DNA from: Leifsonia shinshuensis
Lineage (GTDB): Bacteria; Actinomycetota; Actinomycetes; Actinomycetales; Microbacteriaceae
Assembly: GCF_014217625.1 (NCBI RefSeq)
Contig: NZ_CP043641.1
Coordinates: 4,278,001-4,342,000, forward strand
DNA: 64,000 nt
Reading direction: 5' to 3'
Shown here: one piece after another, positions 1 through 64,000 of the stretch
How positions within the stretch are numbered: position 1 is the first letter of the stretch
How the letters are laid out: the number at the start of each line of letters is the position of its first letter
Position numbers and translations under genes: made by a program
Notes under the pieces: model-generated
What the model saw: the letters and a program-made list of their open reading frames with translations, nothing else
Database searches by the model: none
What the model was told of the DNA's origin: nothing

Positions 1-5
1 CGCAG

Positions 6-503
6 ATGAAGACACTGGTCCTCAACGCCGGCTACGAGCCCCTCGCGGTCGTCTCCTTCAAGCGCGCCATCGTCCTGGTGATGAATCAGAAGGCGACGGT
101 CCTCGCGAGCGACACGGCCCACCCGGTGTGGAGCATCTCGGGCCGCTACGACCGCCCGTCGGTGATCCTGCTCACCCGCTACGTGCGCATCCCGCACGGC
201 CGCGCGGTGCCGGTCTCCCGACGCGGGGTGCTCCGCCGCGACAGCCACCACTGCGGCTACTGCGGCAAGACGGCGACGACGATCGACCACGTCCTCCCGC
301 GCTCCCGCGGCGGCGCGGACAGCTGGGAGAACCTGGTGGCCTGCTGCCTCCGCTGCAACAACGTGAAGGGCGACCGCACCCCCGCCGAGATGGGCTGGAC
401 GCTGAAGCTCACCCCCCGCGCCCCGCACGACAGCTCCTGGGTGGTCCGCGGAGTGGAAGGCGGCCAGGCGGACTGGCAGGACTACCTCGGCGTCGCGGCC
501 TGA
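6..503 (+). CDS. HNH endonuclease family protein
   Basis: 165-residue protein of the actinobacterial HNH family. An N-terminal segment of about 75 residues is followed by a treble-clef HNH core: zinc-type C83-x2-C86, the DH pair at 94-95, N109 and a second C114-x2-C117. These are the expected metal-binding and catalytic positions, so nuclease activity is plausible, but the substrate is unknown. The start codon lies 5 bases inside the window; its N-terminus (MKTLVLNAGYEPL) is the usual one for this family, so the gene looks complete although its promoter is outside. It ends 34 bp before a tRNA gene. Such genes are chromosomal and widespread in actinobacteria, so I do not assign it to the downstream island. 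Confidence 0.85.
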   Translation: MKTLVLNAGYEPLAVVSFKRAIVLVMNQKATVLASDTAHPVWSISGRYDRPSVILLTRYVRIPHGRAVPVSRRGVLRRDSHHCGYCGKTATTIDHVLPRSRGGADSWENLVACCLRCNNVKGDRTPAEMGWTLKLTPRAPHDSSWVVRGVEGGQADWQDYLGVAA

Positions 504-537
504 GGGCCGGGCGCCCTCGGGTAGTCTGGAAGGGCTG

Positions 538-609
538 GCCTCTGTAGCTCAATGGAAGAGCTGCTCCGTCCTAAGGAGAAGGTTGGGGGTTCGAGTCCCT
601 CCAGGGGCA
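538..609 (+). tRNA. tRNA-Arg (anticodon CCT)
   Basis: A 72-nt cloverleaf can be folded by eye. The acceptor GCCTCTG pairs with CAGGGGC (one G-T pair), the D-stem is GCTC/GAGC, and the T-arm carries GGTTCGAGTCC. The anticodon loop GTCCTAA puts CCT at positions 34-36. The CCA end is not encoded. The AT-richer stretch with integrase remains that follows suggests that its 3' end served as an integration site. Confidence 0.93.
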
Positions 610-1079
610 CTGTACGTCTTTAGCAAGATTGCTGCTCAGAGATGGTTTCTTGGGGCGCAAGGAGCGGCGGTTTTCGTTTTGCCCACAACTTGCCCACACG
701 AACGACGAAAGCTCGAAGAACCTCCCAGCGTCGTAGTGGTCGGGATGCGAGCCTCATGGGAACGCGGGCAGTGTACCCACAGTGCCCCGAACCGGGGTTA
801 TGCGTGGGCACAGCCGGGTAACTTGCCGATTGGCAAATGAGCCAAGGTACATCCGCCTCAGAGCTGAGCGTCGTCGGGGGCGACGCCGAGATACCATCGG
901 CTACCTCCTGTCATAGTCAAGTCCCCAATGCTCGTTGCGTAACCCGAATGGGTGCGTTGCTTGTGCTGGCGATCCACCGCTATCGTTCTAGCGCTGCGTG
1001 TTGCAGTGCAGGAATCCACCATCGACCCAAGGAATCGGAAACCATTTGAACGCACATCGAACGAGAGGAGCCCAACGTT
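610..1079. other. Gene-free stretch downstream of tRNA-Arg
   Basis: About 470 bp without a convincing gene. Open frames here start inside the tRNA or lack a ribosome-binding site, and their codon use is not that of the flanking genes. The sequence is visibly more AT-rich than the chromosome around it. Nothing resembling a tRNA terminator or an intact recombinase site was recognised. A ribosome-binding site (GAGAGGAG) appears near its end, serving the ORF at 1080. Confidence 0.5.
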
Positions 1080-1271
1080 ATGAGCATCACGACGACCGCC
1101 ACCCAGCAGCCCAAGGACTTCGAGCAGCGAGCTCAGGAGTCCTTTTTTGTTGCCCTCTGCGATTGCGATGAGTCTTCATTTGTCTATGGATACGGATGTA
1201 TCCATCCATTTCATCTGGTGACGACGTCGACATCCGGTGCCTCGGCCAAGGACGGGGGTGACCGATCATGA
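1080..1271 (+). CDS. Small hypothetical protein coupled to HerA-like gene
   Basis: 63-codon frame that I do not recognise. In its favour: a good ribosome-binding site (GAGAGGAG) stands about 9 nt before the ATG, and its stop overlaps the next start codon in an ATGA, the usual sign of translational coupling. Against it: the composition changes after roughly residue 20, the product has no visible domain, and the C-terminal half has three Cys in a low-information context. It may be the 5' remnant of a truncated gene whose reading frame now runs into junction DNA. Confidence 0.35.
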   Translation: MSITTTATQQPKDFEQRAQESFFVALCDCDESSFVYGYGCIHPFHLVTTSTSGASAKDGGDRS

Positions 1272-3448
1272 CGTCGGGTCCGATTCGTCCGTGGGTACGC
1301 GTCGCCATTCTTCTTGTAGCAGTCACTTCGCTTGGACTCATCGCTTGGACCAAGACTGGCGAATTCATTCCGAGCGACCCCGCAGACGCATTGCTGCTAC
1401 AGAGCAGCATCCTTCTGGTCGTCCTCGGGTCATTGATTCTGGAGAAGTACTTCACCGCTCCCGGTGATGCGCTCGTGAACTCCTTCACGGCATTGATTAC
1501 GATGCTTCCGCTTTTGCCGTTGCTTGCGTCGGAGTCGCTGGCGATTTGGGGTGTTGTAGCTACGTATCTCGGAGTCGTAATGGCAGCTTCTGCCGCCTGC
1601 CTAACACTCCAGTCTCAGTCCAACCGGACAAGGGGACGGCGCACCATGGCGATTGCTTACCTCATTGCTTCAAGATTTGGTCGAGCACGCGTGGTCTTCT
1701 CCGTTGTGTTCTTGGCCTCTCTCTTCTTTTTCGCCTCAAGTCGTTCGAGTCTTGCCTTGGCGCTGTTGGTCTTCTGGGGGTTGTACCTTGCGATCTGGCC
1801 CCTCGGTATTCCACAGCTGCTCAGTCGGCTTCGTCTAGGTCAAGAGGCGCGTGACAAGTTGGTGGGCCATCTTGATCGCGTTGATAGTCCAAACCTGGCT
1901 AGAGTCGCACTCGCAGCTGCGGGATCGTGGCCGATCGAATCTGAGTCCGTGGTTCTTGCGCATCTTCCCGATGGCTCGAGCCGGTGGTGTGTGCCTCTGT
2001 TTCGCGAGAATCGCAGTGATGGGGTTTGGGCGACCTTTGCCATTTCTGACAGCTTGAGCACAAAGGCCGGTCGTGCCGGCACGCTAGTCATTCCACATGA
2101 CGTGGCGGGACCAAGCCGGTCGGATCTGATTCAGAAACTTACCGGTGGCCTGGCACATGAAGTCGCCGGCGTGGTCCGCGAGTCCTCGACGCTCACTCAT
2201 CTGCGGGTAGAGATCCTTCCAGATCAACTCGTGGGATCTGGGCAAGTGCTAGTTGTCCCCGTCGCTGACGAGCTTGTCTATTTCCAGGTGACTGGAATGG
2301 AGACTTCTGAGGAACCATTTGGTGGCTTGCACTATGGCTCGCAGATTGCGACCGCGGTACAGATCGGTGTGCTGCGAGGAGAGCGATTCCATCGCTTTGA
2401 CTATTTGCCGCCGATGAACGCGTTGGCCTATTTCGCGGCCGTGCCACCGGCCGAAACTGAGGTGGAAGGTCTCTTTCCGCTCGGCGATGTGCCAGGCACG
2501 GGCGTGACGCTTTACGGCAACTTCATTGACCAAATGGAGTCCCACACGGCGATCCTCGGTGCGACCGGTACAGGAAAGACCGAGTTTGCGTTCGACTTGA
2601 TTCGCTATTCGGTTGCGAACGGAGTGAAGGTGATCTGTCTCGACTTGACCTCTCAGTACGCACCACGCCTTGCGGACCTTGCGCCGATAGAGCTTTCGAT
2701 TCCAGGTGCGAAAGCTACCGAACTCGGCGAAAAGCTCTTCGCCGCGGAGACGGGGGCATATGGCGCAGGTGCAGAGAAGAAGATTCTGGCGAGCTTTGCA
2801 AATGGCCTTCGCTCAGATATCCGCATAACGCTGGAGAAGTTCTATCAGGGCGATGGTGGAGCGCTAGGTCTGATCGAGTTGACCGAGATCTCGAACACCA
2901 AAGCGACCCTCTGGATCACAGAAATCTACTTGAGTACATTGCTCGAACTGGCCAAAGAGGGAGCGACGAGCGGCCAAAAGACCCTTGTCGTTGTGGAGGA
3001 GGCGCACACTGTGATGCCGGAGGCGGCCTTTGCGGGCCTAGGAGACTTCGACTCCAAGGGAACCATTGCCAAGATCACGCAGATAGCGCTCCAAGGCCGC
3101 AAATACGGTGTCGGTCTCCTCGTACTTGCTCAACGAACTGCCACGGTCAGCAAGTCGGTACTGACGCAGTGCAATACGGTGATCTCCTTCTCGTGTATCG
3201 ACGACACCAGTATCAACTTTTTGAAGAATGTGTTCGGATCGGCGGTCGCCGAGGGGCTGCCCAGCTTGCCCCGGCTTCGTGCTGTAGCCGAGGGCTCCTG
3301 GATTGAGGCAGAGCTGCCGGTCGCCTTCGATGTTCCCTTTGACGCCCAAAAGGCCGAACGGAAGGACTGGGCATCGCAGCTTGCAGCCGGCGACGCGTTG
3401 GCTAACAGCACGGACGCGAACAACCCTGATCCGGAGACACCGTTCTGA
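1268..3448 (+). CDS. Membrane-anchored HerA-type (DUF87) ATPase
   Basis: 726 residues. The first ~190 contain about six hydrophobic segments in pairs, so the protein should be membrane-anchored. The C-terminal half is a HerA/FtsK-superfamily ATPase: Walker A GATGTGKT at 431-438, Walker B ending VVVEEAH with E577/E578, and the family motif GRKYGVGLLVLAQR followed by a conserved Q-C-N. HerA proteins are hexameric DNA translocases or helicases, often paired with the NurA nuclease and used in repair and anti-phage systems; no nuclease partner is visible here. The start is set by GGGGGTG upstream and the ATGA overlap with the preceding small ORF. Base composition is lower in GC than its neighbours, which suggests acquisition. 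Function in defence is inference from context. Confidence 0.85.
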   Translation: MTSGPIRPWVRVAILLVAVTSLGLIAWTKTGEFIPSDPADALLLQSSILLVVLGSLILEKYFTAPGDALVNSFTALITMLPLLPLLASESLAIWGVVATYLGVVMAASAACLTLQSQSNRTRGRRTMAIAYLIASRFGRARVVFSVVFLASLFFFASSRSSLALALLVFWGLYLAIWPLGIPQLLSRLRLGQEARDKLVGHLDRVDSPNLARVALAAAGSWPIESESVVLAHLPDGSSRWCVPLFRENRSDGVWATFAISDSLSTKAGRAGTLVIPHDVAGPSRSDLIQKLTGGLAHEVAGVVRESSTLTHLRVEILPDQLVGSGQVLVVPVADELVYFQVTGMETSEEPFGGLHYGSQIATAVQIGVLRGERFHRFDYLPPMNALAYFAAVPPAETEVEGLFPLGDVPGTGVTLYGNFIDQMESHTAILGATGTGKTEFAFDLIRYSVANGVKVICLDLTSQYAPRLADLAPIELSIPGAKATELGEKLFAAETGAYGAGAEKKILASFANGLRSDIRITLEKFYQGDGGALGLIELTEISNTKATLWITEIYLSTLLELAKEGATSGQKTLVVVEEAHTVMPEAAFAGLGDFDSKGTIAKITQIALQGRKYGVGLLVLAQRTATVSKSVLTQCNTVISFSCIDDTSINFLKNVFGSAVAEGLPSLPRLRAVAEGSWIEAELPVAFDVPFDAQKAERKDWASQLAAGDALANSTDANNPDPETPF

Positions 3449-3455
3449 GAGTCGG

Positions 3456-3788
3456 TCAAAACGAGCCTTCGTCCATCACGAACTGGTGACTCCGACGGGT
3501 CCTTGCGACATGACCGTCACTCGGTCCACAAGCTCCCCCGGCTTTCCGACAGAACCCGTTCGTTGAGGCGATCAGCGACTGAGCCGAGGTCATCTTCAAA
3601 AGGTCGGCGTAAATATCGAGCGTCATCGCAGCCGACTTGTGCCCGAGCATGCGCTGGAGCGCTTTGACGTTGGCGCCGGCGCTCACGGCCAGGCTCGCGG
3701 CGGTATGTTTCAGGTCGTGCTGAGTCATGTGCTCGAGTCCGGCATCGCGCAGCGCGGCGATGCCCGGCCTCCTGCCCGATACCTGCAC
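3456..3788 (-). pseudogene. C-terminal remnant of a tyrosine recombinase/integrase
   Basis: A stretch of about 50 residues (HDLKHTAASLAVSAGANV, LQRMLGHKSAAMTLDIYADL) is the box-II region of actinophage-type tyrosine integrases, including the catalytic LGHxS and the terminal Y. The N-terminal and core-binding parts are missing: the frame opens at a residue that corresponds to mid-catalytic domain. The normally invariant Arg of H-x-x-R reads Lys. After the tyrosine the sequence no longer matches the family, consistent with a frameshift. It faces the HerA-type gene across 7 bp. I read it as the decayed integrase of the island next to tRNA-Arg. Confidence 0.8.
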
Positions 3789-3892
3789 TTACGCAAATAC
3801 CGGTGTACCGTGTCGGCAGAGAATCCGTTCCGGCGGTCTGCCGGTGGCCCAGCGGGCTGCTCGGGAGCGCGGTGTGAGGTGAGGGGACGCTG

Positions 3893-4165
3893 ATGTCATC
3901 GCCTGAAGTTCCGACACGGGGGCCTGCGCGCCCTCTGCCCTATGTGATCTCGGGTGTGCTGCTCGTGATCGCGATCGTGTTGCCCCTGGTGGTGCCGATC
4001 TATGCACGAAGCGAGCCCGCGCTCGCCGGCATCCCCTTCTTCTACTGGTATCAGATGCTGTGGGTGCTGATCGACTCCGGGCTGCTCTGGATCTGCTACG
4101 CCCTGATCGTCCGTGAGGATCGGCGACGCCGGGCAGCGGTCCGGCCCCCGGAGGTGGACGAATGA
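3893..4165 (+). CDS. DUF3311 small membrane protein, MctP partner
   Basis: 90 residues with two transmembrane segments (about 17-38 and 50-70) and a charged, Arg-rich cytoplasmic tail. DUF3311 proteins are the small companions of sodium/solute symporters and probably act as an accessory subunit. The stop overlaps the ATG of the symporter gene (ATGA), so the two are translationally coupled. A GAGGGGA stretch 5 nt before the ATG is a good ribosome-binding site. The promoter must lie in 3789-3892, next to the integrase remnant. Confidence 0.88.
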   Translation: MSSPEVPTRGPARPLPYVISGVLLVIAIVLPLVVPIYARSEPALAGIPFFYWYQMLWVLIDSGLLWICYALIVREDRRRRAAVRPPEVDE

Positions 4166-5853
4166 TCGCCGCGGCAGGGTCGGGCGCCCGGCCCGTGGAC
4201 GGTGTGGCGCTCACCGTCGTCATCATCATCTTCGTGATCGTCGCGATCATGGGGTTCGTCGCGGCGCGCTGGCGGATCACCCCGGAAGAGCGCGGCCTGC
4301 GCACCCTCGACCAATGGGGTCTCGGCGGCCGCGGGTTCGGGAGCTGGATCACCTGGTTCCTGCTCGGCGGCGACCTCTACACGGCGTACACGTTCATCGC
4401 GGTTCCGGCGGCCATGTGGAGCACGGGCGCGGTCAGCGGCTTCTTCGCCGTTCCGTATACGGTCGTGCTCTACCCGATCGTCTTCCTGCTGATGGCACGG
4501 CTCTGGTCGGTCTCGCACCGCCACGGCTACGTCACGCCCGCGGACTTCGTCGGGGGACGCTACGGGAGCAAGACGCTCTCGACAGCCATCGCCGTGACGG
4601 GCATCGTCGCGACGATGCCGTACATCGCCCTCCAGCTGGTGGGCATCAAAGCGGTGCTCACGGTCCTCGGGCTCGGCAGCGGCGCCAACGCCTTCACCCA
4701 GGACCTTCCGCTGATCATCGCGTTCGTCGTCCTCGCCGCGTACACGTATACCGCCGGTCTGCGCGCGCCGGCGGCGATCGCGGTGGTCAAAGACCTCCTG
4801 ATCTACATCGCCGTCATCGTCGCGATCATCTGGCTGCCCACCCAGTTCGGCGGATGGGACGGGATCTTCAAGGCCGCCACCACGAAGATGACGGCGATCA
4901 ACCCGGCGACGAACCTCCCTGTCGGCTCTGTGATCCCCGGGGCCGCGAGCTTCAACGCGTACTGGACCCTCGCGCTCGGGTCGGCCATGGCGCTGTTCAT
5001 GTACCCGCACTCGGTGACCGGTGTGCTGGCGACGAAGAGCCGCAACACGATCCGGCGCAACGCGGTGGTGCTGCCGATCTATTCGCTCATGCTCGGATTC
5101 CTCGCGCTCCTCGGGTACGTGGCCATCAAGGCGGGCACGAAGCCGATCGGATTCGACGGGGTGGTCAACCCCCAGCTCGTGGTGCCGCAGCTCTTCATCG
5201 ACAACTTCCCGTCGTGGTTCGCCGGTGTGGCGCTCGCCGCCATCGCCGTCGGCGCCCTGGTGCCTGCGGCGATCATGTCGATCGCCGCCTCCAACCTGTT
5301 CACGCGCAACATCTACCGGGACCTGTTCAAGCCGGACGCGTCCCCCGAGCACGAAGCGAAGGTGTCGAAGTTCGTCTCCCTCGTGGTGAAGTTCGGCGCC
5401 CTGCTGTTCGTGATCCTGATGGACCAGTCGGCGGCGATCAACATGCAGCTGCTCGGCGGCGTCTGGATCCTTCAGACCTTCCCGGCGATCGTGGCCGGCC
5501 TGTACACGCGGTGGTTCCACCGCTGGGCGCTGTTCGCCGGCTGGGCGGTCGGCATCCTCTACGGAACGATCGCCGCGTACAACGTGGTGAACCCGGTGAC
5601 GCACGCGCACTTCGGCGGGTCGATCGCCCCGTTCCCGTTCACGACCACGCCGGTCTACATCGCCATCTCGGCGTTCGTCATCAACGCGATCGTCTCCGTG
5701 GTCCTGACCCTGATCTTCCGAGCGGTCCGGGTGCCGGACGGCGTCGACCGCACGACGCACGCCGACTACGGCGCGGACGAGGGCGATCCCAAGGTCGTCG
5801 AGGTGCTCGAGCCGTACGAGGAGACCCTGGACGACGCGAGCCTCGACCGGTGA
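4162..5853 (+). CDS. mctP: Monocarboxylate uptake permease, SSS family
   Basis: 563-residue sodium:solute symporter with about 13 hydrophobic segments. It closely follows the MctP branch, which takes up lactate, pyruvate, acetate and other short monocarboxylates in rhizobia and actinobacteria: the N-terminus (ALTVVIIIFVIVAIMGFVAA), the YGSKTLSTAIAVTGIVATMP region and the acidic C-terminal tail are typical. Pairing with DUF3311 supports the assignment. The cell also carries an L-lactate dehydrogenase (38990) and a pyruvate-oxidase-like enzyme (20099) in this window, so lactate/pyruvate is a reasonable substrate. The exact substrate cannot be read from sequence. Confidence 0.9.
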   Translation: MIAAAGSGARPVDGVALTVVIIIFVIVAIMGFVAARWRITPEERGLRTLDQWGLGGRGFGSWITWFLLGGDLYTAYTFIAVPAAMWSTGAVSGFFAVPYTVVLYPIVFLLMARLWSVSHRHGYVTPADFVGGRYGSKTLSTAIAVTGIVATMPYIALQLVGIKAVLTVLGLGSGANAFTQDLPLIIAFVVLAAYTYTAGLRAPAAIAVVKDLLIYIAVIVAIIWLPTQFGGWDGIFKAATTKMTAINPATNLPVGSVIPGAASFNAYWTLALGSAMALFMYPHSVTGVLATKSRNTIRRNAVVLPIYSLMLGFLALLGYVAIKAGTKPIGFDGVVNPQLVVPQLFIDNFPSWFAGVALAAIAVGALVPAAIMSIAASNLFTRNIYRDLFKPDASPEHEAKVSKFVSLVVKFGALLFVILMDQSAAINMQLLGGVWILQTFPAIVAGLYTRWFHRWALFAGWAVGILYGTIAAYNVVNPVTHAHFGGSIAPFPFTTTPVYIAISAFVINAIVSVVLTLIFRAVRVPDGVDRTTHADYGADEGDPKVVEVLEPYEETLDDASLDR

Positions 5854-5872
5854 GGTCCCGGCTCCAGCACCG

Positions 5873-6433
5873 TCACCCGCGCGGCCGGAACCGCAGCACC
5901 GTCACCCCCGACCCGAAGTCCTGACGCTCGACCGGCTCGAGCTCGATCCGCTCGTGCAACCCGGCGAGCAGCGTCGGGCCGTACCCGGCGATGACCGGCT
6001 GCACGACGAACACGTACTCGTCGATCAGCCCCAGGTCGGCCAGCGCGAGGGGGAGGGTCACGCCGCCCACGAACAGACCCTCGCCCGGCTCCCGCTTGAG
6101 CTGTTCGACGGACTGCCGGAGGTCGCCGCGGAGCAGTTCGGCGTTCCAGTCGACCTCGTCGAGCGTGTTCGAGACGACGTACTTCTTCGCGCCGTCGATG
6201 GCCTCCGCGAACGGGAGCTGGGTCTGGTCCATCCACTCCGGCCAGACGCCCGTGGCCGGCCGCCGCCACGCCTCTTCCATCATTCCGTAGGTGACCCGGC
6301 CGAAGATCAGGGCGTCGGCCCGCGCCATTTCGTCGGCCCAGAACCGCATCGACTCCTCGTCGGGCGGGAGGCCCGCCTCGTGGTGTACGCAGCCGTCGAG
6401 CGTGACGTTGATGGAGTAGCGGAGCGGTCTCAT
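5873..6433 (-). CDS. Dihydrofolate reductase family (RibD C-terminal domain) protein
   Basis: 186 residues of the RibD_C/DHFR-like fold widespread in actinobacteria. Seen are the N-terminal strand MRPLRYSINVTLDGCVHH, the D-A-L-I-F-G-R-x-T-Y nucleotide-fold motif near residues 36-45, and the G-G-V-T-L-P segment near 142-147 that belongs to the NADPH-binding half. Members reduce deazaflavin or pterin-type substrates in a few cases, but most are uncharacterised. Convergent with mctP, 19 bp apart, with no clear terminator between them. It is not the folate-pathway DHFR (FolA). Confidence 0.82.
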   Translation of the reverse strand: MRPLRYSINVTLDGCVHHEAGLPPDEESMRFWADEMARADALIFGRVTYGMMEEAWRRPATGVWPEWMDQTQLPFAEAIDGAKKYVVSNTLDEVDWNAELLRGDLRQSVEQLKREPGEGLFVGGVTLPLALADLGLIDEYVFVVQPVIAGYGPTLLAGLHERIELEPVERQDFGSGVTVLRFRPRG

Positions 6434-6524
6434 CTCGTGCTCTCCCTCGATGAGCGTGGCGGATCGGACCTCCTCAAACTACCGTCGGCGGTCGCCCGGC
6501 ACAGGGGTGGGTTAGCATTTCGGG

Positions 6525-6752
6525 ATGACGAAGCGTGCTCCTGTCGAAGACGTCCCGATCGGGGGTGACGTCATCCGCCTCGGGCAGTTCCTGAAGTTCG
6601 CCGGGCTCCTCGACTCCGGTGGGAACGTCAAAGAGGCCATCCTGGACGGCTACGTGACCGTGAACGGCGAGGTCGATCGCCGCCGCGGACGTCAGCTGCA
6701 GCTCGGCGACGTCGTCACGTTCGAGGGGCGCAGCGTCCGCGTCTGCCCGTGA
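6525..6752 (+). CDS. S4-domain RNA-binding protein (YbcJ-like)
   Basis: 75 residues that are almost entirely one S4 RNA-binding domain: I-R-L-G-Q-F-L-K-F-A-G, then G-x-V-K-x-x-I-x-x-G-x-V-x-V-N-G and the Arg-rich turn before L-x-x-G-D-V-V. Such minimal S4 proteins bind structured RNA and are ribosome- or tRNA-associated; the target here is unknown. There is no Shine-Dalgarno. A TAGCAT box ends exactly 6 nt before the ATG, so the mRNA is probably leaderless. It converges with the DUF1990 gene 15 bp downstream. Confidence 0.88.
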   Translation: MTKRAPVEDVPIGGDVIRLGQFLKFAGLLDSGGNVKEAILDGYVTVNGEVDRRRGRQLQLGDVVTFEGRSVRVCP

Positions 6753-6767
6753 GGCGAGCCCGCCAGG

Positions 6768-7247
6768 TCAGCGGAGCGCGCGGAGGTAACGGCGTCGCGC
6801 CACGACCTGGGCGACACGGAGCAGCGGATGCAGGATCCGCCACGGCTGCCGCGACGCAGGCCGCGTGAGCGAGCGCACGGTGAGCACGATGTCGCCGTCC
6901 GCGGTGTCGCGGTGCACCACGAACGCCTCCTCGCCCTCGACCGGGTGGCCGGGCAGGGTTCGGTACGCGAAGCCGACACGGTCGTCCTGCTCCACGACGG
7001 CGACGACCTCGACCGGCTCCACGACGGTCACCCCGAGCACGCGCACGCGGATCCGCTCCCGCCGCCCCACGCGCACCGGAGCGTGGGAGTCGACCAGGAA
7101 ACCGCTGCGCGTCTTCACCCGCCAGCGCAGGACGTCGCCCGCAGCGCGACGCCAGGCGTCGTCGCCGCGGCCGACGACCGCGGACAGCTCCGAACGGCGG
7201 AACGTCCGGTCGCTCGGAGCCCAGACCGGCGCTTCGGGCATCGTCAC
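6768..7247 (-). CDS. DUF1990 family protein
   Basis: 159 residues covering a full DUF1990 domain: R-T-F-R-R-S-E near residue 14-20, W-R-V-K-T-R-S-G-F at 42-50, the G-Y/F-A-Y-x-T-L-x-G-H-x-x-x-G-E-E-A-F signature at about 92-109 and a C-terminal R-R-Y-L-x-A-L-R. The fold is probably a hydrophobic-ligand-binding barrel, but biochemical function is unknown. It lies 21 bp upstream of the SixA-type phosphatase gene in the same orientation, so the two may share a transcript. Confidence 0.85.
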   Translation of the reverse strand: MTMPEAPVWAPSDRTFRRSELSAVVGRGDDAWRRAAGDVLRWRVKTRSGFLVDSHAPVRVGRRERIRVRVLGVTVVEPVEVVAVVEQDDRVGFAYRTLPGHPVEGEEAFVVHRDTADGDIVLTVRSLTRPASRQPWRILHPLLRVAQVVARRRYLRALR

Positions 7248-7268
7248 GATCTGCTCGCCGTCATCGCC

Positions 7269-7763
7269 TCAGTCCTGCCCCTCCGAGCGCCCGGCGAAAC
7301 GGAGCACCGCCGTCGCGCCGTCGACCGAGGACCACGGAGCCTCCACGGCGAACTGAGCGATGCCGGAGGTGCGCATGATCATGTCTTCGCCGGCGAGAAG
7401 CGACGCCAGCTGCTCCATGCCGGGGTTGTGGCCGACCAGGGCCAGCGTACGGACGTCGTCGGGGATCTCGTGCACGATGTCGAGCAGCGTGGCAAGGGAT
7501 GCCGCGTAGACCCGGTCGTCATAGCGCGCGGGCGGCGCGGGCGTGAGCTCGGCCGACGCGAGCTCCCAGGTCTCGCGGGCGCGACGTGCCGGGGAGACGA
7601 TGGCCAGGTCGATCGGATCCGCGTGGCCGGCGAGCCACCGCCCCGCGAGGGGAGCCTGCGTCCGGCCGCGCTGGGCCAGCGGGCGGTCGATGTCCGCGAC
7701 GGAGCCCGACCAGTCCGACTTGGCGTGGCGGAGCAGGAGGAGGGTGCGCTCGATCGTTGTCAC
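7269..7763 (-). CDS. SixA-type histidine phosphatase
   Basis: 164 residues starting at GTG (7763). It is a histidine phosphatase: the LLLRHAKSDW motif holds the phospho-accepting His of the RHG box, the SPARRARETWE stretch the second Arg, and LVGHNPGM the second catalytic His. Short single-domain members act like E. coli SixA, removing phosphate from phosphohistidine proteins or small substrates. The longer open frame upstream is an antisense shadow of the methyltransferase. It lies 29 bp after the methyltransferase gene, so four minus-strand genes (9428 to 6768) may be co-transcribed. Confidence 0.87.
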   Translation of the reverse strand: MTTIERTLLLLRHAKSDWSGSVADIDRPLAQRGRTQAPLAGRWLAGHADPIDLAIVSPARRARETWELASAELTPAPPARYDDRVYAASLATLLDIVHEIPDDVRTLALVGHNPGMEQLASLLAGEDMIMRTSGIAQFAVEAPWSSVDGATAVLRFAGRSEGQD

Positions 7764-7792
7764 GCTGCCAGTGTGCCCCACCGGCGCGTCGT

Positions 7793-8548
7793 TCACGAGC
7801 GCCGGGCGAGCAGCACGGTCGTCGTGACCTCCTCGACCAGGTCCTCCCCGGCGAGCGGGCGCAGCAGGTCGCGAAGCTCGTCCATCCTCGTCAGCTGCTC
7901 GGCGCCCAGCGCGCTTCCGAGGTGCCCGAGCACCCAGTCGAGCGTGACGTGGTGGGCCGCCTGCCAGGTCAGCACCTCGGCGCCGAGACCGAGGGAGGCC
8001 GCCGTCTCGCGGCGCTCGTCGAGGGCCGGGCGGTCGGTCCGGCAGTTGCCGGTCACGGGGCCGTAGAGCGACTCCAGGGCCGACCGGACGGTTCGCTGCC
8101 ACGGGGCGGGGCCGAGCCAGAGCGGTGGGCCCTGCGTGACGACCGCGATCGCGCCCCCCGGACGCAGCAGCGCGGCTGCCGCGCCCAGCGTCGCGCGTTC
8201 GTCCATCCAGTGCAGAGCGTTGCCGATCGTCACCAGGCCGATCGGGGCGGCGAACGGGATGGCGAGCACGGGGAGATCGCTGTCGTCGCCGAGGACGCAC
8301 ACGACGCGCTCGGCGTGGCGGGCGCGCAGGCCGGCGAGCATGTCGGGTTCGGGGTCGATCGCGACCACGGCGGCGCAGTGCGGCGCGAGCGGGGCCGCGA
8401 GCTGGCCGGTGCCGCAGCCGAGGTCCACGGCGACGTCGGTCGCGCGCAGGCCGGCCGCTGCGACGAGGCGGTCGGTCTGGTCGGCGGGGAGGTCGCGCCG
8501 GAACTCCGCGTAGTACTGGGCGGTGGTCCCGGCGAAGTCGCTTCTCAC
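7793..8548 (-). CDS. Class I SAM-dependent methyltransferase
   Basis: 251 residues. The SAM-binding motif I is VDLGCGTGQLA (about residues 37-47), motif II ends with the acidic AIDPEPDM, and motif III/IV (IGNALHWMDE) resembles the trans-aconitate methyltransferase/UbiE-like group, where the HWM/HWV stretch is typical. The methyl acceptor is unknown. It is 13 bp downstream of the alpha/beta hydrolase gene and 29 bp upstream of the phosphatase gene on the same strand. Confidence 0.87.
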   Translation of the reverse strand: MRSDFAGTTAQYYAEFRRDLPADQTDRLVAAAGLRATDVAVDLGCGTGQLAAPLAPHCAAVVAIDPEPDMLAGLRARHAERVVCVLGDDSDLPVLAIPFAAPIGLVTIGNALHWMDERATLGAAAALLRPGGAIAVVTQGPPLWLGPAPWQRTVRSALESLYGPVTGNCRTDRPALDERRETAASLGLGAEVLTWQAAHHVTLDWVLGHLGSALGAEQLTRMDELRDLLRPLAGEDLVEEVTTTVLLARRS

Positions 8549-8561
8549 GACGCGTCGCTTT

Positions 8562-9428
8562 TCACGACGCGTCGAGGACCTCGCGGAGCCGGGCGGCGAA
8601 CTCCCGGGGCTTCCCCGGGTACCCCGAGTCCTCCGCGGCGAAGCCGCCGTGGTGGCTCGGGAAGACGACCGGCTCGGTGCCCAGCAGGGACGCGACCGCG
8701 GCGGAGGTGCGGCCGGTGAAGATGCCTTCCGACTCCTCGCCCACCGCGACGACGATGCGCGTCGGGGCGGCCTGCAGCGCGGCGATGTCCGGCCGGTACG
8801 CGGTGATCGCGACCGAGCGCTCCGACAGCAGCGGGTCGTCGCGTGAGCCGTCGTCGGCGGTGGGCATCCCGAACATCGCCGGGTCCGGCGCCGGGAGGGC
8901 GAAGTAGTCGTCGGTGAACTCGCCGCGCCACGACGTCATCATGACGAACGCGGCCATGCCCGCCCCGAAACCCTTCGCGTCGTATGCCGCGTGCACGTCG
9001 GCGAGGCCCCGCTCGGCGGCCTCCGCGTCGGGGAGGACGCCCGGCAGCGGCGGCTCGTGCGCGACCAGGGTGCGCACGTCCTCCGGGTGGGCGGCCACCA
9101 GGGCCAGCGCGGTCACGGCGCCGCCGCTGCTCGCGAACAGGTCGACGGGGCCGCCGCCGAGCTCCTGGATGACGGCGTGGACGTCCTCGGCCTGCGTGGT
9201 CGGCGTGTTGGTGACCTCGCCGTCGCTGCGGGTGCTGCGCCCGAGCCCCCGCGGGTCGTACGTGACGACCACGCGGTCCGGGAGGTACGACGCCAGCGCG
9301 CGGAAGCCGCTCGCGTCCATCGGCTGGCCGATCATGACCAGCGGGGGATGCTCGCCCGACGCGATCTCGGCGTCGGCCACGTCGTAGACGATCTCGGCTC
9401 CTGGCGTGGGGAGGGTGCGCGTTTCCAT
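8562..9428 (-). CDS. Alpha/beta hydrolase
   Basis: 288 residues, alpha/beta hydrolase fold. The oxyanion region is VMIGQPMDASGF, the strand YDPRGLGRSTRS is typical, and the nucleophile elbow reads ASSGGAV with Ser in G/S-x-S-G-G context. The catalytic Asp lies near VAVGEES and the His in PSHHGGF. No signal peptide, so it is cytoplasmic. The closest recognisable relatives are general esterase/haloperoxidase-like hydrolases; substrate is unknown. Upstream is the divergent YibE/F gene, so the promoter lies in 9429-9615. Confidence 0.85.
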   Translation of the reverse strand: METRTLPTPGAEIVYDVADAEIASGEHPPLVMIGQPMDASGFRALASYLPDRVVVTYDPRGLGRSTRSDGEVTNTPTTQAEDVHAVIQELGGGPVDLFASSGGAVTALALVAAHPEDVRTLVAHEPPLPGVLPDAEAAERGLADVHAAYDAKGFGAGMAAFVMMTSWRGEFTDDYFALPAPDPAMFGMPTADDGSRDDPLLSERSVAITAYRPDIAALQAAPTRIVVAVGEESEGIFTGRTSAAVASLLGTEPVVFPSHHGGFAAEDSGYPGKPREFAARLREVLDAS

Positions 9429-9615
9429 GGCGGACTCGTCTCGGTCGGCGAACGGGTGATGGTGTGGATGCTACGCGCTGGGCCGCGTGCTCTGCCACAC
9501 ACATCCGGCCATGCTCCGCCCACCATTCGGCCAGAGCCCGCCCACCGTTCGGCTGACCGGCCCGCGTTCACCACCACCGGCTACAGTGGCAGGTCGACCC
9601 CCGATCGGAGACCGG

Positions 9616-10944
9616 ATGGCCCACGCCCACGCCCACTCGCACGCCCCCACCGGCCGGACCCCGAAGGCGGGCCGAACACTGCGGGCCGTGGTCGCCGGCA
9701 TCTTGATAGCGGCGGCGCTCGCGACGGTGGCCGGACTGGCGCTGCTCTGGCCGGATCACGCGAAGGTGGTCACCGCGTCGTCCAAGATCGAGTTCGCGCC
9801 GAAGGGGACGACCTTCCCGACTGGGAGGATCGTCGCGCTGCAGCAGGACTGCCCCGGCTACTTCTCGTCGACCGCGACCGCTGCGCCGGGCGACACCCGC
9901 GCCTGTCAGCTTGCGAAGGTCCAGCTGCTGCAGGGGCCGCACGAGGGCCGCACCGTCACCATCCCGCTGCTCTGGCCGTACGCGACGGCGGGCCTGCACG
10001 TCGGCGACCAGCTGGAGCTCGTCCTCCCGCCGCAGAGCACGGCGAACGCCGCCCAGGGCAGCGGCACCGAGGGGATCACCGTCAACGGCGTGATCCGCGA
10101 CCAGTCGCTCTGGGCGTGGGCGATCGTGTTCGCGATCGTGGTGGTAGCGGTCGGCCTGCTCCGCGGCTTCATGGCGCTGCTGTCGCTGGGGTTCGCCGGC
10201 TTCATGCTCGTGACGTTCGTCCTCCCGGCCCTCGTGAGCGGCCGGCCGGGGCTGGCAGTGGGCGTCGTCGGCGGGTCCGCGATCATGTTCGTCGTGCTGT
10301 ATCTCGCGCACGGTCCGTCGGTCCGGACCAGCGTCGCCCTCCTCGGCACGCTGTTCGGGATCGCGCTCACGGCCGGGATCGCGCAGCTCGCCGTCACCAC
10401 GACCCACCTCACCGGGGTGACCGGCGACGTCGGCGGGATGCTCGCCGGCACCACGCAGATCGACTTCCGCGGGGTGCTGACCTGCGCGATCGTCATCGCC
10501 GGGCTCGGCGTCCTCAACGACGTGACCGTCACGCAGGCCTCCGCGGTCTGGGAGCTGCGGGCCGCGTCGCCCACGCTGACGCGCCGCCAGCTGTTCGGCC
10601 GCGCGATGCGGATCGGCCGCGACCACATCGCCTCCACCATCTACACGATCGCCTTCGCGTACGCGGGCGCGGCGATGGTGGTACTCATCGTCCTCTACCT
10701 CTACGACCGCTCCACGCTCAGCCTGCTGTCCCAGGAGGACCTCGCCGCGGAGGTCGTCCGCACCCTGTGCAGCGGCATCGGGCTCGTCCTCGCGGTCCCG
10801 GTCACCACGGCGATCGCCGCCGCGCTCGTCCCGGCGGAGGTCGTGGGCGCGGAGGAGAGCCGGCTGCTCGACGCGCTCAAGCTGCGCTGGTACTCCTTCA
10901 TCCCGCGGGCGGCGCCCGTCGAGGAGCCGTCGCGGCCGTACTGA
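9616..10944 (+). CDS. YibE/F family membrane protein
   Basis: 442 residues. A His-rich N-terminus (HAHAHSHAP) precedes one transmembrane helix (about 28-47), an extracytoplasmic domain with one Cys pair, and about seven further helices that form the YibE/F-like domain, with the characteristic G-L-G-V-L-N-D-V-T-V-T-Q segment. The family is uncharacterised; lactococcal YibE/YibF are only weakly linked to transport. I chose the ATG at 9616, where GATCGGAG gives a ribosome-binding site; the frame upstream to 9487 is low-complexity and Pro-rich. The His cluster may bind metal, which is inference. Confidence 0.86.
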   Translation: MAHAHAHSHAPTGRTPKAGRTLRAVVAGILIAAALATVAGLALLWPDHAKVVTASSKIEFAPKGTTFPTGRIVALQQDCPGYFSSTATAAPGDTRACQLAKVQLLQGPHEGRTVTIPLLWPYATAGLHVGDQLELVLPPQSTANAAQGSGTEGITVNGVIRDQSLWAWAIVFAIVVVAVGLLRGFMALLSLGFAGFMLVTFVLPALVSGRPGLAVGVVGGSAIMFVVLYLAHGPSVRTSVALLGTLFGIALTAGIAQLAVTTTHLTGVTGDVGGMLAGTTQIDFRGVLTCAIVIAGLGVLNDVTVTQASAVWELRAASPTLTRRQLFGRAMRIGRDHIASTIYTIAFAYAGAAMVVLIVLYLYDRSTLSLLSQEDLAAEVVRTLCSGIGLVLAVPVTTAIAAALVPAEVVGAEESRLLDALKLRWYSFIPRAAPVEEPSRPY

Positions 10945-10946
10945 CC

Positions 10947-10971
10947 GCCGGCCCGGCTGACGGGCGCCGGC
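10947..10971 (+). terminator. Possible terminator hairpin after YibE/F gene
   Basis: GCCGGCCCG pairs with CGGGCGCCGGC across a 5-nt loop with a 2-nt bulge, directly after the stop codon. There is no T-run, as is common for high-GC actinobacteria. Confidence 0.4.
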
Positions 10972-11127
10972 CGGGAGACCCGCCCGCACGAGGATGTGCC
11001 CCTCCGTCTACCCGAGAACTGGGGCGGCCGCCAGGCTTCGAGTTCGCTGATCCGGGCCGTTCATCCCAGGTCGGCGACCTACTGTTCTTGCGAAGGCGGG
11101 GGAACCGTTGTGAGACAGGAAATGAAC

Positions 11128-11310
11128 ATGGGTGCAGCGATTACTCCGCTGAGGAAGCCGACGCCCGTCGCGCACGTCGAGACCATCCCGGGGTCGGGTG
11201 ACGGCGAGAGCAGGACGATCAGCGTCCGCTGCTGGTGCCCGATCGGCCACGACCACACGTACGCCGAGTGGGTGGAGCTGTTCGGGCGGTCCCAGTACGA
11301 CGTGCGCTGA
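11128..11310 (+). CDS. Small hypothetical protein with CWC motif
   Basis: 60 residues that I do not recognise. Starting at the second of two ATGs gives the best spacing (7 nt) to the AGGA box; a start at 11122 would place that box against the codon. Notable is a C-W-C-P-I-G-H-D-H-T-Y stretch near residues 37-47: two Cys and two His close together could hold a metal ion, but no known family comes to mind. It is flanked by YibE/F upstream and a convergent SDR gene, and codon use looks native. Confidence 0.6.
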   Translation: MGAAITPLRKPTPVAHVETIPGSGDGESRTISVRCWCPIGHDHTYAEWVELFGRSQYDVR

Positions 11311-11333
11311 GCGCGCCCGCCCTCACCGCGCCC

Positions 11334-12083
11334 TCACCAGGGCGCGACGGTCCCGTCCCAGGAGAACAGCAGCCCGCTCGGCCCGTCGTCGGGCAGCGTC
11401 GCGAGCCGCACGGCGCCCTCCGCGGCCTCGGCCGGGTCGCCGCCGGCGCCCGCCGCACGCGGGTTCAGGTTGGTGGCGCGCAGGCCGGGGGCCAGGGCGT
11501 TGACCTTGACGCCGTCCGCGGCGAGGGCGTGGGAGTAGAAGATGGTCAGGCCGTCGAGCGCGGCCTTCGACGACCGGTAGGCCGCGCCGCGTCCCGACGA
11601 GGCGGCGACGTGGTCGAACTGCGGGTTCGGCCCGGTGCTCCAGGTCAGCGATCCGGTGCCGCTGGAGATGTTGACGATCCGGGGATGCGCGGAGCGGCGG
11701 AGTGCCGGGAGGAACGCGTTCGTCACGGCCACGACTCCGAACACGTTGGTCTCGTAGGTGCGCCGGAACACCTCCACGTCCACGTCGGTGACGACGTCCG
11801 CGATGTCGAGCGAGATGCCGGCGTTGTTGATCAGCACGTCCAGTGCAGGCACGGCCGCGGCGGCGGAGGCGACGCTGTCGGCGTCGGTGACGTCGAGCGG
11901 GAGGACGGTGCCGCCGACCTCGGCGGCCGTCTCCTCGCCGCGGGCACGGTCTCGGGCGCCGAGCAGGACGTTCCAGCCCCGTGCGGCGAGCTGCCGGGCG
12001 ATCTCCTTCCCGATGCCGCTGGTGGCGCCGGTGACGAGGACAGTGGGGGGAGTGGGGTCGGTGGTGGTGTTCACACCCTCCAT
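11334..12083 (-). CDS. SDR family NAD(P)-dependent oxidoreductase
   Basis: 249 residues, classical short-chain dehydrogenase. The cofactor-binding TGATSGIG is near residue 20, NNAG near 92, and the active-site Tyr-Lys reads Y-R-S-S-K. The Ser of the triad lies in IVNISSGTGSL. Substrate unknown. Its start (12083) overlaps the 3' end of the GH43 gene by 13 bp, so it is the last gene of the carbohydrate operon and could reduce or oxidise a sugar derived from it. The longer frame upstream belongs to the GH43 antisense. Confidence 0.87.
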   Translation of the reverse strand: MEGVNTTTDPTPPTVLVTGATSGIGKEIARQLAARGWNVLLGARDRARGEETAAEVGGTVLPLDVTDADSVASAAAAVPALDVLINNAGISLDIADVVTDVDVEVFRRTYETNVFGVVAVTNAFLPALRRSAHPRIVNISSGTGSLTWSTGPNPQFDHVAASSGRGAAYRSSKAALDGLTIFYSHALAADGVKVNALAPGLRATNLNPRAAGAGGDPAEAAEGAVRLATLPDDGPSGLLFSWDGTVAPW

Positions 12084-13084
12084 GCTGCGCCGGACCGTAC
12101 GACGGAGCCAGGCCCGGCGAGTACCACCTTCGGCACGTCGGCCTCCCAGGTCAGCGGCTGGACGAACAGCTGCCGCTTGCCGCCGACGGAGTTCCAGGCG
12201 TGGAAGGCGATCCGGTCGCTGCCGTCGTCCAGCCGGAGCACCGAGTTGTGGCCGGGGCCGAGGAGGCCGGTCAGCCGGGTGCTGAGGATGTCCGCCGCCT
12301 CGCGGACCTCGTGGGACCACGGGCCGAGCGGATGCGGCGCGGTCGCGACCGAGACGCCGTAGCCGTCGCCCTCCCAGCGGCCGCCGGAGAAGAACAGCCG
12401 GTAGGCGTCTCCGCGCCGGACGACGCTCGGGCCTTCGAGCGTGTGCCAGTCGAGGATGCGGCCGTACATCGGGCGGGCGCGCTCGAAGAGCTGCCAGTCG
12501 GCGTCGGGCGCGAGCACCGCGACGGGGTCGGAGCCGGGGCGCGTCGGGCTGTCGAGGCGCATCACCGCGAGGTGCGTGCCTGGCCGGTCGCCGGTGAGCA
12601 CGTCGCGGGCGAAGAACAGGTACCTGCTGCCGTCCGCGTCCTGGAACGGGTGCGCGTCGATGGCGAACGATTCGCCCGGAGTGAGGTTCACGCCCTGGTC
12701 GACGAACGGGCCGAGCGGGGAGTCCGCCCGCGCGACCCGGAGGTGGTGGCCGATGATCCCGTGGCCGACGGAGTAGTACATCCAGTAGGCGCCGTCCGCC
12801 GCGATGACTTCGGGCGCCCAGTAGGCGTCGCCGAGCGCCGGATCCGGCCGCTCCAGCACGCCGCCTGCGCTCGTCCAGTGCACGAGGTCGGGGGACCGGA
12901 GCGCCTCGAACGCGTGCGTCTCTGTGCCGTCGAGCGTGCGGTCGTCGCCCGAGCCGTAGGCGATGAACGCGCCGCCGAACCGGGCGAGGAACGGGTCGGC
13001 GAAGTAGCCGTCGTAGACCGGCTCGGCGTGCAGCGGCTCGGCGTGGAGCGGCACCGTGTGAGCCGGCTCAGAGCGCGAGCTCAT
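12071..13084 (-). CDS. Glycoside hydrolase family 43-like protein
   Basis: 337 residues folding as a five-bladed propeller. The three GH43 acidic residues are recognisable: the base Asp in G-Y-F-A-D-P-F, the pKa-modulating Asp in F-A-I-D-A-H-P-F and the acid Glu in H-T-L-E-G-P. WAPEV and MYYS motifs also fit. Members are arabinofuranosidases, xylosidases or galactosidases acting on plant oligosaccharides. No signal peptide, so it works on imported oligosaccharides. It overlaps the GH1-like gene by 17 bp and sits in the ABC importer operon. Confidence 0.85.
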   Translation of the reverse strand: MSSRSEPAHTVPLHAEPLHAEPVYDGYFADPFLARFGGAFIAYGSGDDRTLDGTETHAFEALRSPDLVHWTSAGGVLERPDPALGDAYWAPEVIAADGAYWMYYSVGHGIIGHHLRVARADSPLGPFVDQGVNLTPGESFAIDAHPFQDADGSRYLFFARDVLTGDRPGTHLAVMRLDSPTRPGSDPVAVLAPDADWQLFERARPMYGRILDWHTLEGPSVVRRGDAYRLFFSGGRWEGDGYGVSVATAPHPLGPWSHEVREAADILSTRLTGLLGPGHNSVLRLDDGSDRIAFHAWNSVGGKRQLFVQPLTWEADVPKVVLAGPGSVVRSGAAWRV

Positions 13085-14411
13085 CGGCGACCTCCTCCCC
13101 GGTCTCGGCGACAGACTCCGCAGCCAGCCGCGCGTACAGCGCCGCCGCCGCGGTGGGCACCCGCGCGAGGCGGCCGTCGGCCTGCTCGTCCAGCCGGATC
13201 ACCCCCATGCGCCGCAGGAACGGCGTCTTGGGCCGGATCCCGTCTCCGGAGTGCTGGCGCGCGGCGACGATGTCGTCGTCCACCACGAACTCCTCGACGT
13301 TGCGGCCCCCCGAGGCGTACGACCAGTCCACGAAGTCGAAGACCGGCCACCAGGTGTAGCCGCGGATGTCGAGCCCCTCGTCGCGCAGCTCCCCGATCGA
13401 CCGCACCGAGTCGTCCAGCCACGCGGAGCGGACCTCGTCGTCGCCTTCGATGCTCGTCTCGGTGATCAGCATCGGGAGCCCGTACCGGGCGGAGAACGCA
13501 CGCAGGCTGTCGGCGAGGCCGTCGCTCCAGCGATTGGTCGCGACCTGCGCCACCTCCTCGCCGCGCTGCACGAGCGTGCGCGGCGAGAGGTCGGGGTAGT
13601 AGTTGACGCCCAGCAGGTCGACGGTCGGCGGCGCGGCCGTCAGGCGCTCCAGGCGCTCCGGCGCCGCGCCCTGCTCCAGCAGCCAGCCGTGCAGCGGGTG
13701 GGAGGCGTCGACGCGGCCGAGCAGGAGGTCGGTCGGCAGCATCCCCACCGACTCCAGCAGCGCGGCGTGCCCGGCGAGAGCGGGATCGTCCGTCCGGTAG
13801 AGCGAGGAGGCCTCCACGTGCACGACGACCGCGTCCGGGTTCGCCGCGCGCACGGCGCGGATGGTCTCGGCCATGCCCTCCACGACGCCGAGGGTCACGG
13901 CCGTCCAGCCGTCCCAGCCGGTCAGCGACGGCGGCCAGACGCCCCGGAGGCCGCAGAACGACGCCGTCGTCAGCGGCTCGTTCAGCGGCGTCACGTGGTC
14001 CACGATCCCGCGGTAGCGCGCGGCGAAGGCGCCGGCGAACTCCGCGACCGTCTGCGGATATCGCGCGTCGGCGAACGACGCGCGCAGCCAGGTCGGCGTG
14101 CCGTAGTGCACGAGGTCCGCGATCACGGTGAGCCCGAGCTCGTCGGCTGCGTAGCGGAGGCGCTCGTCCAGCATCGACCAGTCGAACGTCCCCGGCGCGG
14201 TGTGCACCAACGGCCAGTTCACGCCGTACCGAACGACCGTCGCGCCGAGGTCGCGGACCGCCCGGAGGTCGTCCCGCCAGTTCTCGGTGTGCTCGGTGAG
14301 GTCGTACTCGTCCAGATCGGCCATCGCGAAGTGCTCCGGCGGGTAGACGCAGGTGTCCTCGATCCCGGCCGCCCAGGCGAACTCGCCCGGGCCCAGCCCC
14401 GCGGCCGTCAC
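13068..14411 (-). CDS. Glycoside hydrolase family 1-like protein
   Basis: 447 residues from a GTG at 14411 that overlaps the permease stop (GTGA). It has the GH1/clan-A barrel with the acid-base Glu in TPLNEP (E145) and the nucleophile in LITETS (E318), where typical GH1 enzymes have TxNEP and I/V-T-E-N-G. It is a cytoplasmic beta-glycosidase candidate for oligosaccharides brought in by the neighbouring importer. Between these, LLGVNYYPD and the TWWPVFDFVDWSYA segment fit GH1. The sugar specificity is not readable. Confidence 0.83.
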   Translation of the reverse strand: MTAAGLGPGEFAWAAGIEDTCVYPPEHFAMADLDEYDLTEHTENWRDDLRAVRDLGATVVRYGVNWPLVHTAPGTFDWSMLDERLRYAADELGLTVIADLVHYGTPTWLRASFADARYPQTVAEFAGAFAARYRGIVDHVTPLNEPLTTASFCGLRGVWPPSLTGWDGWTAVTLGVVEGMAETIRAVRAANPDAVVVHVEASSLYRTDDPALAGHAALLESVGMLPTDLLLGRVDASHPLHGWLLEQGAAPERLERLTAAPPTVDLLGVNYYPDLSPRTLVQRGEEVAQVATNRWSDGLADSLRAFSARYGLPMLITETSIEGDDEVRSAWLDDSVRSIGELRDEGLDIRGYTWWPVFDFVDWSYASGGRNVEEFVVDDDIVAARQHSGDGIRPKTPFLRRMGVIRLDEQADGRLARVPTAAAALYARLAAESVAETGEEVADELAL

Positions 14412-15265
14412 TTGAGCCCCGTCGTGGCGACGCCGGCCACGAAGTACTTCTGCGCGAAGAAGAACGCGACGGCGATCGGGATGAGCGAGATGGTGGCTCC
14501 CGCGAGCAGCACGGCGTGGTCGGTCACATGCTGGCCACCGAACAGGGTCAGGCCGGCGGGCAGCGTGAGCATGTTCGGGTCGCTGGTGACGACGAGCGGC
14601 CAGAGCAGGTCGTTCCAGAGGTTCATGAAGTTGAGGATCGCGACGGTGGCGATGGCGGGCTTGGCCAGCGGCAGGATGATCCTCCAGTAGATGCGGAAGT
14701 GGCCGGCGCCGTCGATCCGGGCGGCCTCGTCCAGTTCGGTCGGGATGCTGATGAAGAACTGCCGGAACAGGAAGATCCCGAAGGCGCTCGTCGCGCGCGG
14801 CACGATCAGCCCCTGGTAGGTGTTCAGCCAGCCGAAGTGGAACAGCTCGATGAACACCGGGATGAGGGTCACCTGGAACGGCACCATCAGCGTCGCGATC
14901 ACCAGGATGAACGCGAGGTTGCGGCCGCGGAACTTCAGCCGGGCCAGCGCGTACGCGCACATCGAGTCGAACAGCAGCGTGAGCGCCGTGGTGACGCCCG
15001 CGAACAGGAACGTGTTGCCGAGCAACCGCAGGAACGGCAGTTGCTCCCAGACGCCGAGGTAGCCGTGCAGCGTGATCGAGGTGGGGAAGAGCGAGGCCGG
15101 GTTGCCGAACAGGTCGCTCTCGCTGCGGAACGAGCCGGACACCATCCAGATGAACGGCACGATCGCGAAGAGGACGCCGATCCCGAGAAGGATCCATTTG
15201 GACGACGCGGCGAGGCCGGCGAGGGCGCCCGGCCGTCTCATGCGGACACCGGTTTCAGTCGACAT
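14408..15265 (-). CDS. Carbohydrate ABC transporter permease (MalG type)
   Basis: 285 residues with six transmembrane helices and the EAA loop (DEAARIDGAGHFRIYWRIIL) that docks the ATPase. MalG-type permeases pair with a MalF-type partner, whose 3' end overlaps this start by 11 bp. No ATPase gene is in the cluster; in actinobacteria a shared MsiK-like ATPase serves such importers. Confidence 0.93.
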   Translation of the reverse strand: MSTETGVRMRRPGALAGLAASSKWILLGIGVLFAIVPFIWMVSGSFRSESDLFGNPASLFPTSITLHGYLGVWEQLPFLRLLGNTFLFAGVTTALTLLFDSMCAYALARLKFRGRNLAFILVIATLMVPFQVTLIPVFIELFHFGWLNTYQGLIVPRATSAFGIFLFRQFFISIPTELDEAARIDGAGHFRIYWRIILPLAKPAIATVAILNFMNLWNDLLWPLVVTSDPNMLTLPAGLTLFGGQHVTDHAVLLAGATISLIPIAVAFFFAQKYFVAGVATTGLK

Positions 15266-16241
15266 CGTTGTACCTGAACAATCTGAGCTGGAGGAGCGAG
15301 AGGAGCATGATGATCGCGAACAGGACCCACGAGATCGCCGACGCGTAGCCGGTCTGGTAGTTCACGAAACCGTCGCGGTAGATGAGGTTCACCAGGCTGT
15401 CGGTGCGGAACACCGGGCCGCCGTCGGTCATCACGTAGACCAGGTCGAACACCTGCAGCGACTGGATGGTGAGGATCATCGTGGCGAACAGCAGGGTCGG
15501 CCGCACGCTCGGGATGGTGATGTGCAGCGTGAGCTGCCGGTTGTTCGCGCCGTCGAGCCGGCCGGCCTCGTAGCGCTCGGCCGGGACCGCCTTCAGCGCG
15601 GCGACGAACAGGATCATGGCGAATCCGACGCTGCGCCAGACGGCCACGAAGATGACGCTCGGCAGCGCGAGGGAGGTCGACTGCAGCCAGGCGACCGGCT
15701 GGAGGCCGAGCAGCTGGGTGAGGCCCCCCACCAGTCCGATGCTCGGGTCGAGCAGGAACTTCCAGACCAGGCCGATGGTGACGAACGACACGATCGTGGG
15801 GAAGAAGTAGATCGAGCGGACGACCCGGGTGATCAGGTTGTCCTTGAGTAGCAGCAGCGCGGAGCCGAAGCCGAGGGTGATCTGGAGGACGACGGCGAAC
15901 GCGGTGAAGACCAGGGTGACGCCGAGGGCATTCCAGAACTGGGGGTCCTGGAAGAGCTTGATGTAGTTGCCGAAGCCGAGGAAGGTCTGGCTCGACGCGC
16001 CGATGGTCCAGTCGAAGAAGCTGTAGTACAGCGTCTGCAGGATCGGGAACAGGACGAAGACGCCCAGGATGATCAGGCTCGGCGCCATGAACAGCCACGC
16101 CGGCTGGAATCGCAGCCGGCGGCGCGGGCTCGTCTCCCCGCGCGTGCCCGGGCGCCCGGACCGCTCCGCGTCCCGGGGGAGGGGACCCGCCCCGTCCCGC
16201 GCGGGGCGGGACAGGGCGGGCTCGGTGGTGTGGGTGCTCAC
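15255..16241 (-). CDS. Sugar ABC transporter permease (MalF type)
   Basis: 328 residues from a GTG at 16241 that overlaps the TAG of the binding-protein gene by one base. An Arg/Pro-rich cytoplasmic N-terminus of about 50 residues precedes six helices. The EAA loop reads A-G-R-L-D-G-A-N-N-R-Q-L-T-L-H-I-T-I-P, standard for MalF-type sugar permeases. With its MalG partner it forms the channel of the importer. Confidence 0.93.
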   Translation of the reverse strand: MSTHTTEPALSRPARDGAGPLPRDAERSGRPGTRGETSPRRRLRFQPAWLFMAPSLIILGVFVLFPILQTLYYSFFDWTIGASSQTFLGFGNYIKLFQDPQFWNALGVTLVFTAFAVVLQITLGFGSALLLLKDNLITRVVRSIYFFPTIVSFVTIGLVWKFLLDPSIGLVGGLTQLLGLQPVAWLQSTSLALPSVIFVAVWRSVGFAMILFVAALKAVPAERYEAGRLDGANNRQLTLHITIPSVRPTLLFATMILTIQSLQVFDLVYVMTDGGPVFRTDSLVNLIYRDGFVNYQTGYASAISWVLFAIIMLLSLLQLRLFRYNDVD

Positions 16242-17506
16242 TACTTGCTGCACCCGGTGAGGCTGTCGATCGTCTTGGCCGCGTCGGCGGTGGCGGAGGC
16301 GACCGAGGTGCCGCGGGTGATCTGGCCGATCAGCGGCACGTACGCGTTGGCGTCGACCTGGGTCGCGTTGGTGACGTGCGGCAGGTAGAGCCGCGAGTCC
16401 GGGACCTGGGAGGTGAAGATCGACACGGTCGGGTCGGCCTTCAGCTTGGCGTCGTCGGCGAGGTCGGTGCGCAGCGGCGGGAAGCCGGTCTGCAGCGAGA
16501 ACTTCTCCTGCGCGGTCTTGCTGGTCCAGTAGGCCAGGAACTCCTGTGCCTCCTGCGGGTGCTTCGTCTTGGCCGAGATGGCGAGCGGCGCAGTGGAGCC
16601 GAGCGTCACGCTCGAGCCGTCGACGCCGACCGGGACCTTCGCGATGCCGAGGTCGATGCCGGCGGACTTGTAGCCGGGGGCCGCCCACGGTCCGTTGATC
16701 TCCATCGCAGCCTTGCCGGCCGAGAACAGCGAGTCGGCCTGGGCGCCGGTCTGCCCGACGGGGGAGATCTTGTCCTGGACGACCAGGTCGCTCCACGTCG
16801 ACAGGCTCTTCTGCCCTGCACTGGTCTGCACGACGCTGCAGCCCTTCGCGTCGACGATGTCGCCGCCCTCCAGCCACTGCAGGATCGGCCACATCTGGAT
16901 GGTCTGGTTGTCCGCCAGCGACAGGCCGTACTGCGTCTGGCCGCCGTTCAGCGTCAGCTTCTTGGCGTCGGCCTGCAGCTCGGCGACGGTGCTGGGCGGG
17001 TTGGCGATCCCGGCCGCGGCGAACGCCTTCTTGTTGTAGTAGAGGCTGAGCGTCGCGAAGTTGGCCGGGACGGCGTAGAGCTTGCCATCGTAGGTGAACT
17101 CCTTGACGGTGCCAGGGGCGAGCTTGTCGGTGTTGATCTTCGTGTCGCCCGAGCCGGTGTCGGTGATGGCGAGGACCGAGTTGGTCTTCACGTACTGGGC
17201 GATCGCGTTCGGGTCGCTGGAGGGCGCCGCGATGTCGGGGCCCTGCCCGGTCAGCCATGCCGAGGGCAGCTTCTGGGCGATGGTGTCCCAGGGCTGCACG
17301 TTCATGGTGACGTGGATGTTCGGGTGCGAGGCGTTGAAGTCCTTGACGATCGTGTCGTACCCCGGACGGTCGCCGCCGGTGAAGCCGGTCCAGACGGTGA
17401 GGTCGACCTTGCCGCCTGCGGTGCCGGACGTGCCGGAGCAGGCCGTGAGCGCGAGCATCGACGCGGCGACGCCGGCGGCGACGACGAGGGATCTGCGGAT
17501 TTTCAT
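16241..17506 (-). CDS. Extracellular solute-binding lipoprotein, family 1
   Basis: 421 residues. The N-terminus is a lipoprotein signal ending in the lipobox L-T-A-C (Cys about residue 23), followed by a Ser/Gly-Thr linker. The remainder is a family-1 sugar-binding protein (KVDLTVWTGFTGGDRPGYD, then WPILQWLEGGD and AMEINGPWA). It should capture an oligosaccharide at the outer membrane face. The ribosome-binding site AAAGGAG overlaps a half-copy (TGCTCAAA) of the operator motif found upstream of the LacI gene. The 136-bp gap to that regulator is purine-rich and holds no hairpin that I can see. Confidence 0.93.
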   Translation of the reverse strand: MKIRRSLVVAAGVAASMLALTACSGTSGTAGGKVDLTVWTGFTGGDRPGYDTIVKDFNASHPNIHVTMNVQPWDTIAQKLPSAWLTGQGPDIAAPSSDPNAIAQYVKTNSVLAITDTGSGDTKINTDKLAPGTVKEFTYDGKLYAVPANFATLSLYYNKKAFAAAGIANPPSTVAELQADAKKLTLNGGQTQYGLSLADNQTIQMWPILQWLEGGDIVDAKGCSVVQTSAGQKSLSTWSDLVVQDKISPVGQTGAQADSLFSAGKAAMEINGPWAAPGYKSAGIDLGIAKVPVGVDGSSVTLGSTAPLAISAKTKHPQEAQEFLAYWTSKTAQEKFSLQTGFPPLRTDLADDAKLKADPTVSIFTSQVPDSRLYLPHVTNATQVDANAYVPLIGQITRGTSVASATADAAKTIDSLTGCSK

Positions 17507-17642
17507 CGAGTGTTCTCCTTTGAGCAGTGCAGATGAGGGGAGGGGGCGGTGCTGTGGGTGGGGTGGAGAGGGGATGGTGCGAGTGGGGCGAGGTGGAGCG
17601 GTATCGGGGAAGGGTCAGGGGAATCGGGTCAGGGGGAGTGGG

Positions 17643-18692
17643 TCACGGGTTCTCGGGGCAGCCGCACGAGCGGCGCGGCACGAAGGTCACGCCGAGCTCC
17701 TCGTGAGCCGGGCCGTCGAACCGTCCGTCGACCAGGTCGAAGAGGCGCTCGGTGGCGCGGCGGGCCATCTCCTCGGCGGGGACGGCCATGGTCGTGATGC
17801 CCGGGGTCGTGACGCGCGCGAGCCCGAAGTCGTCGAAGCCGACGATCGAGATGTCCTCCGGCACGCGGAGGCCGGCGCGTTTGAGCTCCTGGAGGCCGCC
17901 GAACGCCATGTCGTCGTTCGCGAAGACGATGCCGTCGACCTCCCGGCCGTCCGCCAGCGCCGCGACGACCGCGGCGGCGCCGGACTCCTCGTTGAACTCG
18001 CCGCGGAGGACGAGGGCATCGGACTCCAGGCCGCGCGACCGCACAGCGGCGAGGAAGCCCTCGCGCCGGTCGAGGCCGGTCTGGTGGTCGAGCGGGCCGG
18101 TCACGTGCACGAGCCTGCGGCGGCCGTGCACGTCGATCAGGTGCTCGGTCAGCGCGCGGGTGGCGGCGACATCGTCGATGCCGATGCTCACCGAGCCAGG
18201 GAGGTAGGGGAAGTTGCCGATCAGCACGACCGGGAGGCCGGAGGCGACCAGCTCCTCCACGTGGAAGTCGTCCACCGCCGAGCTGGTGACGATCGCGCCG
18301 TCCGCGCTGCGCGAGCGCACGACGCGCTCGTAGGCGGCGACGCCGTTCTCCGCGTCGGAGTTGGTGGAGATGATCACCTGGCTGTCGTGGGCGTTGGCGG
18401 CGTCGGACACCCCGGTGAGGACGTGCATGAAGTAGCTGTGCCCGAAGACGTGCTGCGAGGTGTTCGGGACGATGAGGGCGACCGCGCCGGCCCGCTGGTT
18501 GCGGAGCGCCCGGCCGGCCGAGCTGGGCACGTAGCCGAGCTCCTGGGCGGCCTGCCGCACGGCCGCCTTGGTCTTGGAGCTGATCCGGGCATGGTCGGCG
18601 AGCGCCATGGAGGCCGCGGAGGAGGTGATGCCGACGCGCTCGGCGACATCCTTCAGGGTGACGGTCGAACGTGCGTCCCGCGTCTTCGGCAT
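17643..18692 (-). CDS. LacI family transcriptional regulator
   Basis: 349 residues. The N-terminal helix-turn-helix (TLKDVAERVGITSSAASMAL) with the hinge region up to residue ~65 is standard, followed by a periplasmic-binding-protein-like effector domain containing NDDMAFG and GFDDFGLARVTTPGITT. A C-terminal CGC motif is present. It is the first gene of the minus-strand carbohydrate cluster and is expected to repress it until the imported oligosaccharide or a derivative binds. GGGAGGG stands before the ATG. The operators it probably reads are the array at 18754-18896. Confidence 0.93.
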   Translation of the reverse strand: MPKTRDARSTVTLKDVAERVGITSSAASMALADHARISSKTKAAVRQAAQELGYVPSSAGRALRNQRAGAVALIVPNTSQHVFGHSYFMHVLTGVSDAANAHDSQVIISTNSDAENGVAAYERVVRSRSADGAIVTSSAVDDFHVEELVASGLPVVLIGNFPYLPGSVSIGIDDVAATRALTEHLIDVHGRRRLVHVTGPLDHQTGLDRREGFLAAVRSRGLESDALVLRGEFNEESGAAAVVAALADGREVDGIVFANDDMAFGGLQELKRAGLRVPEDISIVGFDDFGLARVTTPGITTMAVPAEEMARRATERLFDLVDGRFDGPAHEELGVTFVPRRSCGCPENP

Positions 18693-18753
18693 CAGTGCCC
18701 TCCCATGTCGTGGCCGGTGTCGGCTGCTGTTCGCTGCCGTTCGCTGGAGCGGA

Positions 18754-18896
18754 TGCTCGAACGATGGAGCAGGTGTTCAAACGATAAAGCACCCGCTCAA
18801 ACGATGAAGCGAGTTCGGACTGTGTGTCTGTGGTCGCTCAATCGATTAAGCATCGGACGATTCGCTGAACCGTTCGTGTGCTCAATCGATAAAGCA
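18754..18896. promoter_or_regulatory. Array of five LacI-type operators
   Basis: Five copies of an 18-bp partial palindrome centred on CG: 18754-18771, 18774-18791, 18794-18811, 18835-18852 and 18879-18896. The best copy reads TGCTCAATCGATAAAGCA. The first three are spaced exactly 20 bp apart. A half-conserved copy in the same register lies at 18734-18751 (right half GGAGC retained). LacI-family operators are CG-centred palindromes, and the array lies 62 bp upstream of the LacI gene, between it and the divergent patatin gene. Binding by that regulator is inference. Confidence 0.75.
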
Positions 18897-19005
18897 CACC
18901 ATAAACCGAAGCCTCCCGAGAACGCAAGAAGAATTTTCGGGTCGCCTCCGCAGCGGCCGTGCTAACGTTCTTGCGATCGTGATCCGAGCGCAGGAGGTGA
19001 GACCC

Positions 19006-19065
19006 ATGAACGCAGTATCCGTGATGGGTGCTCCCCTGCAGTACACGATCGCGCGACGCCGGTAG
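19006..19065 (+). CDS. 19-codon leader ORF upstream of patatin gene
   Basis: A short frame (MNAVSVMGAPLQYTIARRR) with a stronger ribosome-binding site (CAGGAGG, 8 nt before ATG) than the patatin gene behind it. Its first codons (ATGAACGCA) are repeated at the patatin start. It ends in three Arg codons. Three bases after its stop begins GTCGCC (19068-19073), which can pair with GGCGAC at 19102-19107 just before the patatin ATG. A translated leader could therefore control access to that start. No known leader-peptide family is recognised; this is inference. Confidence 0.45.
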   Translation: MNAVSVMGAPLQYTIARRR

Positions 19066-19111
19066 CCGTCGCCGGGAGCGCCCGAAGGCATCTTCGCGAA
19101 AGGCGACTCCC

Positions 19112-20041
19112 ATGAACGCAGACACTTCCTCCCCTTCCCGCGCGCTCGTCCTGCACGGCGGCGGATCCTCCGGCAACGCCTGGGAACTCGGCGTGATCGC
19201 CGGCCTCCTCGACGGCGGCCTGGACGTCACCCGCGCCGACCTGATCGTCGGCACGTCGGCCGGCTCGACGGCCGCCGCCCAGATCACGAGCGCGCCGCCC
19301 GGCGAGCTGTACGCCGCCATCCTCGACGCCCCGCCGCCGCAGCGGCCGGCCGGCGCCGCGCCCGGCGCGAGCCGCCCAGACGGTGTCGCCCGCGGCGTGG
19401 CAGGCTCGGTCTCCAGTCAGCTGGAGGTCACCGGCCGCATCATCGCGGAGTCCGCCGACGCCGCCGACATGCGACGCCGGATGGGCGCCTGGGCGATCGG
19501 GCTCGCCAACGACGCCGGCCCGGAGCGTCAGGCGCAGTGGCGCGGGACCGTGGCCTCCCGCCTGCCGAGCCAGGAGTGGCCGGAGCAGAACGTGGTCATC
19601 ACCGCGGTGGACGCGCGCACCGGCGAGGGCGCGACCTTCGACCGGCACAGCGGCGTCGCCCTGGCCGACGCCGTCGCGGCGAGCTGCTCCAGCGGCTTCG
19701 CCTACGCCCTCGGCGACGAGCGCTACATCGACGGCGGCTACCGGCGCAACGAGAACGCCGACCTCGCGGCCGGCTACGACCGCGTGCTCGTGCTCTCCCC
19801 GTTCGGCGGCCGCACGCGGCATCCGCTCGAGTGGGGGATGCAGCTCTCCGCGCAGGTGGACGAGCTGCGGGCCGGCGGCAGCGAGGTCGAGACGATCGTG
19901 CCCGACGCGGCGTCGCTGGACGCGTTCGGCGAGAGCATGATGGACCTCTCGCGTCGCCCGGCGTCGGCGCAGGCCGGTTACGGCCAGGGGAGGGCGGCCG
20001 CCGGTCGGCTCAGCGGGTTCTGGGCGGCCGACGCGCGCTGA
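19112..20041 (+). CDS. Patatin-like phospholipase family protein
   Basis: 309 residues. The oxyanion loop GGGSSG (about residue 16-21), the nucleophile elbow G-T-S-A-G and the catalytic Asp in D-G-G-Y are all present, so the Ser-Asp dyad is intact. No signal peptide or membrane helix, so it is presumably a cytoplasmic lipid acyl hydrolase; substrate is unknown. The ATG at 19112 was chosen over the upstream frame because homologous starts begin shortly before R-A-L-V-L-H-G-G-G. Its own ribosome-binding site (AAAGGCGA) is weak. It is divergent from the LacI gene and converges with the TPP enzyme. Confidence 0.88.
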   Translation: MNADTSSPSRALVLHGGGSSGNAWELGVIAGLLDGGLDVTRADLIVGTSAGSTAAAQITSAPPGELYAAILDAPPPQRPAGAAPGASRPDGVARGVAGSVSSQLEVTGRIIAESADAADMRRRMGAWAIGLANDAGPERQAQWRGTVASRLPSQEWPEQNVVITAVDARTGEGATFDRHSGVALADAVAASCSSGFAYALGDERYIDGGYRRNENADLAAGYDRVLVLSPFGGRTRHPLEWGMQLSAQVDELRAGGSEVETIVPDAASLDAFGESMMDLSRRPASAQAGYGQGRAAAGRLSGFWAADAR

Positions 20042-20047
20042 ACGGCG

Positions 20048-20079
20048 AGCGGCCGCCGATCGTCCGGTCGGCGGCCGCT
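20048..20079. terminator. Bidirectional terminator between patatin and TPP-enzyme genes
   Basis: A perfect 12-bp inverted repeat, AGCGGCCGCCGA and its complement, with an 8-nt loop, between the convergent stop codons at 20041 and 20099. No T-run; typical of GC-rich terminators. Confidence 0.72.
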
Positions 20080-20098
20080 GTCGTCCGGTCCGGGCGCG

Positions 20099-21934
20099 TC
20101 AGTCCCGGTCGTGGTCCTCCCTGCCGCGGTGCAGTGCGTCTTTCACACGCTCGACCCCTTCGGTGATCAGCGAGGTGGCCGAGTCCTTGATCGCGCCGAT
20201 CCCGTCCGGGTCTCCCTTCAGCAGCGCGAGGCCGGTGTTCTTGGCGAACTCGAACGTGATGTGCGGCGGCAGCGGCGGCACGTTCTTGCTGGTGTGCGCG
20301 TCGATGAGCGTCACGCCGGGATGCGCGAGGGCGGCGTCCCAGGCGGCTTCGATCTGGTCGTCGGAGGTCACCGTGATGCCCTGGAAGCCCAGCAGCTGCG
20401 CCCAGCCGGCGTAGTCGACCGACTCGACGTCCTGGGAGGTCGACCAGACCGGGTTCGCGTCCTCGGTGCGCATCTCCCACGACACCTGGGTGAGGTCGTC
20501 GTTGTGCAGCACCAGGACGACGAAATTCGGGTTGGACCAGCGCGACAGGTACTTCTTCACGGTGATCAGCTCGTTCATCCCGAGCATCTGGAACGCGCCG
20601 TCGCCGATCGTGCAGACCACCGTGCGCTCCGGGTAGGCGAACTTGGCCGCCTCCGCGTACGGCATCGCGGCGAGCATCGTCGCCAGGCGGCCGGAGAGGT
20701 CGCCGCGCATCCCGTCGCGCAGCCGGATGTGCTGGCCGTACCAGTCGGCGGTGGTGCCGGCGTCGGCGGTGACGATGGCGCCGCCGGGCAGGCGCTTGTT
20801 CAGCTCGTGGTAGACCCGGCGCGGGTTCACACCGTCGTCGTAGTGCTGCTCGGCCTGGGCGGCGAGCTCGTCGTCCCACTCGCGCATGCCGGCGGCCGCC
20901 TTCTCCTGCCAGGACAGGTCGTCCTTCTGCGTCAGCAGCGGGATCAGCCCGGCCAGCGTGGTCTTCACGTCGCCCCAGATGCTCACATCGGTGGGATAGC
21001 GGAGGCCGAGCTGCTCGGGCCGCAGGTCGATCTGCACCGCCTTGGCCTGCCCGGTCGCCGGCAGGAACTGGCCGTACGGGTAGTTGGTGCCGAGCAGGAC
21101 GAGCGTGTCGCAGTCCTGCATCTGGTCGTAGCTCGGCCGCGAGCCGAGGAGGCCGAGCTGCTGGGTGTGGAACGGCACGTCGCCAGGGACGACCTGCTTC
21201 CCGCGCAGCGTCGTCATCAGCCCCGCGCCGGTCAGCCGGGCGGCCGCGAGGACCTCCTCGGTCGCGCCGGCCGCGCCGTGCCCGACCAGGAACGTGACCC
21301 GCTCGCCTGCGTTGATGATGTCCGCGGCGGCGCGCAGCTGCTCGGCGGGCGGCGCGATCGCGGTCGACGGCGGCACGGCGCTCGACCGGGACACCCACAT
21401 CTCCGCGCCGGGAACCGCCATCTCCATCCCCTGCACGTCGTGCGGCAGGATGACGACGCACGGCTGCTTGCGGGTGATCGCCGTGCGGAACGCGGTGTCG
21501 ATCACGGCCTGCGCCTGCTCTGGGGACACGATCGTCTGCACGTACTCGGCGACGTCGGAGAACGTCTGCTCGAGCTTGCTCTCCTGCTGGTTGAAGGTGC
21601 CGAAGGAGTTGAGCCCCTGCTGGCCGACGATCGCCACGACGGGCTGGTTGTCCATCTTCGCGTCGTAGAGGCCGTTCATCAGGTGGAAGCCGCCGGGGCT
21701 GGAGGTCGCGATGCAGACGCCGACCTCGCCGGTGAACTTCGCGTGCGCCGTGGCCATCAGGGCGCAGATCTCCTCGTGCGTCGGGCGGATGTACTCCAGC
21801 CCCTCGCCGCCGCGCTCGGCCTTTCCCAGCATCCCGTCGAACTCGCCGATGCCGTCGCCGGGGAAGCCGAACACGCGTCGGACGCCCCACTCCCGCAGCC
21901 GTCCGATCACGAACTCGCTGACTGTCGTCGCCAT
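20099..21934 (-). CDS. Thiamine-pyrophosphate enzyme, pyruvate oxidase/acetolactate synthase-like
   Basis: 611 residues. All three domains of the TPP-dependent decarboxylase family are present. The catalytic Glu is in RPTHEE (E54/E55), the TPP/Mg motif begins GDGAFQMLGMNE and ends with HNDD. It is closest to the pyruvate-oxidase (PoxB)-like actinobacterial proteins annotated as thiamine pyrophosphate-requiring protein; it is not the biosynthetic IlvB, which it lacks a partner for. It is the last gene of an operon with GMC and subunit-3-like genes, 22 bp downstream, with AAGGAGAG as ribosome-binding site. The reaction is not certain: decarboxylation of a 2-oxoacid, with FAD or quinone as acceptor, is expected. 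Confidence 0.87.
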   Translation of the reverse strand: MATTVSEFVIGRLREWGVRRVFGFPGDGIGEFDGMLGKAERGGEGLEYIRPTHEEICALMATAHAKFTGEVGVCIATSSPGGFHLMNGLYDAKMDNQPVVAIVGQQGLNSFGTFNQQESKLEQTFSDVAEYVQTIVSPEQAQAVIDTAFRTAITRKQPCVVILPHDVQGMEMAVPGAEMWVSRSSAVPPSTAIAPPAEQLRAAADIINAGERVTFLVGHGAAGATEEVLAAARLTGAGLMTTLRGKQVVPGDVPFHTQQLGLLGSRPSYDQMQDCDTLVLLGTNYPYGQFLPATGQAKAVQIDLRPEQLGLRYPTDVSIWGDVKTTLAGLIPLLTQKDDLSWQEKAAAGMREWDDELAAQAEQHYDDGVNPRRVYHELNKRLPGGAIVTADAGTTADWYGQHIRLRDGMRGDLSGRLATMLAAMPYAEAAKFAYPERTVVCTIGDGAFQMLGMNELITVKKYLSRWSNPNFVVLVLHNDDLTQVSWEMRTEDANPVWSTSQDVESVDYAGWAQLLGFQGITVTSDDQIEAAWDAALAHPGVTLIDAHTSKNVPPLPPHITFEFAKNTGLALLKGDPDGIGAIKDSATSLITEGVERVKDALHRGREDHDRD

Positions 21935-21956
21935 GTGTCTGTCTCTCCTTCGGTCG

Positions 21957-23585
21957 TCAGTCGTTGCGTTGGATGAGCCGGTCCGCCGCCCGCGCGGCGA
22001 CGGCCATGATGGTCAGGGCGGGATTGGCGCTGCCCTGCGTGGGCAGCACGCTGCCGTCCGTGATGAGCAGATTGGGGACAGCGAACGTCCGGCAGTCGGC
22101 GTCCACAACCCCTTGCGTCTCGTCTGCGCCCATGCGTGCGCCACCGACCAGGTGGGCGTAGCGCTGGACGGTCATCGTCTCCTGGGCTCCCGCGGCCTCC
22201 AGGATGCGCTCCATGGTCGCCTGAGCGGCCGTGGCCAGCGCGCGGTCGTTGTCGCCCTGCGAGTACGCGAAGTGCGCGACCGGGAGGCCGTAGCGGTCCT
22301 TCTCGTCGGCCAGCGTGACGCGGTTCTCGGCCCGGGGGAGGAACTCGCAGAGCGCGCCGAGGCACGCCCAGTGCACGTAGTCGGACATGTAGCGGCGGAG
22401 GTCCGCGCCCCAGTGCCCCTGCGCCATCACGTGCTCGGCCCAGGTGATCGGCAGCGGCGAGACGGTCTGGATGGAGTACCCGCGCTTGTAGGGCTTGCCG
22501 GGGTCGGTCTCGTAGAACTCCTCGGTGCTCACCTCGGGAGGCGGCGCCTTCCACATCCGGATCTCCTGCTCGAACCGGCCGGCGGTCTGCGGCGCGCCCT
22601 GCACCATCAAGTAACGGCCCACGAGGTCGAAGTCGTTGCAGAGGCCGTCCGGGAAGCGCGCGGACGCCGAGTTGAGCAGCAGCCGCGGCGTCTCGATCGA
22701 GTAGCCGGCGATCGCGACCATCCTGGCCTTCTGGAAGCGCGGGACGCCGTCCTTCACGTAGTGCACGCCGGTCGCGCGGCCGGTGAGCGGGTCGACCTCG
22801 ATGGAGGTCACCATGCTGTCGGCGCGCACCTCGGCGCCGTGCGCGAGCGCGTCGGGGATGTGGGTGATGAGGGGCGACGCCTTGGCGTTGACCTTGCAGC
22901 CCTGCAGGCAGAACCCGCGGTAGACGCAGTGCGGCCGATGCCCGAATCGGCCGTTCGGGATGGCGACCGGGCCGACCTTCGCCTCGATGCCCGCAGCGTA
23001 CGCGCCGCGCAGGAAGGTCTCGCCGTTGCCCGACACCGGGTGCGGCCGGTGCGGGTAGCGGTGCGGATCGCCCCACGGCCAGTCGTCGCCCGCGACCGGG
23101 AGCTCGTTCTCGATGTCGTCGTAGAACGGCGCGAGGTCGGGGTACTCCAGCGGCCAGTCCGCTCCGACGCCATCGGCGCTGAAGGTGTGGAAGTCGCTCG
23201 GGTGGAAGCGCGGCACGTACCCGGCGTAGTGCACCATCGACCCGCCGACACCGCGGCCGGAGTTGTTCGAGCCGAGGGGCACCGGGTCGTCGCCGCCGAT
23301 CTGCCGCGGCTCGGTCCAGTAGAGATGGTGGGAGCCGGCCTCGTCGCTCACCCAGTCGCGCGCCGGGTCCCAGAACGGGCCGGCGTCGAAGACGACGGCG
23401 TCCCAGCCGGCGCGCGCCAGGCGCTGCAGCAGCACGGAGCCGCCGGCGCCGCAGCCGACGATGGCGATGTCCACCTCGTCGCTGTCGGCGTAGCGCCGCA
23501 TCTGCTCGGTCAGGCACGGCTCGGCACGGGAGCCGTCGGGCGTCAGCAGCCAGGCGGAGTCGTTGCGGTCGCGGACGCTGCTCAC
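21957..23585 (-). CDS. GMC family flavoprotein oxidoreductase (gluconate dehydrogenase type)
   Basis: 542 residues from GTG 23585, which overlaps the stop of the preceding gene (GTGA). The FAD-binding G-C-G-A-G-G-S is at 44-50. Three Cys (220, 226, 230; C-x5-C-x3-C) resemble the cluster-binding loop of GMC sugar/gluconate dehydrogenases. The C-terminal N-P-A-L-T-I motif is intact, following the S-V-L-P-T-Q segment. Large subunits of gluconate-2-dehydrogenase-type enzymes pair with a small subunit 3, encoded next door. No signal peptide is seen, and no cytochrome c subunit is present, so electrons go to an unknown acceptor. Substrate is not readable. Confidence 0.87.
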   Translation of the reverse strand: MSSVRDRNDSAWLLTPDGSRAEPCLTEQMRRYADSDEVDIAIVGCGAGGSVLLQRLARAGWDAVVFDAGPFWDPARDWVSDEAGSHHLYWTEPRQIGGDDPVPLGSNNSGRGVGGSMVHYAGYVPRFHPSDFHTFSADGVGADWPLEYPDLAPFYDDIENELPVAGDDWPWGDPHRYPHRPHPVSGNGETFLRGAYAAGIEAKVGPVAIPNGRFGHRPHCVYRGFCLQGCKVNAKASPLITHIPDALAHGAEVRADSMVTSIEVDPLTGRATGVHYVKDGVPRFQKARMVAIAGYSIETPRLLLNSASARFPDGLCNDFDLVGRYLMVQGAPQTAGRFEQEIRMWKAPPPEVSTEEFYETDPGKPYKRGYSIQTVSPLPITWAEHVMAQGHWGADLRRYMSDYVHWACLGALCEFLPRAENRVTLADEKDRYGLPVAHFAYSQGDNDRALATAAQATMERILEAAGAQETMTVQRYAHLVGGARMGADETQGVVDADCRTFAVPNLLITDGSVLPTQGSANPALTIMAVAARAADRLIQRND

Positions 23586-24223
23586 GACGCTGCCGTCCCT
23601 GCCCCGGGGAGGTCGCCGGGCCGGGCGTCGGCGACCTCGAACGGCTCGCGGCGGTCGACGCCGAGGTTCTTGTAGCCGCGCGGGTAGGCGGGGCCGGCGA
23701 AGCCGATCTCGTCCCAGGCCGCGGGGTGGCTGTAGAAGGCGGTGCACGCGTAGCGCGTCCACAGACTCCAGATCCGGGCGCGGTGGAAGCCGCGCCAGTC
23801 GCCGTCGCCGTCCTTCACGTCGGCCAGCAGCGCGACCTGGTCGTCCTCGCCGCACGCGGCGAACGCGCGGCCGTGCCTCGCGTGGGCCTCCGCGTCGAGT
23901 GCGGCCAGACTCGTCTTCCAGACGACCCAGTCGTCCGCCATCGAGTCGTAGTGCCAGCCGTCGGTCTCCTTCTCGGCGAGCCGGGCGTCAACCATCGCGG
24001 TCACCGGCACGCGCCGGTCGCCGGGATGCTGGTCGAGCAGCCGGTCGAACAGCGCCGTCGCCGCGCCTTCCTCCACCGCGTCGAAGAACCGGATGTCCGG
24101 CGGGCGCCCGACGCGATCGAGCACGGTGGCGCGGGTGGTCTCGTCCCAGGCCTGCGCCTGGTCGAGCACGTGGAAGCCCGGGAAGCGCGCGGGAACCTGA
24201 TCGCCCTGCTGCGCGGCCCTCAC
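23582..24223 (-). CDS. Gluconate 2-dehydrogenase subunit 3 family protein
   Basis: 213 residues. The pattern F-H-V-L-D-Q-A-Q-A-W-D, the A-V-E-E-G-A-A-T stretch and the C-terminal W-T-R-Y-A-C-T-A-F-Y-S-H-P-A-A-W-D-E-I-G-F-x-G-P-A-Y-P-R-G are typical of gluconate dehydrogenase subunit 3 (small gamma subunit). Known members carry a Tat signal that exports the flavoprotein complex; here the N-terminus has none, which suggests a cytoplasmic complex with the GMC protein. Start GTG 24223 overlaps the membrane-protein stop (GTGA). Function as the partner subunit is inference from context. Confidence 0.82.
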   Translation of the reverse strand: MRAAQQGDQVPARFPGFHVLDQAQAWDETTRATVLDRVGRPPDIRFFDAVEEGAATALFDRLLDQHPGDRRVPVTAMVDARLAEKETDGWHYDSMADDWVVWKTSLAALDAEAHARHGRAFAACGEDDQVALLADVKDGDGDWRGFHRARIWSLWTRYACTAFYSHPAAWDEIGFAGPAYPRGYKNLGVDRREPFEVADARPGDLPGAGTAAS

Positions 24224-24747
24224 TTCTCCCGCCTCAGGATCGCGGCCAGCAGGCCCATCCCGCCGACGAGCGTCACCAGCAGCGGAGCGAGCAACGGCGG
24301 CCCCATCTCGAGGTTGTAGCGGAGGTTGTGCCAGCCGCCCGGCTTCTGGCCGACGCCGCGCGCGTGCAGGTAGACGCCCTGCAGGCCGTTCGCCACGATC
24401 GTCGCCGCGGCGACCGGCAGCAGCGTCTTGGCGGCGGTCTTGCTGAAGAATCCGGCCACACCGGCCACGGCCCCGATCGGCCCCAGGATCACGGGAGCCC
24501 ACATCCAGCGGTTGCCGAAGCTCGCCTTGTCGTGCTCGAAGTAGATCTCGGCGGCGGTCACGACCGCGCCCGCGGCGGTCAGCCCGGAGAGCGAGCGCTC
24601 GAAGTGTCCGGTCTCCACGTTCCGGACGAGGCGGTCGATCCCGCGGACCGGCTCGGCCCTCCGCAGTCTCGTCGCCGCGCCACGCGTGCTCCGCCGCACG
24701 CCCCTGTTCGCTCGCACCCGGTTCGGTCGCACCCCATTTGTTTGCAC
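24220..24747 (-). CDS. Hypothetical membrane protein, first gene of the GMC operon
   Basis: 175 residues with four to five hydrophobic segments (about 52-68, 83-100, 105-125 and 150-170) and an Arg-rich N-terminus of about 40 residues. I do not recognise a family. The GTG at 24747 was chosen because GGTGGAA lies upstream; other GTG codons (24732 and 24717) are possible, so the first residues are uncertain. Its stop overlaps the next start (GTGA), so it is translationally coupled to the subunit-3-like gene and may anchor that complex to the membrane (inference). Confidence 0.7.
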   Translation of the reverse strand: MQTNGVRPNRVRANRGVRRSTRGAATRLRRAEPVRGIDRLVRNVETGHFERSLSGLTAAGAVVTAAEIYFEHDKASFGNRWMWAPVILGPIGAVAGVAGFFSKTAAKTLLPVAAATIVANGLQGVYLHARGVGQKPGGWHNLRYNLEMGPPLLAPLLVTLVGGMGLLAAILRREK

Positions 24748-24909
24748 GATCGCAACGGTTCCACCGTGCGGGCCCGAGGTGAAGGGGGTTGACCGGCTTC
24801 TCAGGGACTGTGCATGGAACATCCACGAGCGCTGTTGCCGCCCCGCCGCGGCCGGTGGTAGACCGTCTCGCAGTGCGGGGTGGGGTGCCCCGTCACCTGG
24901 GGGTGGGAC

Positions 24910-26064
24910 ATGACTGAGAACGTTCCGGCGCCGTCGGCGCCGTCTCCGGCTCCGGCGCCGCGCGCGCCCCGGCCGCGTCGCCGGCTCGGCTGGGTGTGGG
25001 CGGTGGCGGCCGTCGTCGTCGCCCTCGCGGCCGGCGTCTTCCTGGGCTGGGGCATCGGGCGCTCCTCCGCCACGACCACTGCCTCCACCCCGGCCGGTAC
25101 CAGCGCCGCGCAGGAGGTCAGCGCGTGCGACGCCATCACCGTGTCGAACGAGGTGCTCCCGGCCGTCGTCACGGTCTCCGCGGTCGGCTCGGCGGGCGGA
25201 GGCACGGGGACGGGCGAGATCATCAGCACGGACGGCTACATCGTCACCAACAACCACGTCATCTCCGCCGCCGTGAACGGCGGGAAGATCTCCGTGCTGA
25301 CCTCCGGCGGCGTGGACTCCCCGGCGCAGCTCGTCGGCAGGGACCCGCGATCGGACCTCGCCGTGCTCAAGGTCACCGCGTCGTCGTCGCTGCCGACCGT
25401 GCCGTGGGGCGACTCGGCGAAGGTGGTCGTCGGCCAGCCCGTGGTCGCCCTCGGCGCCCCGCTCGGCCTCTCCGGCACGGTGACCTCCGGGATCGTCAGC
25501 GCGCTCGGCCGCACCGTGCCGGTTCCCGGCGACGACGGGCAGACCGCGATCCTGGCGAACTCCATCCAGACCGACGCCTCGATCAACCCCGGCAACTCCG
25601 GGGGCGCGCTGGTGACCTGCGCCGGCGACCTGATCGGCATCAACTCGGCCATCGCGACGGTTCCGAACTCGGCCGGCCAGTCCGGCGGCGGAAGCGTCGG
25701 GATCGGCTTCGCCATCCCGTCCGACTTCGCGCACACGATCGTCGACCAGATCATCGCGACCGGCCACGTGACCTACCCGTACTTCGGGATCTCGGTCGCC
25801 CCGATCCCGCCGGCAGCGGCCGAGAAGCTGAAGGTCAGCGACGGCCTCTACGTGATCTCGGTGGTCGCCGGTGGCCCGTCGGCCGCTGCGGGCCTCCAGG
25901 AGGGCGACGTCATCACTCAGATCGACGGCAAGCCGGCGGCCAACGCCGACGTCCTCATCCAGACGGTGATGACGACGAAGGCGGGCCAGAAGGTCGACGT
26001 CACGTACGTGCGAGGCGGCGAGACGAAGACGACGGCGGTCACCCTGGAGACGCCGCCGAGCTGA
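24910..26064 (+). CDS. HtrA/DegP-type trypsin-like serine protease with PDZ domain
   Basis: 384 residues. A Pro/Ala-rich cytoplasmic N-terminus of about 25 residues precedes one transmembrane helix (28-47), so the catalytic domain is outside. The trypsin-like triad is His116 (VTNNHVIS), Asp149 (DPRSDLAV) and Ser230 (NPGNSGGAL); a PDZ domain fills about 285-380 (GLYVISVVAGGPSAAAGLQ). Such proteases degrade or refold damaged envelope proteins. The ATG at 24910 follows GGGGTGGG. It is divergent from the GMC operon. Confidence 0.92.
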   Translation: MTENVPAPSAPSPAPAPRAPRPRRRLGWVWAVAAVVVALAAGVFLGWGIGRSSATTTASTPAGTSAAQEVSACDAITVSNEVLPAVVTVSAVGSAGGGTGTGEIISTDGYIVTNNHVISAAVNGGKISVLTSGGVDSPAQLVGRDPRSDLAVLKVTASSSLPTVPWGDSAKVVVGQPVVALGAPLGLSGTVTSGIVSALGRTVPVPGDDGQTAILANSIQTDASINPGNSGGALVTCAGDLIGINSAIATVPNSAGQSGGGSVGIGFAIPSDFAHTIVDQIIATGHVTYPYFGISVAPIPPAAAEKLKVSDGLYVISVVAGGPSAAAGLQEGDVITQIDGKPAANADVLIQTVMTTKAGQKVDVTYVRGGETKTTAVTLETPPS

Positions 26065-26112
26065 GCAGGACCGGCGATCAGGGCCGGACGGCGAGGGTGC
26101 GCCGGCGGCTAG

Positions 26113-27582
<1,470 letters not shown>

Positions 27583-27634
27583 CCTCGCCGCATCGGCCCT
27601 AGCCACGCGCGCGCCGGTCGAATACGGTGCACCC

Positions 27635-28417
27635 GTGGATCTTCGTCTGAATGACACCCTCGCCGTCGTCACCGGCGCCAGCCGCGGCATCGGCCTGGCC
27701 GCCGCCCGCGCCCTCCTCGACGAGGGGGCGACGGTGATCGGCGTGGCGCGCACTCCGACCGACGAGTCGCGTGCGCTGGAGGCCGCGACCGGCTTCCGCT
27801 TCCACCCCGCCGACCTGTCCGCCCCGGACGGCGTCGCGCGGTTCCGCGAGGAGCTGGCCGGGAGCGCGGACCGAGTGGACGTCCTGGTCAACAACGTCGG
27901 GTCCGCGCCGCCGCGCCCCGGCGGGTTCGCCTCCATCACGGACGACGACTGGCTGCGCACGTACGAGCTCAACGCGCTCGCCGCGGTGCGGGTCACCCGT
28001 GCGCTGCTCGACCTGATCCCGGACGGCGGGGCGGTCGTGAACGTCGTGAGCGAGAACGCGATCCTCGCCGACCCGCTGGTGATGGACTACAGCGCGGCCA
28101 AGGCGGCTCTGCTCAGCTTCACGAAGTCGCTCTCGAAGGAGCTCGGCCCGCGCGGCGTCCGCGTCAACTCGGTCAGCCCCGGGCCGGTCGCGACAGCCCT
28201 CTGGCTCGGCGCGGGCGGCGTCGCCCAGACGGTGTCCGCGGCGGGAGGCGGCACGCCGGAGGAGGTGCGGCACGGCGCAGAGCAGGCGATGGTGACCGGC
28301 CGCTTCACGACGCCGGAGGAGGTCGGGGCGCTGGTCGCGATGCTCGCCAGCCCGGTGCTCGGGAACCTCACCGGGTCGGATGTGGTGATCGACGGCGGGA
28401 TGCGCCCGACGATGTGA
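27635..28417 (+). CDS. SDR family oxidoreductase (FabG-like)
   Basis: 260 residues. Classical SDR signature: TGASRGIG at about 14-21, N-N-V-G near 88, the catalytic Ser in V-V-S-E-N, and Y-S-A-A-K. The C-terminus reads D-V-V-I-D-G-G-M, typical of 3-oxoacyl-reductase-like SDRs; substrate is unknown. The GTG start has TACGGT ending exactly 6 nt before it, so the message is probably leaderless. It is not in an operon with rox (52 bp gap with its own box). Confidence 0.87.
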   Translation: MDLRLNDTLAVVTGASRGIGLAAARALLDEGATVIGVARTPTDESRALEAATGFRFHPADLSAPDGVARFREELAGSADRVDVLVNNVGSAPPRPGGFASITDDDWLRTYELNALAAVRVTRALLDLIPDGGAVVNVVSENAILADPLVMDYSAAKAALLSFTKSLSKELGPRGVRVNSVSPGPVATALWLGAGGVAQTVSAAGGGTPEEVRHGAEQAMVTGRFTTPEEVGALVAMLASPVLGNLTGSDVVIDGGMRPTM

Positions 28418-28534
28418 CGGCGGGTGCACTCTGATCCGCCCCGAACTGGGGGACGCACCGCGATCGAATTCTGTGGGTCCGCTGTGCCAGGCTGTCCAGC
28501 GCGCGCCACGGTGGCGCGCGAAGGGGGAACCAGC

Positions 28535-29113
28535 GTGACCGACGCGACCGACGACCGAGTCCAGCCTGCGCCGGAGGGCGCACAGCCGCCTGCGCCGGAC
28601 GCGGCGCCGTACGACGCGGCGCCCGCCTACACTCCGCTGGACCCCTTCGCCGCACCCCAGCCGTACAGCCAGGCCGAGCGCGTCGGCCGCGGCATCGCGC
28701 TCGCGCTCCTGATCATCCCGGCCGGCGTCATCGTCTGGACCGTCCTCTGGAACATCGGCTTCATCGCCTCGATCGTCACCTGGGGCGTCGCCGTCGGCGC
28801 GGTCTGGCTCTACCGGGCCGGGTCGAAGGCGCGGGTCACCCGCGCCGCCTTCTGGGGCATCATCGCGATCGTCGCCGTCACCATCGTGCTGTCGCTGCTC
28901 GCCGGGATCTTCGCCGACCTCGTCGCCGTGCTGAAGATCCCGCTCGGCGACGCCCTCACCGACGGCCGGGTCTGGAGCCTGTTCTGGGACAACCTGTTCA
29001 CCAACGGCGACATGTGGCAGTCCTACCTGCCCTCCGTGCTGCTCGCCCTGCTGTTCGCCGTGCTGGGCTGCTTCACCACCCTCCGCCGCGCATCCCGGGA
29101 GTCGCGCGCCTGA
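28535..29113 (+). CDS. Hypothetical membrane protein
   Basis: 192 residues. A Pro/Ala-rich acidic N-terminus of about 50 residues (PAPEGAQPPAPDAAPYDAAP) is followed by four hydrophobic helices: about 60-80, 84-103, 110-135 and 168-186. No family is recognised. The GTG at 28535 follows AAGGGGGA at good spacing and was preferred over the upstream frame starting at 28424, which reads through non-coding sequence. The proline-rich tail plus helices is common in actinobacterial DUF4190-like proteins, but the match is not good enough to assign. Confidence 0.75.
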   Translation: MTDATDDRVQPAPEGAQPPAPDAAPYDAAPAYTPLDPFAAPQPYSQAERVGRGIALALLIIPAGVIVWTVLWNIGFIASIVTWGVAVGAVWLYRAGSKARVTRAAFWGIIAIVAVTIVLSLLAGIFADLVAVLKIPLGDALTDGRVWSLFWDNLFTNGDMWQSYLPSVLLALLFAVLGCFTTLRRASRESRA

Positions 29114-29166
29114 GCGGGCCGCGAGTAGAGTCGCGGTCGTAGTCCCGACCGCGAGGGAGTCGCGCG

Positions 29167-29508
29167 ATGACCAAGTTCATGATCTCGTTCCCCAGTGGCG
29201 CCATGCACGTCACCGAGGAGGAGCTGCCCGCCGTGGCGGACGCCGCGCACTCGGTGATCCGGGAGGCGCAGGACGCCGGCGTGTACGTCTTCGGCGGCGG
29301 CATCGACGAGGGCGTCGGCACGGTGATGGTGTCCGGCGACGGCACGATCACCGGGGGCACCTACCCGGAGACGCGCCTGATGGACGGCGGCTTCACGATC
29401 CTCGACCTCCCGACCCGGGACGCCGCGCTGGAGTGGGCGGCCAAGTTCGCGACCGCCTGCCGGTGCCAGCAGGAGGTCCGCGAGTTCCAGTACGACCCGC
29501 TCGCCTAG
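29167..29508 (+). CDS. YCII-related domain protein
   Basis: 113 residues forming a single YCII/DGPF-type ferredoxin-like fold, with MTKFMISFPSGAMHV, the I-R-E-A-Q-D-A-G-V-Y-V-F-G-G-G core and the F-T-I-L-D-L-P-T-R-D-A-A-L-E-W-A segment. Family members are small dimers with unknown activity. The gene has a standard ribosome-binding site (GAGGGAG, about 8 nt before the ATG). It converges with the next gene 18 bp away. Confidence 0.85.
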   Translation: MTKFMISFPSGAMHVTEEELPAVADAAHSVIREAQDAGVYVFGGGIDEGVGTVMVSGDGTITGGTYPETRLMDGGFTILDLPTRDAALEWAAKFATACRCQQEVREFQYDPLA

Positions 29509-29526
29509 CGCGGCGAGGAGACGCCT

Positions 29527-29919
29527 TCAGCCGGCCAGCGCCGCCGAGTCGAAGTAGCTCTCGTCGAAGCAGGCGAGCGCCTCGCCCCAGGTCCCCCCGG
29601 CGTCCTCGATGGCCCGCGCCTCGTCCAGTGCCGCGACCGTGGCGAACGGGACGGTGAGACCGTGCTCGGCCAGGTCGAGCACGGACTCGACCGGCTGTCC
29701 GGGGTCGTCCGTCTCGACCGTCGCGAGATGCTCGTACACGTCGGGCGCCAGCTCCCGGAGTGCTTCGCCGATCAGGTCGCCGCGCTCTGTGCCCTCCGCG
29801 TCCCAGGTGAACCGCACGAGACCGTCGGCCGGGAACGCGTACCGATGCCGTTCCCCGGCAGCGGCGACCGCATGGTCGAGGGCGGCGCGCACAGCCGCGG
29901 GGGCGATGATGTCCGTCAT
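29527..29919 (-). CDS. Hypothetical protein
   Basis: 130 residues, mixed acidic; no family recognised. The start at 29919 is set by a strong GAAGGAGAG ribosome-binding site; the longer frame upstream is a shadow. The sequence contains R-Y-A-F-P-A-D-G-L-V-R-F and a long acidic helix (about 55-85) but no signal peptide or membrane segment. Codon usage matches neighbouring genes. It converges with the YCII-related gene. Confidence 0.72.
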   Translation of the reverse strand: MTDIIAPAAVRAALDHAVAAAGERHRYAFPADGLVRFTWDAEGTERGDLIGEALRELAPDVYEHLATVETDDPGQPVESVLDLAEHGLTVPFATVAALDEARAIEDAGGTWGEALACFDESYFDSAALAG

Positions 29920-30080
29920 AAGGCTCTCCTTCGTGGCGTCGTTGTCAGCGTGATCGGGCCTCGGTGCAACCGCCGACCGGCAGCGGTTCCGTGATTCTGG
30001 CACGAGCGGGTCACCCCCAGGAAGGGGGCAAACGGTAATGTCGGGAAATTCTGGGCGAACGGTCGCTGAAGGCGGGCCTC

Positions 30081-30509
30081 CTAGGCGTTGAGGTCTCCGA
30101 TTCGCTCCATCCAGGTGTCCGGGCCGGTGAGCGCTTCGAATCCGAACTTGGCATAGAGACCGTGCGCGTCGTTCGTGGACAGAGCGATGCGCCGCAGGCC
30201 CAGGGGCTCGAAGTAGTCGACGATGCCCGCGATGAGGAGTGCGCCGACACCGCGTCCACGCACCTGTCCGTCGACGAAGACATCGCACAGCCACGCGAAG
30301 GTCACTCGGTCGGTGATCGCCCGGGCATAGGCGACCTGGCCGCCGGACTCGACGTCGTACACGCCGAAGTTCTGCGATCCGTCGATCGCAGCGTCCTGCT
30401 TTGCGCGGGATCGACCGGGGGCCCAATAGGACTCCTCACTGATCCAGCGGTGCACGCGCGATCGATCCAGTTCGGCGGAATCGGTTGAGAATCGGTAGTC
30501 GGATGCCAT
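30081..30509 (-). CDS. GNAT family N-acetyltransferase
   Basis: 142 residues with the acetyl-CoA-binding signature VDGQVRGRGVGALLIAGIVD (Q/R-x-x-G-x-G/A). It resembles the short GNAT proteins with the C-terminal G-L-Y-A-K-F-G-F-E motif, where the Tyr acts as general acid. Acetyl acceptor unknown. I chose the ATG at 30509 (MASDYRFS) because the residues between 30563 and that codon look non-homologous; the upstream ATG is possible. Confidence 0.85.
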   Translation of the reverse strand: MASDYRFSTDSAELDRSRVHRWISEESYWAPGRSRAKQDAAIDGSQNFGVYDVESGGQVAYARAITDRVTFAWLCDVFVDGQVRGRGVGALLIAGIVDYFEPLGLRRIALSTNDAHGLYAKFGFEALTGPDTWMERIGDLNA

Positions 30510-30621
30510 CCGTCCATACAATCCCACTTCCGCAGGCTCGGCCGAGAACCCTGTCGTCCACACGGCGCATGGACGATGCGATCGGCGGCCCAGCGGCCGG
30601 CGACCGTCGCCGTCGGCCCGC

Positions 30622-31428
30622 TCAGCTCGGCGGGGCGCCGCGGTCCGCGGGGGAGAGATTGTAGACAGTCCCGTACTTCAGCGTCGGGGTGGTGATCGCG
30701 CTGTTGTAGGGGTTGAGGTAGTCGAGATCGTCGGCCGTGATGCCGAAGCGGCTTTCGATCGCTTCGAGAGTGTCGTCGCGGGCCACGGTGTACGTCGATG
30801 GTCGCCCGTCCGCCATCGTCGTCATCCCGGTGGCGTGCTCCCGGGTCCCGTGGTCCGAGACGGCCAGCCCGGTGTGGGTCGGCGCGAGCTTCCAGCTGAG
30901 TTGTGCGGCGGCGAGCGCGGGATACACGCAGCCGTCGGGGTTGGATTTTCCCGCGTCCGCGTCCGCGCGGACGATGACGGTCCGAAGGTAGGTGGGGTCG
31001 ACCTCGAACGGTCCGCCGGGAATCGAGGTGGGCAACGTCCACAGGTCTGAGGTGCCGGTCGATGGGTTCATGACGAAGGATCAGCTGTCTGCTGCGCACT
31101 TCGCGTTCAGCGGGTGCGGGCTCAGTTGGAGGTCGATCTGGCCCGTCGCCGGTGTGTGGAAGGTCTGCAGTGCAGCGGTGACGGTGTTGCCCGTGGCGGT
31201 GAGTACGACGTCGCCGGTCGTCTGACCGTCGAAGGAGGTGAGCGTCCCCGTCGCGATGACGCCGCTCAACACCGGCTCCGGCGACACCGAAGCGGTCGGC
31301 GAGGCGGTCGGCGAGGCCGGCCGGTGCGGCGAAGTCGCCCCGGGCGTCCCGGCCGCCGTGCAGCCGGCGATCGCAGACACCACAAGGGCGAGAGTGGCGC
31401 CAGCCACTGCGACACGACGGCCGAGCAT
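30622..31428 (-). pseudogene. LysM-domain lipoprotein gene interrupted by an in-frame TGA
   Basis: Two ORFs in the same frame are separated only by a TGA at 31081-31083 (codon 116) and three further codons. Upstream part: 115 residues with a lipoprotein signal (lipobox A-I-A-G-C), a Pro/Ser-Thr linker and the start of a beta domain. Downstream part: 149 residues continuing that domain and ending in a LysM-like repeat (STYTVARDDTLEAIESRF). Read through, it is a 268-codon LysM lipoprotein like those of other Microbacteriaceae; TGA stands where a Trp codon (TGG) would fit. It may be a recent nonsense mutation, a sequencing error, or a site of readthrough. If intact, it would be surface-anchored and bind peptidoglycan. 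Confidence 0.7.
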
Positions 31429-31527
31429 GGGCCCATGCTAGCGGGATGGACGCCGTGTCGATCCGCGCCCGCGCATTGGACACGATGTCGATTCGGACGA
31501 CGTCCCTGCACGCCTACCATCCTTGAC

Positions 31528-31662
31528 ATGACCGCCATCGTCGAGGAAGACCGGACCCGGGTTCACCCCGCTGAGGGAGCGCACACCGGCGCACCTCTCG
31601 GGCTCGGCGGAGCCTTCCCGCTCCGCAGCGACGCCGACGTGGTCATCCTCGGCTACGACTGA
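31528..31662 (+). CDS. Small hypothetical protein
   Basis: 44 residues, no family recognised. Acidic N-terminus and the terminal V-V-I-L-G-Y-D. The only support is codon usage and a TACCAT box ending 7 nt before the ATG, as in other leaderless genes of this window. It lies between the LysM lipoprotein gene (divergent) and the XRE gene (convergent). I consider it possible rather than proven. Confidence 0.4.
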   Translation: MTAIVEEDRTRVHPAEGAHTGAPLGLGGAFPLRSDADVVILGYD

Positions 31663-31684
31663 GCGCGCCGCTTCCCCAACCGGC

Positions 31685-31936
31685 TCAGCCGGCGTCGCCA
31701 TCCATCGTCGCCGACACGCCGTTCAGCAGGTCGCCCGGTCGGCACTCCAGCACGTCGGCCAGATGCACGAGATTCAGCACGGAGGGCATGATCGTGCCGC
31801 GCTCGATCCGCCACAGCGTGTGCTCCTGCAGCTCGGCGCGCCGGGCCAGTTCGTCCAGCTGGTAGAGCAGCCGTTCCCGTCTGCCACGGATGTTCTCGCC
31901 GATCCGGCCGGCGATCGCGTTGGTCTCGGATTGCAC
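31685..31936 (-). CDS. XRE family helix-turn-helix regulator
   Basis: 83 residues, one Cro/CI-type helix-turn-helix domain: I-R-G-R-R-E-R-L-L-Y-Q-L-D-E-L-A, the recognition helix L-Q-E-H-T-L-W-R-I-E-R-G and P-S-V-L-N-L-V-H-L-A-D-V-L-E-C. It has no effector domain. The GTG at 31936 is preceded 7 nt by TAGCAT, so it is probably leaderless. It is divergent from cspA with about 90 bp between them; regulation of cspA or of itself is possible but not shown. Confidence 0.85.
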   Translation of the reverse strand: MQSETNAIAGRIGENIRGRRERLLYQLDELARRAELQEHTLWRIERGTIMPSVLNLVHLADVLECRPGDLLNGVSATMDGDAG

Positions 31937-31978
31937 GCGATGAATGCTAACAAGCCTCCGGAGAGTAGCCTGGCAGTG

Positions 31979-32002
31979 CCGCGCGCTCGATCGAGCGCGC
32001 GG
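31979..32002 (+). promoter_or_regulatory. cspA 5'-UTR palindrome
   Basis: A 24-bp perfect self-complementary sequence made of CCGCGCGCTCGA and its complement. It ends 23 bp before the cspA ATG, and a TAGCCT box at 31966-31971 would start the transcript about 7 nt further on, so the hairpin would sit at the very 5' end of the mRNA. Cold-shock mRNAs are often controlled by 5'-UTR structure. Followed by a good ribosome-binding site (GAAGGAAG). Confidence 0.5.
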
Positions 32003-32025
32003 AGAAGACAACGAAGGAAGAAACG

Positions 32026-32229
32026 ATGGCTACAGGCACCGTCAAATGGTTCAACGCAGAGAAGGGGTACGGGTTCATCGCCCCGGATGACGGCAGTGCC
32101 GACGTCTTCGCCCACTTCAGCGAGATCTCCTCGCAGGGCTACCGCACGCTCGAGGAGAACCAGAAGGTCGAGTACGACCTGACCCAGGGGCCGAAGGGGA
32201 TGCAGGCCTCCAACATCCGCGCGCTCTGA
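32026..32229 (+). CDS. cspA: Cold-shock protein
   Basis: 67 residues of the single-domain CspA type. The RNA-binding motifs K-G-Y-G-F-I (RNP1) and V-F-A-H-F (RNP2) are present. CSPs are RNA chaperones that keep mRNA single-stranded. A strong terminator follows at 32269-32305. Confidence 0.97.
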
Positions 32230-32268
32230 CACCCGGATCTCCGGTCTCCCGCCCGGAGCGGGAAGCCA

Positions 32269-32305
32269 GGCGATGGCCCGGCCTGCCACAGGCCGGGCCA
32301 TCGCC
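32269..32305 (+). terminator. Strong terminator hairpin after cspA
   Basis: A perfect 17-bp stem, GGCGATGGCCCGGCCTG with its complement, and a 3-nt loop (CCA), 40 bp downstream of the cspA stop. It has no T-run. Confidence 0.8.
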
Positions 32306-32419
32306 CACCGGGAATGCAGTACAGCCGTCCGCCCCCATGCGGTCCGGCCTGCCATCCGGTTGCTTAGTGCACACACTATGCGAGCCGCCCGGGTTGTCAA
32401 CCGGGTAGTTGCGCCGATT

Positions 32420-33502
32420 TCAGCGGACCTCGGCCTCCAGCGCCAGGATCGCAGCCGCTACGGCCGCGGGGTTCTCCCACGCCGTGAAGTGGCCGCCCCG
32501 CGCCAGCCTCGCGAACGAGCGGATGTCGGCATAGCTCTTCTCGGCCAGCGACCGCGGGTACGCCGATTCGTGGGTCTGGATGAGGATGCTCGCCGGCGCC
32601 TCCACCACCGGGTGCAGGTCGTCGCCGTCCGGCGACTCGCTGTAGGGCCGGAAGCTCGTCCCGATCGAGCGGGTCACCCAGTAGACCATGACGTTCGTGA
32701 GGATGTCGTCCGGGTCGAACGCGGACAGGCCGTCGCCGTCGCTCCACGCCGCGACCTTCTCGCCGATCCACGCCAGCAGGCCGCTGGGGGAGTCGATCAG
32801 CGCGGCCGCGAGCGTGTCGGGCCTGGTGCCCATCTGGTGGGCGTACCCGGATTCGGCGGACGGGGCGACCGACGCCAGGAAGGCCCGCTCGGCGTCGTCG
32901 AGCTCCACGCCCGGGCGGCTGCGCCCAGAGAACGACGCGTGGCTGGCGACGATGCCCGCGACGGCGGGGTGCGCTCCGGCGAGCCAGTCGCTGACGCCCG
33001 CGCCGACGTCCTCCCCGTAGGTCAGGTAGCGGTCGTAGCCGAGGTGGGTCGTCATCAGCGCGTCCCAGCGGTCGGCTACCGCCGCGGAGGAGAAGCCGGA
33101 CGGCAGGACGCCGGAGAAGCCGTAGCCCGGCAGCGAGGGCACCACGACATCCAGCTCCCCGTCGAGCGCGTCCGCCAGCGACAGCATGGAGGCGAACGAG
33201 TACGGCCAGCCGTGCGTCACCACGACCGGGAGGCGGCCGGGCCGGCGCCCGCGGGCGACGACGACGTGCACTTCGCAGCCGTCGATCGGCACGACGAACT
33301 GCTCGAAGCGGTTGAGCCGTCGCTCGGCGGCACGCCAGTCGTAGCCGCGCCGCCACCGCTCGATCAGCCCGCCCAGCACCTCCGGCGGGACGCCGTTGGA
33401 CCAGTCCGGCCCCGGCGACTTCCCGGGCAGGATGGTCGCCCGCAAGCGGCCGTCCAGGTCGGCGAGGACGGTGTCGGGCACGGCGATGCGAAACGGCTCC
33501 AT
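32420..33502 (-). CDS. Epoxide hydrolase (EHN-domain type)
   Basis: 360 residues. An N-terminal EHN domain (FRIAVPDTVLADLDGRLR, W-x-x-A-E-R-R-L-N-R-F) is followed by an alpha/beta hydrolase core with H-G-W-P (oxyanion), the nucleophile Asp in Y-G-E-D-V-G-A-G and the catalytic His in G-G-H-F-T-A-W-E-N-P. These residues fit a juvenile-hormone/microsomal-type epoxide hydrolase that opens epoxides to diols. No signal peptide, so it is cytoplasmic. Substrate unknown. It is divergent from the DUF1992 gene. Confidence 0.88.
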   Translation of the reverse strand: MEPFRIAVPDTVLADLDGRLRATILPGKSPGPDWSNGVPPEVLGGLIERWRRGYDWRAAERRLNRFEQFVVPIDGCEVHVVVARGRRPGRLPVVVTHGWPYSFASMLSLADALDGELDVVVPSLPGYGFSGVLPSGFSSAAVADRWDALMTTHLGYDRYLTYGEDVGAGVSDWLAGAHPAVAGIVASHASFSGRSRPGVELDDAERAFLASVAPSAESGYAHQMGTRPDTLAAALIDSPSGLLAWIGEKVAAWSDGDGLSAFDPDDILTNVMVYWVTRSIGTSFRPYSESPDGDDLHPVVEAPASILIQTHESAYPRSLAEKSYADIRSFARLARGGHFTAWENPAAVAAAILALEAEVR

Positions 33503-33599
33503 GACTCGACGCTACGGTGGGCCACCGACGCCCGGCCAGACCTCCCGGCCAGACGCCCCGGCCAGATCTCGAACGGCGCCCGCGGCGTAGGCTGACCGC

Positions 33600-34199
33600 A
33601 TGGCCGACGACAGCCCGCGCCCCGAGCCCGACGCCCGGGTGGAGGCCGCGCGCTACCGCCTGCGCCGCGAGGCCGAGGAGCGCGGCGAGGAGGTCGAGGA
33701 GGTCGACGCCGGCCAGCCGACGATGGACCAGCGCGCGCACGTCATCGAGAACGCGATCCAGCAGGCGATCCGGCGCGGCGACTTCGACGACCTCCCCGGA
33801 GCGGGCAAACCGCTGCCCGGGCTCACCGGCACGCACGACCCGGACTGGTGGATCCGCCGCAAGATCGAGCGCGAGCAGCTCACCGGGCTCGGCCCTCCCG
33901 CGCTCACGCTGCGGACCGAGCACGCCGAGTTCGACGCGACGCTCGACCGGCTGGCGTCCGAGCGGGCCGTGCGCGAGCATGTGGACGACTTCAACCGCCG
34001 GGTGGTGAACGCCAGGCGGCAACTGCAGGGCGGCCCTCCCGTCGTCACGCCGACCCGTGATGCTGACGAGGAGGTCGCGCGCTGGAGCGAGCGCCGCGAC
34101 ACCCGACTCCGGGAGGCCGAGGCGAACCGGCGCGCAGAGGCGGAGGCCCTGGCCGCCCTCAGCCGTCGTGAGCGGCGGCGGCTGCGCAGAGGACGCTGA
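33600..34199 (+). CDS. DUF1992 (DnaJ-homologue subfamily C member 28 domain) protein
   Basis: 199 residues, strongly charged. The DUF1992 core is at about 45-115: I-E-N-A-I-Q-Q-A-I-R-R-G-D-F-D-D-L-P-G-A-G-K-P-L and D-P-D-W-W-I-R-R-K-I-E-R-E-Q. No J domain is present. Function unknown. The C-terminus ends in a run of Arg/Glu helices. The ATG has TAGGCT ending exactly 6 nt upstream and no Shine-Dalgarno, so it is probably leaderless. Confidence 0.87.
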   Translation: MADDSPRPEPDARVEAARYRLRREAEERGEEVEEVDAGQPTMDQRAHVIENAIQQAIRRGDFDDLPGAGKPLPGLTGTHDPDWWIRRKIEREQLTGLGPPALTLRTEHAEFDATLDRLASERAVREHVDDFNRRVVNARRQLQGGPPVVTPTRDADEEVARWSERRDTRLREAEANRRAEAEALAALSRRERRRLRRGR

Positions 34200-34211
34200 C
34201 CGCCGCGCCGC

Positions 34212-34940
34212 TCACTCCGACAGGTGCTGCTTGGTGTTCGTGTACACGATCGAGTCGGCGGTCGCTCCGACCAGGCCGAGCGTCACGCGCAGGAGCTGGC
34301 CGGGCAGGGTGCTGTTCGGCGGCGGCGTCGCCGCGCCGAGGGTGAGCGGGGTCCCATCGGGAAGGGTCGCGGTCGCGGAGTCGAGGTACACCTGCACGTT
34401 CCCGCTCAGCGTCATCGTGTCCGCCGTGGTCAGCAGGACCGGCCCGGTCTGCTTGCGGACATTGAGGCTGAAGCCCTGGATGGTGATGGAGTCCGCCGAG
34501 ATCTTCAGCACGGGGACGCGGCTGCCGTCCGCCAGCGGGACGGTCACGAGATTCACACCCTTGAGCCCGGTGAAGGACAGCGAATTGCTGCCGAGCTGCG
34601 CCGGCGGCTGCGTGAACACGGGCGCGGAGCCGTCGGGCGACGCCGGCGTCGGAGCGGGAGTCGGCGTCGGGCTGCCGGTCGCGGGAGCGCCCGGCGTGCC
34701 CGGCGTGGTCGGCAGACCCGGCAGCGGCAGCCCGGGGGAGGGCGAGCCGGACGACGGCGACGGGCTCGGAGTGGAGGACGACGAGTCGCACGAGGTGAAG
34801 ATCGGGATGCAGAGCGAGGCCGGGGCCGTCGCGCGAGCCGAATCGGCGGGCACCGGGGCGGCGCCCAGCCCGGTGAGCGCGCCGGCCAGGGCCAGGCCGG
34901 CAGCGAGCACGCCGCCGGAGATCCGGGTGCGGCGCGTCAC
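34212..34940 (-). CDS. Hypothetical secreted protein, Pro/Ser/Thr-rich
   Basis: 242 residues from GTG 34940, which overlaps the DUF6114 stop (GTGA). A signal peptide (about residues 8-30) ends near A-P-V-P-A-D-S; a low-complexity stretch of Ser, Thr, Pro and Gly follows (about 55-115), then a beta-rich domain containing V-L-K-I-S-A-D-S-I-T-I-Q-G-F and S-G-N-V-Q-V-Y-L-D. Two Cys (C-I-P-I-F-T-S-C) lie before the linker and could form a disulfide. I do not recognise the C-terminal domain. Third gene of the DUF6230/DUF6114 operon. Confidence 0.75.
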   Translation of the reverse strand: MTRRTRISGGVLAAGLALAGALTGLGAAPVPADSARATAPASLCIPIFTSCDSSSSTPSPSPSSGSPSPGLPLPGLPTTPGTPGAPATGSPTPTPAPTPASPDGSAPVFTQPPAQLGSNSLSFTGLKGVNLVTVPLADGSRVPVLKISADSITIQGFSLNVRKQTGPVLLTTADTMTLSGNVQVYLDSATATLPDGTPLTLGAATPPPNSTLPGQLLRVTLGLVGATADSIVYTNTKQHLSE

Positions 34941-35515
34941 GCGGTCTCCTCGGCCGGGCCGTCGTCCGCCGAAACGCCCTCGCGGCGGCGGCCACGGCGA
35001 CGGCGCTCGCCGCGCTGTTCCGGCGGCATCCACGCCACCGTCAGGATGCCGCCGACGGTGCTCAGCAGCATGCCGATGAAGAAGCCGCCGAGGTTGACGC
35101 CGACGAGCGAGTACACCGCGATCGCGAGCGCGATCACGCCGTAGAAGACGCGGTGCGCCGGCATGGCCACGGCCAGGACGCCGAGCAGCAGGAGCAGGAC
35201 CGGGATGATCGTCGCCTGCAGGCCCTCGATGCCGAGCTGGACGTGGATGCGGCCGATGTCGAGCTGTCCGGAGAAGAACATCTCGATCCCGCCGAGCGCG
35301 GTCAGGAGGCCGCCGACGAACGGGCGGCTGCGGCGCCAGGCGCGGAAGCGCTGCCAGGCGGAGCGGTCGTCGGACGCGGCGGGCTCCGCAGCGTCGTCAG
35401 CCGGCTCCACAGCGTCGTCGGCCAGCTCCGCCGTGTCATCGCCCGGCGTCAGCAGCGCCGAAACGTCCGCGTCGGCGTACTCGTCCTCCGGCGTCCCCGC
35501 CTCCGGCTCGACCAT
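34937..35515 (-). CDS. DUF6114 membrane protein
   Basis: 192 residues. An acidic low-complexity N-terminus (about 1-45) precedes W-R-R-S-R-P-F-V-G-G-L-L, the DUF6114 signature, and about three or four hydrophobic helices up to residue 165. A basic C-terminus follows. DUF6114 genes are regularly paired with DUF6230 genes in Streptomyces and relatives; neither has a known function. I chose the ATG at 35515 (GAGG 6 nt before it); the ATG at 35548 would overlap the DUF6230 gene and is less likely. Confidence 0.78.
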   Translation of the reverse strand: MVEPEAGTPEDEYADADVSALLTPGDDTAELADDAVEPADDAAEPAASDDRSAWQRFRAWRRSRPFVGGLLTALGGIEMFFSGQLDIGRIHVQLGIEGLQATIIPVLLLLLGVLAVAMPAHRVFYGVIALAIAVYSLVGVNLGGFFIGMLLSTVGGILTVAWMPPEQRGERRRRGRRREGVSADDGPAEETA

Positions 35516-35538
35516 CGCGTGCCTCGTTCCCGGGCGGC

Positions 35539-36135
35539 TCAGAAGCATCCCTTCGACCCGTCCGTGAGCTGCACGTGCATGCCGGTGAGCGTGAAGACCG
35601 AGGCCTGCGTGCTCCACGCGGTCTGCTGCAGGTGCGAGATGGTCACCGTGTCGGAGTCCTGCGCGAAGTCGCCGGCGCTGCCCTTGGCGGTGGTGTTCAC
35701 GGTCGAGGCGTCGACGCCGATGCGGATGTTGTGGAACTCCGCGTCGCCGGCGAGGTCCGTCATCCCGATCTGGAGGTCGGTGGCGCTGGCGGGGTTGCCG
35801 CCGCCGCCCGCGGTGATCAGCACGCCCACCTTGCCGAGCGGGGTGTCGGAGACGACCGACTGGCAGAGGTCGGCGAGTGTGGCCGACTTGATGTTGGCGA
35901 TCGCGACCTGGTGCTGCTTGCCCGTGGTGTCGGGCGCGACGCCGGCGTACTGCGAGAAGCCGGTGCCGTCGAGCTTCGAGGCGCTGATCTGGAACTGGCT
36001 GCCGGAGACGGCGAACGAGACGGGGACGGCCCCCTGCGCGACCCCGGTCATCAGCAGCGTGGACACCACGGCGACGGGCACGGCGGCGAGCACGATGCGT
36101 CCGGCGTGGGAGCCGGCGAGCTTGCGGAACTTCAT
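35539..36135 (-). CDS. DUF6230 secreted protein
   Basis: 198 residues. An N-terminal signal/anchor of about 18-35 (IVLAAVPVAVVSTLLMTGVA) is followed by a beta-rich domain with F-A-V-S-G-S-Q-F-Q-I-S-A-S-K-L-D-G, typical of DUF6230. It ends K-G-C-F. The ATG at 36135 follows a perfect AGGAGG ribosome-binding site. First gene of a three-gene operon whose promoter carries a palindrome (36198-36218). It is probably an envelope protein of unknown function. Confidence 0.82.
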   Translation of the reverse strand: MKFRKLAGSHAGRIVLAAVPVAVVSTLLMTGVAQGAVPVSFAVSGSQFQISASKLDGTGFSQYAGVAPDTTGKQHQVAIANIKSATLADLCQSVVSDTPLGKVGVLITAGGGGNPASATDLQIGMTDLAGDAEFHNIRIGVDASTVNTTAKGSAGDFAQDSDTVTISHLQQTAWSTQASVFTLTGMHVQLTDGSKGCF

Positions 36136-36187
36136 CGATCCTCCTGTTCGGGGGCTTGACAGCGACTGTGCGGTCGTTCCCACGACG

Positions 36188-36218
36188 AGAGTAGACGCTA
36201 TTGACCGATTGTCAATAG
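36188..36218 (-). promoter_or_regulatory. Promoter of the DUF6230 operon with overlapping palindromic operator
   Basis: On the minus strand: -35 TTGACA at 36215-36210, 16-bp spacer, -10 TACTCT at 36193-36188. A palindrome CTATTGAC-N5-GTCAATAG at 36198-36218 covers the -35 and the spacer, so a bound protein would block polymerase. The TetR gene 96 bp away is the natural candidate. Confidence 0.65.
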
Positions 36219-36313
36219 TCGGCCGAATGGAGGACGGCCGAATTGAGGGGGAAGGGCCGTTCCGGTCTTGTGGCGCGGTGCCCGGGCCGCTTCGCAGCGC
36301 CTAGGCTCGATCC

Positions 36314-36907
36314 ATGGACTCCGATCGGCGCACCCGGCTGACCCCGGACGAGCGCCGCGCGCAACTCGTCGCGCTCGGCGTCGCGCACCTCGCCGACCAG
36401 CCGCTCGACACCCTCACGATCGAGGAGCTGTCTGCGCGCGCGGGCGTGTCCCGCGCCCTCCTGTTCCACTACTTCGGGTCCAAGCAAGGCCTCCACCGGG
36501 AGGTCGTCCGCACCGCGCGGGACAGCATGCTGCACGCCACGGAGCCCGTCCCCGAGCTGCCGCCGCGCGAGCGGCTGCGCGACACGCTGACCCGCATCGT
36601 CGCCTTCGTGCGCGACCACAGCGGAACGTTCTACTCGCTGGTCCGCGGCATCGCCAGCGGCGACGAGGAGGTGCGCGTCGTGATCGAGGAGGCCAGGGCC
36701 GAGCAGGCCGAGCGCGTGCTCGCGGTGTTCCTCGAGCTCGGCGCGGCCGACACCCCGCTGCTGCGGATCGGCCTGCGCTCCTGGATCGCGTTCGCGGAGG
36801 ACGTGCTGGTCGCGAGCGCGATCGGCACCGACCTCCCGTCGGAGAGCATCGTCGCCTTCCTGGAGCGCAGCGCGAACGGGGTGGTGGAGGCGGTCCCGGC
36901 CGCGTAG
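36314..36907 (+). CDS. TetR/AcrR family transcriptional regulator
   Basis: 197 residues. The N-terminal helix-turn-helix (LTIEELSARAGVSRALLFHY, residues ~38-57) is standard, and the C-terminal effector domain is helical with several Glu/Arg stretches. The ligand is unknown. Genes for secreted/membrane proteins lie divergently upstream. A palindrome lies over their promoter. The ATG is preceded 6 nt by TAGGCT, and there is no Shine-Dalgarno, so the message is probably leaderless. Confidence 0.9.
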   Translation: MDSDRRTRLTPDERRAQLVALGVAHLADQPLDTLTIEELSARAGVSRALLFHYFGSKQGLHREVVRTARDSMLHATEPVPELPPRERLRDTLTRIVAFVRDHSGTFYSLVRGIASGDEEVRVVIEEARAEQAERVLAVFLELGAADTPLLRIGLRSWIAFAEDVLVASAIGTDLPSESIVAFLERSANGVVEAVPAA

Positions 36908-36919
36908 CGCCCGTCCCGG

Positions 36920-37249
36920 CTAGATCCCTTCCTCGTCCAGGTCGTCCTGCGTCAGGATCCCGTCGTCCGGGTTCCCCTCCGGATCGTGCTCGTCGTAGTC
37001 CGGCTCGGCCTCGCGCGCCTGACCGCCGGTCGGTCCGTCGTTGCCGTCGCCCGGTCCGTTCCACACCGTCTCGCCCGCGACGCCGTCGTTGGTCACCAGC
37101 TCGTCGGCGAAGTCGGCCTCCGCGATCGGGTCGTCCAGCGCGTAGTCGACCTCGCCGTCGCCGGGGTCGACCCAGCCGGCGGTGTCCCCGGCGTCGGAGT
37201 CGCCGATCTCCGGCTCGTCCGCGCCGTCCAGCGGAATGCGGTCGTCCAT
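36920..37249 (-). CDS. Acidic hypothetical protein
   Basis: 109 residues, extremely acidic (roughly one third Asp/Glu) and without hydrophobic segments. No domain is recognisable. The repeated pattern D-x-x-D-x-G is compatible with calcium or RNA-binding-mimic roles, but nothing supports one over another. Similar acidic proteins of about this size are common in actinobacteria. It lies downstream of, and opposite to, the TetR gene. Confidence 0.6.
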   Translation of the reverse strand: MDDRIPLDGADEPEIGDSDAGDTAGWVDPGDGEVDYALDDPIAEADFADELVTNDGVAGETVWNGPGDGNDGPTGGQAREAEPDYDEHDPEGNPDDGILTQDDLDEEGI

Positions 37250-37331
37250 CCTCGTCCCCTCTCTCCTGCGGTCGGCTGTTCGGGCCGAACGTACACCCGC
37301 GCGCCGGCGCCGCAGGAGAGGGGAGCGACGA

Positions 37332-38237
37332 CTAGGGCTTCGGGAAGCTGTAGGTGCCGCTCGAGCCGGCGTCCTTGACCGCCGCCGCGACGAAGGCCGC
37401 GAACTGCGACGCGTCGGTGAAGCCGCCCTGGTAGCGCTCGCCGTTCACGAACACGGTCGGCGTGCCGAAGCTGCCGGTCGACGGGTTCTTGAGCTGGGAG
37501 TTGCCCACCGCCTCGTTCGTGCGGTCGGTCACGAACTTCGAGAAGGTCTGCTGGTTCACGCACTTCGTGACGTCAGCGGAGTCCACCCCCACCGTCTTGA
37601 ACAGCGACAGCATCTTGGCGTTCGTCAGGCCGGAGCCGGTCTGCTCGTCCGGCTGGTTGGCGAACAGCGCGCTGTTGGCGTCGAAGAACTTGTCGGGCTC
37701 GTAGTTCGCCACGCACGACATCGCCGCCGCGGCGCGGGTCGAGTACTGGTTGTTGGTGCTGGAGTCGAGGATGGCGATCGGGTGGATCTCGAGCGTCGCC
37801 GTGCCGTCCGCCATCATCTGCTTCATCTGCGAGGAGTTCGTGGTCTCGAACTGGTCGCAGTACGGGCACTGGTAGTCCAGCCAGATCTGGATGTGCGCGG
37901 TCTTGCCGTCGAGCGTCTGCGTGGTCGGGGTCGGCTTCGCGCCCTGCGCGATGGCCGGGGTGGTGACCGCCTTGTCGGACTTGGTCAGCAGGAGGCCGCC
38001 GCTGAGCATGTTCTTCGGGTTGGCGACGCTGCTGGATGCGCTGACACTGGTGAAGATGATGACGCCGACGATGGTGAGCACCGCGATGATGCCGACGATC
38101 ACCGAGCTCTGCACGATGATCTTGCGCCGTTTGGCCTTCTTCGCGGCCTCCTCACGCATCCGGCGAGCGGTCTCGCGCGCCTCGGCACGGCGATCGTTCT
38201 TCGTCGGGGTCGTCGCGCCTCTGCCCGTAGCAGCCAT
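37332..38237 (-). CDS. DsbA family thioredoxin-fold protein, membrane anchored
   Basis: 301 residues. A basic N-terminus (KNDRRAEARETARRMREEAA) and one helix (about 42-65) anchor it so that the thioredoxin domain faces outward. The active site is CPYC (W-L-D-Y-Q-C-P-Y-C-D-Q-F) and the cis-Pro loop reads G-T-P-T-V-F. Mycobacterial/actinobacterial homologues are annotated DsbA family and are thought to assist disulfide formation of exported proteins. It is alone in its transcription unit. Confidence 0.88.
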   Translation of the reverse strand: MAATGRGATTPTKNDRRAEARETARRMREEAAKKAKRRKIIVQSSVIVGIIAVLTIVGVIIFTSVSASSSVANPKNMLSGGLLLTKSDKAVTTPAIAQGAKPTPTTQTLDGKTAHIQIWLDYQCPYCDQFETTNSSQMKQMMADGTATLEIHPIAILDSSTNNQYSTRAAAAMSCVANYEPDKFFDANSALFANQPDEQTGSGLTNAKMLSLFKTVGVDSADVTKCVNQQTFSKFVTDRTNEAVGNSQLKNPSTGSFGTPTVFVNGERYQGGFTDASQFAAFVAAAVKDAGSSGTYSFPKP

Positions 38238-38356
38238 TCAGGTCATTCCATTCGAGAAAGTGGACAAGTCTCCAGGAGCAAGAGTATGGGCAAAAGCTTT
38301 GGATGTGCCGAACACCCGGCTAGCGTGGGCCCGGTGATGACTTGCGAGAGCGCACG

Positions 38357-38980
38357 ATGACGGCCGACGACGCGGCGCGCAGCTCCGGCTCCGCGACCGC
38401 GGGGGCCGAATACGCCGCGCGGCTCCGCCGGCTCGACCAGTCCCGGTGGCGGCGCGTGCTCAACGTCCAGGCGCCGTACCGCTGGAACATCCGGCGGCTG
38501 CAGCTCGGCCGGGTGCTCGACGTCGGCTGCGGTCTCGGACGCAACCTGGCCCACCTCGGCAACGACAGCGTGGGGGTCGACCACAACGCCGAGTCCATCG
38601 CGATCGCGCGGGAGAGGGGGCTGACGGCGTTCACGAGCGCCGAATTCCTGTCGAGCGGTTTCGCGGTGCACGGCGCCTTCGACTCGCTGCTGTTCGCGCA
38701 CGTCATCGAGCATGTGTCGCGGGAGTACGCGGTGGGACTCGTGCGCGAGTACCTCCCGTACCTGAAGCCCGGCGGGACGGTCTGCTTCATCACGCCGCAG
38801 GAGCGCGGCTACGCCAGCGACACCACGCACGTGACCTTCACCGACTTCACCGACCTCGACCGGCTCTCCCGGGCGACCGGGCTGGTGCCGGTGCGGCACT
38901 ACAGCTTCCCGCTGCCGCGCGCCGCGGGAAAGGCGTTCCTGTACAACGAGTTCGTCTTCCTGGCGCGCGCCGCCGCCTGA
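38357..38980 (+). CDS. Class I SAM-dependent methyltransferase
   Basis: 207 residues from ATG 38357. The SAM-binding motif is V-L-D-V-G-C-G-L-G-R-N-L (about 53-64); after that comes V-G-V-D-H-N and, in motif IV, F-A-H-V-I-E-H-V. It resembles the UbiE/methyltransferase-11 group; substrate unknown. A TTG start 15 bp upstream is possible but less likely. Converges with the lldD operon. Confidence 0.85.
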   Translation: MTADDAARSSGSATAGAEYAARLRRLDQSRWRRVLNVQAPYRWNIRRLQLGRVLDVGCGLGRNLAHLGNDSVGVDHNAESIAIARERGLTAFTSAEFLSSGFAVHGAFDSLLFAHVIEHVSREYAVGLVREYLPYLKPGGTVCFITPQERGYASDTTHVTFTDFTDLDRLSRATGLVPVRHYSFPLPRAAGKAFLYNEFVFLARAAA

Positions 38981-38989
38981 GCCGGCGGG

Positions 38990-40246
38990 TCAGACCCGCG
39001 CAGGCGCGGCCGGCGCGTCGACCGGGAGCAGCCGGCGCAGCTGCGTGACGTGCGCGGGCGTGAGGTCGGCGAGAGTCGGCACCTCCAGCAGCTTCATGGT
39101 GCGGACGACCTGGTCGCCGAGGATCTGGATGGTGCGGTCGACGCCGGCGCGGCCTCCCGCCATCAGCCCGTAGAGGTAGGCGCGGCCGATCAGGGTGAAC
39201 TTCGCGCCGAGCGCGTAGGCGGCGACGATGTCCGCGCCGTTCATGATGCCGGTGTCGATGGCGACCTCGGTGCGGTCGCCGACCGCCTCGACGACCTTCG
39301 GCAGCAGGTGGAAGGGGATCGGCGCGCGGTCGAGCTGGCGGCCGCCGTGGTTGGAGAGCACGATCCCGTCGACGCCGAGGTCGACGAGCTTGACCGAGTC
39401 CTCCACGTTCTGGACGCCCTTGACGACGATCTTCCCCGGCCACATGCTGCGGATGATGTCGAGGTCGGCGAAGCTGATCGACGGGTCCATCGCCGCGTCG
39501 AGCAGCTCGCCGACCGTGCCGCCTGTCGAGGACAGCGACGCGAACTCCAACTTCGGCGTGGTGAGGAAGTCGTACCACCACCACGGCCGCGGGATCGCGT
39601 TGACGATGGTGCCGAGGGTGAGCTGCGGCGGGATGGAGAAGCCGTTGCGCTTGTCGCGCAGCCGCGCGCCGGCGACCGGGGTGTCGACGGTGAAGAACAG
39701 CGTGTCGAAGCCGTTCGCGGCGGCGCGGCGGACGAGCTCGTAGGAGATCTCGCGGTCGCGCATCACGTAGAGCTGGAACCAGTTGCGGCCGGTGGGGTTG
39801 GCGGCCTTCACGCCCTCGATGGACGTCGTGCCGAGCGTGGACAGCGTGAACGGGATGCCCGCGGCTCCCGCGGCCCCCGCGCCGGCGACCTCGCCCTCGG
39901 TCTGCATGAGGCGGGTGAAGCCGGTGGGCGCGATCCCGAACGGCATCGCCGACCGGCCGCCCCAGATCTCGCAGGACGTGTCGACCGTGGACACGTCGCG
40001 CAGGATCGACGGGTGGAACTCGATGTCCTGGAACGCCTGCCGCGCGCGGGCCAGCGACAGCTCGCCCTCCGCCGCGCCCTCGGTGTAGTCGAAGGCGGCC
40101 TTCGGGGTGCGGCGCTTCGCGATCGTCCGCAGGTCCTCGATGGTGAGGGCGGCGCTCAGCCGGCGCTTCTTCGCGTCGAGCTCCGGCTTCTTGAACGACA
40201 GGAGCTCGAACAGCTCGGCGGGCTTGGGGAGTTGGCGGGTGACCAT
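38990..40246 (-). CDS. lldD: FMN-dependent alpha-hydroxy acid dehydrogenase, probable L-lactate dehydrogenase
   Basis: 418 residues. FMN-binding and catalytic features: [18 protein letters not shown], the substrate-binding S-N-H-G-G-R-Q with the active His, and [12 protein letters not shown]. This is the LldD type that oxidises L-lactate to pyruvate and passes electrons to quinone. The gene is 10 bp downstream of a GntR/FCD regulator gene and so probably in one operon. The N-terminus ([14 protein letters not shown]) is typical of actinobacterial LldD. Confidence 0.88.
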
Positions 40247-40256
40247 GTTCGTGTGC

Positions 40257-40985
40257 CTAACGTGCGTCGGTGATTGGGTCGGAAGGGGACAGGGTGCGGG
40301 CGTCGCGGTAGTAGCCGCTGATGTGGTCGTGGATGCGGGTGTGCGCCGCCGCAGGGTCGCCGGCGTCGATGGCGTCGATCACGCCGCGGTGCTCGGCGCG
40401 GAGCCGGGCAGCCATGGCGTCCCAGTCCGGGATGCGCTCGGCGCCGGCGAGGACGTAGCCCTCGATGGAGTTGCGCAGACCCGCCATCATCGTCGCGACG
40501 ACGGCGTTGCCCGCCGCCTCCGCGAGCGCGAGGTGGAACCGGGCGTCGAGCGCCAGGAACTCCGGCGCGGTGAGGGCGGGTTCGTCCATCGCGTCGAGAA
40601 GCTGACGCGCGTCGGCGAGGTCGACAGGGGAGTGCCCGGCCAGCTCGCCTGCGACGGACGACTCCAGCAGGAGTCGCGTACTGACCACGTCCGCGACCGG
40701 GAAACCGCTCGCCGCGACCTGGAGCCGCATGAGCGCCTCCATCCCGCCCTGCGGCCGCGCGATGATGATGGCGCCGGAGCTCGGCCCGGAGCCGGTCTGC
40801 GTGCGGATCAGTCCCATGGCCTCCAGCACCCGGACGGCCTCGCGGACGCTGGAGCGCGCGACGCCGAACTCGGCGGCCAGCGCGCGCTCGGGAGGGAGGT
40901 GGTCGCCGGGCCGCAGCCGGCCGTCGACGAGGCGCTCCTCGATGCGGGCGAGCACGCTCTCCCACGCCTTCGGCTCGGTCGTCAT
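40257..40985 (-). CDS. GntR family regulator, FadR/LldR type
   Basis: 242 residues. An N-terminal winged helix ([20 protein letters not shown]) is followed by a FCD-type effector domain with the metal-binding His set (F-H-L-A-L-A, N-A-V-V, H-R-G-V-I, H-D-H-I). It is the first gene of the lldD operon and probably controls it in response to lactate. Two TGGTCNGACCA sites cover its own start region. ATG at 40985. Confidence 0.88.
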
Positions 40986-40999
40986 GGCGTCCTCTCGTG

Positions 41000-41023
41000 T
41001 GGTCGGACCATATGGTCAGACCA
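41000..41023. promoter_or_regulatory. Two GntR/FadR-type operators upstream of the GntR-lldD operon
   Basis: TGGTCGGACCA (41000-41010) and TGGTCAGACCA (41013-41023): two 11-bp palindromes of the T-G-G-T-C-N-G-A-C-C-A type recognised by FadR-subfamily regulators. Centres are 13 bp apart, 15 bp upstream of the ATG. Autorepression is likely. Confidence 0.7.
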
Positions 41024-41064
41024 CACGATAGCACGCCGTTCCAGCGCGACGGCGAGAGGCCGGC

Positions 41065-42510
41065 TCAGTCGGCGGGCGCGGGAGCGCGCCCGAACTCCAC
41101 GTCCTCCACGCGAGAGCGCGGCATCGCGATGCCCGCCACGATGGTCAGCGCCGCGACCACGGCCACCGCCGTGAACACCGCGGTCGACGCGACCTGCACG
41201 GCCGCGGGCGAATGCGCCCCGCCGGTGCTGGACAGGATGATCGCGTTCGCGATCGCGCCGAAGACCGCTACGCCCACCGCGCTGCCGATCGACCGCGCGA
41301 ACATGTTCGTCCCTGTCACGACGCCGCGCTCGCTCCACGCGACGCTCGACTGCGCCGCGATCAGCGTGGGTGTCGCGACCAGGCCCATCCCGAGCCCGAC
41401 CACGAAGCAGCTCACCGCCACGAACAGCACGCTCGGGTGCACGCTCGTCGCCGCGAGGATGATCGTGCCGACGATCGCGATGCCGGTGCCGAGCAGCGCG
41501 GTGCTGCGGAAGCCGATCCGCAGGTAGAAGCGCCCGGAGATGCTGGCCGCGATGGGCCAGCCGAGCGTCAGCGCCGCGACCGCTAGGCCGGCCACCAGCG
41601 GGGGTGCGCCGACCGTGGCCTCCAGGTAGGTCGGCACGTAGGAGGTGAGGCCGATCAGGATGGCGCCGATGCCGAGCGAGATGAGCGTGGTCGTGACCAG
41701 CAGCCGCCGGGACAGCACCCAGAGCGGCATGACCGGCTCCGCCGCGCGGCGCTCCACCAGGGCGAAGGCGACCAGCAGGAGGGCGCCGAGCGCGAACGCG
41801 CCGATGCTCCACACCGAGTCCCACGCCCAGGCCTGGCCGCCCTCCAGGACGGCGAGGATGAGCAGCGACATCCCCGCGGTGAGCAGCGCGGATCCGGCGT
41901 AGTCGATGCGGTGCTTCTTGCGCTCGATGCTCTCGTGGAAGCTGCGGATCAGCATCCACGCCGCCAGGATGCAGAGCGGCACGTTGACGAAGAAGATCCA
42001 CCGCCACGACAGGAACTGCGAGAACAGGCCGCCGAGCGTCGGTCCGACGACCGAGGAGATCGCCCACACGCTCGCGAGGTAGCCCTGGGTCTTGGCGCGC
42101 TCGGCCACCGTGTAGATGTCGCCCGCGATCGTCATCGACATCGGCTGGATGGCGCCGGCGCCGAGGCCCTGCAGCGCGCGGAACGCGATCAGCGCGGGCA
42201 TGCTCCACGCGAACCCGCAGAGCACCGAGCCGAGGAAGAAGAGGCCGATTCCCGCCAGGACGATCGGCTTGCGCCCGACCGTGTCGGACAGCTTGGCGTA
42301 GACCGGCACCGAGACCGCCTGCGCCAGCAGGTAGATGGAGAACAGCCACGGGAACGAGGCGAAGCCGCCCAGGTCGCGCACGATCGAGGGGACGGCGGTG
42401 GCGAGGATGGTCGCGTCGATCGCGACCAGTCCGGTGGTCAGCATCAGTGCGATCAGGATCGGTCCGCGCTCGGACCGGAAGCCGACGCTCGCCCGGGAGA
42501 TTTCGTTCAT
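41065..42510 (-). CDS. MFS transporter, DHA2 (EmrB/QacA) type
   Basis: 481 residues with about 14 hydrophobic helices. Family motifs: L-V-A-I-D-A-T-I-L (motif D1 region), K-L-S-D-T-V-G-R-K (motif A) and the antiporter motif C G-P-T-L-G-G. DHA2 members export drugs or toxic compounds with proton exchange. The ATG at 42510 was chosen since the upstream frame is a shadow. It is divergent from the ArsR-type gene, so that regulator may control both directions; substrate unknown. Confidence 0.9.
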   Translation of the reverse strand: MNEISRASVGFRSERGPILIALMLTTGLVAIDATILATAVPSIVRDLGGFASFPWLFSIYLLAQAVSVPVYAKLSDTVGRKPIVLAGIGLFFLGSVLCGFAWSMPALIAFRALQGLGAGAIQPMSMTIAGDIYTVAERAKTQGYLASVWAISSVVGPTLGGLFSQFLSWRWIFFVNVPLCILAAWMLIRSFHESIERKKHRIDYAGSALLTAGMSLLILAVLEGGQAWAWDSVWSIGAFALGALLLVAFALVERRAAEPVMPLWVLSRRLLVTTTLISLGIGAILIGLTSYVPTYLEATVGAPPLVAGLAVAALTLGWPIAASISGRFYLRIGFRSTALLGTGIAIVGTIILAATSVHPSVLFVAVSCFVVGLGMGLVATPTLIAAQSSVAWSERGVVTGTNMFARSIGSAVGVAVFGAIANAIILSSTGGAHSPAAVQVASTAVFTAVAVVAALTIVAGIAMPRSRVEDVEFGRAPAPAD

Positions 42511-42558
42511 CCCTGTGAACAACAGCCGGTCATCCCGATCATTCCCGCGCCACGCGAC

Positions 42559-42605
42559 TTGACGTGAAAGAAACGAACGCGCACAATCTGAAACATGTCT
42601 TTCAC
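42559..42605 (+). promoter_or_regulatory. Promoter of the ArsR-MFS operon with overlapping inverted repeat
   Basis: -35 TTGACG (42559-42564), 17 bp, -10 CACAAT (42582-42587); the start would fall at the ATG (42595), giving a leaderless mRNA. GTGAAAGA (42564-42571) and TCTTTCAC (42598-42605) form an inverted repeat that covers the promoter and start codon and may bind the ArsR-type product. Confidence 0.6.
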
Positions 42606-43242
42606 ATCGGACGATCGACCTGCAGGAGGCCGCCACGAGGACCGCAGGACGGTCACCGACCCGCGCGCGCTCCGGGCGCTCGCCCATCCGCTCCGGCTCG
42701 CGCTGCTCGACCACCTGATGTCATTCGGCGCGAGCACCGCCAGCGACTGCGCGGAGGCGGTCGGCTCGACGCCCTCCAACTGCAGCTACCACCTGCGCGC
42801 CCTGGCGAAGTTCGGGCTGGTGGAGCGGGTGGAGGCCGAGGACGGCCGCGAGCGCCCCTGGCAGTCCACGGCCACCGGGCTCACCCTCGGCCGCACCGAG
42901 GACCCGGCGATGCAGTTCGGGGTCGACACGGTCGAGCGGTTCTTCGCCGACCATCAGATCGACGAGGACGCCGCCCGGCTGCACCGCTCGATCGCACAGC
43001 GCGACAGCGTGCCGGAGGAGTGGCGGGAGGCCAGCATCCTCTCCGGCTACGCGCTGCGGATCGCGCCGGACGAGCTCCGCGAGCTGGGGGAGCGGCTGGA
43101 CGCGCTCATCCGCCCCTACATCGCGCTCACCCGCTCCGACGCCCCGGACGACAGCGCTGTTGTCGTGCTGGGCCTGAACGCCTTCCGGCACCCGGATGAG
43201 AAAAACGCCGCTGAGAAGAACGCTGAGAAGAACCCATCATGA
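42595..43242 (+). CDS. ArsR/winged-helix transcriptional regulator
   Basis: 215 residues. An ArsR-type winged helix (ALAHPLRLALLDHLMSFG, A-S-D-C-A-E-A-V-G-S-T-P-S-N-C-S-Y-H-L-R-A-L) is followed by a long helical C-terminal region that lacks the usual metal-binding ELCVCDL site, so it probably senses something else. It ends in a Lys/Asn-rich stretch. The stop overlaps the next MFS start (ATGA), so it is translationally coupled with that transporter. Likely autoregulator. Confidence 0.9.
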   Translation: MSFTSDDRPAGGRHEDRRTVTDPRALRALAHPLRLALLDHLMSFGASTASDCAEAVGSTPSNCSYHLRALAKFGLVERVEAEDGRERPWQSTATGLTLGRTEDPAMQFGVDTVERFFADHQIDEDAARLHRSIAQRDSVPEEWREASILSGYALRIAPDELRELGERLDALIRPYIALTRSDAPDDSAVVVLGLNAFRHPDEKNAAEKNAEKNPS

Positions 43243-44510
43243 CCCGCTCACCTCTCTTCCGCCGCGACTACGGCCTGATCTGGTCGGCCGGCCTCGTCTC
43301 CGACACCGGGGACTGGCTGCTGATGATCGCCCTCCCGCTGTTCGCGTTCTCGGCGACCGGCTCCGCGCTCGGCGCCTCGACCGTGTTCCTCGCCGAGCTC
43401 ATCCCGATGCTGCTCGCCGGCACCTTCCTCGGCGTGCTGGTCGACCGCTGGGATCCGCGGCGCACGATGATCGTCACCGCGCTGATCCAGGGCGTCGCCC
43501 TGCTGCCGCTGCTGGCCGCCGGCCCCGACCGGATGGGCATCGTCTACGCGGTCGCCGCGGTGCAGGCCTGCCTCGGCGCCGTGATGAACCCGGCTCGCCA
43601 GTCGACGGTGCCGCGGCTGCTGAAGCCGGACGAGCTCGGCCGCGGCAACGCGCTGCTCGCGATCAGCGACAACCTCGCCCGACTGGTCGGCTCGCCGCTC
43701 GGCGGTCTCGCGTTCGCGGTGTCCGGCCTCCCGGGCGTCGTGATCGTGGACGCCGTGTCGTTCGGCGTGACCGCCGTCCTGGTCCTCTTCACCCGTCCGC
43801 TGCCGCCGCGCGTGCACGAGCCGGGGGAGGAGTCCGCGCCCGCAGTCGAGCGCCGGCTGCTGCGGGAGTGGGTGGAGGGCATGGCAACGATCGTGCGCAG
43901 CAGGGAGCTGGCGACCGTCACGGTCATCGCCATCATCGGCAGCGTCGCGCAGGGCGTCTTCCTCGTCCTCTTCATCGTCTACGTCACCGAGAACCTGCAC
44001 GCCGGGGACACGGAGGTCGGCATCCTGCGCGGCGTCCAGGCCATCGGCGGCGTGCTCGGCGGCCTCCTCACCGGGCTGATCGTGCACCGGGTCGCGCCGC
44101 GCTGGCTGATCGGCGTCGGCTACCTCGTGTTCGGCGCGCTCTCGCTGCTGACCTGGAACCTGGCCCCGGTCACGACGGCCGTCTGGGTCTACGCCGGCCT
44201 GTTCATCGCGATGGGCCTGCCCGGGGTCGCGACCGAGACGGGCGAGATCACGCTCGTGCAGACGGTCACGCCGCGCGCGGCGCTCGGGAGGGTGATCGCC
44301 GCGGTGCGGACGATCTCCGGCGCGGCCCAGGGCGTCGGCCTCCTGGTCGCCGGTCTCATCGCGGCGTCGGTCGGGACGGTCCATGTGCTGGACGCGCAGG
44401 CCTCCCTCTATCTGCTGTGCGGGGTGCTCGCCCTGGTGTTCCTCGGCGGCGGGCGCACGACGCGGGAGACCGTGCCAGAACCGGCCGCCTCCGCCGCGAC
44501 GCCCTCCTGA
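43239..44510 (+). CDS. MFS transporter (Bcr/TetA-like, 12 helices)
   Basis: 423 residues with about 12 hydrophobic helices. Motif A is V-D-R-W-D-P-R-R-T, and P-A-R-Q-S-T-V-P-R-L fits the enterobactin-exporter/MFS_3 group of actinobacterial drug exporters. ATGA overlap with the regulator gene. A probable efflux protein with unknown substrate; the N-terminal Asp near D-T-G-D-W and the G-S-P-L-G-G motif are conserved. Codon usage is native. Confidence 0.88.
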   Translation: MTRSPLFRRDYGLIWSAGLVSDTGDWLLMIALPLFAFSATGSALGASTVFLAELIPMLLAGTFLGVLVDRWDPRRTMIVTALIQGVALLPLLAAGPDRMGIVYAVAAVQACLGAVMNPARQSTVPRLLKPDELGRGNALLAISDNLARLVGSPLGGLAFAVSGLPGVVIVDAVSFGVTAVLVLFTRPLPPRVHEPGEESAPAVERRLLREWVEGMATIVRSRELATVTVIAIIGSVAQGVFLVLFIVYVTENLHAGDTEVGILRGVQAIGGVLGGLLTGLIVHRVAPRWLIGVGYLVFGALSLLTWNLAPVTTAVWVYAGLFIAMGLPGVATETGEITLVQTVTPRAALGRVIAAVRTISGAAQGVGLLVAGLIAASVGTVHVLDAQASLYLLCGVLALVFLGGGRTTRETVPEPAASAATPS

Positions 44511-44577
44511 GTCGCGACTTGACGCGAAACCCGGCCGATTGCCAGAGGTTTCGCGGATCGGCACGTAGGGTGTCGGT

Positions 44578-47500
44578 GTGTGGCGACTGGATAGGAAGAG
44601 CGAGGACGACGACGACATGACGTCCGACGTGCCCGAAGGGGACGCCCTGCGCCCGGCCGCCAACACCACCTCCCCGCACACCCTCAGCCTCGGCGAGGCC
44701 GGTCTCGTGGCCGGCAACATCGCCGACCACGTCTGGGCGAAGTGGCGCGAGGAGATCGCGGCGATCGGCGGCGACTCGCCGCTGCTGCACTTCGAGGACA
44801 GCCCGCGCACTCGCATCGAGCTGAGCACGACGCATCCCGGCGGCCTCCCGCAGTTCATCACCGGACAGAGCACGCTGCTCTCCAGCCTGATCCGCGACGA
44901 GCTCGCCCTGCGCACGGCGCGGGCCGCGGCCAACGCGATCACCGCGAAGGGGATCGAGCTGCGCTCGGTGCGCGGCATCGAATCCGTGCACCTCGCGATC
45001 GGTCTCGCCCAATGGCGGCACGGCACCGACGAGTTCATGGCGCCGATCCTGCTGCGCCCGATGGCGATCCGCCGCTACGGCCGGGACTTCGAACTGAAGC
45101 TCAAGGGCCAGCCGTTCCTCAACCCGGAGCTGTCCAAGGCACTGGCCGAGCAGTTCCAGATCACGCTCGACGCGAGCGCGTTCGTGGCGCTCGCCCTCGA
45201 CAACGGCGCGTTCAAGCCGCAGCCGGTGATCGACCGGCTGCGCGGGCTCACCTCGCACCTGCCCTGGTTCAACGTCCAGCCGCGCCTGGTGGTGTCGTCG
45301 TTCGTCGACGTCGCGCCGGCGCTGCGCGCCGAGGCCGACGACCTGGACACCACGCTCCTGGACGCCCTGGCCGGCAACCCGACCGCGCGCACCACCATCG
45401 AGAGCGCCTTCAGCCCGGCGCAGCCCGTCCGCCAGGACGAGCGGCCGCCGGCGACCGACTCCCTCCTGCTCGACGCCGACGAGGCGCAGGAGAACGTGGT
45501 CGCGCAGATCGCCGCGGGCAACTCCCTCGTCGTCAAGACCCTCCCCGGCACCGGCGGCACCCAGACGGTCGTCAACGCGGTCGGCGCGCTGGTCGCGCAG
45601 CACAAGCGCGTCCTGGTCGTCGGTCCGCGGCGCTCCAGCCTGGAGGACATCGCCCAGCGCTTCACGAAGGTCGGCCTGCCCGGCCTCGCCGTGACGCCCC
45701 GCAGCCTGCGCCGCGACCTCATCCAGTCGATCGGCCGCAACGAGAAGGCCGAGCAGCCGCGCGTCACCGACGTGGACGACGCCCTGGTGCGCCTCCGCAA
45801 GGTGCTGCTGGACTACCGCGCCGCGCTCGCCCGCCGCGACCCCGTGCTGCACGTCTCCGTGCTCGACGCGCTCCGCGAGCTGTCCCGGCTCGCGCTGCTG
45901 CCGTCGCCGCCCTCCACCACCGCGCGCCTGAGCAGGGCCTCCATCGAGATGCTCGCCTCCGGGCGCGACGCCTCGGCGGACGCGCTCATCCGGGCCGCGC
46001 GCCTCGGCGAGTTCCGCTACGGCCCCAACGACTCGCCCTGGTACGGCGCCTCGTTCGGCACCACCGAGGAGGGCAAGGCCGCCCACGACCTCGCCAAGAA
46101 GCTCAGCCGCGCCGAGCTGCCCCGCCTGCTCGACCGCGCCAAGGCTCTGATCGGGCAGACCCGGATGCGGCCGTTCGAGTCGATCGCCGAGCTCGGCGTC
46201 TACCTGCGGCTGCTGCTCGACGTCCGGGAGACGCTGGACCGCTTCACGCCGGCCGTGTTCGACCGCTCGATCGCCGAGCTGATCGCCGCCACCTCCTCGC
46301 GCCGCGAGTCGCCCGCGATGTCGGGTGCGAACCGCCGCCGGCTGCGCAAGCTCGCCCTGGAGTACGTGCGCCCAGGCGTGCACGTCACCGACCTCAATGA
46401 GGCGCTGCGCCGAATCCAGCAGCAGCGCATCCTCTGGAACCGGTTCGCCGTCGCCGGCGTCGTGCCAGAGGTGCCGGTCGGTATCGCGGACGTGCAGGTC
46501 GCCTACCAGCGCGTCGCGGAGGACCTGGCCCGTCTCGACATCCCGCTGCGCCGGGTCGGCACCCCCCAGTCGCTCGCCGCCCTCCCGGTCGAGGAGCTGA
46601 CCCGTCAGGTCGCCGGCCTCGCCGCCGAGTCCGAAGTGCTCGCCAACCTGCAGGAACGCACCGCGCTGCTCGGCCAGCTGCGCGACCGCGGGCTGGACCC
46701 ACTGCTGTCCGACCTGTCCGTCCGCCACGTGCCGGAGTCGCAGGTCAGCGCCGAGCTCGAGCTGGCCTGGTGGCAGTCGGTGCTGGAGGCGCTGCTGTCC
46801 TCCGATCGTGCCCTCCTCAGCGGCAACACCAGCGTGCTGGACCGGCTGGAGGCCGACTTCCGCCTGGTCGACGAGGCGCACGCCTCCGCTACGGGCAAGC
46901 AGCTCGCCTGGATGCTCGCCGAGACCTGGAAGATCGGCATCGTGGACTGGCCAGAGGAGGCCAAGGCCCTCAAGAAGCTGCTGACGACCAGCGCGCCCAC
47001 CGCCGCGACGCTCAACGCCGCGGCCCCGCACCTCGCGCGCCCGCTCGCACCGGTCTGGCTGGTGTCGCCGTACGAGGTCCCCGCCATCGACGCGGAGGTC
47101 GCCTTCGACACGGTCGTGCTCATCGACGCCGGAGCCTCCAGCCTCGCCGAGAACGTCCCCGTGCTGCGCCGGGCGCGCCAGGTGGTCGCGTTCGGCGACC
47201 CGGTGACCCAGACCCCGTCGCACTTCGACGTGGGCGTGCACGAGTACGGCACGACGGTGGAGGCCGCGGACGTGGACTCCCTGCACGCCGACTCCGCCTT
47301 GTCGCGGCTCTCCGAGCTGCTGCCGGTCTACACGCTGGCGCGCAGCTACCGGGCCGGTGGCGAAGACCTCGCCGAGCTGGTCAACCGCCGCTTCTACGGC
47401 GGCAACATCGACTCCCTGCCGTGGGCCGGCACTTACCTCGGGCACGGCAGCCTCGCCCTCCACTACGTCACAGGCGGCCAGGGCATGCCCGACACCGACA

Positions 47501-48342
47501 CCGGCGCCGTGGAGAGCACCGACGCCGAGGTGGCGAAGGTCGTGGAGCTCGTGCTGCGGCACGCGACCGAGCGTCCGCGCGAATCGCTCATGGTCATCAC
47601 CGCGAGCGAACGTCACGCCGTCCGCGTCAACCAGGCGGTGCTGTCCGCGTTCGCCAAGCGCACCGAGCTGGCCGACTTCATCCTGGGCGACCGGCCGGAG
47701 CCGTTCTCGGTGGTGACGCTGGAGCAGTCCGTCGGCCAGAGCCGCGACCGCGTGGTCTTCTCGATCGGCTACGGCCGGACCCCGCACGGGCGCCTGCTCT
47801 CCAACTTCGGCGCCCTCGCCGAGCCGGGCGGCGACCGCCTGCTCGCCGTCGGCATGACCCGCGCCCGCCGCGGCATGGACATCGTCTCCTGCTTCCGCCC
47901 GGACGACATCGACGACTCCCGGATGCGCCACGGCATCGCCGCGCTCGCGCAGGTGCTGGGGGAGGCCGACCAGCTCCAGGCCGCCGCGCCCGAGTACCTG
48001 AGCCCGGACGCCGACCCGATGGTCGTGGACCTCGGCAAGCGCCTGGCGCGCCGCGGGCTGGACGTGCAGATCGGCTACCGCGGCAAGCTGACGCTGGTGG
48101 CGTCGAACGCCGGCCGCGCCGTCGTGGTCGAGACGGACGAGGACGTGAACCGCGGCAGCCTCCGCGAGTCCCTGCGCTTGCGCCCGGACGTGCTGCGCCG
48201 CCTCGGCTGGCACTACCTCCGCGTCCACAGCTTCGAGCTGTTCGCCGACCCGGACGCCGTCGCCTCCCGCATCGCCCGCCTCATCGGCGTCAACGACGAG
48301 GCGAGCACCGAAACCGCGCCGATCACGCTGCCGCAGCTCTGA
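44578..48342 (+). CDS. DUF4011/SF1-helicase-like protein with degenerate ATPase motifs
   Basis: 1254 residues. N-terminus (~30-260) resembles DUF4011 (LLHFEDSPRTRIEL, VHLAIGLAQWRHG, LNPELSKALAEQF). The SF1 helicase region begins at ~300, but motif I reads LPGTGGTQT with Gly327 where the ATP-binding Lys should be, and motif II reads LIDAGAS (D850-A851) where D-E is expected. Motif IV (L-A-R-S-Y-R), N-R-R-F-Y-G-G, the motif V region T-L-E-Q-S-V-G-Q-S-R-D-R-V-V-F-S and motif VI T-R-A-R-R-G are retained. The C-terminus (~1135-1240) looks like a restriction-endonuclease-type fold with few acidic residues kept. Intact relatives include anti-phage DUF4011-helicase-nuclease proteins. This one should not hydrolyse ATP in the usual way. 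The GTG start has TAGGGT 6 nt upstream. Confidence 0.82.
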   Translation: MWRLDRKSEDDDDMTSDVPEGDALRPAANTTSPHTLSLGEAGLVAGNIADHVWAKWREEIAAIGGDSPLLHFEDSPRTRIELSTTHPGGLPQFITGQSTLLSSLIRDELALRTARAAANAITAKGIELRSVRGIESVHLAIGLAQWRHGTDEFMAPILLRPMAIRRYGRDFELKLKGQPFLNPELSKALAEQFQITLDASAFVALALDNGAFKPQPVIDRLRGLTSHLPWFNVQPRLVVSSFVDVAPALRAEADDLDTTLLDALAGNPTARTTIESAFSPAQPVRQDERPPATDSLLLDADEAQENVVAQIAAGNSLVVKTLPGTGGTQTVVNAVGALVAQHKRVLVVGPRRSSLEDIAQRFTKVGLPGLAVTPRSLRRDLIQSIGRNEKAEQPRVTDVDDALVRLRKVLLDYRAALARRDPVLHVSVLDALRELSRLALLPSPPSTTARLSRASIEMLASGRDASADALIRAARLGEFRYGPNDSPWYGASFGTTEEGKAAHDLAKKLSRAELPRLLDRAKALIGQTRMRPFESIAELGVYLRLLLDVRETLDRFTPAVFDRSIAELIAATSSRRESPAMSGANRRRLRKLALEYVRPGVHVTDLNEALRRIQQQRILWNRFAVAGVVPEVPVGIADVQVAYQRVAEDLARLDIPLRRVGTPQSLAALPVEELTRQVAGLAAESEVLANLQERTALLGQLRDRGLDPLLSDLSVRHVPESQVSAELELAWWQSVLEALLSSDRALLSGNTSVLDRLEADFRLVDEAHASATGKQLAWMLAETWKIGIVDWPEEAKALKKLLTTSAPTAATLNAAAPHLARPLAPVWLVSPYEVPAIDAEVAFDTVVLIDAGASSLAENVPVLRRARQVVAFGDPVTQTPSHFDVGVHEYGTTVEAADVDSLHADSALSRLSELLPVYTLARSYRAGGEDLAELVNRRFYGGNIDSLPWAGTYLGHGSLALHYVTGGQGMPDTDTGAVESTDAEVAKVVELVLRHATERPRESLMVITASERHAVRVNQAVLSAFAKRTELADFILGDRPEPFSVVTLEQSVGQSRDRVVFSIGYGRTPHGRLLSNFGALAEPGGDRLLAVGMTRARRGMDIVSCFRPDDIDDSRMRHGIAALAQVLGEADQLQAAAPEYLSPDADPMVVDLGKRLARRGLDVQIGYRGKLTLVASNAGRAVVVETDEDVNRGSLRESLRLRPDVLRRLGWHYLRVHSFELFADPDAVASRIARLIGVNDEASTETAPITLPQL

Positions 48343-48346
48343 CTCC

Positions 48347-48471
48347 CGACATTCGTGCCGAATGTCGCCTTTGGCGCGCTCATTCACGACAATCGTGCTG
48401 AATGTGCGCCTCGCACATTCGTGACGAATGTCGCGAATGGCGTCGATACGCGACATTCGGCACGAATGTGA
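48347..48471. repeat. Four copies of a 21-bp palindrome downstream of the helicase-like gene
   Basis: CGACATTCGTGCCGAATGTCG (48347-48367, 9-bp arms), a degenerate copy at 48387-48407, a copy at 48413-48433, and an inverted copy at 48451-48471 that shares 20 of its bases. Spacing is 40, 26 and 38 bp between starts. No known repeat family is recognised. They lie 2 bp after the stop codon of the helicase-like gene and end 42 bp before the next small gene. Confidence 0.75.
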
Positions 48472-48512
48472 GGGTGGCTAGCGCTCGGGATGCGCGCGGT
48501 TACGCTGGAGGG

Positions 48513-48683
48513 GTGACCCAGAAACCCGACGCCGAACGCCCCGCGCGGAAGTCTCGCCGCGTGCAGCGCGCCGGCGCGCCGGGCGCCGACCCCACGCCGC
48601 GCGTCCCCGAGCGGGACCGCGAGGAGGGCTCCTGGTCGCCGAACGACGAGCAGCTGCGGCGGGACGTGCCGCCGCACTACTGA
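48513..48683 (+). CDS. Small basic hypothetical protein
   Basis: 56 residues, Arg/Pro/Glu-rich, ends D-V-P-P-H-Y. No family recognised. The GTG follows TACGCT ending exactly 6 nt upstream; the GGAGGG immediately before it is too close to act as a ribosome-binding site. Similar small proteins occur near mscL in Microbacteriaceae, so I consider it likely real. It converges with mscL, 9 bp apart. Confidence 0.6.
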   Translation: MTQKPDAERPARKSRRVQRAGAPGADPTPRVPERDREEGSWSPNDEQLRRDVPPHY

Positions 48684-48692
48684 GCGGACGCG

Positions 48693-49133
48693 CTACGGCA
48701 GCGGGTCGGCGTGCCGGCCGGCGTTCGCGGAGGGCGGCGCCTGCTGGGCCTGCAGGAGGTCGCGGATCTCGCTGAGGAGGTCCAGCTCGGTGACCGGGGC
48801 GTCCGGCTCCACGACGCCCTTCTTGCGGAGGCGGTCCATCCGCTCCTTGAGCTTGTTGATCGGGAACACGAAGACGAAGTAGACCACAACGGCGACGATC
48901 AGGAAGTTGATGATCGAGCCGAGGACCGCGCCGAACTTGATCTCGGCGCCGTTGAGGGGCACGATCATCGCCTTGTCGAGCGAGCTCGCCTTGAAGAACG
49001 CGCTGATCAGCGGGTTGAAGAGGTTGGTCACGATCGAGGTGACCACGGCGGTGAACGCGGCGCCGATGACAACCGCGACCGCCAGGTCGATCACGTTCCC
49101 ACGGAGGATGAACTCTCTGAAGCCTTTGAGCAT
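48693..49133 (-). CDS. mscL: Large-conductance mechanosensitive channel
   Basis: 146 residues. Start of MscL is unmistakable: F-R-E-F-I-L-R-G-N-V-I-D-L-A-V-A-V-V-I-G at residues 5-24 (first helix, pore), with F-T-A-V-V-T-S-I-V-T-N following. TM2 is about 75-100, followed by the cytoplasmic helix bundle (ELDLLSEIRDLLQ). It opens under osmotic down-shock. AAAGGA before the ATG. It belongs to a minus-strand run with FmdB-like and 5-FTHF cyclo-ligase genes. Confidence 0.95.
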   Translation of the reverse strand: MLKGFREFILRGNVIDLAVAVVIGAAFTAVVTSIVTNLFNPLISAFFKASSLDKAMIVPLNGAEIKFGAVLGSIINFLIVAVVVYFVFVFPINKLKERMDRLRKKGVVEPDAPVTELDLLSEIRDLLQAQQAPPSANAGRHADPLP

Positions 49134-49195
49134 GACCGGTCCTTTCGCCGAAGTGGATGGAACTGGTGGTGCTGTGCGCCCGGGTGGGTGCGGGA

Positions 49196-49522
49196 TCAGG
49201 CCGCGGAGCCCGACGACGCCGACGAGCCGGAGCCCGACGAGCCGGAAGTGGAGGACGACGACGCCGATGAGCCCGACGACGACGAAGAGGAGGAAGAGGA
49301 CGACGACGAAGAGCCCGACGACGCCCCACCGCCCGACTTCGCCCCGCCCCGCGAGTCCGTCCGGTAGAATCCGGACCCGTTGAACGTCACGCCGACCGCC
49401 CCGAACACCTTGCGCAGCGCACCGCCGCAGTTCGGGCAGACCGTGAGCGCGTCGTCGGTGAACGCCTGGTGGATGTCGAAGGCGTGGCCGCAGTCGCGGC
49501 ACGAGTAGGAGTAGGTGGGCAT
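49196..49522 (-). CDS. FmdB family zinc-ribbon protein with poly-Ser tail
   Basis: 108 residues. N-terminal zinc ribbon: C-R-D-C-G (residues 8-12) and C-P-N-C-G (29-33), the FmdB/regulatory-protein family signature, then G-S-G-F-Y-R-T-D. The C-terminal ~40 residues are almost all Ser with Gly, Ala and Thr, longer than usual for FmdB-like proteins. The nucleotide sequence there is a low-complexity run. Function unknown; the family is implicated in formamidase regulation only in one species. Confidence 0.88.
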   Translation of the reverse strand: MPTYSYSCRDCGHAFDIHQAFTDDALTVCPNCGGALRKVFGAVGVTFNGSGFYRTDSRGGAKSGGGASSGSSSSSSSSSSSSSGSSASSSSTSGSSGSGSSASSGSAA

Positions 49523-49545
49523 GGTCTTCCGTGTGGTGGGTGGGG

Positions 49546-50130
49546 CTAGCTGAACTGGACGATGCGGGTCGGGGTGACCGCGCCGTCGACCGGCTGATCG
49601 TGCCGCTCGCGCGGAACCTCGTCCACGAGCTCGCCGTCGAACACGACGGCGTACACCGGAGGACATTTTTCCATGCTGCCGAGCGTCTTGTCGAAATAGC
49701 CGCGGCCCCAGCCCATCCGCATCCCGCTCGCGTCGACGGCGGCGGCCGGCACCAGGATGAGGTCGACGTCGTTGATCGCGATCGGGCCGAGCAGCTCGCC
49801 GACGGCCTCCGGCATCCCGAACAGGCCCTCGGTCTCGGTCTCGCCGTCGCCCGTGGTCCAGTCCAGGAGGCCGTCCTCGCGGGACACCGGCAGCAGCACC
49901 CGCAGTCCCTGGGCGACGGCCCAGTTGACGAAGTCGCGCGTGTCCGGCTCGATCGTCGTGGAGAGATAGCAGGCCACGGAACGCGCCGAGAGGTCGGTCG
50001 TCAGGTCGACCAAGTTCCGGGTGATTCCGGCTGCCGCGGCCTGTCGTTCGGTGCTCGTGAGGTTCTGCCGGCGCTCGCGCAGCTCGGCGCGCAGGGCGCG
50101 CTTGCGATGGGCTGCTGTGTCGGTCTCCAT
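49546..50130 (-). CDS. 5-formyltetrahydrofolate cyclo-ligase
   Basis: 194 residues. The ATP/substrate-binding stretch is G-W-G-R-G-Y-F-D-K-T-L, with the folate site near L-L-P-V-S-R-E-D-G-L-L-D-W and V-D-L-I-L-V-P-A-A-A-V-D. It recycles 5-formyl-THF to 5,10-methenyl-THF with ATP. Cytoplasmic. It is divergent from galU, as in other Microbacteriaceae. Confidence 0.92.
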   Translation of the reverse strand: METDTAAHRKRALRAELRERRQNLTSTERQAAAAGITRNLVDLTTDLSARSVACYLSTTIEPDTRDFVNWAVAQGLRVLLPVSREDGLLDWTTGDGETETEGLFGMPEAVGELLGPIAINDVDLILVPAAAVDASGMRMGWGRGYFDKTLGSMEKCPPVYAVVFDGELVDEVPRERHDQPVDGAVTPTRIVQFS

Positions 50131-50189
50131 AGCGCAATCCTAGAAGATGACCCCGGGAGACCGGTCGAAATGCGGATAGTGTGCTCGGT

Positions 50190-51152
50190 ATGGCTACTCA
50201 CGTGACGAAAGCAGTGATCCCCGCAGCAGGCCTCGGCACCCGGTTCCTCCCGGCGACCAAGGCGATGCCGAAAGAGATGCTGCCGGTCGTCGACAAGCCG
50301 GCCATCCAGTACGTGGTCGAGGAGGCCGTGGCAGCGGGCCTGCACGACGTCCTGATGGTGACCGGGCGCAACAAGAACGCGCTCGAGAACCACTTCGACC
50401 GCAACGCCGAGCTGGAGGACACGCTGGAGAAGAAGGGCGACACCGACCGGCTCCAGAAGGTCAACTACTCGACCTCGCTCGCCGACCTCCACTACGTCCG
50501 CCAGGGCGACCCGAAGGGCCTCGGCCACGCGGTGCTGCGCGCCAAGATGCACGTGGGCCGCGAGCCGTTCGCCGTGCTCCTCGGCGACGACATCATCGAC
50601 TCCCGCGACGACCTGCTGCAGCACATGCTGGAGGTCCAGCAGAACTACAACGCCACCGTCGTCGCGCTGATGGAGGTGCCGAGCGAGTCCATCCACCTGT
50701 ACGGCGCCGCGGCGATCGAGGAGACCGGCGACGACGACGTGGTGCGCATCACCGGCCTCGTCGAGAAGCCGGACGCCGACAAGGCGCCCTCGAACTACGC
50801 GATCATCGGCCGCTACGTGCTGCGCCCGGAGGTCTTCGACGTGCTCGAGCGCACCAAGCCCGGCCGCGGAGGCGAGATCCAGCTCACCGACGCCCTCCAG
50901 GCGATGGCCGAGGCGCCGGACTGGACCGGCGGCGTGTACGGCGTCGTGTTCCGCGGCCGCCGCTACGACACCGGCGACCGGCTCGACTACATCAAGGCGA
51001 TCGTGCAGCTCGCCGTCGACCGCGAAGACCTCGGCCCGGAGCTGCGGCCGTGGCTCAAGGAGTTCGCCGACGGCCTGCACGACGAGCCGCGCGAGATCCT
51101 GGACGAGATGCCGATCGACGCGGCTGACGCGTCGGAGGACGTTAACCGCTAG
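50190..51152 (+). CDS. galU: UTP-glucose-1-phosphate uridylyltransferase
   Basis: 320 residues. The nucleotidyltransferase signature G-L-G-T-R-F-L-P-A-T-K-A-M-P-K-E-M-L-P lies at residues 13-31, and V-E-K-P and G-R-Y-V-L are typical of GalU. It makes UDP-glucose for cell-envelope polysaccharide and glycolipids. The ATG has TAGTGT ending 7 nt before it and no Shine-Dalgarno. An ORF start 9 bp upstream (50181) is not preferred. Confidence 0.95.
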   Translation: MATHVTKAVIPAAGLGTRFLPATKAMPKEMLPVVDKPAIQYVVEEAVAAGLHDVLMVTGRNKNALENHFDRNAELEDTLEKKGDTDRLQKVNYSTSLADLHYVRQGDPKGLGHAVLRAKMHVGREPFAVLLGDDIIDSRDDLLQHMLEVQQNYNATVVALMEVPSESIHLYGAAAIEETGDDDVVRITGLVEKPDADKAPSNYAIIGRYVLRPEVFDVLERTKPGRGGEIQLTDALQAMAEAPDWTGGVYGVVFRGRRYDTGDRLDYIKAIVQLAVDREDLGPELRPWLKEFADGLHDEPREILDEMPIDAADASEDVNR

Positions 51153-51194
51153 CGTCGTACCTGCGGCGAACGGTCGTCGCAGAAGGAGGACGCC

Positions 51195-51857
51195 GTGGCG
51201 TTCGTCATCCCCACGCTGAGCGAGGGACGCATCGGACTGCGACCGATCCGCCTTCGGGACGCGCGCGCCCTCGAGCGCTCCCTGCTCGACAACCGGTCGT
51301 GGCTGCGGCAGTGGGAGGCCACCAGCCCCTACGCGCCCGGCGCGTTCGACACGCGCGCGAGCATCCGCTCCCTCCTGGCGAACGCCCGCGCGGGGCACGG
51401 CCTCCCGTTCGTCGTGGAGTACGACGGCCGGCTGGCCGGCCAGCTCAACGTGTCCTCGGTGACCTACGGCTCGCTCTCCAGTGCCACGATCGGCTACTGG
51501 ATCGCGGAGGAGTTCGCCGGCCGCAACATCACGCCGACGGCCGTGGCGCTGGCGACGGACTACTGCTTCTACCAGCTCGGCCTGCACCGCATGGAGATCT
51601 GCATCCGCCCGGAGAACGCCCCGAGCCTCCGCGTGGTCGAGAAGCTCGGCTTCCGCTACGAGGGGCTGCGCAGGCGCTACATCCACATCAACGGCGACTG
51701 GCGCGACCACTACTGCTTCGGCCTGGTGTCCGAGGAGCTGCAGCAGGGTGTGCTGCGGCGCTGGATGGACGGCGAGGCGCCCCAGGAGGCCGCCGCGGTG
51801 ACGGCGGAGGACCGCGCGGCCGCGGCCATCCCGCTGCCGGTGGCCCGGCGGCACTGA
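51195..51857 (+). CDS. GNAT acetyltransferase, RimJ-type
   Basis: 220 residues. The acetyl-CoA site is G-Y-W-I-A-E-E-F-A-G-R-N-I-T-P-T-A-V-A-L and the C-terminal R-I-R-P-E-N-A-P-S-L-R-V-V-E-K-L-G-F fits RimJ/RimL-type protein N-acetyltransferases. The GTG start at 51195 follows AAGGAGGAC. Its position behind galU is conserved in actinobacteria. It probably acetylates a ribosomal or other protein N-terminus, but the target is not known. Confidence 0.87.
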   Translation: MAFVIPTLSEGRIGLRPIRLRDARALERSLLDNRSWLRQWEATSPYAPGAFDTRASIRSLLANARAGHGLPFVVEYDGRLAGQLNVSSVTYGSLSSATIGYWIAEEFAGRNITPTAVALATDYCFYQLGLHRMEICIRPENAPSLRVVEKLGFRYEGLRRRYIHINGDWRDHYCFGLVSEELQQGVLRRWMDGEAPQEAAAVTAEDRAAAAIPLPVARRH

Positions 51858-51987
51858 CCCGCGCGCGGCCCCGCTGTCGCTCTGCGCACGCCGCACGCCG
51901 GTCGAGCGCACGCTGAGAGTCCTCTCCATCGAAGACACACCCGGGCGCTGACCCGGGCGCCGCCCGGCCGACCCCTACCGTAGAGGC

Positions 51988-53094
51988 ATGAATGGGGATG
52001 TGATGGGCGGAGGGGTGGTCGTCGCCATCGCGGCCGCCCTCTGGCTGGCCTACCTCGTCCCGGTGTGGCTGCGTCGCCGCGAGTATATGGCGACCGAGCG
52101 CAACGCCGTTCGGCTGCAGCAGACGCTGCGCATCCTGGCCGAGACGAGTGAGCTTCCGGACGAGGTCCGCATGGAGGCGACCGCGAAGACGGTCGCGGAG
52201 CAGCAGCGGATCCTGCGCAGGGCGGAGGAGAGGCGTCTGGCCACCGCGCGCGCGGAGGCCGCGGCCCACGCACGCCGCGAGCAGGCCGTCGCCGAGGAGC
52301 GCAGGCACGCCGCGGAGGAGGCCGAGCGCGCCGCCGCCGAGGCCATCGCCCTGGAGCGCGCCTCCCGCGCGGCAGCGGCCCAGCGGGCACGCGCCCTGGC
52401 GGCGCTGAACGCTCGCCCCGTGCTCTCGCCGCAGCGCCGCCGCCGACTGCGCCGCTCCCGTGCTGTCTGCACGCTGCTGCTGGTCGCCGGCCTGGTGGGT
52501 GTCGCCTCCGGCGGCGCGCTCTTCCTCGCGACCGGCGCGTGGCTGCTGCCCGCCGCATCCGTCGTCGCCACGGTCGCCGCCCTCGGGATGCTGAGCCGGC
52601 TGTCCCGCTCGGCGAAGTCGATGCCCGCGCCCGTCCCGTTCATCCCGGCCGCGCCCGCGTCGCCCGCGCTGTACGACGACGCCAAGCACGACCTCCCGGT
52701 GCAGGAGGCGCTGCGCCAGAGCTGGACCCCGCAGCCGCTCCCGAAGCCGCTGCACCTGTCGCCCGGGACCGTCGCCGCCGCCGCGATGGCGTCGGTGGAC
52801 GCCGCCGCCGAGCTGCGCCGCGCGGCCGCCCGTGCGGACTTCGAGCGGAAGGCGACCGCGGTCGCCGAGGCGGCTCCCGCGGCGCCCGCACCCGTGCGAC
52901 TGCGTCCGGTCGCGGTCGTGCCGGAGGCGGCCCCGGTCGCTGTGGCCGCCGCTCCTGCCGCCTCCCGCGCTGCTTCGGCGCCGGTCGTGGAGGCCGTCCC
53001 GAGCGTCTACTCGAGCATGGGGATCGTCGGCTCGGTCGACGACGGCGCGCTCGACCTGGACGCCGTCCTCCGCCGCCGCCGAGCCGCGAGCTGA
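51988..53094 (+). CDS. Hypothetical membrane protein of the galU-rimJ block
   Basis: 368 residues. One N-terminal transmembrane helix (about 8-26), then a long Ala/Glu/Arg-rich coiled-coil region (roughly 40-145: EQQRILRRAEERRLATARAE), two further helices near 160-205, and a Pro/Ala-rich C-terminal third ending in R-R-R-R-A-A-S. This layout suggests a membrane-anchored structural protein; no family is recognised. TACCGT ends exactly 6 nt before the ATG, so translation is probably leaderless. Ends 58 bp before tRNA-Ala. Confidence 0.82.
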   Translation: MNGDVMGGGVVVAIAAALWLAYLVPVWLRRREYMATERNAVRLQQTLRILAETSELPDEVRMEATAKTVAEQQRILRRAEERRLATARAEAAAHARREQAVAEERRHAAEEAERAAAEAIALERASRAAAAQRARALAALNARPVLSPQRRRRLRRSRAVCTLLLVAGLVGVASGGALFLATGAWLLPAASVVATVAALGMLSRLSRSAKSMPAPVPFIPAAPASPALYDDAKHDLPVQEALRQSWTPQPLPKPLHLSPGTVAAAAMASVDAAAELRRAAARADFERKATAVAEAAPAAPAPVRLRPVAVVPEAAPVAVAAAPAASRAASAPVVEAVPSVYSSMGIVGSVDDGALDLDAVLRRRRAAS

Positions 53095-53152
53095 GCCCCG
53101 CTCGATTTCGACTCGGCACGGCGGGGGTGCTATTGTTTCTAAGCAATCCCCC

Positions 53153-53225
53153 GGGGCTATGGCGCAGTTGGTAGCGCGCTTCGTTCGCATCGAAGAGGTC
53201 AGGAGTTCGAATCTCCTTAGCTCCA
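53153..53225 (+). tRNA. tRNA-Ala (anticodon CGC)
   Basis: 73-nt cloverleaf: acceptor GGGGCTA pairs with TAGCTCC (one G-T pair), anticodon stem CTTCG/CGAAG closes the loop TTCGCAT with CGC at 34-36, and the T-arm holds AGTTCGAAT. CCA is not encoded. A terminator follows. Confidence 0.95.
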
Positions 53226-53237
53226 CCGGAAAGGAAA

Positions 53238-53266
53238 AGGGCCGCCAGAGATGGCGGTCCTTTTTC
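53238..53266 (+). terminator. Rho-independent terminator of tRNA-Ala
   Basis: Stem GGCCGCCA/TGGCGGTC with a GAGA loop, followed by a run of five T (CCTTTTTC). One of the few with a T-run in this window. Confidence 0.85.
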
Positions 53267-53271
53267 GTTGG

Positions 53272-53874
53272 TCAGACCACCAGCATGATCGCCAGGACGA
53301 GCATCAGCACGGCGATGCCCGCGTCCAGGATGCGCCACGAAATCGGCCGCGCGAACACGGGGGCCGCCACGCGCGCGCCGAACCCGAGCACCACGAACCA
53401 GAGCAGGCTCGCCGTCGCCGCGCCCGCTCCGAAGACCCAGCGGCCGGGGTCGCCGTGTGTCGCCGACAGCGAACCCAGCAGCAGCACCGTGTCGAGGTAG
53501 ACGTGCGGGTTGAGCCAGGTGATCGCCAGGCAGGTCGCGACGGCGGCGGCCAGCGTTCCGCCTCCCGAGGTCGCGGCTGTCAGCGTGCTCGGGCGGACAG
53601 CCCGCACGGCGGCGAAGATCGCATAGCCGACCAGGAACGCGAATCCCGCCCAGCGCACGATCTCCAGGGCGAGCGGGGCCGCCTTCACCAGCGTGCCGAT
53701 GCCGGCGACGCCTGCCGCGATCAGGAGGGCGTCGCTCGCGACGCAGATCGCGACGACCGCGAGCACGTGCTCGCGGCGGAGCCCCTGCCGGAGGACGAAC
53801 GCGTTCTGGGCGCCGATGGCGACGATGAGGGCGGCGGCCGAGCCGAGGCCGGTGAAGTACACGGAGAGCACCAT
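53272..53874 (-). CDS. LysE/ArgO family amino-acid exporter
   Basis: 200 residues with five to six helices. Signature: V-A-I-G-A-Q-N-A-F-V-L-R-Q-G and T-W-L-N-P-H-V-Y-L-D-T. These exporters remove excess basic amino acids (Lys/Arg). It is divergent from the LysR-type gene ArgP/LysG, which activates it in known systems. Note that the exporter may transport arginine or lysine; the sequence does not decide between them. Confidence 0.9.
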   Translation of the reverse strand: MVLSVYFTGLGSAAALIVAIGAQNAFVLRQGLRREHVLAVVAICVASDALLIAAGVAGIGTLVKAAPLALEIVRWAGFAFLVGYAIFAAVRAVRPSTLTAATSGGGTLAAAVATCLAITWLNPHVYLDTVLLLGSLSATHGDPGRWVFGAGAATASLLWFVVLGFGARVAAPVFARPISWRILDAGIAVLMLVLAIMLVV

Positions 53875-53942
53875 TCGACGATAGGGAACCGCGCGTCTTC
53901 AGTACAGCTTGATTTTCTTATGAACCGTTAGCATTGCTGTCG

Positions 53943-54842
53943 ATGGATGCCTCGACCGAACAGCTCCGGACGCTGGCCGCGGTGATCGACCACGGCACGT
54001 TCGATCGCGCCGCCGCGGCCCTGCACATCACGCCCTCCGCCGTGAGCCAGCGGATCAAGGCGTTGGAGGAGCAGAGCGGCCGGGTGCTCGTCCGGCGCAG
54101 CAAACCCATCCACGCCACGGAGGCCGGCGCGGTGCTGCTGCGCCTCGCCCGCCAGGTCGCGCTGCTGGAGGCCGAGGCGGCGGCCGAGCTGGAGGGCGGC
54201 GACGGGACGGCCGCGAGCCCGATCCCGCTCGTGGTCAACGCCGACTCCCTCGCGACGTGGGTGCTTCCCGCGCTCGCGACGGTCCCCGACGCGGTCTTCG
54301 ACATCACTCTGGACGACCAGGAACACACGATCGACCGGCTGCGCGACGGCACCGCGATGGCGGCGATCGGCTCCGATCCGGAGCCTGTGCAGGGCTGCAC
54401 GGTCTCGGCGCTGGGGACCATGCGCTACCGGCCGCTGGCGAGCCCCGAATTCGTCGCGCGCTGGTGCCCGGACGGCTGGACGGCCGAGCGGGCGGCGGTC
54501 GCCCCGATGCTGATCTACAACCGCAAGGACGCCCTCCAGGATCGCTACCTCGACGCCCTCGCGCCGGGCGCCCATCCGCCGCGGCACTTCGTCCCGGCGT
54601 CCACGGAGTTCGTGGCGGCGGCGGTGCTGGGGCTGGGGTGGGGGATGGTGCCGGACCTCCAGGCCGACGCCCTGGTGGCCGACGGCCGGCTCGTGGTGCT
54701 CGACGAGGCCAGCGGGGTGGACGTCCCGCTGTACTGGCAGCAGTGGTCGCTGCACTCGGCGGCGCTCGACGCGGTCGCCGCTGCGATCGCACGCGCCGCA
54801 GCCGCCGCGCTCCGCCCCGCCCAGCCGTCGAGGGGCACGTAA
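53943..54842 (+). CDS. LysR-type regulator, ArgP/LysG-like
   Basis: 299 residues. N-terminal helix-turn-helix (G-T-F-D-R-A-A-A-A-L-H-I-T-P-S-A-V-S-Q-R) matches ArgP/IciA-type LTTRs, followed by the substrate-binding domain with V-V-N-A-D-S-L-A-T-W-V-L-P-A-L. In the ArgP/LysG group this domain senses Lys/Arg and activates the divergent exporter. I chose the ATG at 53943; TAGCAT ends 8 nt before it, no Shine-Dalgarno. Its stop codon lies within a 21-bp inverted repeat. Confidence 0.9.
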   Translation: MDASTEQLRTLAAVIDHGTFDRAAAALHITPSAVSQRIKALEEQSGRVLVRRSKPIHATEAGAVLLRLARQVALLEAEAAAELEGGDGTAASPIPLVVNADSLATWVLPALATVPDAVFDITLDDQEHTIDRLRDGTAMAAIGSDPEPVQGCTVSALGTMRYRPLASPEFVARWCPDGWTAERAAVAPMLIYNRKDALQDRYLDALAPGAHPPRHFVPASTEFVAAAVLGLGWGMVPDLQADALVADGRLVVLDEASGVDVPLYWQQWSLHSAALDAVAAAIARAAAAALRPAQPSRGT

Positions 54843-54881
54843 ACGCCCCTAAAACGACCGTTTAGGGGCGTTTACGTGCCC
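54833..54881. terminator. Perfect 21-bp inverted repeat at the end of the ArgP gene
   Basis: Arms 54833-54853 and 54861-54881 are exact complements, with a 7-nt loop (ACGACCG). The stem begins with GGGCACGTAAACGCCCCT. The stop codon of the upstream gene sits in the left arm. Between convergent genes, it should terminate transcription in both directions. No T-run follows the stem. Confidence 0.75.
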
Positions 54882-54901
54882 TTCGGCAGAGGGAAGACCG
54901 C

Positions 54902-57055
54902 TCAGAGGGTCTCGGGGCGGAGGTCGAGCCGGCGCAGGAGCTGCGCATTGAGCGCCACCACGATCGTGGAGAGCGACATCAGGATGGCGCCCACCGACAT
55001 CGGCAGCACGAACCCGACCGGCGCCAGCACGCCGGCCGCGAGCGGGACCGAGATCAGGTTGTAGCCGGCCGCCCACCACAGGTTCTGCGTCATCTTGCGG
55101 TAGCTCGCCTGCGACAGCCGGATGACCGACAGCACCGAGCGCGGGTCGTCGCTGGCGAGGATGACGCCGGCCGAGGCGATCGCGACGTCCGTTCCGGCGC
55201 CGATCGCGATGCCGACGTCCGCACGGGCCAGTGCGGGGGCGTCGTTGACGCCGTCGCCGACCATCGCGACGGTGCGGCCCTCGGCCTGCAGGCCGGCGAC
55301 GGTGGACTCCTTGTCCTCCGGGCGGACGCCCGCGAACCAGCGGTCGATCCCGAGCTCGCCGGCGACCGACGCGGCAACGGCCTCCGCGTCGCCGGTGATC
55401 ATAACGACCTGGATTTCCCGCTCCTTCAGCGCCGCCACCGCCTGCCGCGACTCCTCGCGGACCTCGTCGGCGAGGCGGAGCGCGCCGGCCGTTCGCCCGT
55501 CGACCAGGACGTGCAGGATGATCGCGCCCTCCCGGCTCCACGTCGCCGCGATCGGCCGCTCGGTCGCGCCGCGCCGCTCCAGGAGCGCCGGGCCGCCGAC
55601 CTCCACGCGCCGCCCGTCGACGGTCGCGGCCACGCCCACCGCGGGGGAGGCCGTGAAGTCGCTCGCCGCGGGGACCGGGAGGCCGCGCGCGGACGCCGCG
55701 GCCACGATCGCCCGGGCGAGCGGATGCTCGGAGTCGGACTCGGCGGCGGCCGCCAGGGCGAGCACGCGGTCGTCGTCGCCGTCCGTGTCCACGCCCGTGA
55801 CGGCGGGCTCGCCTTTGGTCAGCGTGCCGGTCTTGTCGAACAGCACCGTGTCGACCGTGCGCATCGTCTCCAGCGCCAGCCGGTCCTTCACGAGGACGCC
55901 GCCGCGGGCCGCCCGCTCGGTCGCGATCGAGACGACGAGGGGGATGGCGAGGCCGAGCGCGTGCGGGCAGGCGATCACGAGCACGGTGATCGCGCGCACG
56001 ACCGCGTCGTCCGGGAGGCCGACGGCCGTCCAGACCACCGCGGTGATCGCCGCAGAGCCAAGCGCGAACCAGAACAGCCAGCCCGCTGCTCGGTCGGCGA
56101 TCCGCTGCGCGCGGGACGACGAGTTCTGGGCGTCGGCGACGAGGCGGCGGATCCCGGCGAGCGCGGTGTCGTCGCCCACGGCGGTCACCCGCACGCGGAG
56201 GGCCGAGTCGGTGGCGACCGTGCCGGCCACGACGGGGTCGCCCTCGCCACGGGCGACGGGGCGCGACTCACCGGTGATCATGGACTCGTCCACCTGCGCC
56301 GCGCCGGACACCACGCGCCCGTCGGCCGGGACGCGCCCTCCCGGGCGGACCAGCACGATGTCGCCCACCGCGAGCTCCGCCGGGGAGACGAGGACGGTGC
56401 CGTCGCCCTCCACCCGCTCTGCCTCGTCGGGCAGCAGCGCGGCGAGCGAGTCGAGGGCGGAGGTGGTCTGGGCCAGCGAGCGCATCTCGATCCAGTGACC
56501 GAGCAGCATGATGACGATGAGGAGGGCGAGCTCCCACCAGAAGTCCAGCTGGTGGTCGAGCAGGCCGAGGGTGGCGCCCCACGAGGCGACGAACGCGACG
56601 GTGATGGCGAGCGCGATGAGAAGCATCATCCCGGGCTGCCGCGCCCGCAGCTCGGAGACGGCGCCGGTCAGGAAGGGCTGGCCGCCCCACACGAACATGA
56701 CGGTGCCGAGGACAGGGGAGACCCACGCCGGCCAGGCGGCGTCGGGGAGGTGGTAGCCGAGGATCATCGCGAACATCGGCGAGAAGGCGACGACCGGGAC
56801 CGCGATGACGAGGTTGATCCAGAAGAGGCGGCGGAAGGCGGCGACGTGATCGCCGTGGCCGGAGTGGTCGTGGCCGGTGTTGTCGTGGCCGGTGTCGTCG
56901 TGGCCGGAGTGGTCGGAGCCGGCGTGCTCGTGCGCCTGCTGGTCGTGTGCGCCCTGGCTGTGCGCAGTCGGCGCTTCGGCCACCGTCGCGTCGGCGGTGT
57001 GGTCGGCGTGCTCGTGCGCCATCGGGTCGTGTTCCATCCGCCCCTGTCCGCTCAC
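54902..57055 (-). CDS. copB: Heavy-metal P1B-type ATPase, CopB type (CPH motif)
   Basis: 717 residues from GTG 57055, overlapping the CopA stop (GTGA). A His-rich N-terminus (about 1-80) contains a 15-bp tandem repeat. The ion-binding motif is C-P-H-A-L-G-L-A, typical of P1B-3 CopB-type pumps, not C-P-C. Phosphorylation site D-K-T-G-T, the TGE loop and G-D-G-V-N-D are intact. CopB-type pumps export copper (and silver); the direction here is inferred. Second ATPase of the operon. Confidence 0.9.
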   Translation of the reverse strand: MSGQGRMEHDPMAHEHADHTADATVAEAPTAHSQGAHDQQAHEHAGSDHSGHDDTGHDNTGHDHSGHGDHVAAFRRLFWINLVIAVPVVAFSPMFAMILGYHLPDAAWPAWVSPVLGTVMFVWGGQPFLTGAVSELRARQPGMMLLIALAITVAFVASWGATLGLLDHQLDFWWELALLIVIMLLGHWIEMRSLAQTTSALDSLAALLPDEAERVEGDGTVLVSPAELAVGDIVLVRPGGRVPADGRVVSGAAQVDESMITGESRPVARGEGDPVVAGTVATDSALRVRVTAVGDDTALAGIRRLVADAQNSSSRAQRIADRAAGWLFWFALGSAAITAVVWTAVGLPDDAVVRAITVLVIACPHALGLAIPLVVSIATERAARGGVLVKDRLALETMRTVDTVLFDKTGTLTKGEPAVTGVDTDGDDDRVLALAAAAESDSEHPLARAIVAAASARGLPVPAASDFTASPAVGVAATVDGRRVEVGGPALLERRGATERPIAATWSREGAIILHVLVDGRTAGALRLADEVREESRQAVAALKEREIQVVMITGDAEAVAASVAGELGIDRWFAGVRPEDKESTVAGLQAEGRTVAMVGDGVNDAPALARADVGIAIGAGTDVAIASAGVILASDDPRSVLSVIRLSQASYRKMTQNLWWAAGYNLISVPLAAGVLAPVGFVLPMSVGAILMSLSTIVVALNAQLLRRLDLRPETL
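56855..56914 (-). repeat. Four 15-bp tandem repeats in the CopB His-rich leader
   Basis: Four contiguous units of 15 bp (56855-56869, 56870-56884, 56885-56899, 56900-56914), reading GTGGCCGGNGTNGTC on the plus strand. Each encodes five residues of the D-H/D/N-S/T-G-H type, a metal-binding pattern. Unit number may vary between strains. Confidence 0.8.
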
Positions 57056-59307
57056 GATGCCCTCCTCTCCGCGGTCCCGCGTTCCGGGCGGAACGAGCGG
57101 AGCCGCAGGCTGTTGGTGACGACGAAGACGCTCGAGAACGCCATGGCGGCGCCCGCGATCATCGGGTTCAGGAGGCCGAACGCGGCCAGCGGCAGCGCCG
57201 CCAGGTTGTACGCGAACGCCCAGAACAGGTTTCCGTGGATGGTCGCCAGGGTACGCCGGGACAGCCGCACGGCGTCGGCCGCGGCGGTCAGCTCGCCGCG
57301 CACCAGGGTGAGGTCGGCGGCCTGGATGGCGGCGTCCGTCCCGGTCCCCATGGCCAGTCCCAGGTCCGCCGCCGCGAGCGCCGCCGCGTCGTTGACGCCG
57401 TCGCCGACCATCGCGACGCGGCGGCCCTCGGCCTGCAGCCGCCGGACGACCTCCGCCTTCCCGGCAGGGAGCACACCCGCGATCACCTCGTCGATCCCGA
57501 CTTCGTCCGCAACTCGGCGGGCGACGGTCCCGTTGTCGCCGGTGAGCAGCACCGGAGTCAGGCCGAGCCGCTTCAGCCGGCGGACCGCCTCCGCGCTCCG
57601 CGGCGCGACGGCGTCCGCCACCGCGAGCACGGCGCGGGCGCGGTCGCCCCAGCCGGCCACGACCGCGGTCGTGCCCGACGCCTCCGCGGCGGCGACCGCC
57701 TGCTGGAGGCCGTCGCCGAGCGGCATCCCGGCCGCTGCCACGAACGACGCGCGCCCGACGACGACGCGCTCGCCGTCGACCGTGCCGGAGACCCCGAGGC
57801 CGCCGTCGGTGCGGAAGGCCGCGACCGCGGGGAGCGGCCCTGCGTTCCGGGCGGCGTCCGCGATCGCGCGGCCGATCGGGTGCTCGGAGGCGTCCTCGAC
57901 CGCCCCCGCTCGCCGCAGCGCCTCGGCGCCGTCGCCGCCCTCCACCACGACGTCCACCAGTGTCATCCGCCCGGTCGTCACCGTGCCGGTCTTGTCCAGC
58001 AGCACCGTGTCGACCCGGCGCGTCGCCTCCAGCACTTCCGGACCGGTGATCAGGATGCCGAGCTGCGCACCGCGACCGGTGCCGACCAGCAGCGCCGTCG
58101 GCGTGGCGAGCCCCAGTGCGCACGGGCACGCGATGATGAGCACCGCCACCGCCGCCGTGAACGCCGCCTCCACCGGCCCGCCCAGCAGCAGCCACGCGGC
58201 GAGCGTGACGAGCGCGATCCCGATCACGACGGGGACGAAGACCCCGCTGATCCGGTCGGCCAGGCGCTGCGCGGCGGCCTTGCCCGACTGCGCGTCCTCG
58301 ACCAGGCGGGCGATCTGCGCGAGCTTCGTGTCCGCGCCGACCGTCGTCGCGCGCACGATCAGGCGTCCGCCCGCGTTGACGGTGCCGCCGGTGACGCTGT
58401 CGCCGGGGCCGACCTCCACCGGCACCGACTCGCCGGTCAGCATCGACGCGTCGACCGCGCCGGAGCCGTCGGTCACGACGCCGTCGGTGGCGATCCGCTC
58501 GCCGGGGCGCACCACGAAGACGTCGCCGACGGCCAGCCGTTCGACGGGGATGCGCTCCTCGCGCGTGCCGCCGGCGTCGCGCAGCACCGAGGCCTCCTTC
58601 GCGCCCGACTCCAGCAGCGCCCGCAGCGCCGCGCCCGCCCGCCGCTTCGAGCGCTTCTCCAGGTAGCGTCCGGCGAGCACGAATACCGTGACGCCCGCGG
58701 CGACCTCCAGGTACAGGTCGGCGCCCGATATGCCGGGCGTGCCTGCGTCGCCGAGGACCCCTGCGCCCCCGAAGACCAGGGCGTAGAGCGACCACGCGAA
58801 TGCCGCGGTGACGCCGAGCGAGACCAGCGTGTCCATGGTCGCGGCCCCGTGCCGCAGGTTGACGGCGGCGGCGCGGTGGAACGGCCACGCGCCCCACACC
58901 ACGACGGGCGCGGCGAGCGCGAGCGCCAGCCACTGCCACCCAGGGAATTGGAACACGGGGATCATCGACAGCAGCACGACCGGGAGGCCGAGGGTCGCGC
59001 TCACGATCAGCCGCCGCCGAAGGGAGGCGAGCTCGGGGTCTGCGGGGCGTTCAGCGGAAGACGAAGCCGGCGGCGCGGGAAGGGCGGCGGTGTACCCCGC
59101 GCTCTCCACCTGCGCGACCAGCGTCGCGGTGTCGTACCCCGCAGGCGCGAACACCGTCGCCTTCTCGGTCGCGTAGTTGACGCTGGCCTCGACGCCGTCG
59201 AGCTTGTTGAGCTTCTTCTCGACCCGCGCGGCGCACGAGGCGCACGTCATCCCGCCGATCAGCAGTTCCAGGCGAGGCTGGGCGCGCTCGGCGTCGGTCG
59301 CGGACAT
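57052..59307 (-). CDS. copA: Copper-exporting P1B-type ATPase, CopA type
   Basis: 751 residues. N-terminal heavy-metal-associated domain with C22-x2-C25 in G-G-M-T-C-A-S-C, eight helices, ion-binding C-P-C-A-L-G-L-A, phosphorylation site D-K-T-G-T, actuator T-G-E and the hinge G-D-G-V-N-D-A. Exports Cu(I) from the cytosol. The ATG overlaps the CopZ stop (TGATG), and the C-terminus overlaps CopB, so the three are translated as a unit. Confidence 0.93.
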   Translation of the reverse strand: MSATDAERAQPRLELLIGGMTCASCAARVEKKLNKLDGVEASVNYATEKATVFAPAGYDTATLVAQVESAGYTAALPAPPASSSAERPADPELASLRRRLIVSATLGLPVVLLSMIPVFQFPGWQWLALALAAPVVVWGAWPFHRAAAVNLRHGAATMDTLVSLGVTAAFAWSLYALVFGGAGVLGDAGTPGISGADLYLEVAAGVTVFVLAGRYLEKRSKRRAGAALRALLESGAKEASVLRDAGGTREERIPVERLAVGDVFVVRPGERIATDGVVTDGSGAVDASMLTGESVPVEVGPGDSVTGGTVNAGGRLIVRATTVGADTKLAQIARLVEDAQSGKAAAQRLADRISGVFVPVVIGIALVTLAAWLLLGGPVEAAFTAAVAVLIIACPCALGLATPTALLVGTGRGAQLGILITGPEVLEATRRVDTVLLDKTGTVTTGRMTLVDVVVEGGDGAEALRRAGAVEDASEHPIGRAIADAARNAGPLPAVAAFRTDGGLGVSGTVDGERVVVGRASFVAAAGMPLGDGLQQAVAAAEASGTTAVVAGWGDRARAVLAVADAVAPRSAEAVRRLKRLGLTPVLLTGDNGTVARRVADEVGIDEVIAGVLPAGKAEVVRRLQAEGRRVAMVGDGVNDAAALAAADLGLAMGTGTDAAIQAADLTLVRGELTAAADAVRLSRRTLATIHGNLFWAFAYNLAALPLAAFGLLNPMIAGAAMAFSSVFVVTNSLRLRSFRPERGTAERRAS

Positions 59308-59516
59308 CAGGCGCGGACCGCGCTGTATCCGGCCTCCTCGACCGCAGCGAGTACGGCGGCGTCCATGACGGGGGAGGCCGACTCGACGGTGAGCACGCCC
59401 GTCGCGGCCGAGACATCGACCCGGGTGACCTCGGCGATCGAGGTCACCTCCTCGGTCACCGCGCGCTCGCAGTGCTCGCAGGTCATCCCGGTCACCTGGA
59501 ACGTCGTGGTCGTCAT
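59307..59516 (-). CDS. copZ: Copper chaperone (HMA domain)
   Basis: 69 residues, one heavy-metal-associated fold with G-M-T-C-E-H-C-E-R-A. It binds Cu(I) and should hand it to CopA. First gene of the operon; the ATG follows GAGAGGACG. Promoter lies at 59569-59597. Confidence 0.93.
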   Translation of the reverse strand: MTTTTFQVTGMTCEHCERAVTEEVTSIAEVTRVDVSAATGVLTVESASPVMDAAVLAAVEEAGYSAVRA

Positions 59517-59536
59517 GGCTCGTCCTCTCCGCGTTT

Positions 59537-59597
59537 GGATACCCAGAGGGGGTATCCAGATGGACACGACCTTATACCCTCTAGGGGTACTAGTCAA
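59537..59597 (-). promoter_or_regulatory. copZAB promoter with two CsoR-like operator sequences
   Basis: Minus-strand promoter: -35 TTGACT at 59597-59592, 17 bp, -10 TAAGGT at 59574-59569. The spacer is filled by TACCCTCTAGGGGTA (59575-59589), close to CsoR operators. A second palindrome, GGATACCC-N5-GGGTATCC (59537-59557), lies just after the predicted start site. No csoR gene is in the window. Confidence 0.68.
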
Positions 59598-59647
59598 GGC
59601 AAGCGGAAGGAAGGCGCGCGGGCGCAGCCCGCCACCGCGGAGCCCGC

Positions 59648-62563
59648 CTAGATCGTCGCCAGCACCAGGTCCAGCGCGTCCACGAAGCGGTCCGCGCTCT
59701 CGCGGGTGATGCACAGCGGCGGCTTGATCTTCAGGACGTTCTTGCCATCGCCGGTGGGCTGCACGATCGCGCCCTCCCGCAGCATCCGCTCGCACACCAG
59801 CGCCGCCTCGGCCGTCGCCGGCTCCAGCGTCTCCCGGTCGCGCACGAGCTCGACGCCGAGGTAGAGGCCGATCCCATGCACCGCGCCGACGAGGGGATGC
59901 CGCTCCGCGAGCGCGCGCAGCCGGCCGGCGAGGTGGTCGCCGACCTCGGCCGCGTTCTCCTGCAGCCGCTCGTCGCGCATCACGTCGAGCACCGTCAGGC
60001 CCACCGCCGAGCTGACCGGGCTGCCGCCGGCGGACGAGAAGAACGAGCCCTCCGCGGCGAACGACTCGGCGATCTCCCGCCGGGTGATGACCGCGCCGAG
60101 CGGGTGCCCGTTGCCCATCGCCTTCGCGACCGTGATGACGTCCGGGACGACACCCTGCTGCGCCGACCCCCAGAACCAGTGCCCGAGCCGGCCGTAGCCC
60201 ACCTGCACCTCGTCCGCGATGCACACGCCGCCGCGGGCGCGCACCCGTTCGTAGACGCCCGCCAGGTAGCCGTCCGGCAGCATGAGGCCGCCCGCGTTGC
60301 CGAACACCGGCTCCGCGATGAAGCCCGCGAGGCCGGTCCCGGCGGCGTCCAGAGCGGCGAGCTGCTCGTCCAGCTCGGCGAGGTACGCCGGTCCGGAGTC
60401 GAGTCCGCGGTGCCTGCCGTGGAAGACGTTGGGCGACGCGATCAGCTCCACCCAGTCCGGCCGGGTCTCCAGCGCGCGCGGGTTGTCGCCCAGCGACGAC
60501 GAGACCGCGTCGGCCCCGACCGTCCAGCCGTGATACGCCTCCGTCACCGCCAGGATGGTGCGCCGCCCGGTGTGGACCTGCGCGAGCCGGAGGGCGAGGT
60601 CGACCGCCTCGCTGCCGCTGTTGACCAGGAAGACGGTGTCGAGCCCGTCCGGCGCGACGTCCGCGAGCCGTTCGGTGAAGCGGGAGAGCTCTTCGTAGTG
60701 GAAGCGCGAGTTCGTGTTGAGGAGCGCCCACTGGTCGCGGACCGCGCGCACGAGCCGCGGGTGGGCGTGACCGATCTGCGTCACGTTGTTGACCATGTCG
60801 AGGTAGCTCTGCGCGCGGGTGTCGAACAGGTGGTGCCGCCAGCCGCGCTCGATGAGGGGAGGCTCGGTGAAGTAGTGCTCCTGCACGCGCGCGAACGACG
60901 AGTCGCGCCGCGTGAGCACGCCGGCCGGATCGGCGGCGGGCGCGGCCAGGTCGACGCCGTACAGCGCAGACGGGTCGGGCGAGACGCCGGCCCACACCGA
61001 CGCCGGGAGCGCGGGCGTGACGAAGGCGGGAGGCCGCCAGCCGGGCACGCTGCTGAGCTGCGCCGTCAGCCGGACGGCGCTGCCGATGACCTCCCCGCGC
61101 TCGACGGAGGCCGTGGTCAGCGGGCGGGACAGGCCGTCGAGCCACAATCCGACCATGTTGCGCTGGCCCACCGTGTCGCCCTGGCCCGCCGTGTCGCCCT
61201 GCAGCAGCCACGCGCCCTCCACCAGCCGCAGCTCGCCGGCGAAGGGCGCATGGACGACAGTCCCGGCCGGGGCGTCGAGGGTCACGGCGAGCGCGATCGT
61301 GGGCGACGGATCCGTCCGGTCGAGGCGGGTGCGGGTGAGCCGGGCCTCGGCGTAGCGGGTGAGCGCGTGGCCGTTGTCGCGGCAGATCCGGCCGAGCACG
61401 GCGTCCTCGAAGCCCGCGCGCTGCCAGCGGCCCTCGTCGAGGTCGTGGCCGGTGACGGAGAGGTCGGCGAGGTTCGCGTCGGTGCTGTCGAGGGCGATGA
61501 GCCGGCCGAGGGCCGGGGAGACCGCTTCGCCGGCGCCGCCCGCCGCGAGCCGCGCCCGGATCGCGGCCTCCACCTCCGCGAACGGCAGCCGCCGCGCCAC
61601 GTCGAACGCGACCCACTCGTGCGCCCGGTTCTCGTCGGCGTAGGCGTTGTCGCCGTCGAGGACGACCTGCTGCTCGCCGCTGACCACCAGCACCGCTCCG
61701 CGGAGCACGACGAGCGGCCAGAGCGCGGCCAGGTCGGCGTCGTCCAACGGCGCCTTCGCGTGGAACGCCTCGATCACGTCCAGTACCGCTAGCGGGTCCT
61801 CCGGCTGGTGGTGGAGGGCGCTCGTCACCGTCGCGGCGAGTTCGGCGACGAGCCAGCCGTCCGCGACGTCGCCGAAGTCGATCACGCCGGGGCCGCCCTC
61901 GCCCAGCACGATGTTGTCGTCCGTCACGTCGCCGTGAATCGCCTGCACCCGCAGTCGGCGCCGCAGTGGTTCGAGCGCGGCCAGCGCGGCCTCCGCCGCC
62001 GCCAGGACGGCCTGCCGCTTCGCGGGCTGGAGGACGTGCCCGGCGAGGAGCGCCACGACGTCGCCGCCGATCCGGGCGTCCCACTGCGTGGTGCGGGCGA
62101 GCCCGGGATGACGCAGCCCGACGAGGCCCGCGGCGATGCTCCCGGAGAGCCGCCCGAGGGTGCGGAGCTGCTCTCCGCTCAACCGCTCGACCTCGGTCAG
62201 CGGCTCGCCGTCGAGGAAGCTCAGCACGCGCGTGTGGAGCGTGCGCCCGCGAACCTCCACGGCGACGACCTCCGCGCCGTCGCGCGCGGCGAGCACGGCC
62301 GGGATGCGCACCCCGGCGCCTGCGAGGAGCGCGAGCGCGGCGTTCTGCGCGTGCAGCTCCTCGACCGAGAAGACCGGGTTGGCGATCTTGAGCACGTAAC
62401 GGTGGGTGCCGGTGTCGACCAGGAAGTTGCGATCCTGGTTGCTGCCGAGCTCGACGATCCGCCCGGTGAGCCCGAAGGCGTGCTCGGCCACGGCCGCCGC
62501 GTCGTCGGCTCCGACCTCCGGACGGGGCAGGGACGGCTGGGCCAGGAAGTCGGAATTGGGCAC
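59648..62563 (-). CDS. Kinase / M23-like / class-III aminotransferase fusion
   Basis: 971 residues. Residues ~1-330: aminoglycoside-phosphotransferase-type kinase with H210-G-D212-x4-N217 and D229-F-G-D. About 430-500: a beta-rich stretch (PAGTVVHAPFAGELRLVEG) resembling an M23 peptidase-like barrel. About 530-970: class-III PLP aminotransferase with the cofactor Lys in V-A-K-A-M-G (K814), N-S-G-S-E-A and D-E-V-Q-V-G-Y-G-R. Similar three-domain fusions exist in bacteria and are related to the vertebrate phospho-lyases AGXT2L; kinase phosphorylation followed by PLP-dependent elimination or transfer is a reasonable model. Starts at GTG 62563 behind GAGGAGC. Confidence 0.87.
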   Translation of the reverse strand: MPNSDFLAQPSLPRPEVGADDAAAVAEHAFGLTGRIVELGSNQDRNFLVDTGTHRYVLKIANPVFSVEELHAQNAALALLAGAGVRIPAVLAARDGAEVVAVEVRGRTLHTRVLSFLDGEPLTEVERLSGEQLRTLGRLSGSIAAGLVGLRHPGLARTTQWDARIGGDVVALLAGHVLQPAKRQAVLAAAEAALAALEPLRRRLRVQAIHGDVTDDNIVLGEGGPGVIDFGDVADGWLVAELAATVTSALHHQPEDPLAVLDVIEAFHAKAPLDDADLAALWPLVVLRGAVLVVSGEQQVVLDGDNAYADENRAHEWVAFDVARRLPFAEVEAAIRARLAAGGAGEAVSPALGRLIALDSTDANLADLSVTGHDLDEGRWQRAGFEDAVLGRICRDNGHALTRYAEARLTRTRLDRTDPSPTIALAVTLDAPAGTVVHAPFAGELRLVEGAWLLQGDTAGQGDTVGQRNMVGLWLDGLSRPLTTASVERGEVIGSAVRLTAQLSSVPGWRPPAFVTPALPASVWAGVSPDPSALYGVDLAAPAADPAGVLTRRDSSFARVQEHYFTEPPLIERGWRHHLFDTRAQSYLDMVNNVTQIGHAHPRLVRAVRDQWALLNTNSRFHYEELSRFTERLADVAPDGLDTVFLVNSGSEAVDLALRLAQVHTGRRTILAVTEAYHGWTVGADAVSSSLGDNPRALETRPDWVELIASPNVFHGRHRGLDSGPAYLAELDEQLAALDAAGTGLAGFIAEPVFGNAGGLMLPDGYLAGVYERVRARGGVCIADEVQVGYGRLGHWFWGSAQQGVVPDVITVAKAMGNGHPLGAVITRREIAESFAAEGSFFSSAGGSPVSSAVGLTVLDVMRDERLQENAAEVGDHLAGRLRALAERHPLVGAVHGIGLYLGVELVRDRETLEPATAEAALVCERMLREGAIVQPTGDGKNVLKIKPPLCITRESADRFVDALDLVLATI

Positions 62564-62664
62564 GGCTGCTCCTCGGCTGCGGGGCGGGACGCGGCCAGTC
62601 TATTGAAGCCCGCGCACGGGTCGCACCCAGCGAACGCACGGGAGCGGCAACGTAGCATCGACGC

Positions 62665-63057
62665 GTGAAATCCTGGAGGACAGCGGCCGTGGCGTTCGTG
62701 ATCGACGCCGTGCTGATCCTCGTGTTCGTGCTCGTCGGGCGCCGCAGTCACGGCGAGGCGGCGAACGTCTCGGGAGTGCTCACCACCTACTGGCCGTTCT
62801 TCATCGGCCTGCTCGCCGGCTGGCTGGTCACCTGGGCGTGGCGCCGCCCGCTCGCGCTGATCTGGCCGGGCGTCCCGGTCTGGCTCATGACGGTCGCGCT
62901 CGGGATGCTCATCCGCACCTCCGCCGGACAGGGCGTGGAACCGGCGTTCATCGCGGTCGCGTTCGTCGTGCTCGGCGTGTTCCTGGTCGGGTGGCGGATC
63001 GTGGCGATTCCGTTCGCGCGGCGGCGGGCGCTGCGGCGGGCTGTCGAGCGGGCGTAG
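62665..63057 (+). CDS. DUF3054 family membrane protein
   Basis: 130 residues with four hydrophobic segments (about 8-25, 42-60, 68-86 and 92-113) and a basic tail. DUF3054 members are short actinobacterial membrane proteins without known function; the W-R-R-P-L-A-L-I-W-P-G-V-P-V-W motif fits. The GTG has TAGCAT ending 6 nt before it, so it is probably leaderless. It diverges from the aminotransferase fusion gene. Confidence 0.86.
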   Translation: MKSWRTAAVAFVIDAVLILVFVLVGRRSHGEAANVSGVLTTYWPFFIGLLAGWLVTWAWRRPLALIWPGVPVWLMTVALGMLIRTSAGQGVEPAFIAVAFVVLGVFLVGWRIVAIPFARRRALRRAVERA

Positions 63058-63081
63058 CCCCGCCTCCCGGAACGCCGCCGC

Positions 63082-64000
63082 TCAGAACGCCGCCGCCACC
63101 CCCGTCGCCACCGCATAGATCGCCAGCCCCGCCAGCGCCCCCACCACCGTCCCGTTGATCCGGATGAACTGCAGGTCGCGGCCGACCTGCACCTCGATCT
63201 TGTCGGTGGTCTCGGCCGGGTCCCAGCCGCGCACCGTCTCCGTGATGACGCTCGCGATGTCGTGGCGGTACGTCGAGACCAGGTGGCCGGCCGCGCCGGA
63301 GATGCGCTGGTTCAGCGACGCGCGCAGCTCCGGGTCGGCGACGACGCGGGCGGCCGCGTCGGCGAGGGCCGCCGAGATGCGATTGCGGAGTTCGCTGTCC
63401 GGGTCGCTGAGAGCGTCCACAGCCGCCGACCGCGCGGCCGCCCAGGCCTGGGCCGCCAGCTCGCGGATGCGCGGGTCGTCGAACGCGCGGGCCTTGGCGG
63501 CCTCCAGCCCGGCGATCGTGTCCGGGTCGTGCTGCAGGCGGTCGCTGAGCTCGGCGAGGTAGCCGTCGATCGCGCGGCGGGCGCGGTGCGTGGGGTCGCG
63601 GCGCACGTCGGCGACGAAGCGGCGCAGCTCCTGGTACACCCGCTCGTCCACCAGCCGGTCCACGAACGACGGCAGCCACGACGGCAGCCGGCCGGAGACG
63701 AGGTTGCTCAGCGCGTCGGGGTGGATCACCAGCCAGTCGTCGAACCGGTCGAGCAGCAGGTCAACGGCGGCGTGGTGGCCTCCGGAGCTGAGGATGCGCT
63801 CACCGAGGCGGCCGATCGGCGGCGCCCACTCCGGCTCGATCACGTGGGTGCGGACCACCGCCTCCACGGCCTCCCGCATCCGGTCGTCGTCCAGCAGGCC
63901 GAAGAAGCCGACCACCGCGCCGGAGGCCTCGTCCACCACCCGGCGGGCGTTGCCCGGCTCGGTCAGCCAGCGCGCGGCGGCGCCGGACACGTCGTAGGCG
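63082..64000 (-). CDS. DUF445 family membrane protein, 5' end outside the window
   Basis: About 306 residues visible; the gene continues past position 64000, and the frame is open at the edge. The C-terminus (V-G-R-D-L-Q-F-I-R-I-N-G-T-V-V-G-A-L-A-G-L) and the long amphipathic helices are those of DUF445 proteins. A predicted terminal membrane helix anchors the C-terminus. The missing N-terminal part normally has another helix. Function unknown. Confidence 0.88.
   Translation of the reverse strand, partial: AYDVSGAAARWLTEPGNARRVVDEASGAVVGFFGLLDDDRMREAVEAVVRTHVIEPEWAPPIGRLGERILSSGGHHAAVDLLLDRFDDWLVIHPDALSNLVSGRLPSWLPSFVDRLVDERVYQELRRFVADVRRDPTHRARRAIDGYLAELSDRLQHDPDTIAGLEAAKARAFDDPRIRELAAQAWAAARSAAVDALSDPDSELRNRISAALADAAARVVADPELRASLNQRISGAAGHLVSTYRHDIASVITETVRGWDPAETTDKIEVQVGRDLQFIRINGTVVGALAGLAIYAVATGVAAAF

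Follow-up and report, generated by a model that had tools for sequence, protein, structure and literature searches.

In the 64,000-nt stretch of Leifsonia shinshuensis DNA analysed here (the window), the gene at 44578..48342 (+ strand) encodes a 1254-aa protein that has lost key catalytic residues of both a helicase and a nuclease. Judging from sequence comparisons, we favour, by a modest degree of belief, the interpretation that this pseudohelicase-pseudonuclease is a helicase-nuclease related to the anti-phage proteins ProA and Hhe which now serves as a non-catalytic core scaffold and would probably bind nucleic acid; its ligand and its job are what we infer. The central idea of the initial annotation, an ATPase-dead relative of DUF4011 helicase-nucleases that has been retained for something other than catalysis, was supported, and all 154 distinct family sequences examined were dead. 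The open reading frame is intact, starts with GTG, has a GC3 of 0.97, native to the genome, and is present in a single copy. The long intact frame with native codon use noted initially was confirmed in coordinates, start codon and length. The intact frame and the dN/dS ratios given below rule out a pseudogene, as the initial annotation had held.

The protein was compared with active SF1 helicases of the UPF1/IGHMBP2-like type. It lacks the Walker A lysine and the Walker B Asp-Glu pair, and has the arginines of motifs IV and VI (all motifs are on the + strand). The Walker A segment, LPGTGGTQT (residues 322-330, 45541..45567), corresponds to PPGTGKSQT in intact relatives, and the lysine is replaced by Gly327 (codon 45556-45558), as initially proposed. 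The Walker B segment FDTVVLIDAGA (residues 843-853, 47104..47136) was aligned on FDVVVFDEASQ because the FD and GD dipeptides are 32 residues apart both here and in those intact relatives that were compared, with no gap. In this alignment Asp is replaced by Ile849 and Glu by Asp850, whereas Ala851 is unchanged. The initial annotation was therefore right that Walker B is broken, but its Glu to Ala replacement at A851 was off by one residue, Ala851 being the alanine of the old DEAS. Motif III is degenerate (GDPVTQTP, residues 873-880, 47194..47217; intact form GDERQLPP), and all 120 near relatives have GDPVTQTP or GDPVTQSP. Motif V, TLEQSVGQSRDR (residues 1047-1058, 47716..47751), is also degenerate, with Q1052, G1053 and D1054 of the intact relatives relaxed. 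Arg925 of motif IV (RSYRAGGEDL, residues 922-931, 47341..47370) and Arg1095 of motif VI (RLLAVGMTRARR, residues 1087-1098, 47836..47871) are retained.

The family alignment suggested in the initial annotation showed that the dead state is general. Neither the Walker A lysine nor the Asp-Glu pair occurred in any of the 154 sequences, and neither was found in a separate set of 120 proteins. The lysine position was occupied by G, A, V, L, S, T, I, R or Y, and Asp850 was retained in 153 of the 154 sequences. In a set built around the Angustibacter ortholog, by comparison, the lysine was present in 117 of 120 and Asp-Glu in all 120 proteins. Relatives with Lys and Glu, which the initial annotation had named as the sign of a single degenerate case, were found, yet the dead form is no such case: a single degenerate copy is ruled out by the uniformity of both sets. 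Lys320 was considered as a relocated substitute. It is found in near relatives, but is Arg, Glu or Thr at loci L063, L067, L069, L070 and L077, and since it is not conserved it cannot replace the Walker A lysine.

The terminal regions gave a similar picture. A DUF4011-like region (residues 131-188, 44968..45141, + strand) matched PF13195 with 19.1 bits (cut-off 22.2), and a remnant of an MTES_1575-type nuclease (residues 1169-1234, 48082..48279, + strand) matched PF18741 with 25.3 bits (cut-off 38.2). The Asp that precedes Glu-x-Asp in REase_MTES_1575 (PF18741) is missing from the remnant (GKLTLVA), and Glu1185 and Asp1187 are retained. At this position, 1172, Asp has a frequency of 0.97 in the intact set, whereas Ala is commonest (0.42) in the dead set. 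The DUF4011 region and the C-terminal nuclease-like fold recognized initially are thus matched, but the DUF4011, AAA_12 and nuclease matches are all below the Pfam cut-offs, and the nuclease Asp is lost. Precomputed annotation lists PF13195 for some family members and PF18741 for many relatives.

Intact counterparts were found at the same locus. Downstream lie a convergent mscL gene (48693..49103, - strand, PF01741, 101.5 bits), which marks the locus, and the genes of 5-formyltetrahydrofolate cyclo-ligase (49546..50130, - strand, PF01812, 117.4 bits), a nucleotidyl transferase that we take to be galU-like (50181..51152, + strand, PF00483, 110.1 bits) and a GNAT acetyltransferase, presumably rimJ-like (51195..51857, + strand, PF13302, 77.3 bits), all conserved by synteny. 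These neighbours are unrelated housekeeping genes, none of which points to a pathway. At least one of the four was near the gene in 70 of 79 and 20 of 21 family loci (two sets), in all seven intact Dermatophilaceae (f4) orthologs and in the one Angustibacter ortholog. Dead orthologs of families f7, f6 and f27 were at the mscL locus in 0 of 4, 2 of 4 and 16 of 21 cases, respectively, and intact relatives outside the order in 0 of 4. By its full-length alignment and this neighbourhood, the 1254-aa protein belongs to an order-wide group of positional orthologs.

The dead and intact profiles aligned over 1177 columns (E 3e-146). The intact Angustibacter and Dermatophilaceae proteins, with DUF4011, AAA_11-AAA_12 and MTES_1575 regions, have the same end-to-end architecture and mscL/cyclo-ligase locus as the dead protein. 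Unlike it, they keep the Lys, the Asp-Glu pair, GDERQLPP, the QGDE of motif V and the nuclease Asp, and pass the Pfam cut-offs. The intact profile matched the solved structure of IGHMBP2/SMUBP-2 (4b3f) at Walker A, at Walker B/motif III and, weakly (14.1 bits), at motifs V/VI. A PDB search with the dead profile returned nothing at E 0.01, and the single sequence gave a weak match to NAM7.

A relative of the gene was found in 297 of 299 family genomes (85/85 genera) and in 294 of 297 order genomes (95/95 genera), the latter tally counting any match at E <= 0.001. The two family genomes without a match are 82 and 94% complete. Genomes as small as 0.8-0.9 Mb retain the gene, and the dead state also prevails in most sampled families of the order. 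The dN/dS ratios were 0.083-0.186 in five close comparisons (four Leifsonia loci and L086) and 0.305 against the more distant L160. The five close values resemble those of the ligase and nucleotidyl transferase neighbours, an MFS neighbour being higher (0.24-0.50), and indicate that the gene is under purifying selection.

Catalysis was lost at the original locus, with one loss deep in the order and, if regain is impossible, at least three further ones. A tree placing the 52 dead rows together in a single clade was rejected (p-AU 7.7e-5 without P0136; 9e-46 with P0136 counted as dead), as was one joining the dead Dermatophilaceae rows to the deep dead rows (p 0.0022). In the dead and intact sets 132 positions stay identical; such positions are found in the N-terminal region, in the large insert that separates Walker A from Walker B and in the C-terminal remnant. 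By contrast, K327, D849, Q1052, G1053, D1054 and D1172 are relaxed. A further 55 positions are re-fixed in the dead form, including five new arginines (463, 563, 587, 694 and 1058), which hint only mildly at a polyanion as the ligand.

The best-scoring named models were the candidate system PDC-S37 (292.4 bits), anti-phage ProA (283.5) and Hhe (137.9 and 130.4). The ProA (NCBIfam NF058533) and PDC-S37 (PADLOC) models match across the protein's helicase and nuclease parts, but the ProA cut-off is 1500 bits and the model has 1903 residues against 1254 here; this protein also differs from both in lacking the catalytic residues and in being encoded by a core gene. Hhe (NF042953), a DUF4011 anti-phage protein, matches the same parts, with a cut-off of 2000 against 137.9 bits. 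Carriage on plasmids was not supported (340 plasmid records matched, all with less than 60% identity and one with more than 80% coverage), nor was carriage on phages, there being one partial phage match.

A search of open-licence PubMed Central papers found none on this protein family. A comparable pseudohelicase is Deinococcus radiodurans PriA, in which the Walker A Lys and a good Walker B are likewise missing; it is retained throughout its lineage, and neither hydrolyses ATP nor unwinds DNA while still binding DNA (PMC4504706). PriA belongs to another helicase family, and for it there is evidence of a partner, DnaB; a dead nuclease is present only in the 1254-aa protein. In Pseudomonas aeruginosa a DUF4011 gene flanks cDHS1 as a core gene in every isolate (PMC10250203). 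Its product is also large and chromosomally encoded by a core gene.

A structural or binding role is probable because nearly every sampled species of the order keeps a relative despite the lost catalytic residues. The ancestor would have been a chromosomal helicase-nuclease composed of a DUF4011 region, an SF1 helicase of the UPF1/IGHMBP2 kind and a C-terminal MTES_1575-type nuclease. Its ortholog would have abandoned enzyme function while retaining core-gene status, letting go the motor and cutting residues and keeping positions elsewhere in common with the intact enzymes. The dead protein would be incapable of ATP hydrolysis and cutting, and would act through binding: seated on nucleic acid, most likely DNA, as a scaffold of several domains, it would recruit or exclude other proteins. 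Motifs III and V of SF1 helicases also contact nucleic acid; as both are rewritten, the classic way in which the motor groove holds single-stranded DNA is probably altered. We put forward more tentatively, as a possibility we would not bet on, that early in the order a helicase-nuclease of the phage-defence type was turned into a housekeeping component of the chromosome. Its enzyme activities would then have become dispensable and been lost at least four times, while its role as a DNA-bound scaffold would have grown so essential that not even sub-megabase genomes could drop the gene.

Other explanations were weighed against the scaffold. A switch that binds ATP or another nucleotide without hydrolysis and changes shape would account for the retention of Gln304, Thr328, the P-loop glycines, Arg925 (120/120) and Arg1095 (118/120) in the nearest relatives. 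We regard it as unlikely: the Lys and Asp are lost, Lys320 is no substitute, seven deep-branching family members (L077-L083) carry Ser or Thr in place of Arg1095, and in L070 the P-loop itself is eroded (TPGAQVTQA). Surviving catalysis, with Asp850 as the acidic residue and another residue acting for the lysine, is very improbable; the near-invariance of Asp850 speaks for it, but the Walker A position is variable, Lys320 is not conserved, and motif III, motif V and the nuclease site were lost together. The degenerate active sites might also mark a decaying relic heading for loss. Purifying selection, near-universal retention (a match is missing in only 2 of 299 family genomes, both noted above) and conserved upstream columns make this scarcely credible.

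An anti-phage function without catalysis, in which the protein would be the sensor or the decoy of a guard-type defence, seems rather doubtful. It is suggested by the closest named models and by intact relatives beyond the order, which are sporadic in class samples and lie off the mscL locus, as is often the case for defence genes. The gene is near-universal, lies at one locus in most families and is present in sub-megabase genomes; the plasmid and phage matches are distant or partial, and the scores are below the ProA and Hhe cut-offs. The antagonist option of the initial annotation found little support. Genome G300 (family f2; one relative examined) does carry a dead ortholog together with a full ProA over the cut-off, and the congeneric genomes G936 and G943 have a further frame of 922-934 aa with a partial ProA match (E 1e-16 to 1e-25). 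However, an intact paralog scoring over the ProA cut-off is absent from all 13 same-genus genomes, the other 11 list weak further matches only (E 1e-6 or worse), and the gene persists where an intact paralog is absent. Antagonism of an intact paralog is thus highly implausible.

For the non-catalytic scaffold, the positional orthologs amount to a natural experiment: one locus carries intact, half-eroded and fully dead sites, sometimes inside one bacterial family. This series allows a non-enzymatic role to be asked about, and whether an anti-phage machine can turn into a housekeeping structure. Relatives are annotated as AAA family ATPase, ATP-binding protein or DEAD/DEAH box helicase. Because of such names, core genes with dead active sites are easily missed, and by sequence the names mislead for the whole family and most of the order.

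Upstream, a -10 box TAGGGT (44566..44571, + strand) lies 6 nt before the GTG, a leaderless-type start shared by relatives, and an element AAACCC...TTGCC (44527..44543, + strand) keeps an almost constant spacing (about +-1 nt) to it. The filter behind this comparison included the presence of a -10; in columns not so selected, the 103 unique stretches had frequencies of A 0.72-0.81, C 0.65-0.78, T 0.83, C 0.72 and G 0.74. The gene's own leaderless promoter, claimed initially, is backed by the shared arrangement, but a plain consensus scan for sigma-70 promoters and terminators between 44400 and 48700 found neither, and an RNA family search of 44000-49000 found none. The palindrome array reported after the gene is real, but represents one cluster of a repeat that occurs throughout the genome, with 75 perfect copies of ACATTCGNNNCGAATGT (reversed control, 0). 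Among six near-relative loci, the perfect core was absent from L156, L157, L159 and L086, occurred three times elsewhere in locus L158, and was found once in the closest locus, L002, just beyond the gene end.

The gene at 44578-48342 (+ strand) has lost catalytic residues at three sites, and its protein is kept and constrained. It is an intact ORF of 1254 residues with a GTG start and a GC content of 0.97 at third positions, which agrees with the initial annotation of a long, intact frame native in codon use. The genome of 4,608,984 bases contains a single copy. No Pfam match above cut-off was obtained for DUF4011, AAA_12 or the MTES_1575 nuclease, all matches of the protein being below it. 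Among the matches listed, the nearest named relatives (Microbacterium sp. X-17, 98%; Leifsonia shinshuensis, 94%) are annotated as AAA family ATPase.

Sequences possessing both the Walker A Lys and the Walker B Asp-Glu pair are called intact, those lacking them dead. Where intact relatives have the Walker A sequence PPGTGKSQT, the window protein has LPGTGGTQT, so the replacement of Lys by Gly327 was correctly recognized earlier. FD of Walker B (FDEASQ in intact relatives) and GD of motif III are 32 residues apart both in the window protein and in the intact relatives displayed, and the Walker B register could therefore be fixed without a gap. This register is based on the alignment with intact relatives and on the spacing, not on a profile-profile alignment, and it gives the changes Asp to Ile849, Glu to Asp850 and Ala to Ala851. 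Walker B is thus broken, as had been claimed, but the Glu, formerly assigned to Ala851, lies one position upstream. Motif III has changed from GDERQLPP to GDPVTQTP/SP in 120/120 near relatives (the best 120 of a longer list); in the same set Arg925 is retained in 120, Arg1095 in 118 and the nuclease Glu-x-Asp in 118. The nuclease Asp preceding Glu-x-Asp is lost in dead compared with intact proteins. The dead profile could be aligned with the intact profile over 1177 columns (E 3e-146), and the latter matched IGHMBP2/SMUBP-2 (PDB 4b3f) at Walker A and Walker B/III, and weakly at V/VI.

G327 and A851, whose conservation the initial annotation proposed to check, are invariant in 29 aligned relatives, as are D850 and G852. 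Across 154 distinct Microbacteriaceae sequences from loci the Walker A Lys was never found (Gly in 127, otherwise A, V, L, S, I, T, R or Y), nor was the Asp-Glu pair, Asp850 being kept in 153. This ruled out a single degenerate copy: relatives with Lys and Asp-Glu do exist, but the dead form was found in 154/154 family sequences. At least 80 named family loci (Leifsonia, Cryobacterium, Agromyces, Clavibacter, Curtobacterium, Rathayibacter and others) were all dead, with Gly (74), Ala (5) or Ser (1) at Walker A. The best 120 of a longer list of window-protein relatives had Gly (119) or Ala (1) at this position; the best 120 of a longer list of relatives of the Angustibacter ortholog had Lys (117), Thr (2) or a gap (1), and Asp-Glu in all 120. 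Counted by sampled family, Lys and Asp-Glu were both present in 7/11 sequences of f4 and 2/2 of f5, and in no sequence of f2 (11), f3 (1), f6 (4), f7 (4), f8 (7), f9 (3), f49 (4), f50 (2), f54 (1), f55 (1), f56 (3) or f59 (2). They were found in 0/25 further loci of the order, of which L289, L290 and L304 are truncated after Walker B, and in 0/19 further f27 loci. Beyond the order, loci L104, L105, L124 and L329 are intact. One f2 genome (G300) carries a full ProA gene (L276, G300:C12:58648-64431; 1732 bits, above cut-off) beside its dead ortholog L050.

In the family a match was found in 297/299 genomes, 267/268 high-quality ones and 85/85 genera. In the order, searched with alignment A2, the figures were 294/297, 279/281 and 95/95, counting any match at E <= 0.001, the best match in at least one genome (G697) being a 2106-aa paralog and incomplete genomes (e.g. 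G718, G832) giving weak matches only. In the class 203/296 genomes were matched; full-length matches beyond the order, among those listed, came only from f27 (Jiangellaceae, going by member names) and scattered f14, f25, f34 and f47. The gene is retained in genomes of 0.8-0.9 Mb (G015, which is a single contig of 927,303 bases; G716; G828). A relative annotated as DNA helicase (28% identity, 87% of the query) was seen in a 415-kb Actinomyces oris record of the plasmid collection (NZ_CP116225.1:380977-384252).

By the counting method, dN/dS of the window gene was 0.083, 0.181, 0.172 and 0.161 against the named Leifsonia loci L156, L157, L158 and L159, 0.186 against L086, which belongs to a different genus within the family, and 0.305 against L160. 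In the first five comparisons its neighbours gave 0.15-0.27 (nucleotidyl transferase), 0.08-0.19 (ligase), 0.24-0.50 (MFS) and 0.10-0.60 (mscL). When 98 dead and 120 intact sequences were compared, 132 positions had the same residue at >=93% in both sets. Another 146, nearly invariant (>=97%) in the intact set, were relaxed in the dead set, including K327, D849, S852, K1046, Q1052, G1053, D1054, D1172 and G1188, and 55 were re-fixed to a different residue.

The window gene is convergent with mscL, which is followed by genes for 5-formyltetrahydrofolate cyclo-ligase, a nucleotidyl transferase and a GNAT acetyltransferase. One or more of the four were near the gene in 70/79 named family loci (an 80th was too short to count, and contig ends account for several of the nine misses) and in 20/21 unnamed ones. 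The same was true of intact f4 (7/7), dead f4 (4/4), Angustibacter (f5, 1/1), f2 (8/8), f8 (7/7), f9 (3/3), f49 (4/4), f50 (2/2), f56 (3/3), f3, f55 and f59 (1/1 each) and, in part, f27 (16/21) and f6 (2/4). None of the four was found in f7 (0/4), f14 (0/1) or the sporadic intact loci outside the order (0/4). Because the neighbours are common to both, dead and intact genes are positional orthologs in most families. For these, gene order indicates that catalysis was lost in place; the locus is uninformative for f7 and part of f6.

Built without the motif columns, a tree of 67 rows required at least 5 changes between dead and intact state, and 4 without protein row P0136, in which the Walker A Thr may reflect a recent loss or a mistake in the sequence. 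In the 66-row tree a single clade of all 52 dead rows was rejected (p-AU 7.7e-5); 45 of them form one clade (support 100/99.9). Assuming that a motor once lost is never regained, a single deep loss would explain most of the order, with some uncertainty from long branches and from the rooting. Further losses would then have occurred in Jiangellaceae/f14 and at least twice within Dermatophilaceae, as f4 is taken to be because a Nostocoides protein groups within it. In f4, intact forms occur beside partly eroded (L120, L256) and dead ones, a natural decay series at one locus (L120, L256, L255, L274, L123 and L257 versus L057, L117, L253, L254 and L258).

Given the lost residues, the window protein would neither hydrolyse ATP nor cut. 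Its ancestry, the parts kept and the precedent of D. radiodurans PriA, described as having no ATPase or unwinding activity yet binding DNA, with evidence of DnaB binding (PMC4504706), suggest that it probably binds nucleic acid and acts as a scaffold. Since motifs III and V are rewritten, any binding is unlikely to use the old translocation groove alone. A protein that senses nucleotides as a switch is a serious rival to the scaffold, and so is a non-catalytic role in defence. The top named models were anti-phage families, with scores of 283.5 bits for ProA (cut-off 1500), 137.9 bits for Hhe (cut-off 2000) and, in PADLOC, 292.4 bits for the candidate PDC-S37 and 130.4 bits for Hhe. Pseudohelicases as such are already known, and a DUF4011 core gene has been described in P. 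aeruginosa (PMC10250203); a search of open-licence papers returned none that deals with a dead DUF4011 helicase-nuclease or with this actinobacterial core gene.

The leaderless promoter of the initial annotation was recovered in part: a -10 hexamer TAGGGT lies six bases 5' of GTG-TGG and is common to Leifsonia and other genera, but a standard sigma-70 scan found no promoter there. A filter requiring a -10 before an in-frame start was passed by 124 loci (103 unique upstream stretches). Conserved columns outside the filter, numbered from the end of the -10, were AAACCC at about -46 to -41, T-32, C-30 and G-27. The AAACCC...TTGCC element and leaderless -10 (44527-44571) have near-fixed spacing, with 21 nt between TTGCCA and TAGGGT; the element is possibly an activator site. 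Directly upstream (42595-44510) lies a pair of genes for an ArsR-type regulator and an MFS transporter. Both also occur in L086 and the MFS gene in L156-L159; the 20 other family loci of 18-20 kb in that comparison have neither.

The palindrome array reported downstream is present (48347-48469; four copies of ACATTCGNNNCGAATGT, one imperfect, 26-40 bp apart), but it is one cluster of a genome-wide family with 75 perfect copies (reversed control, 0). The copies are often clustered, seven lying at G000:C1:69579-69851 of the same genome, and in the closest relative, L002, a single copy lies at this end of the gene.
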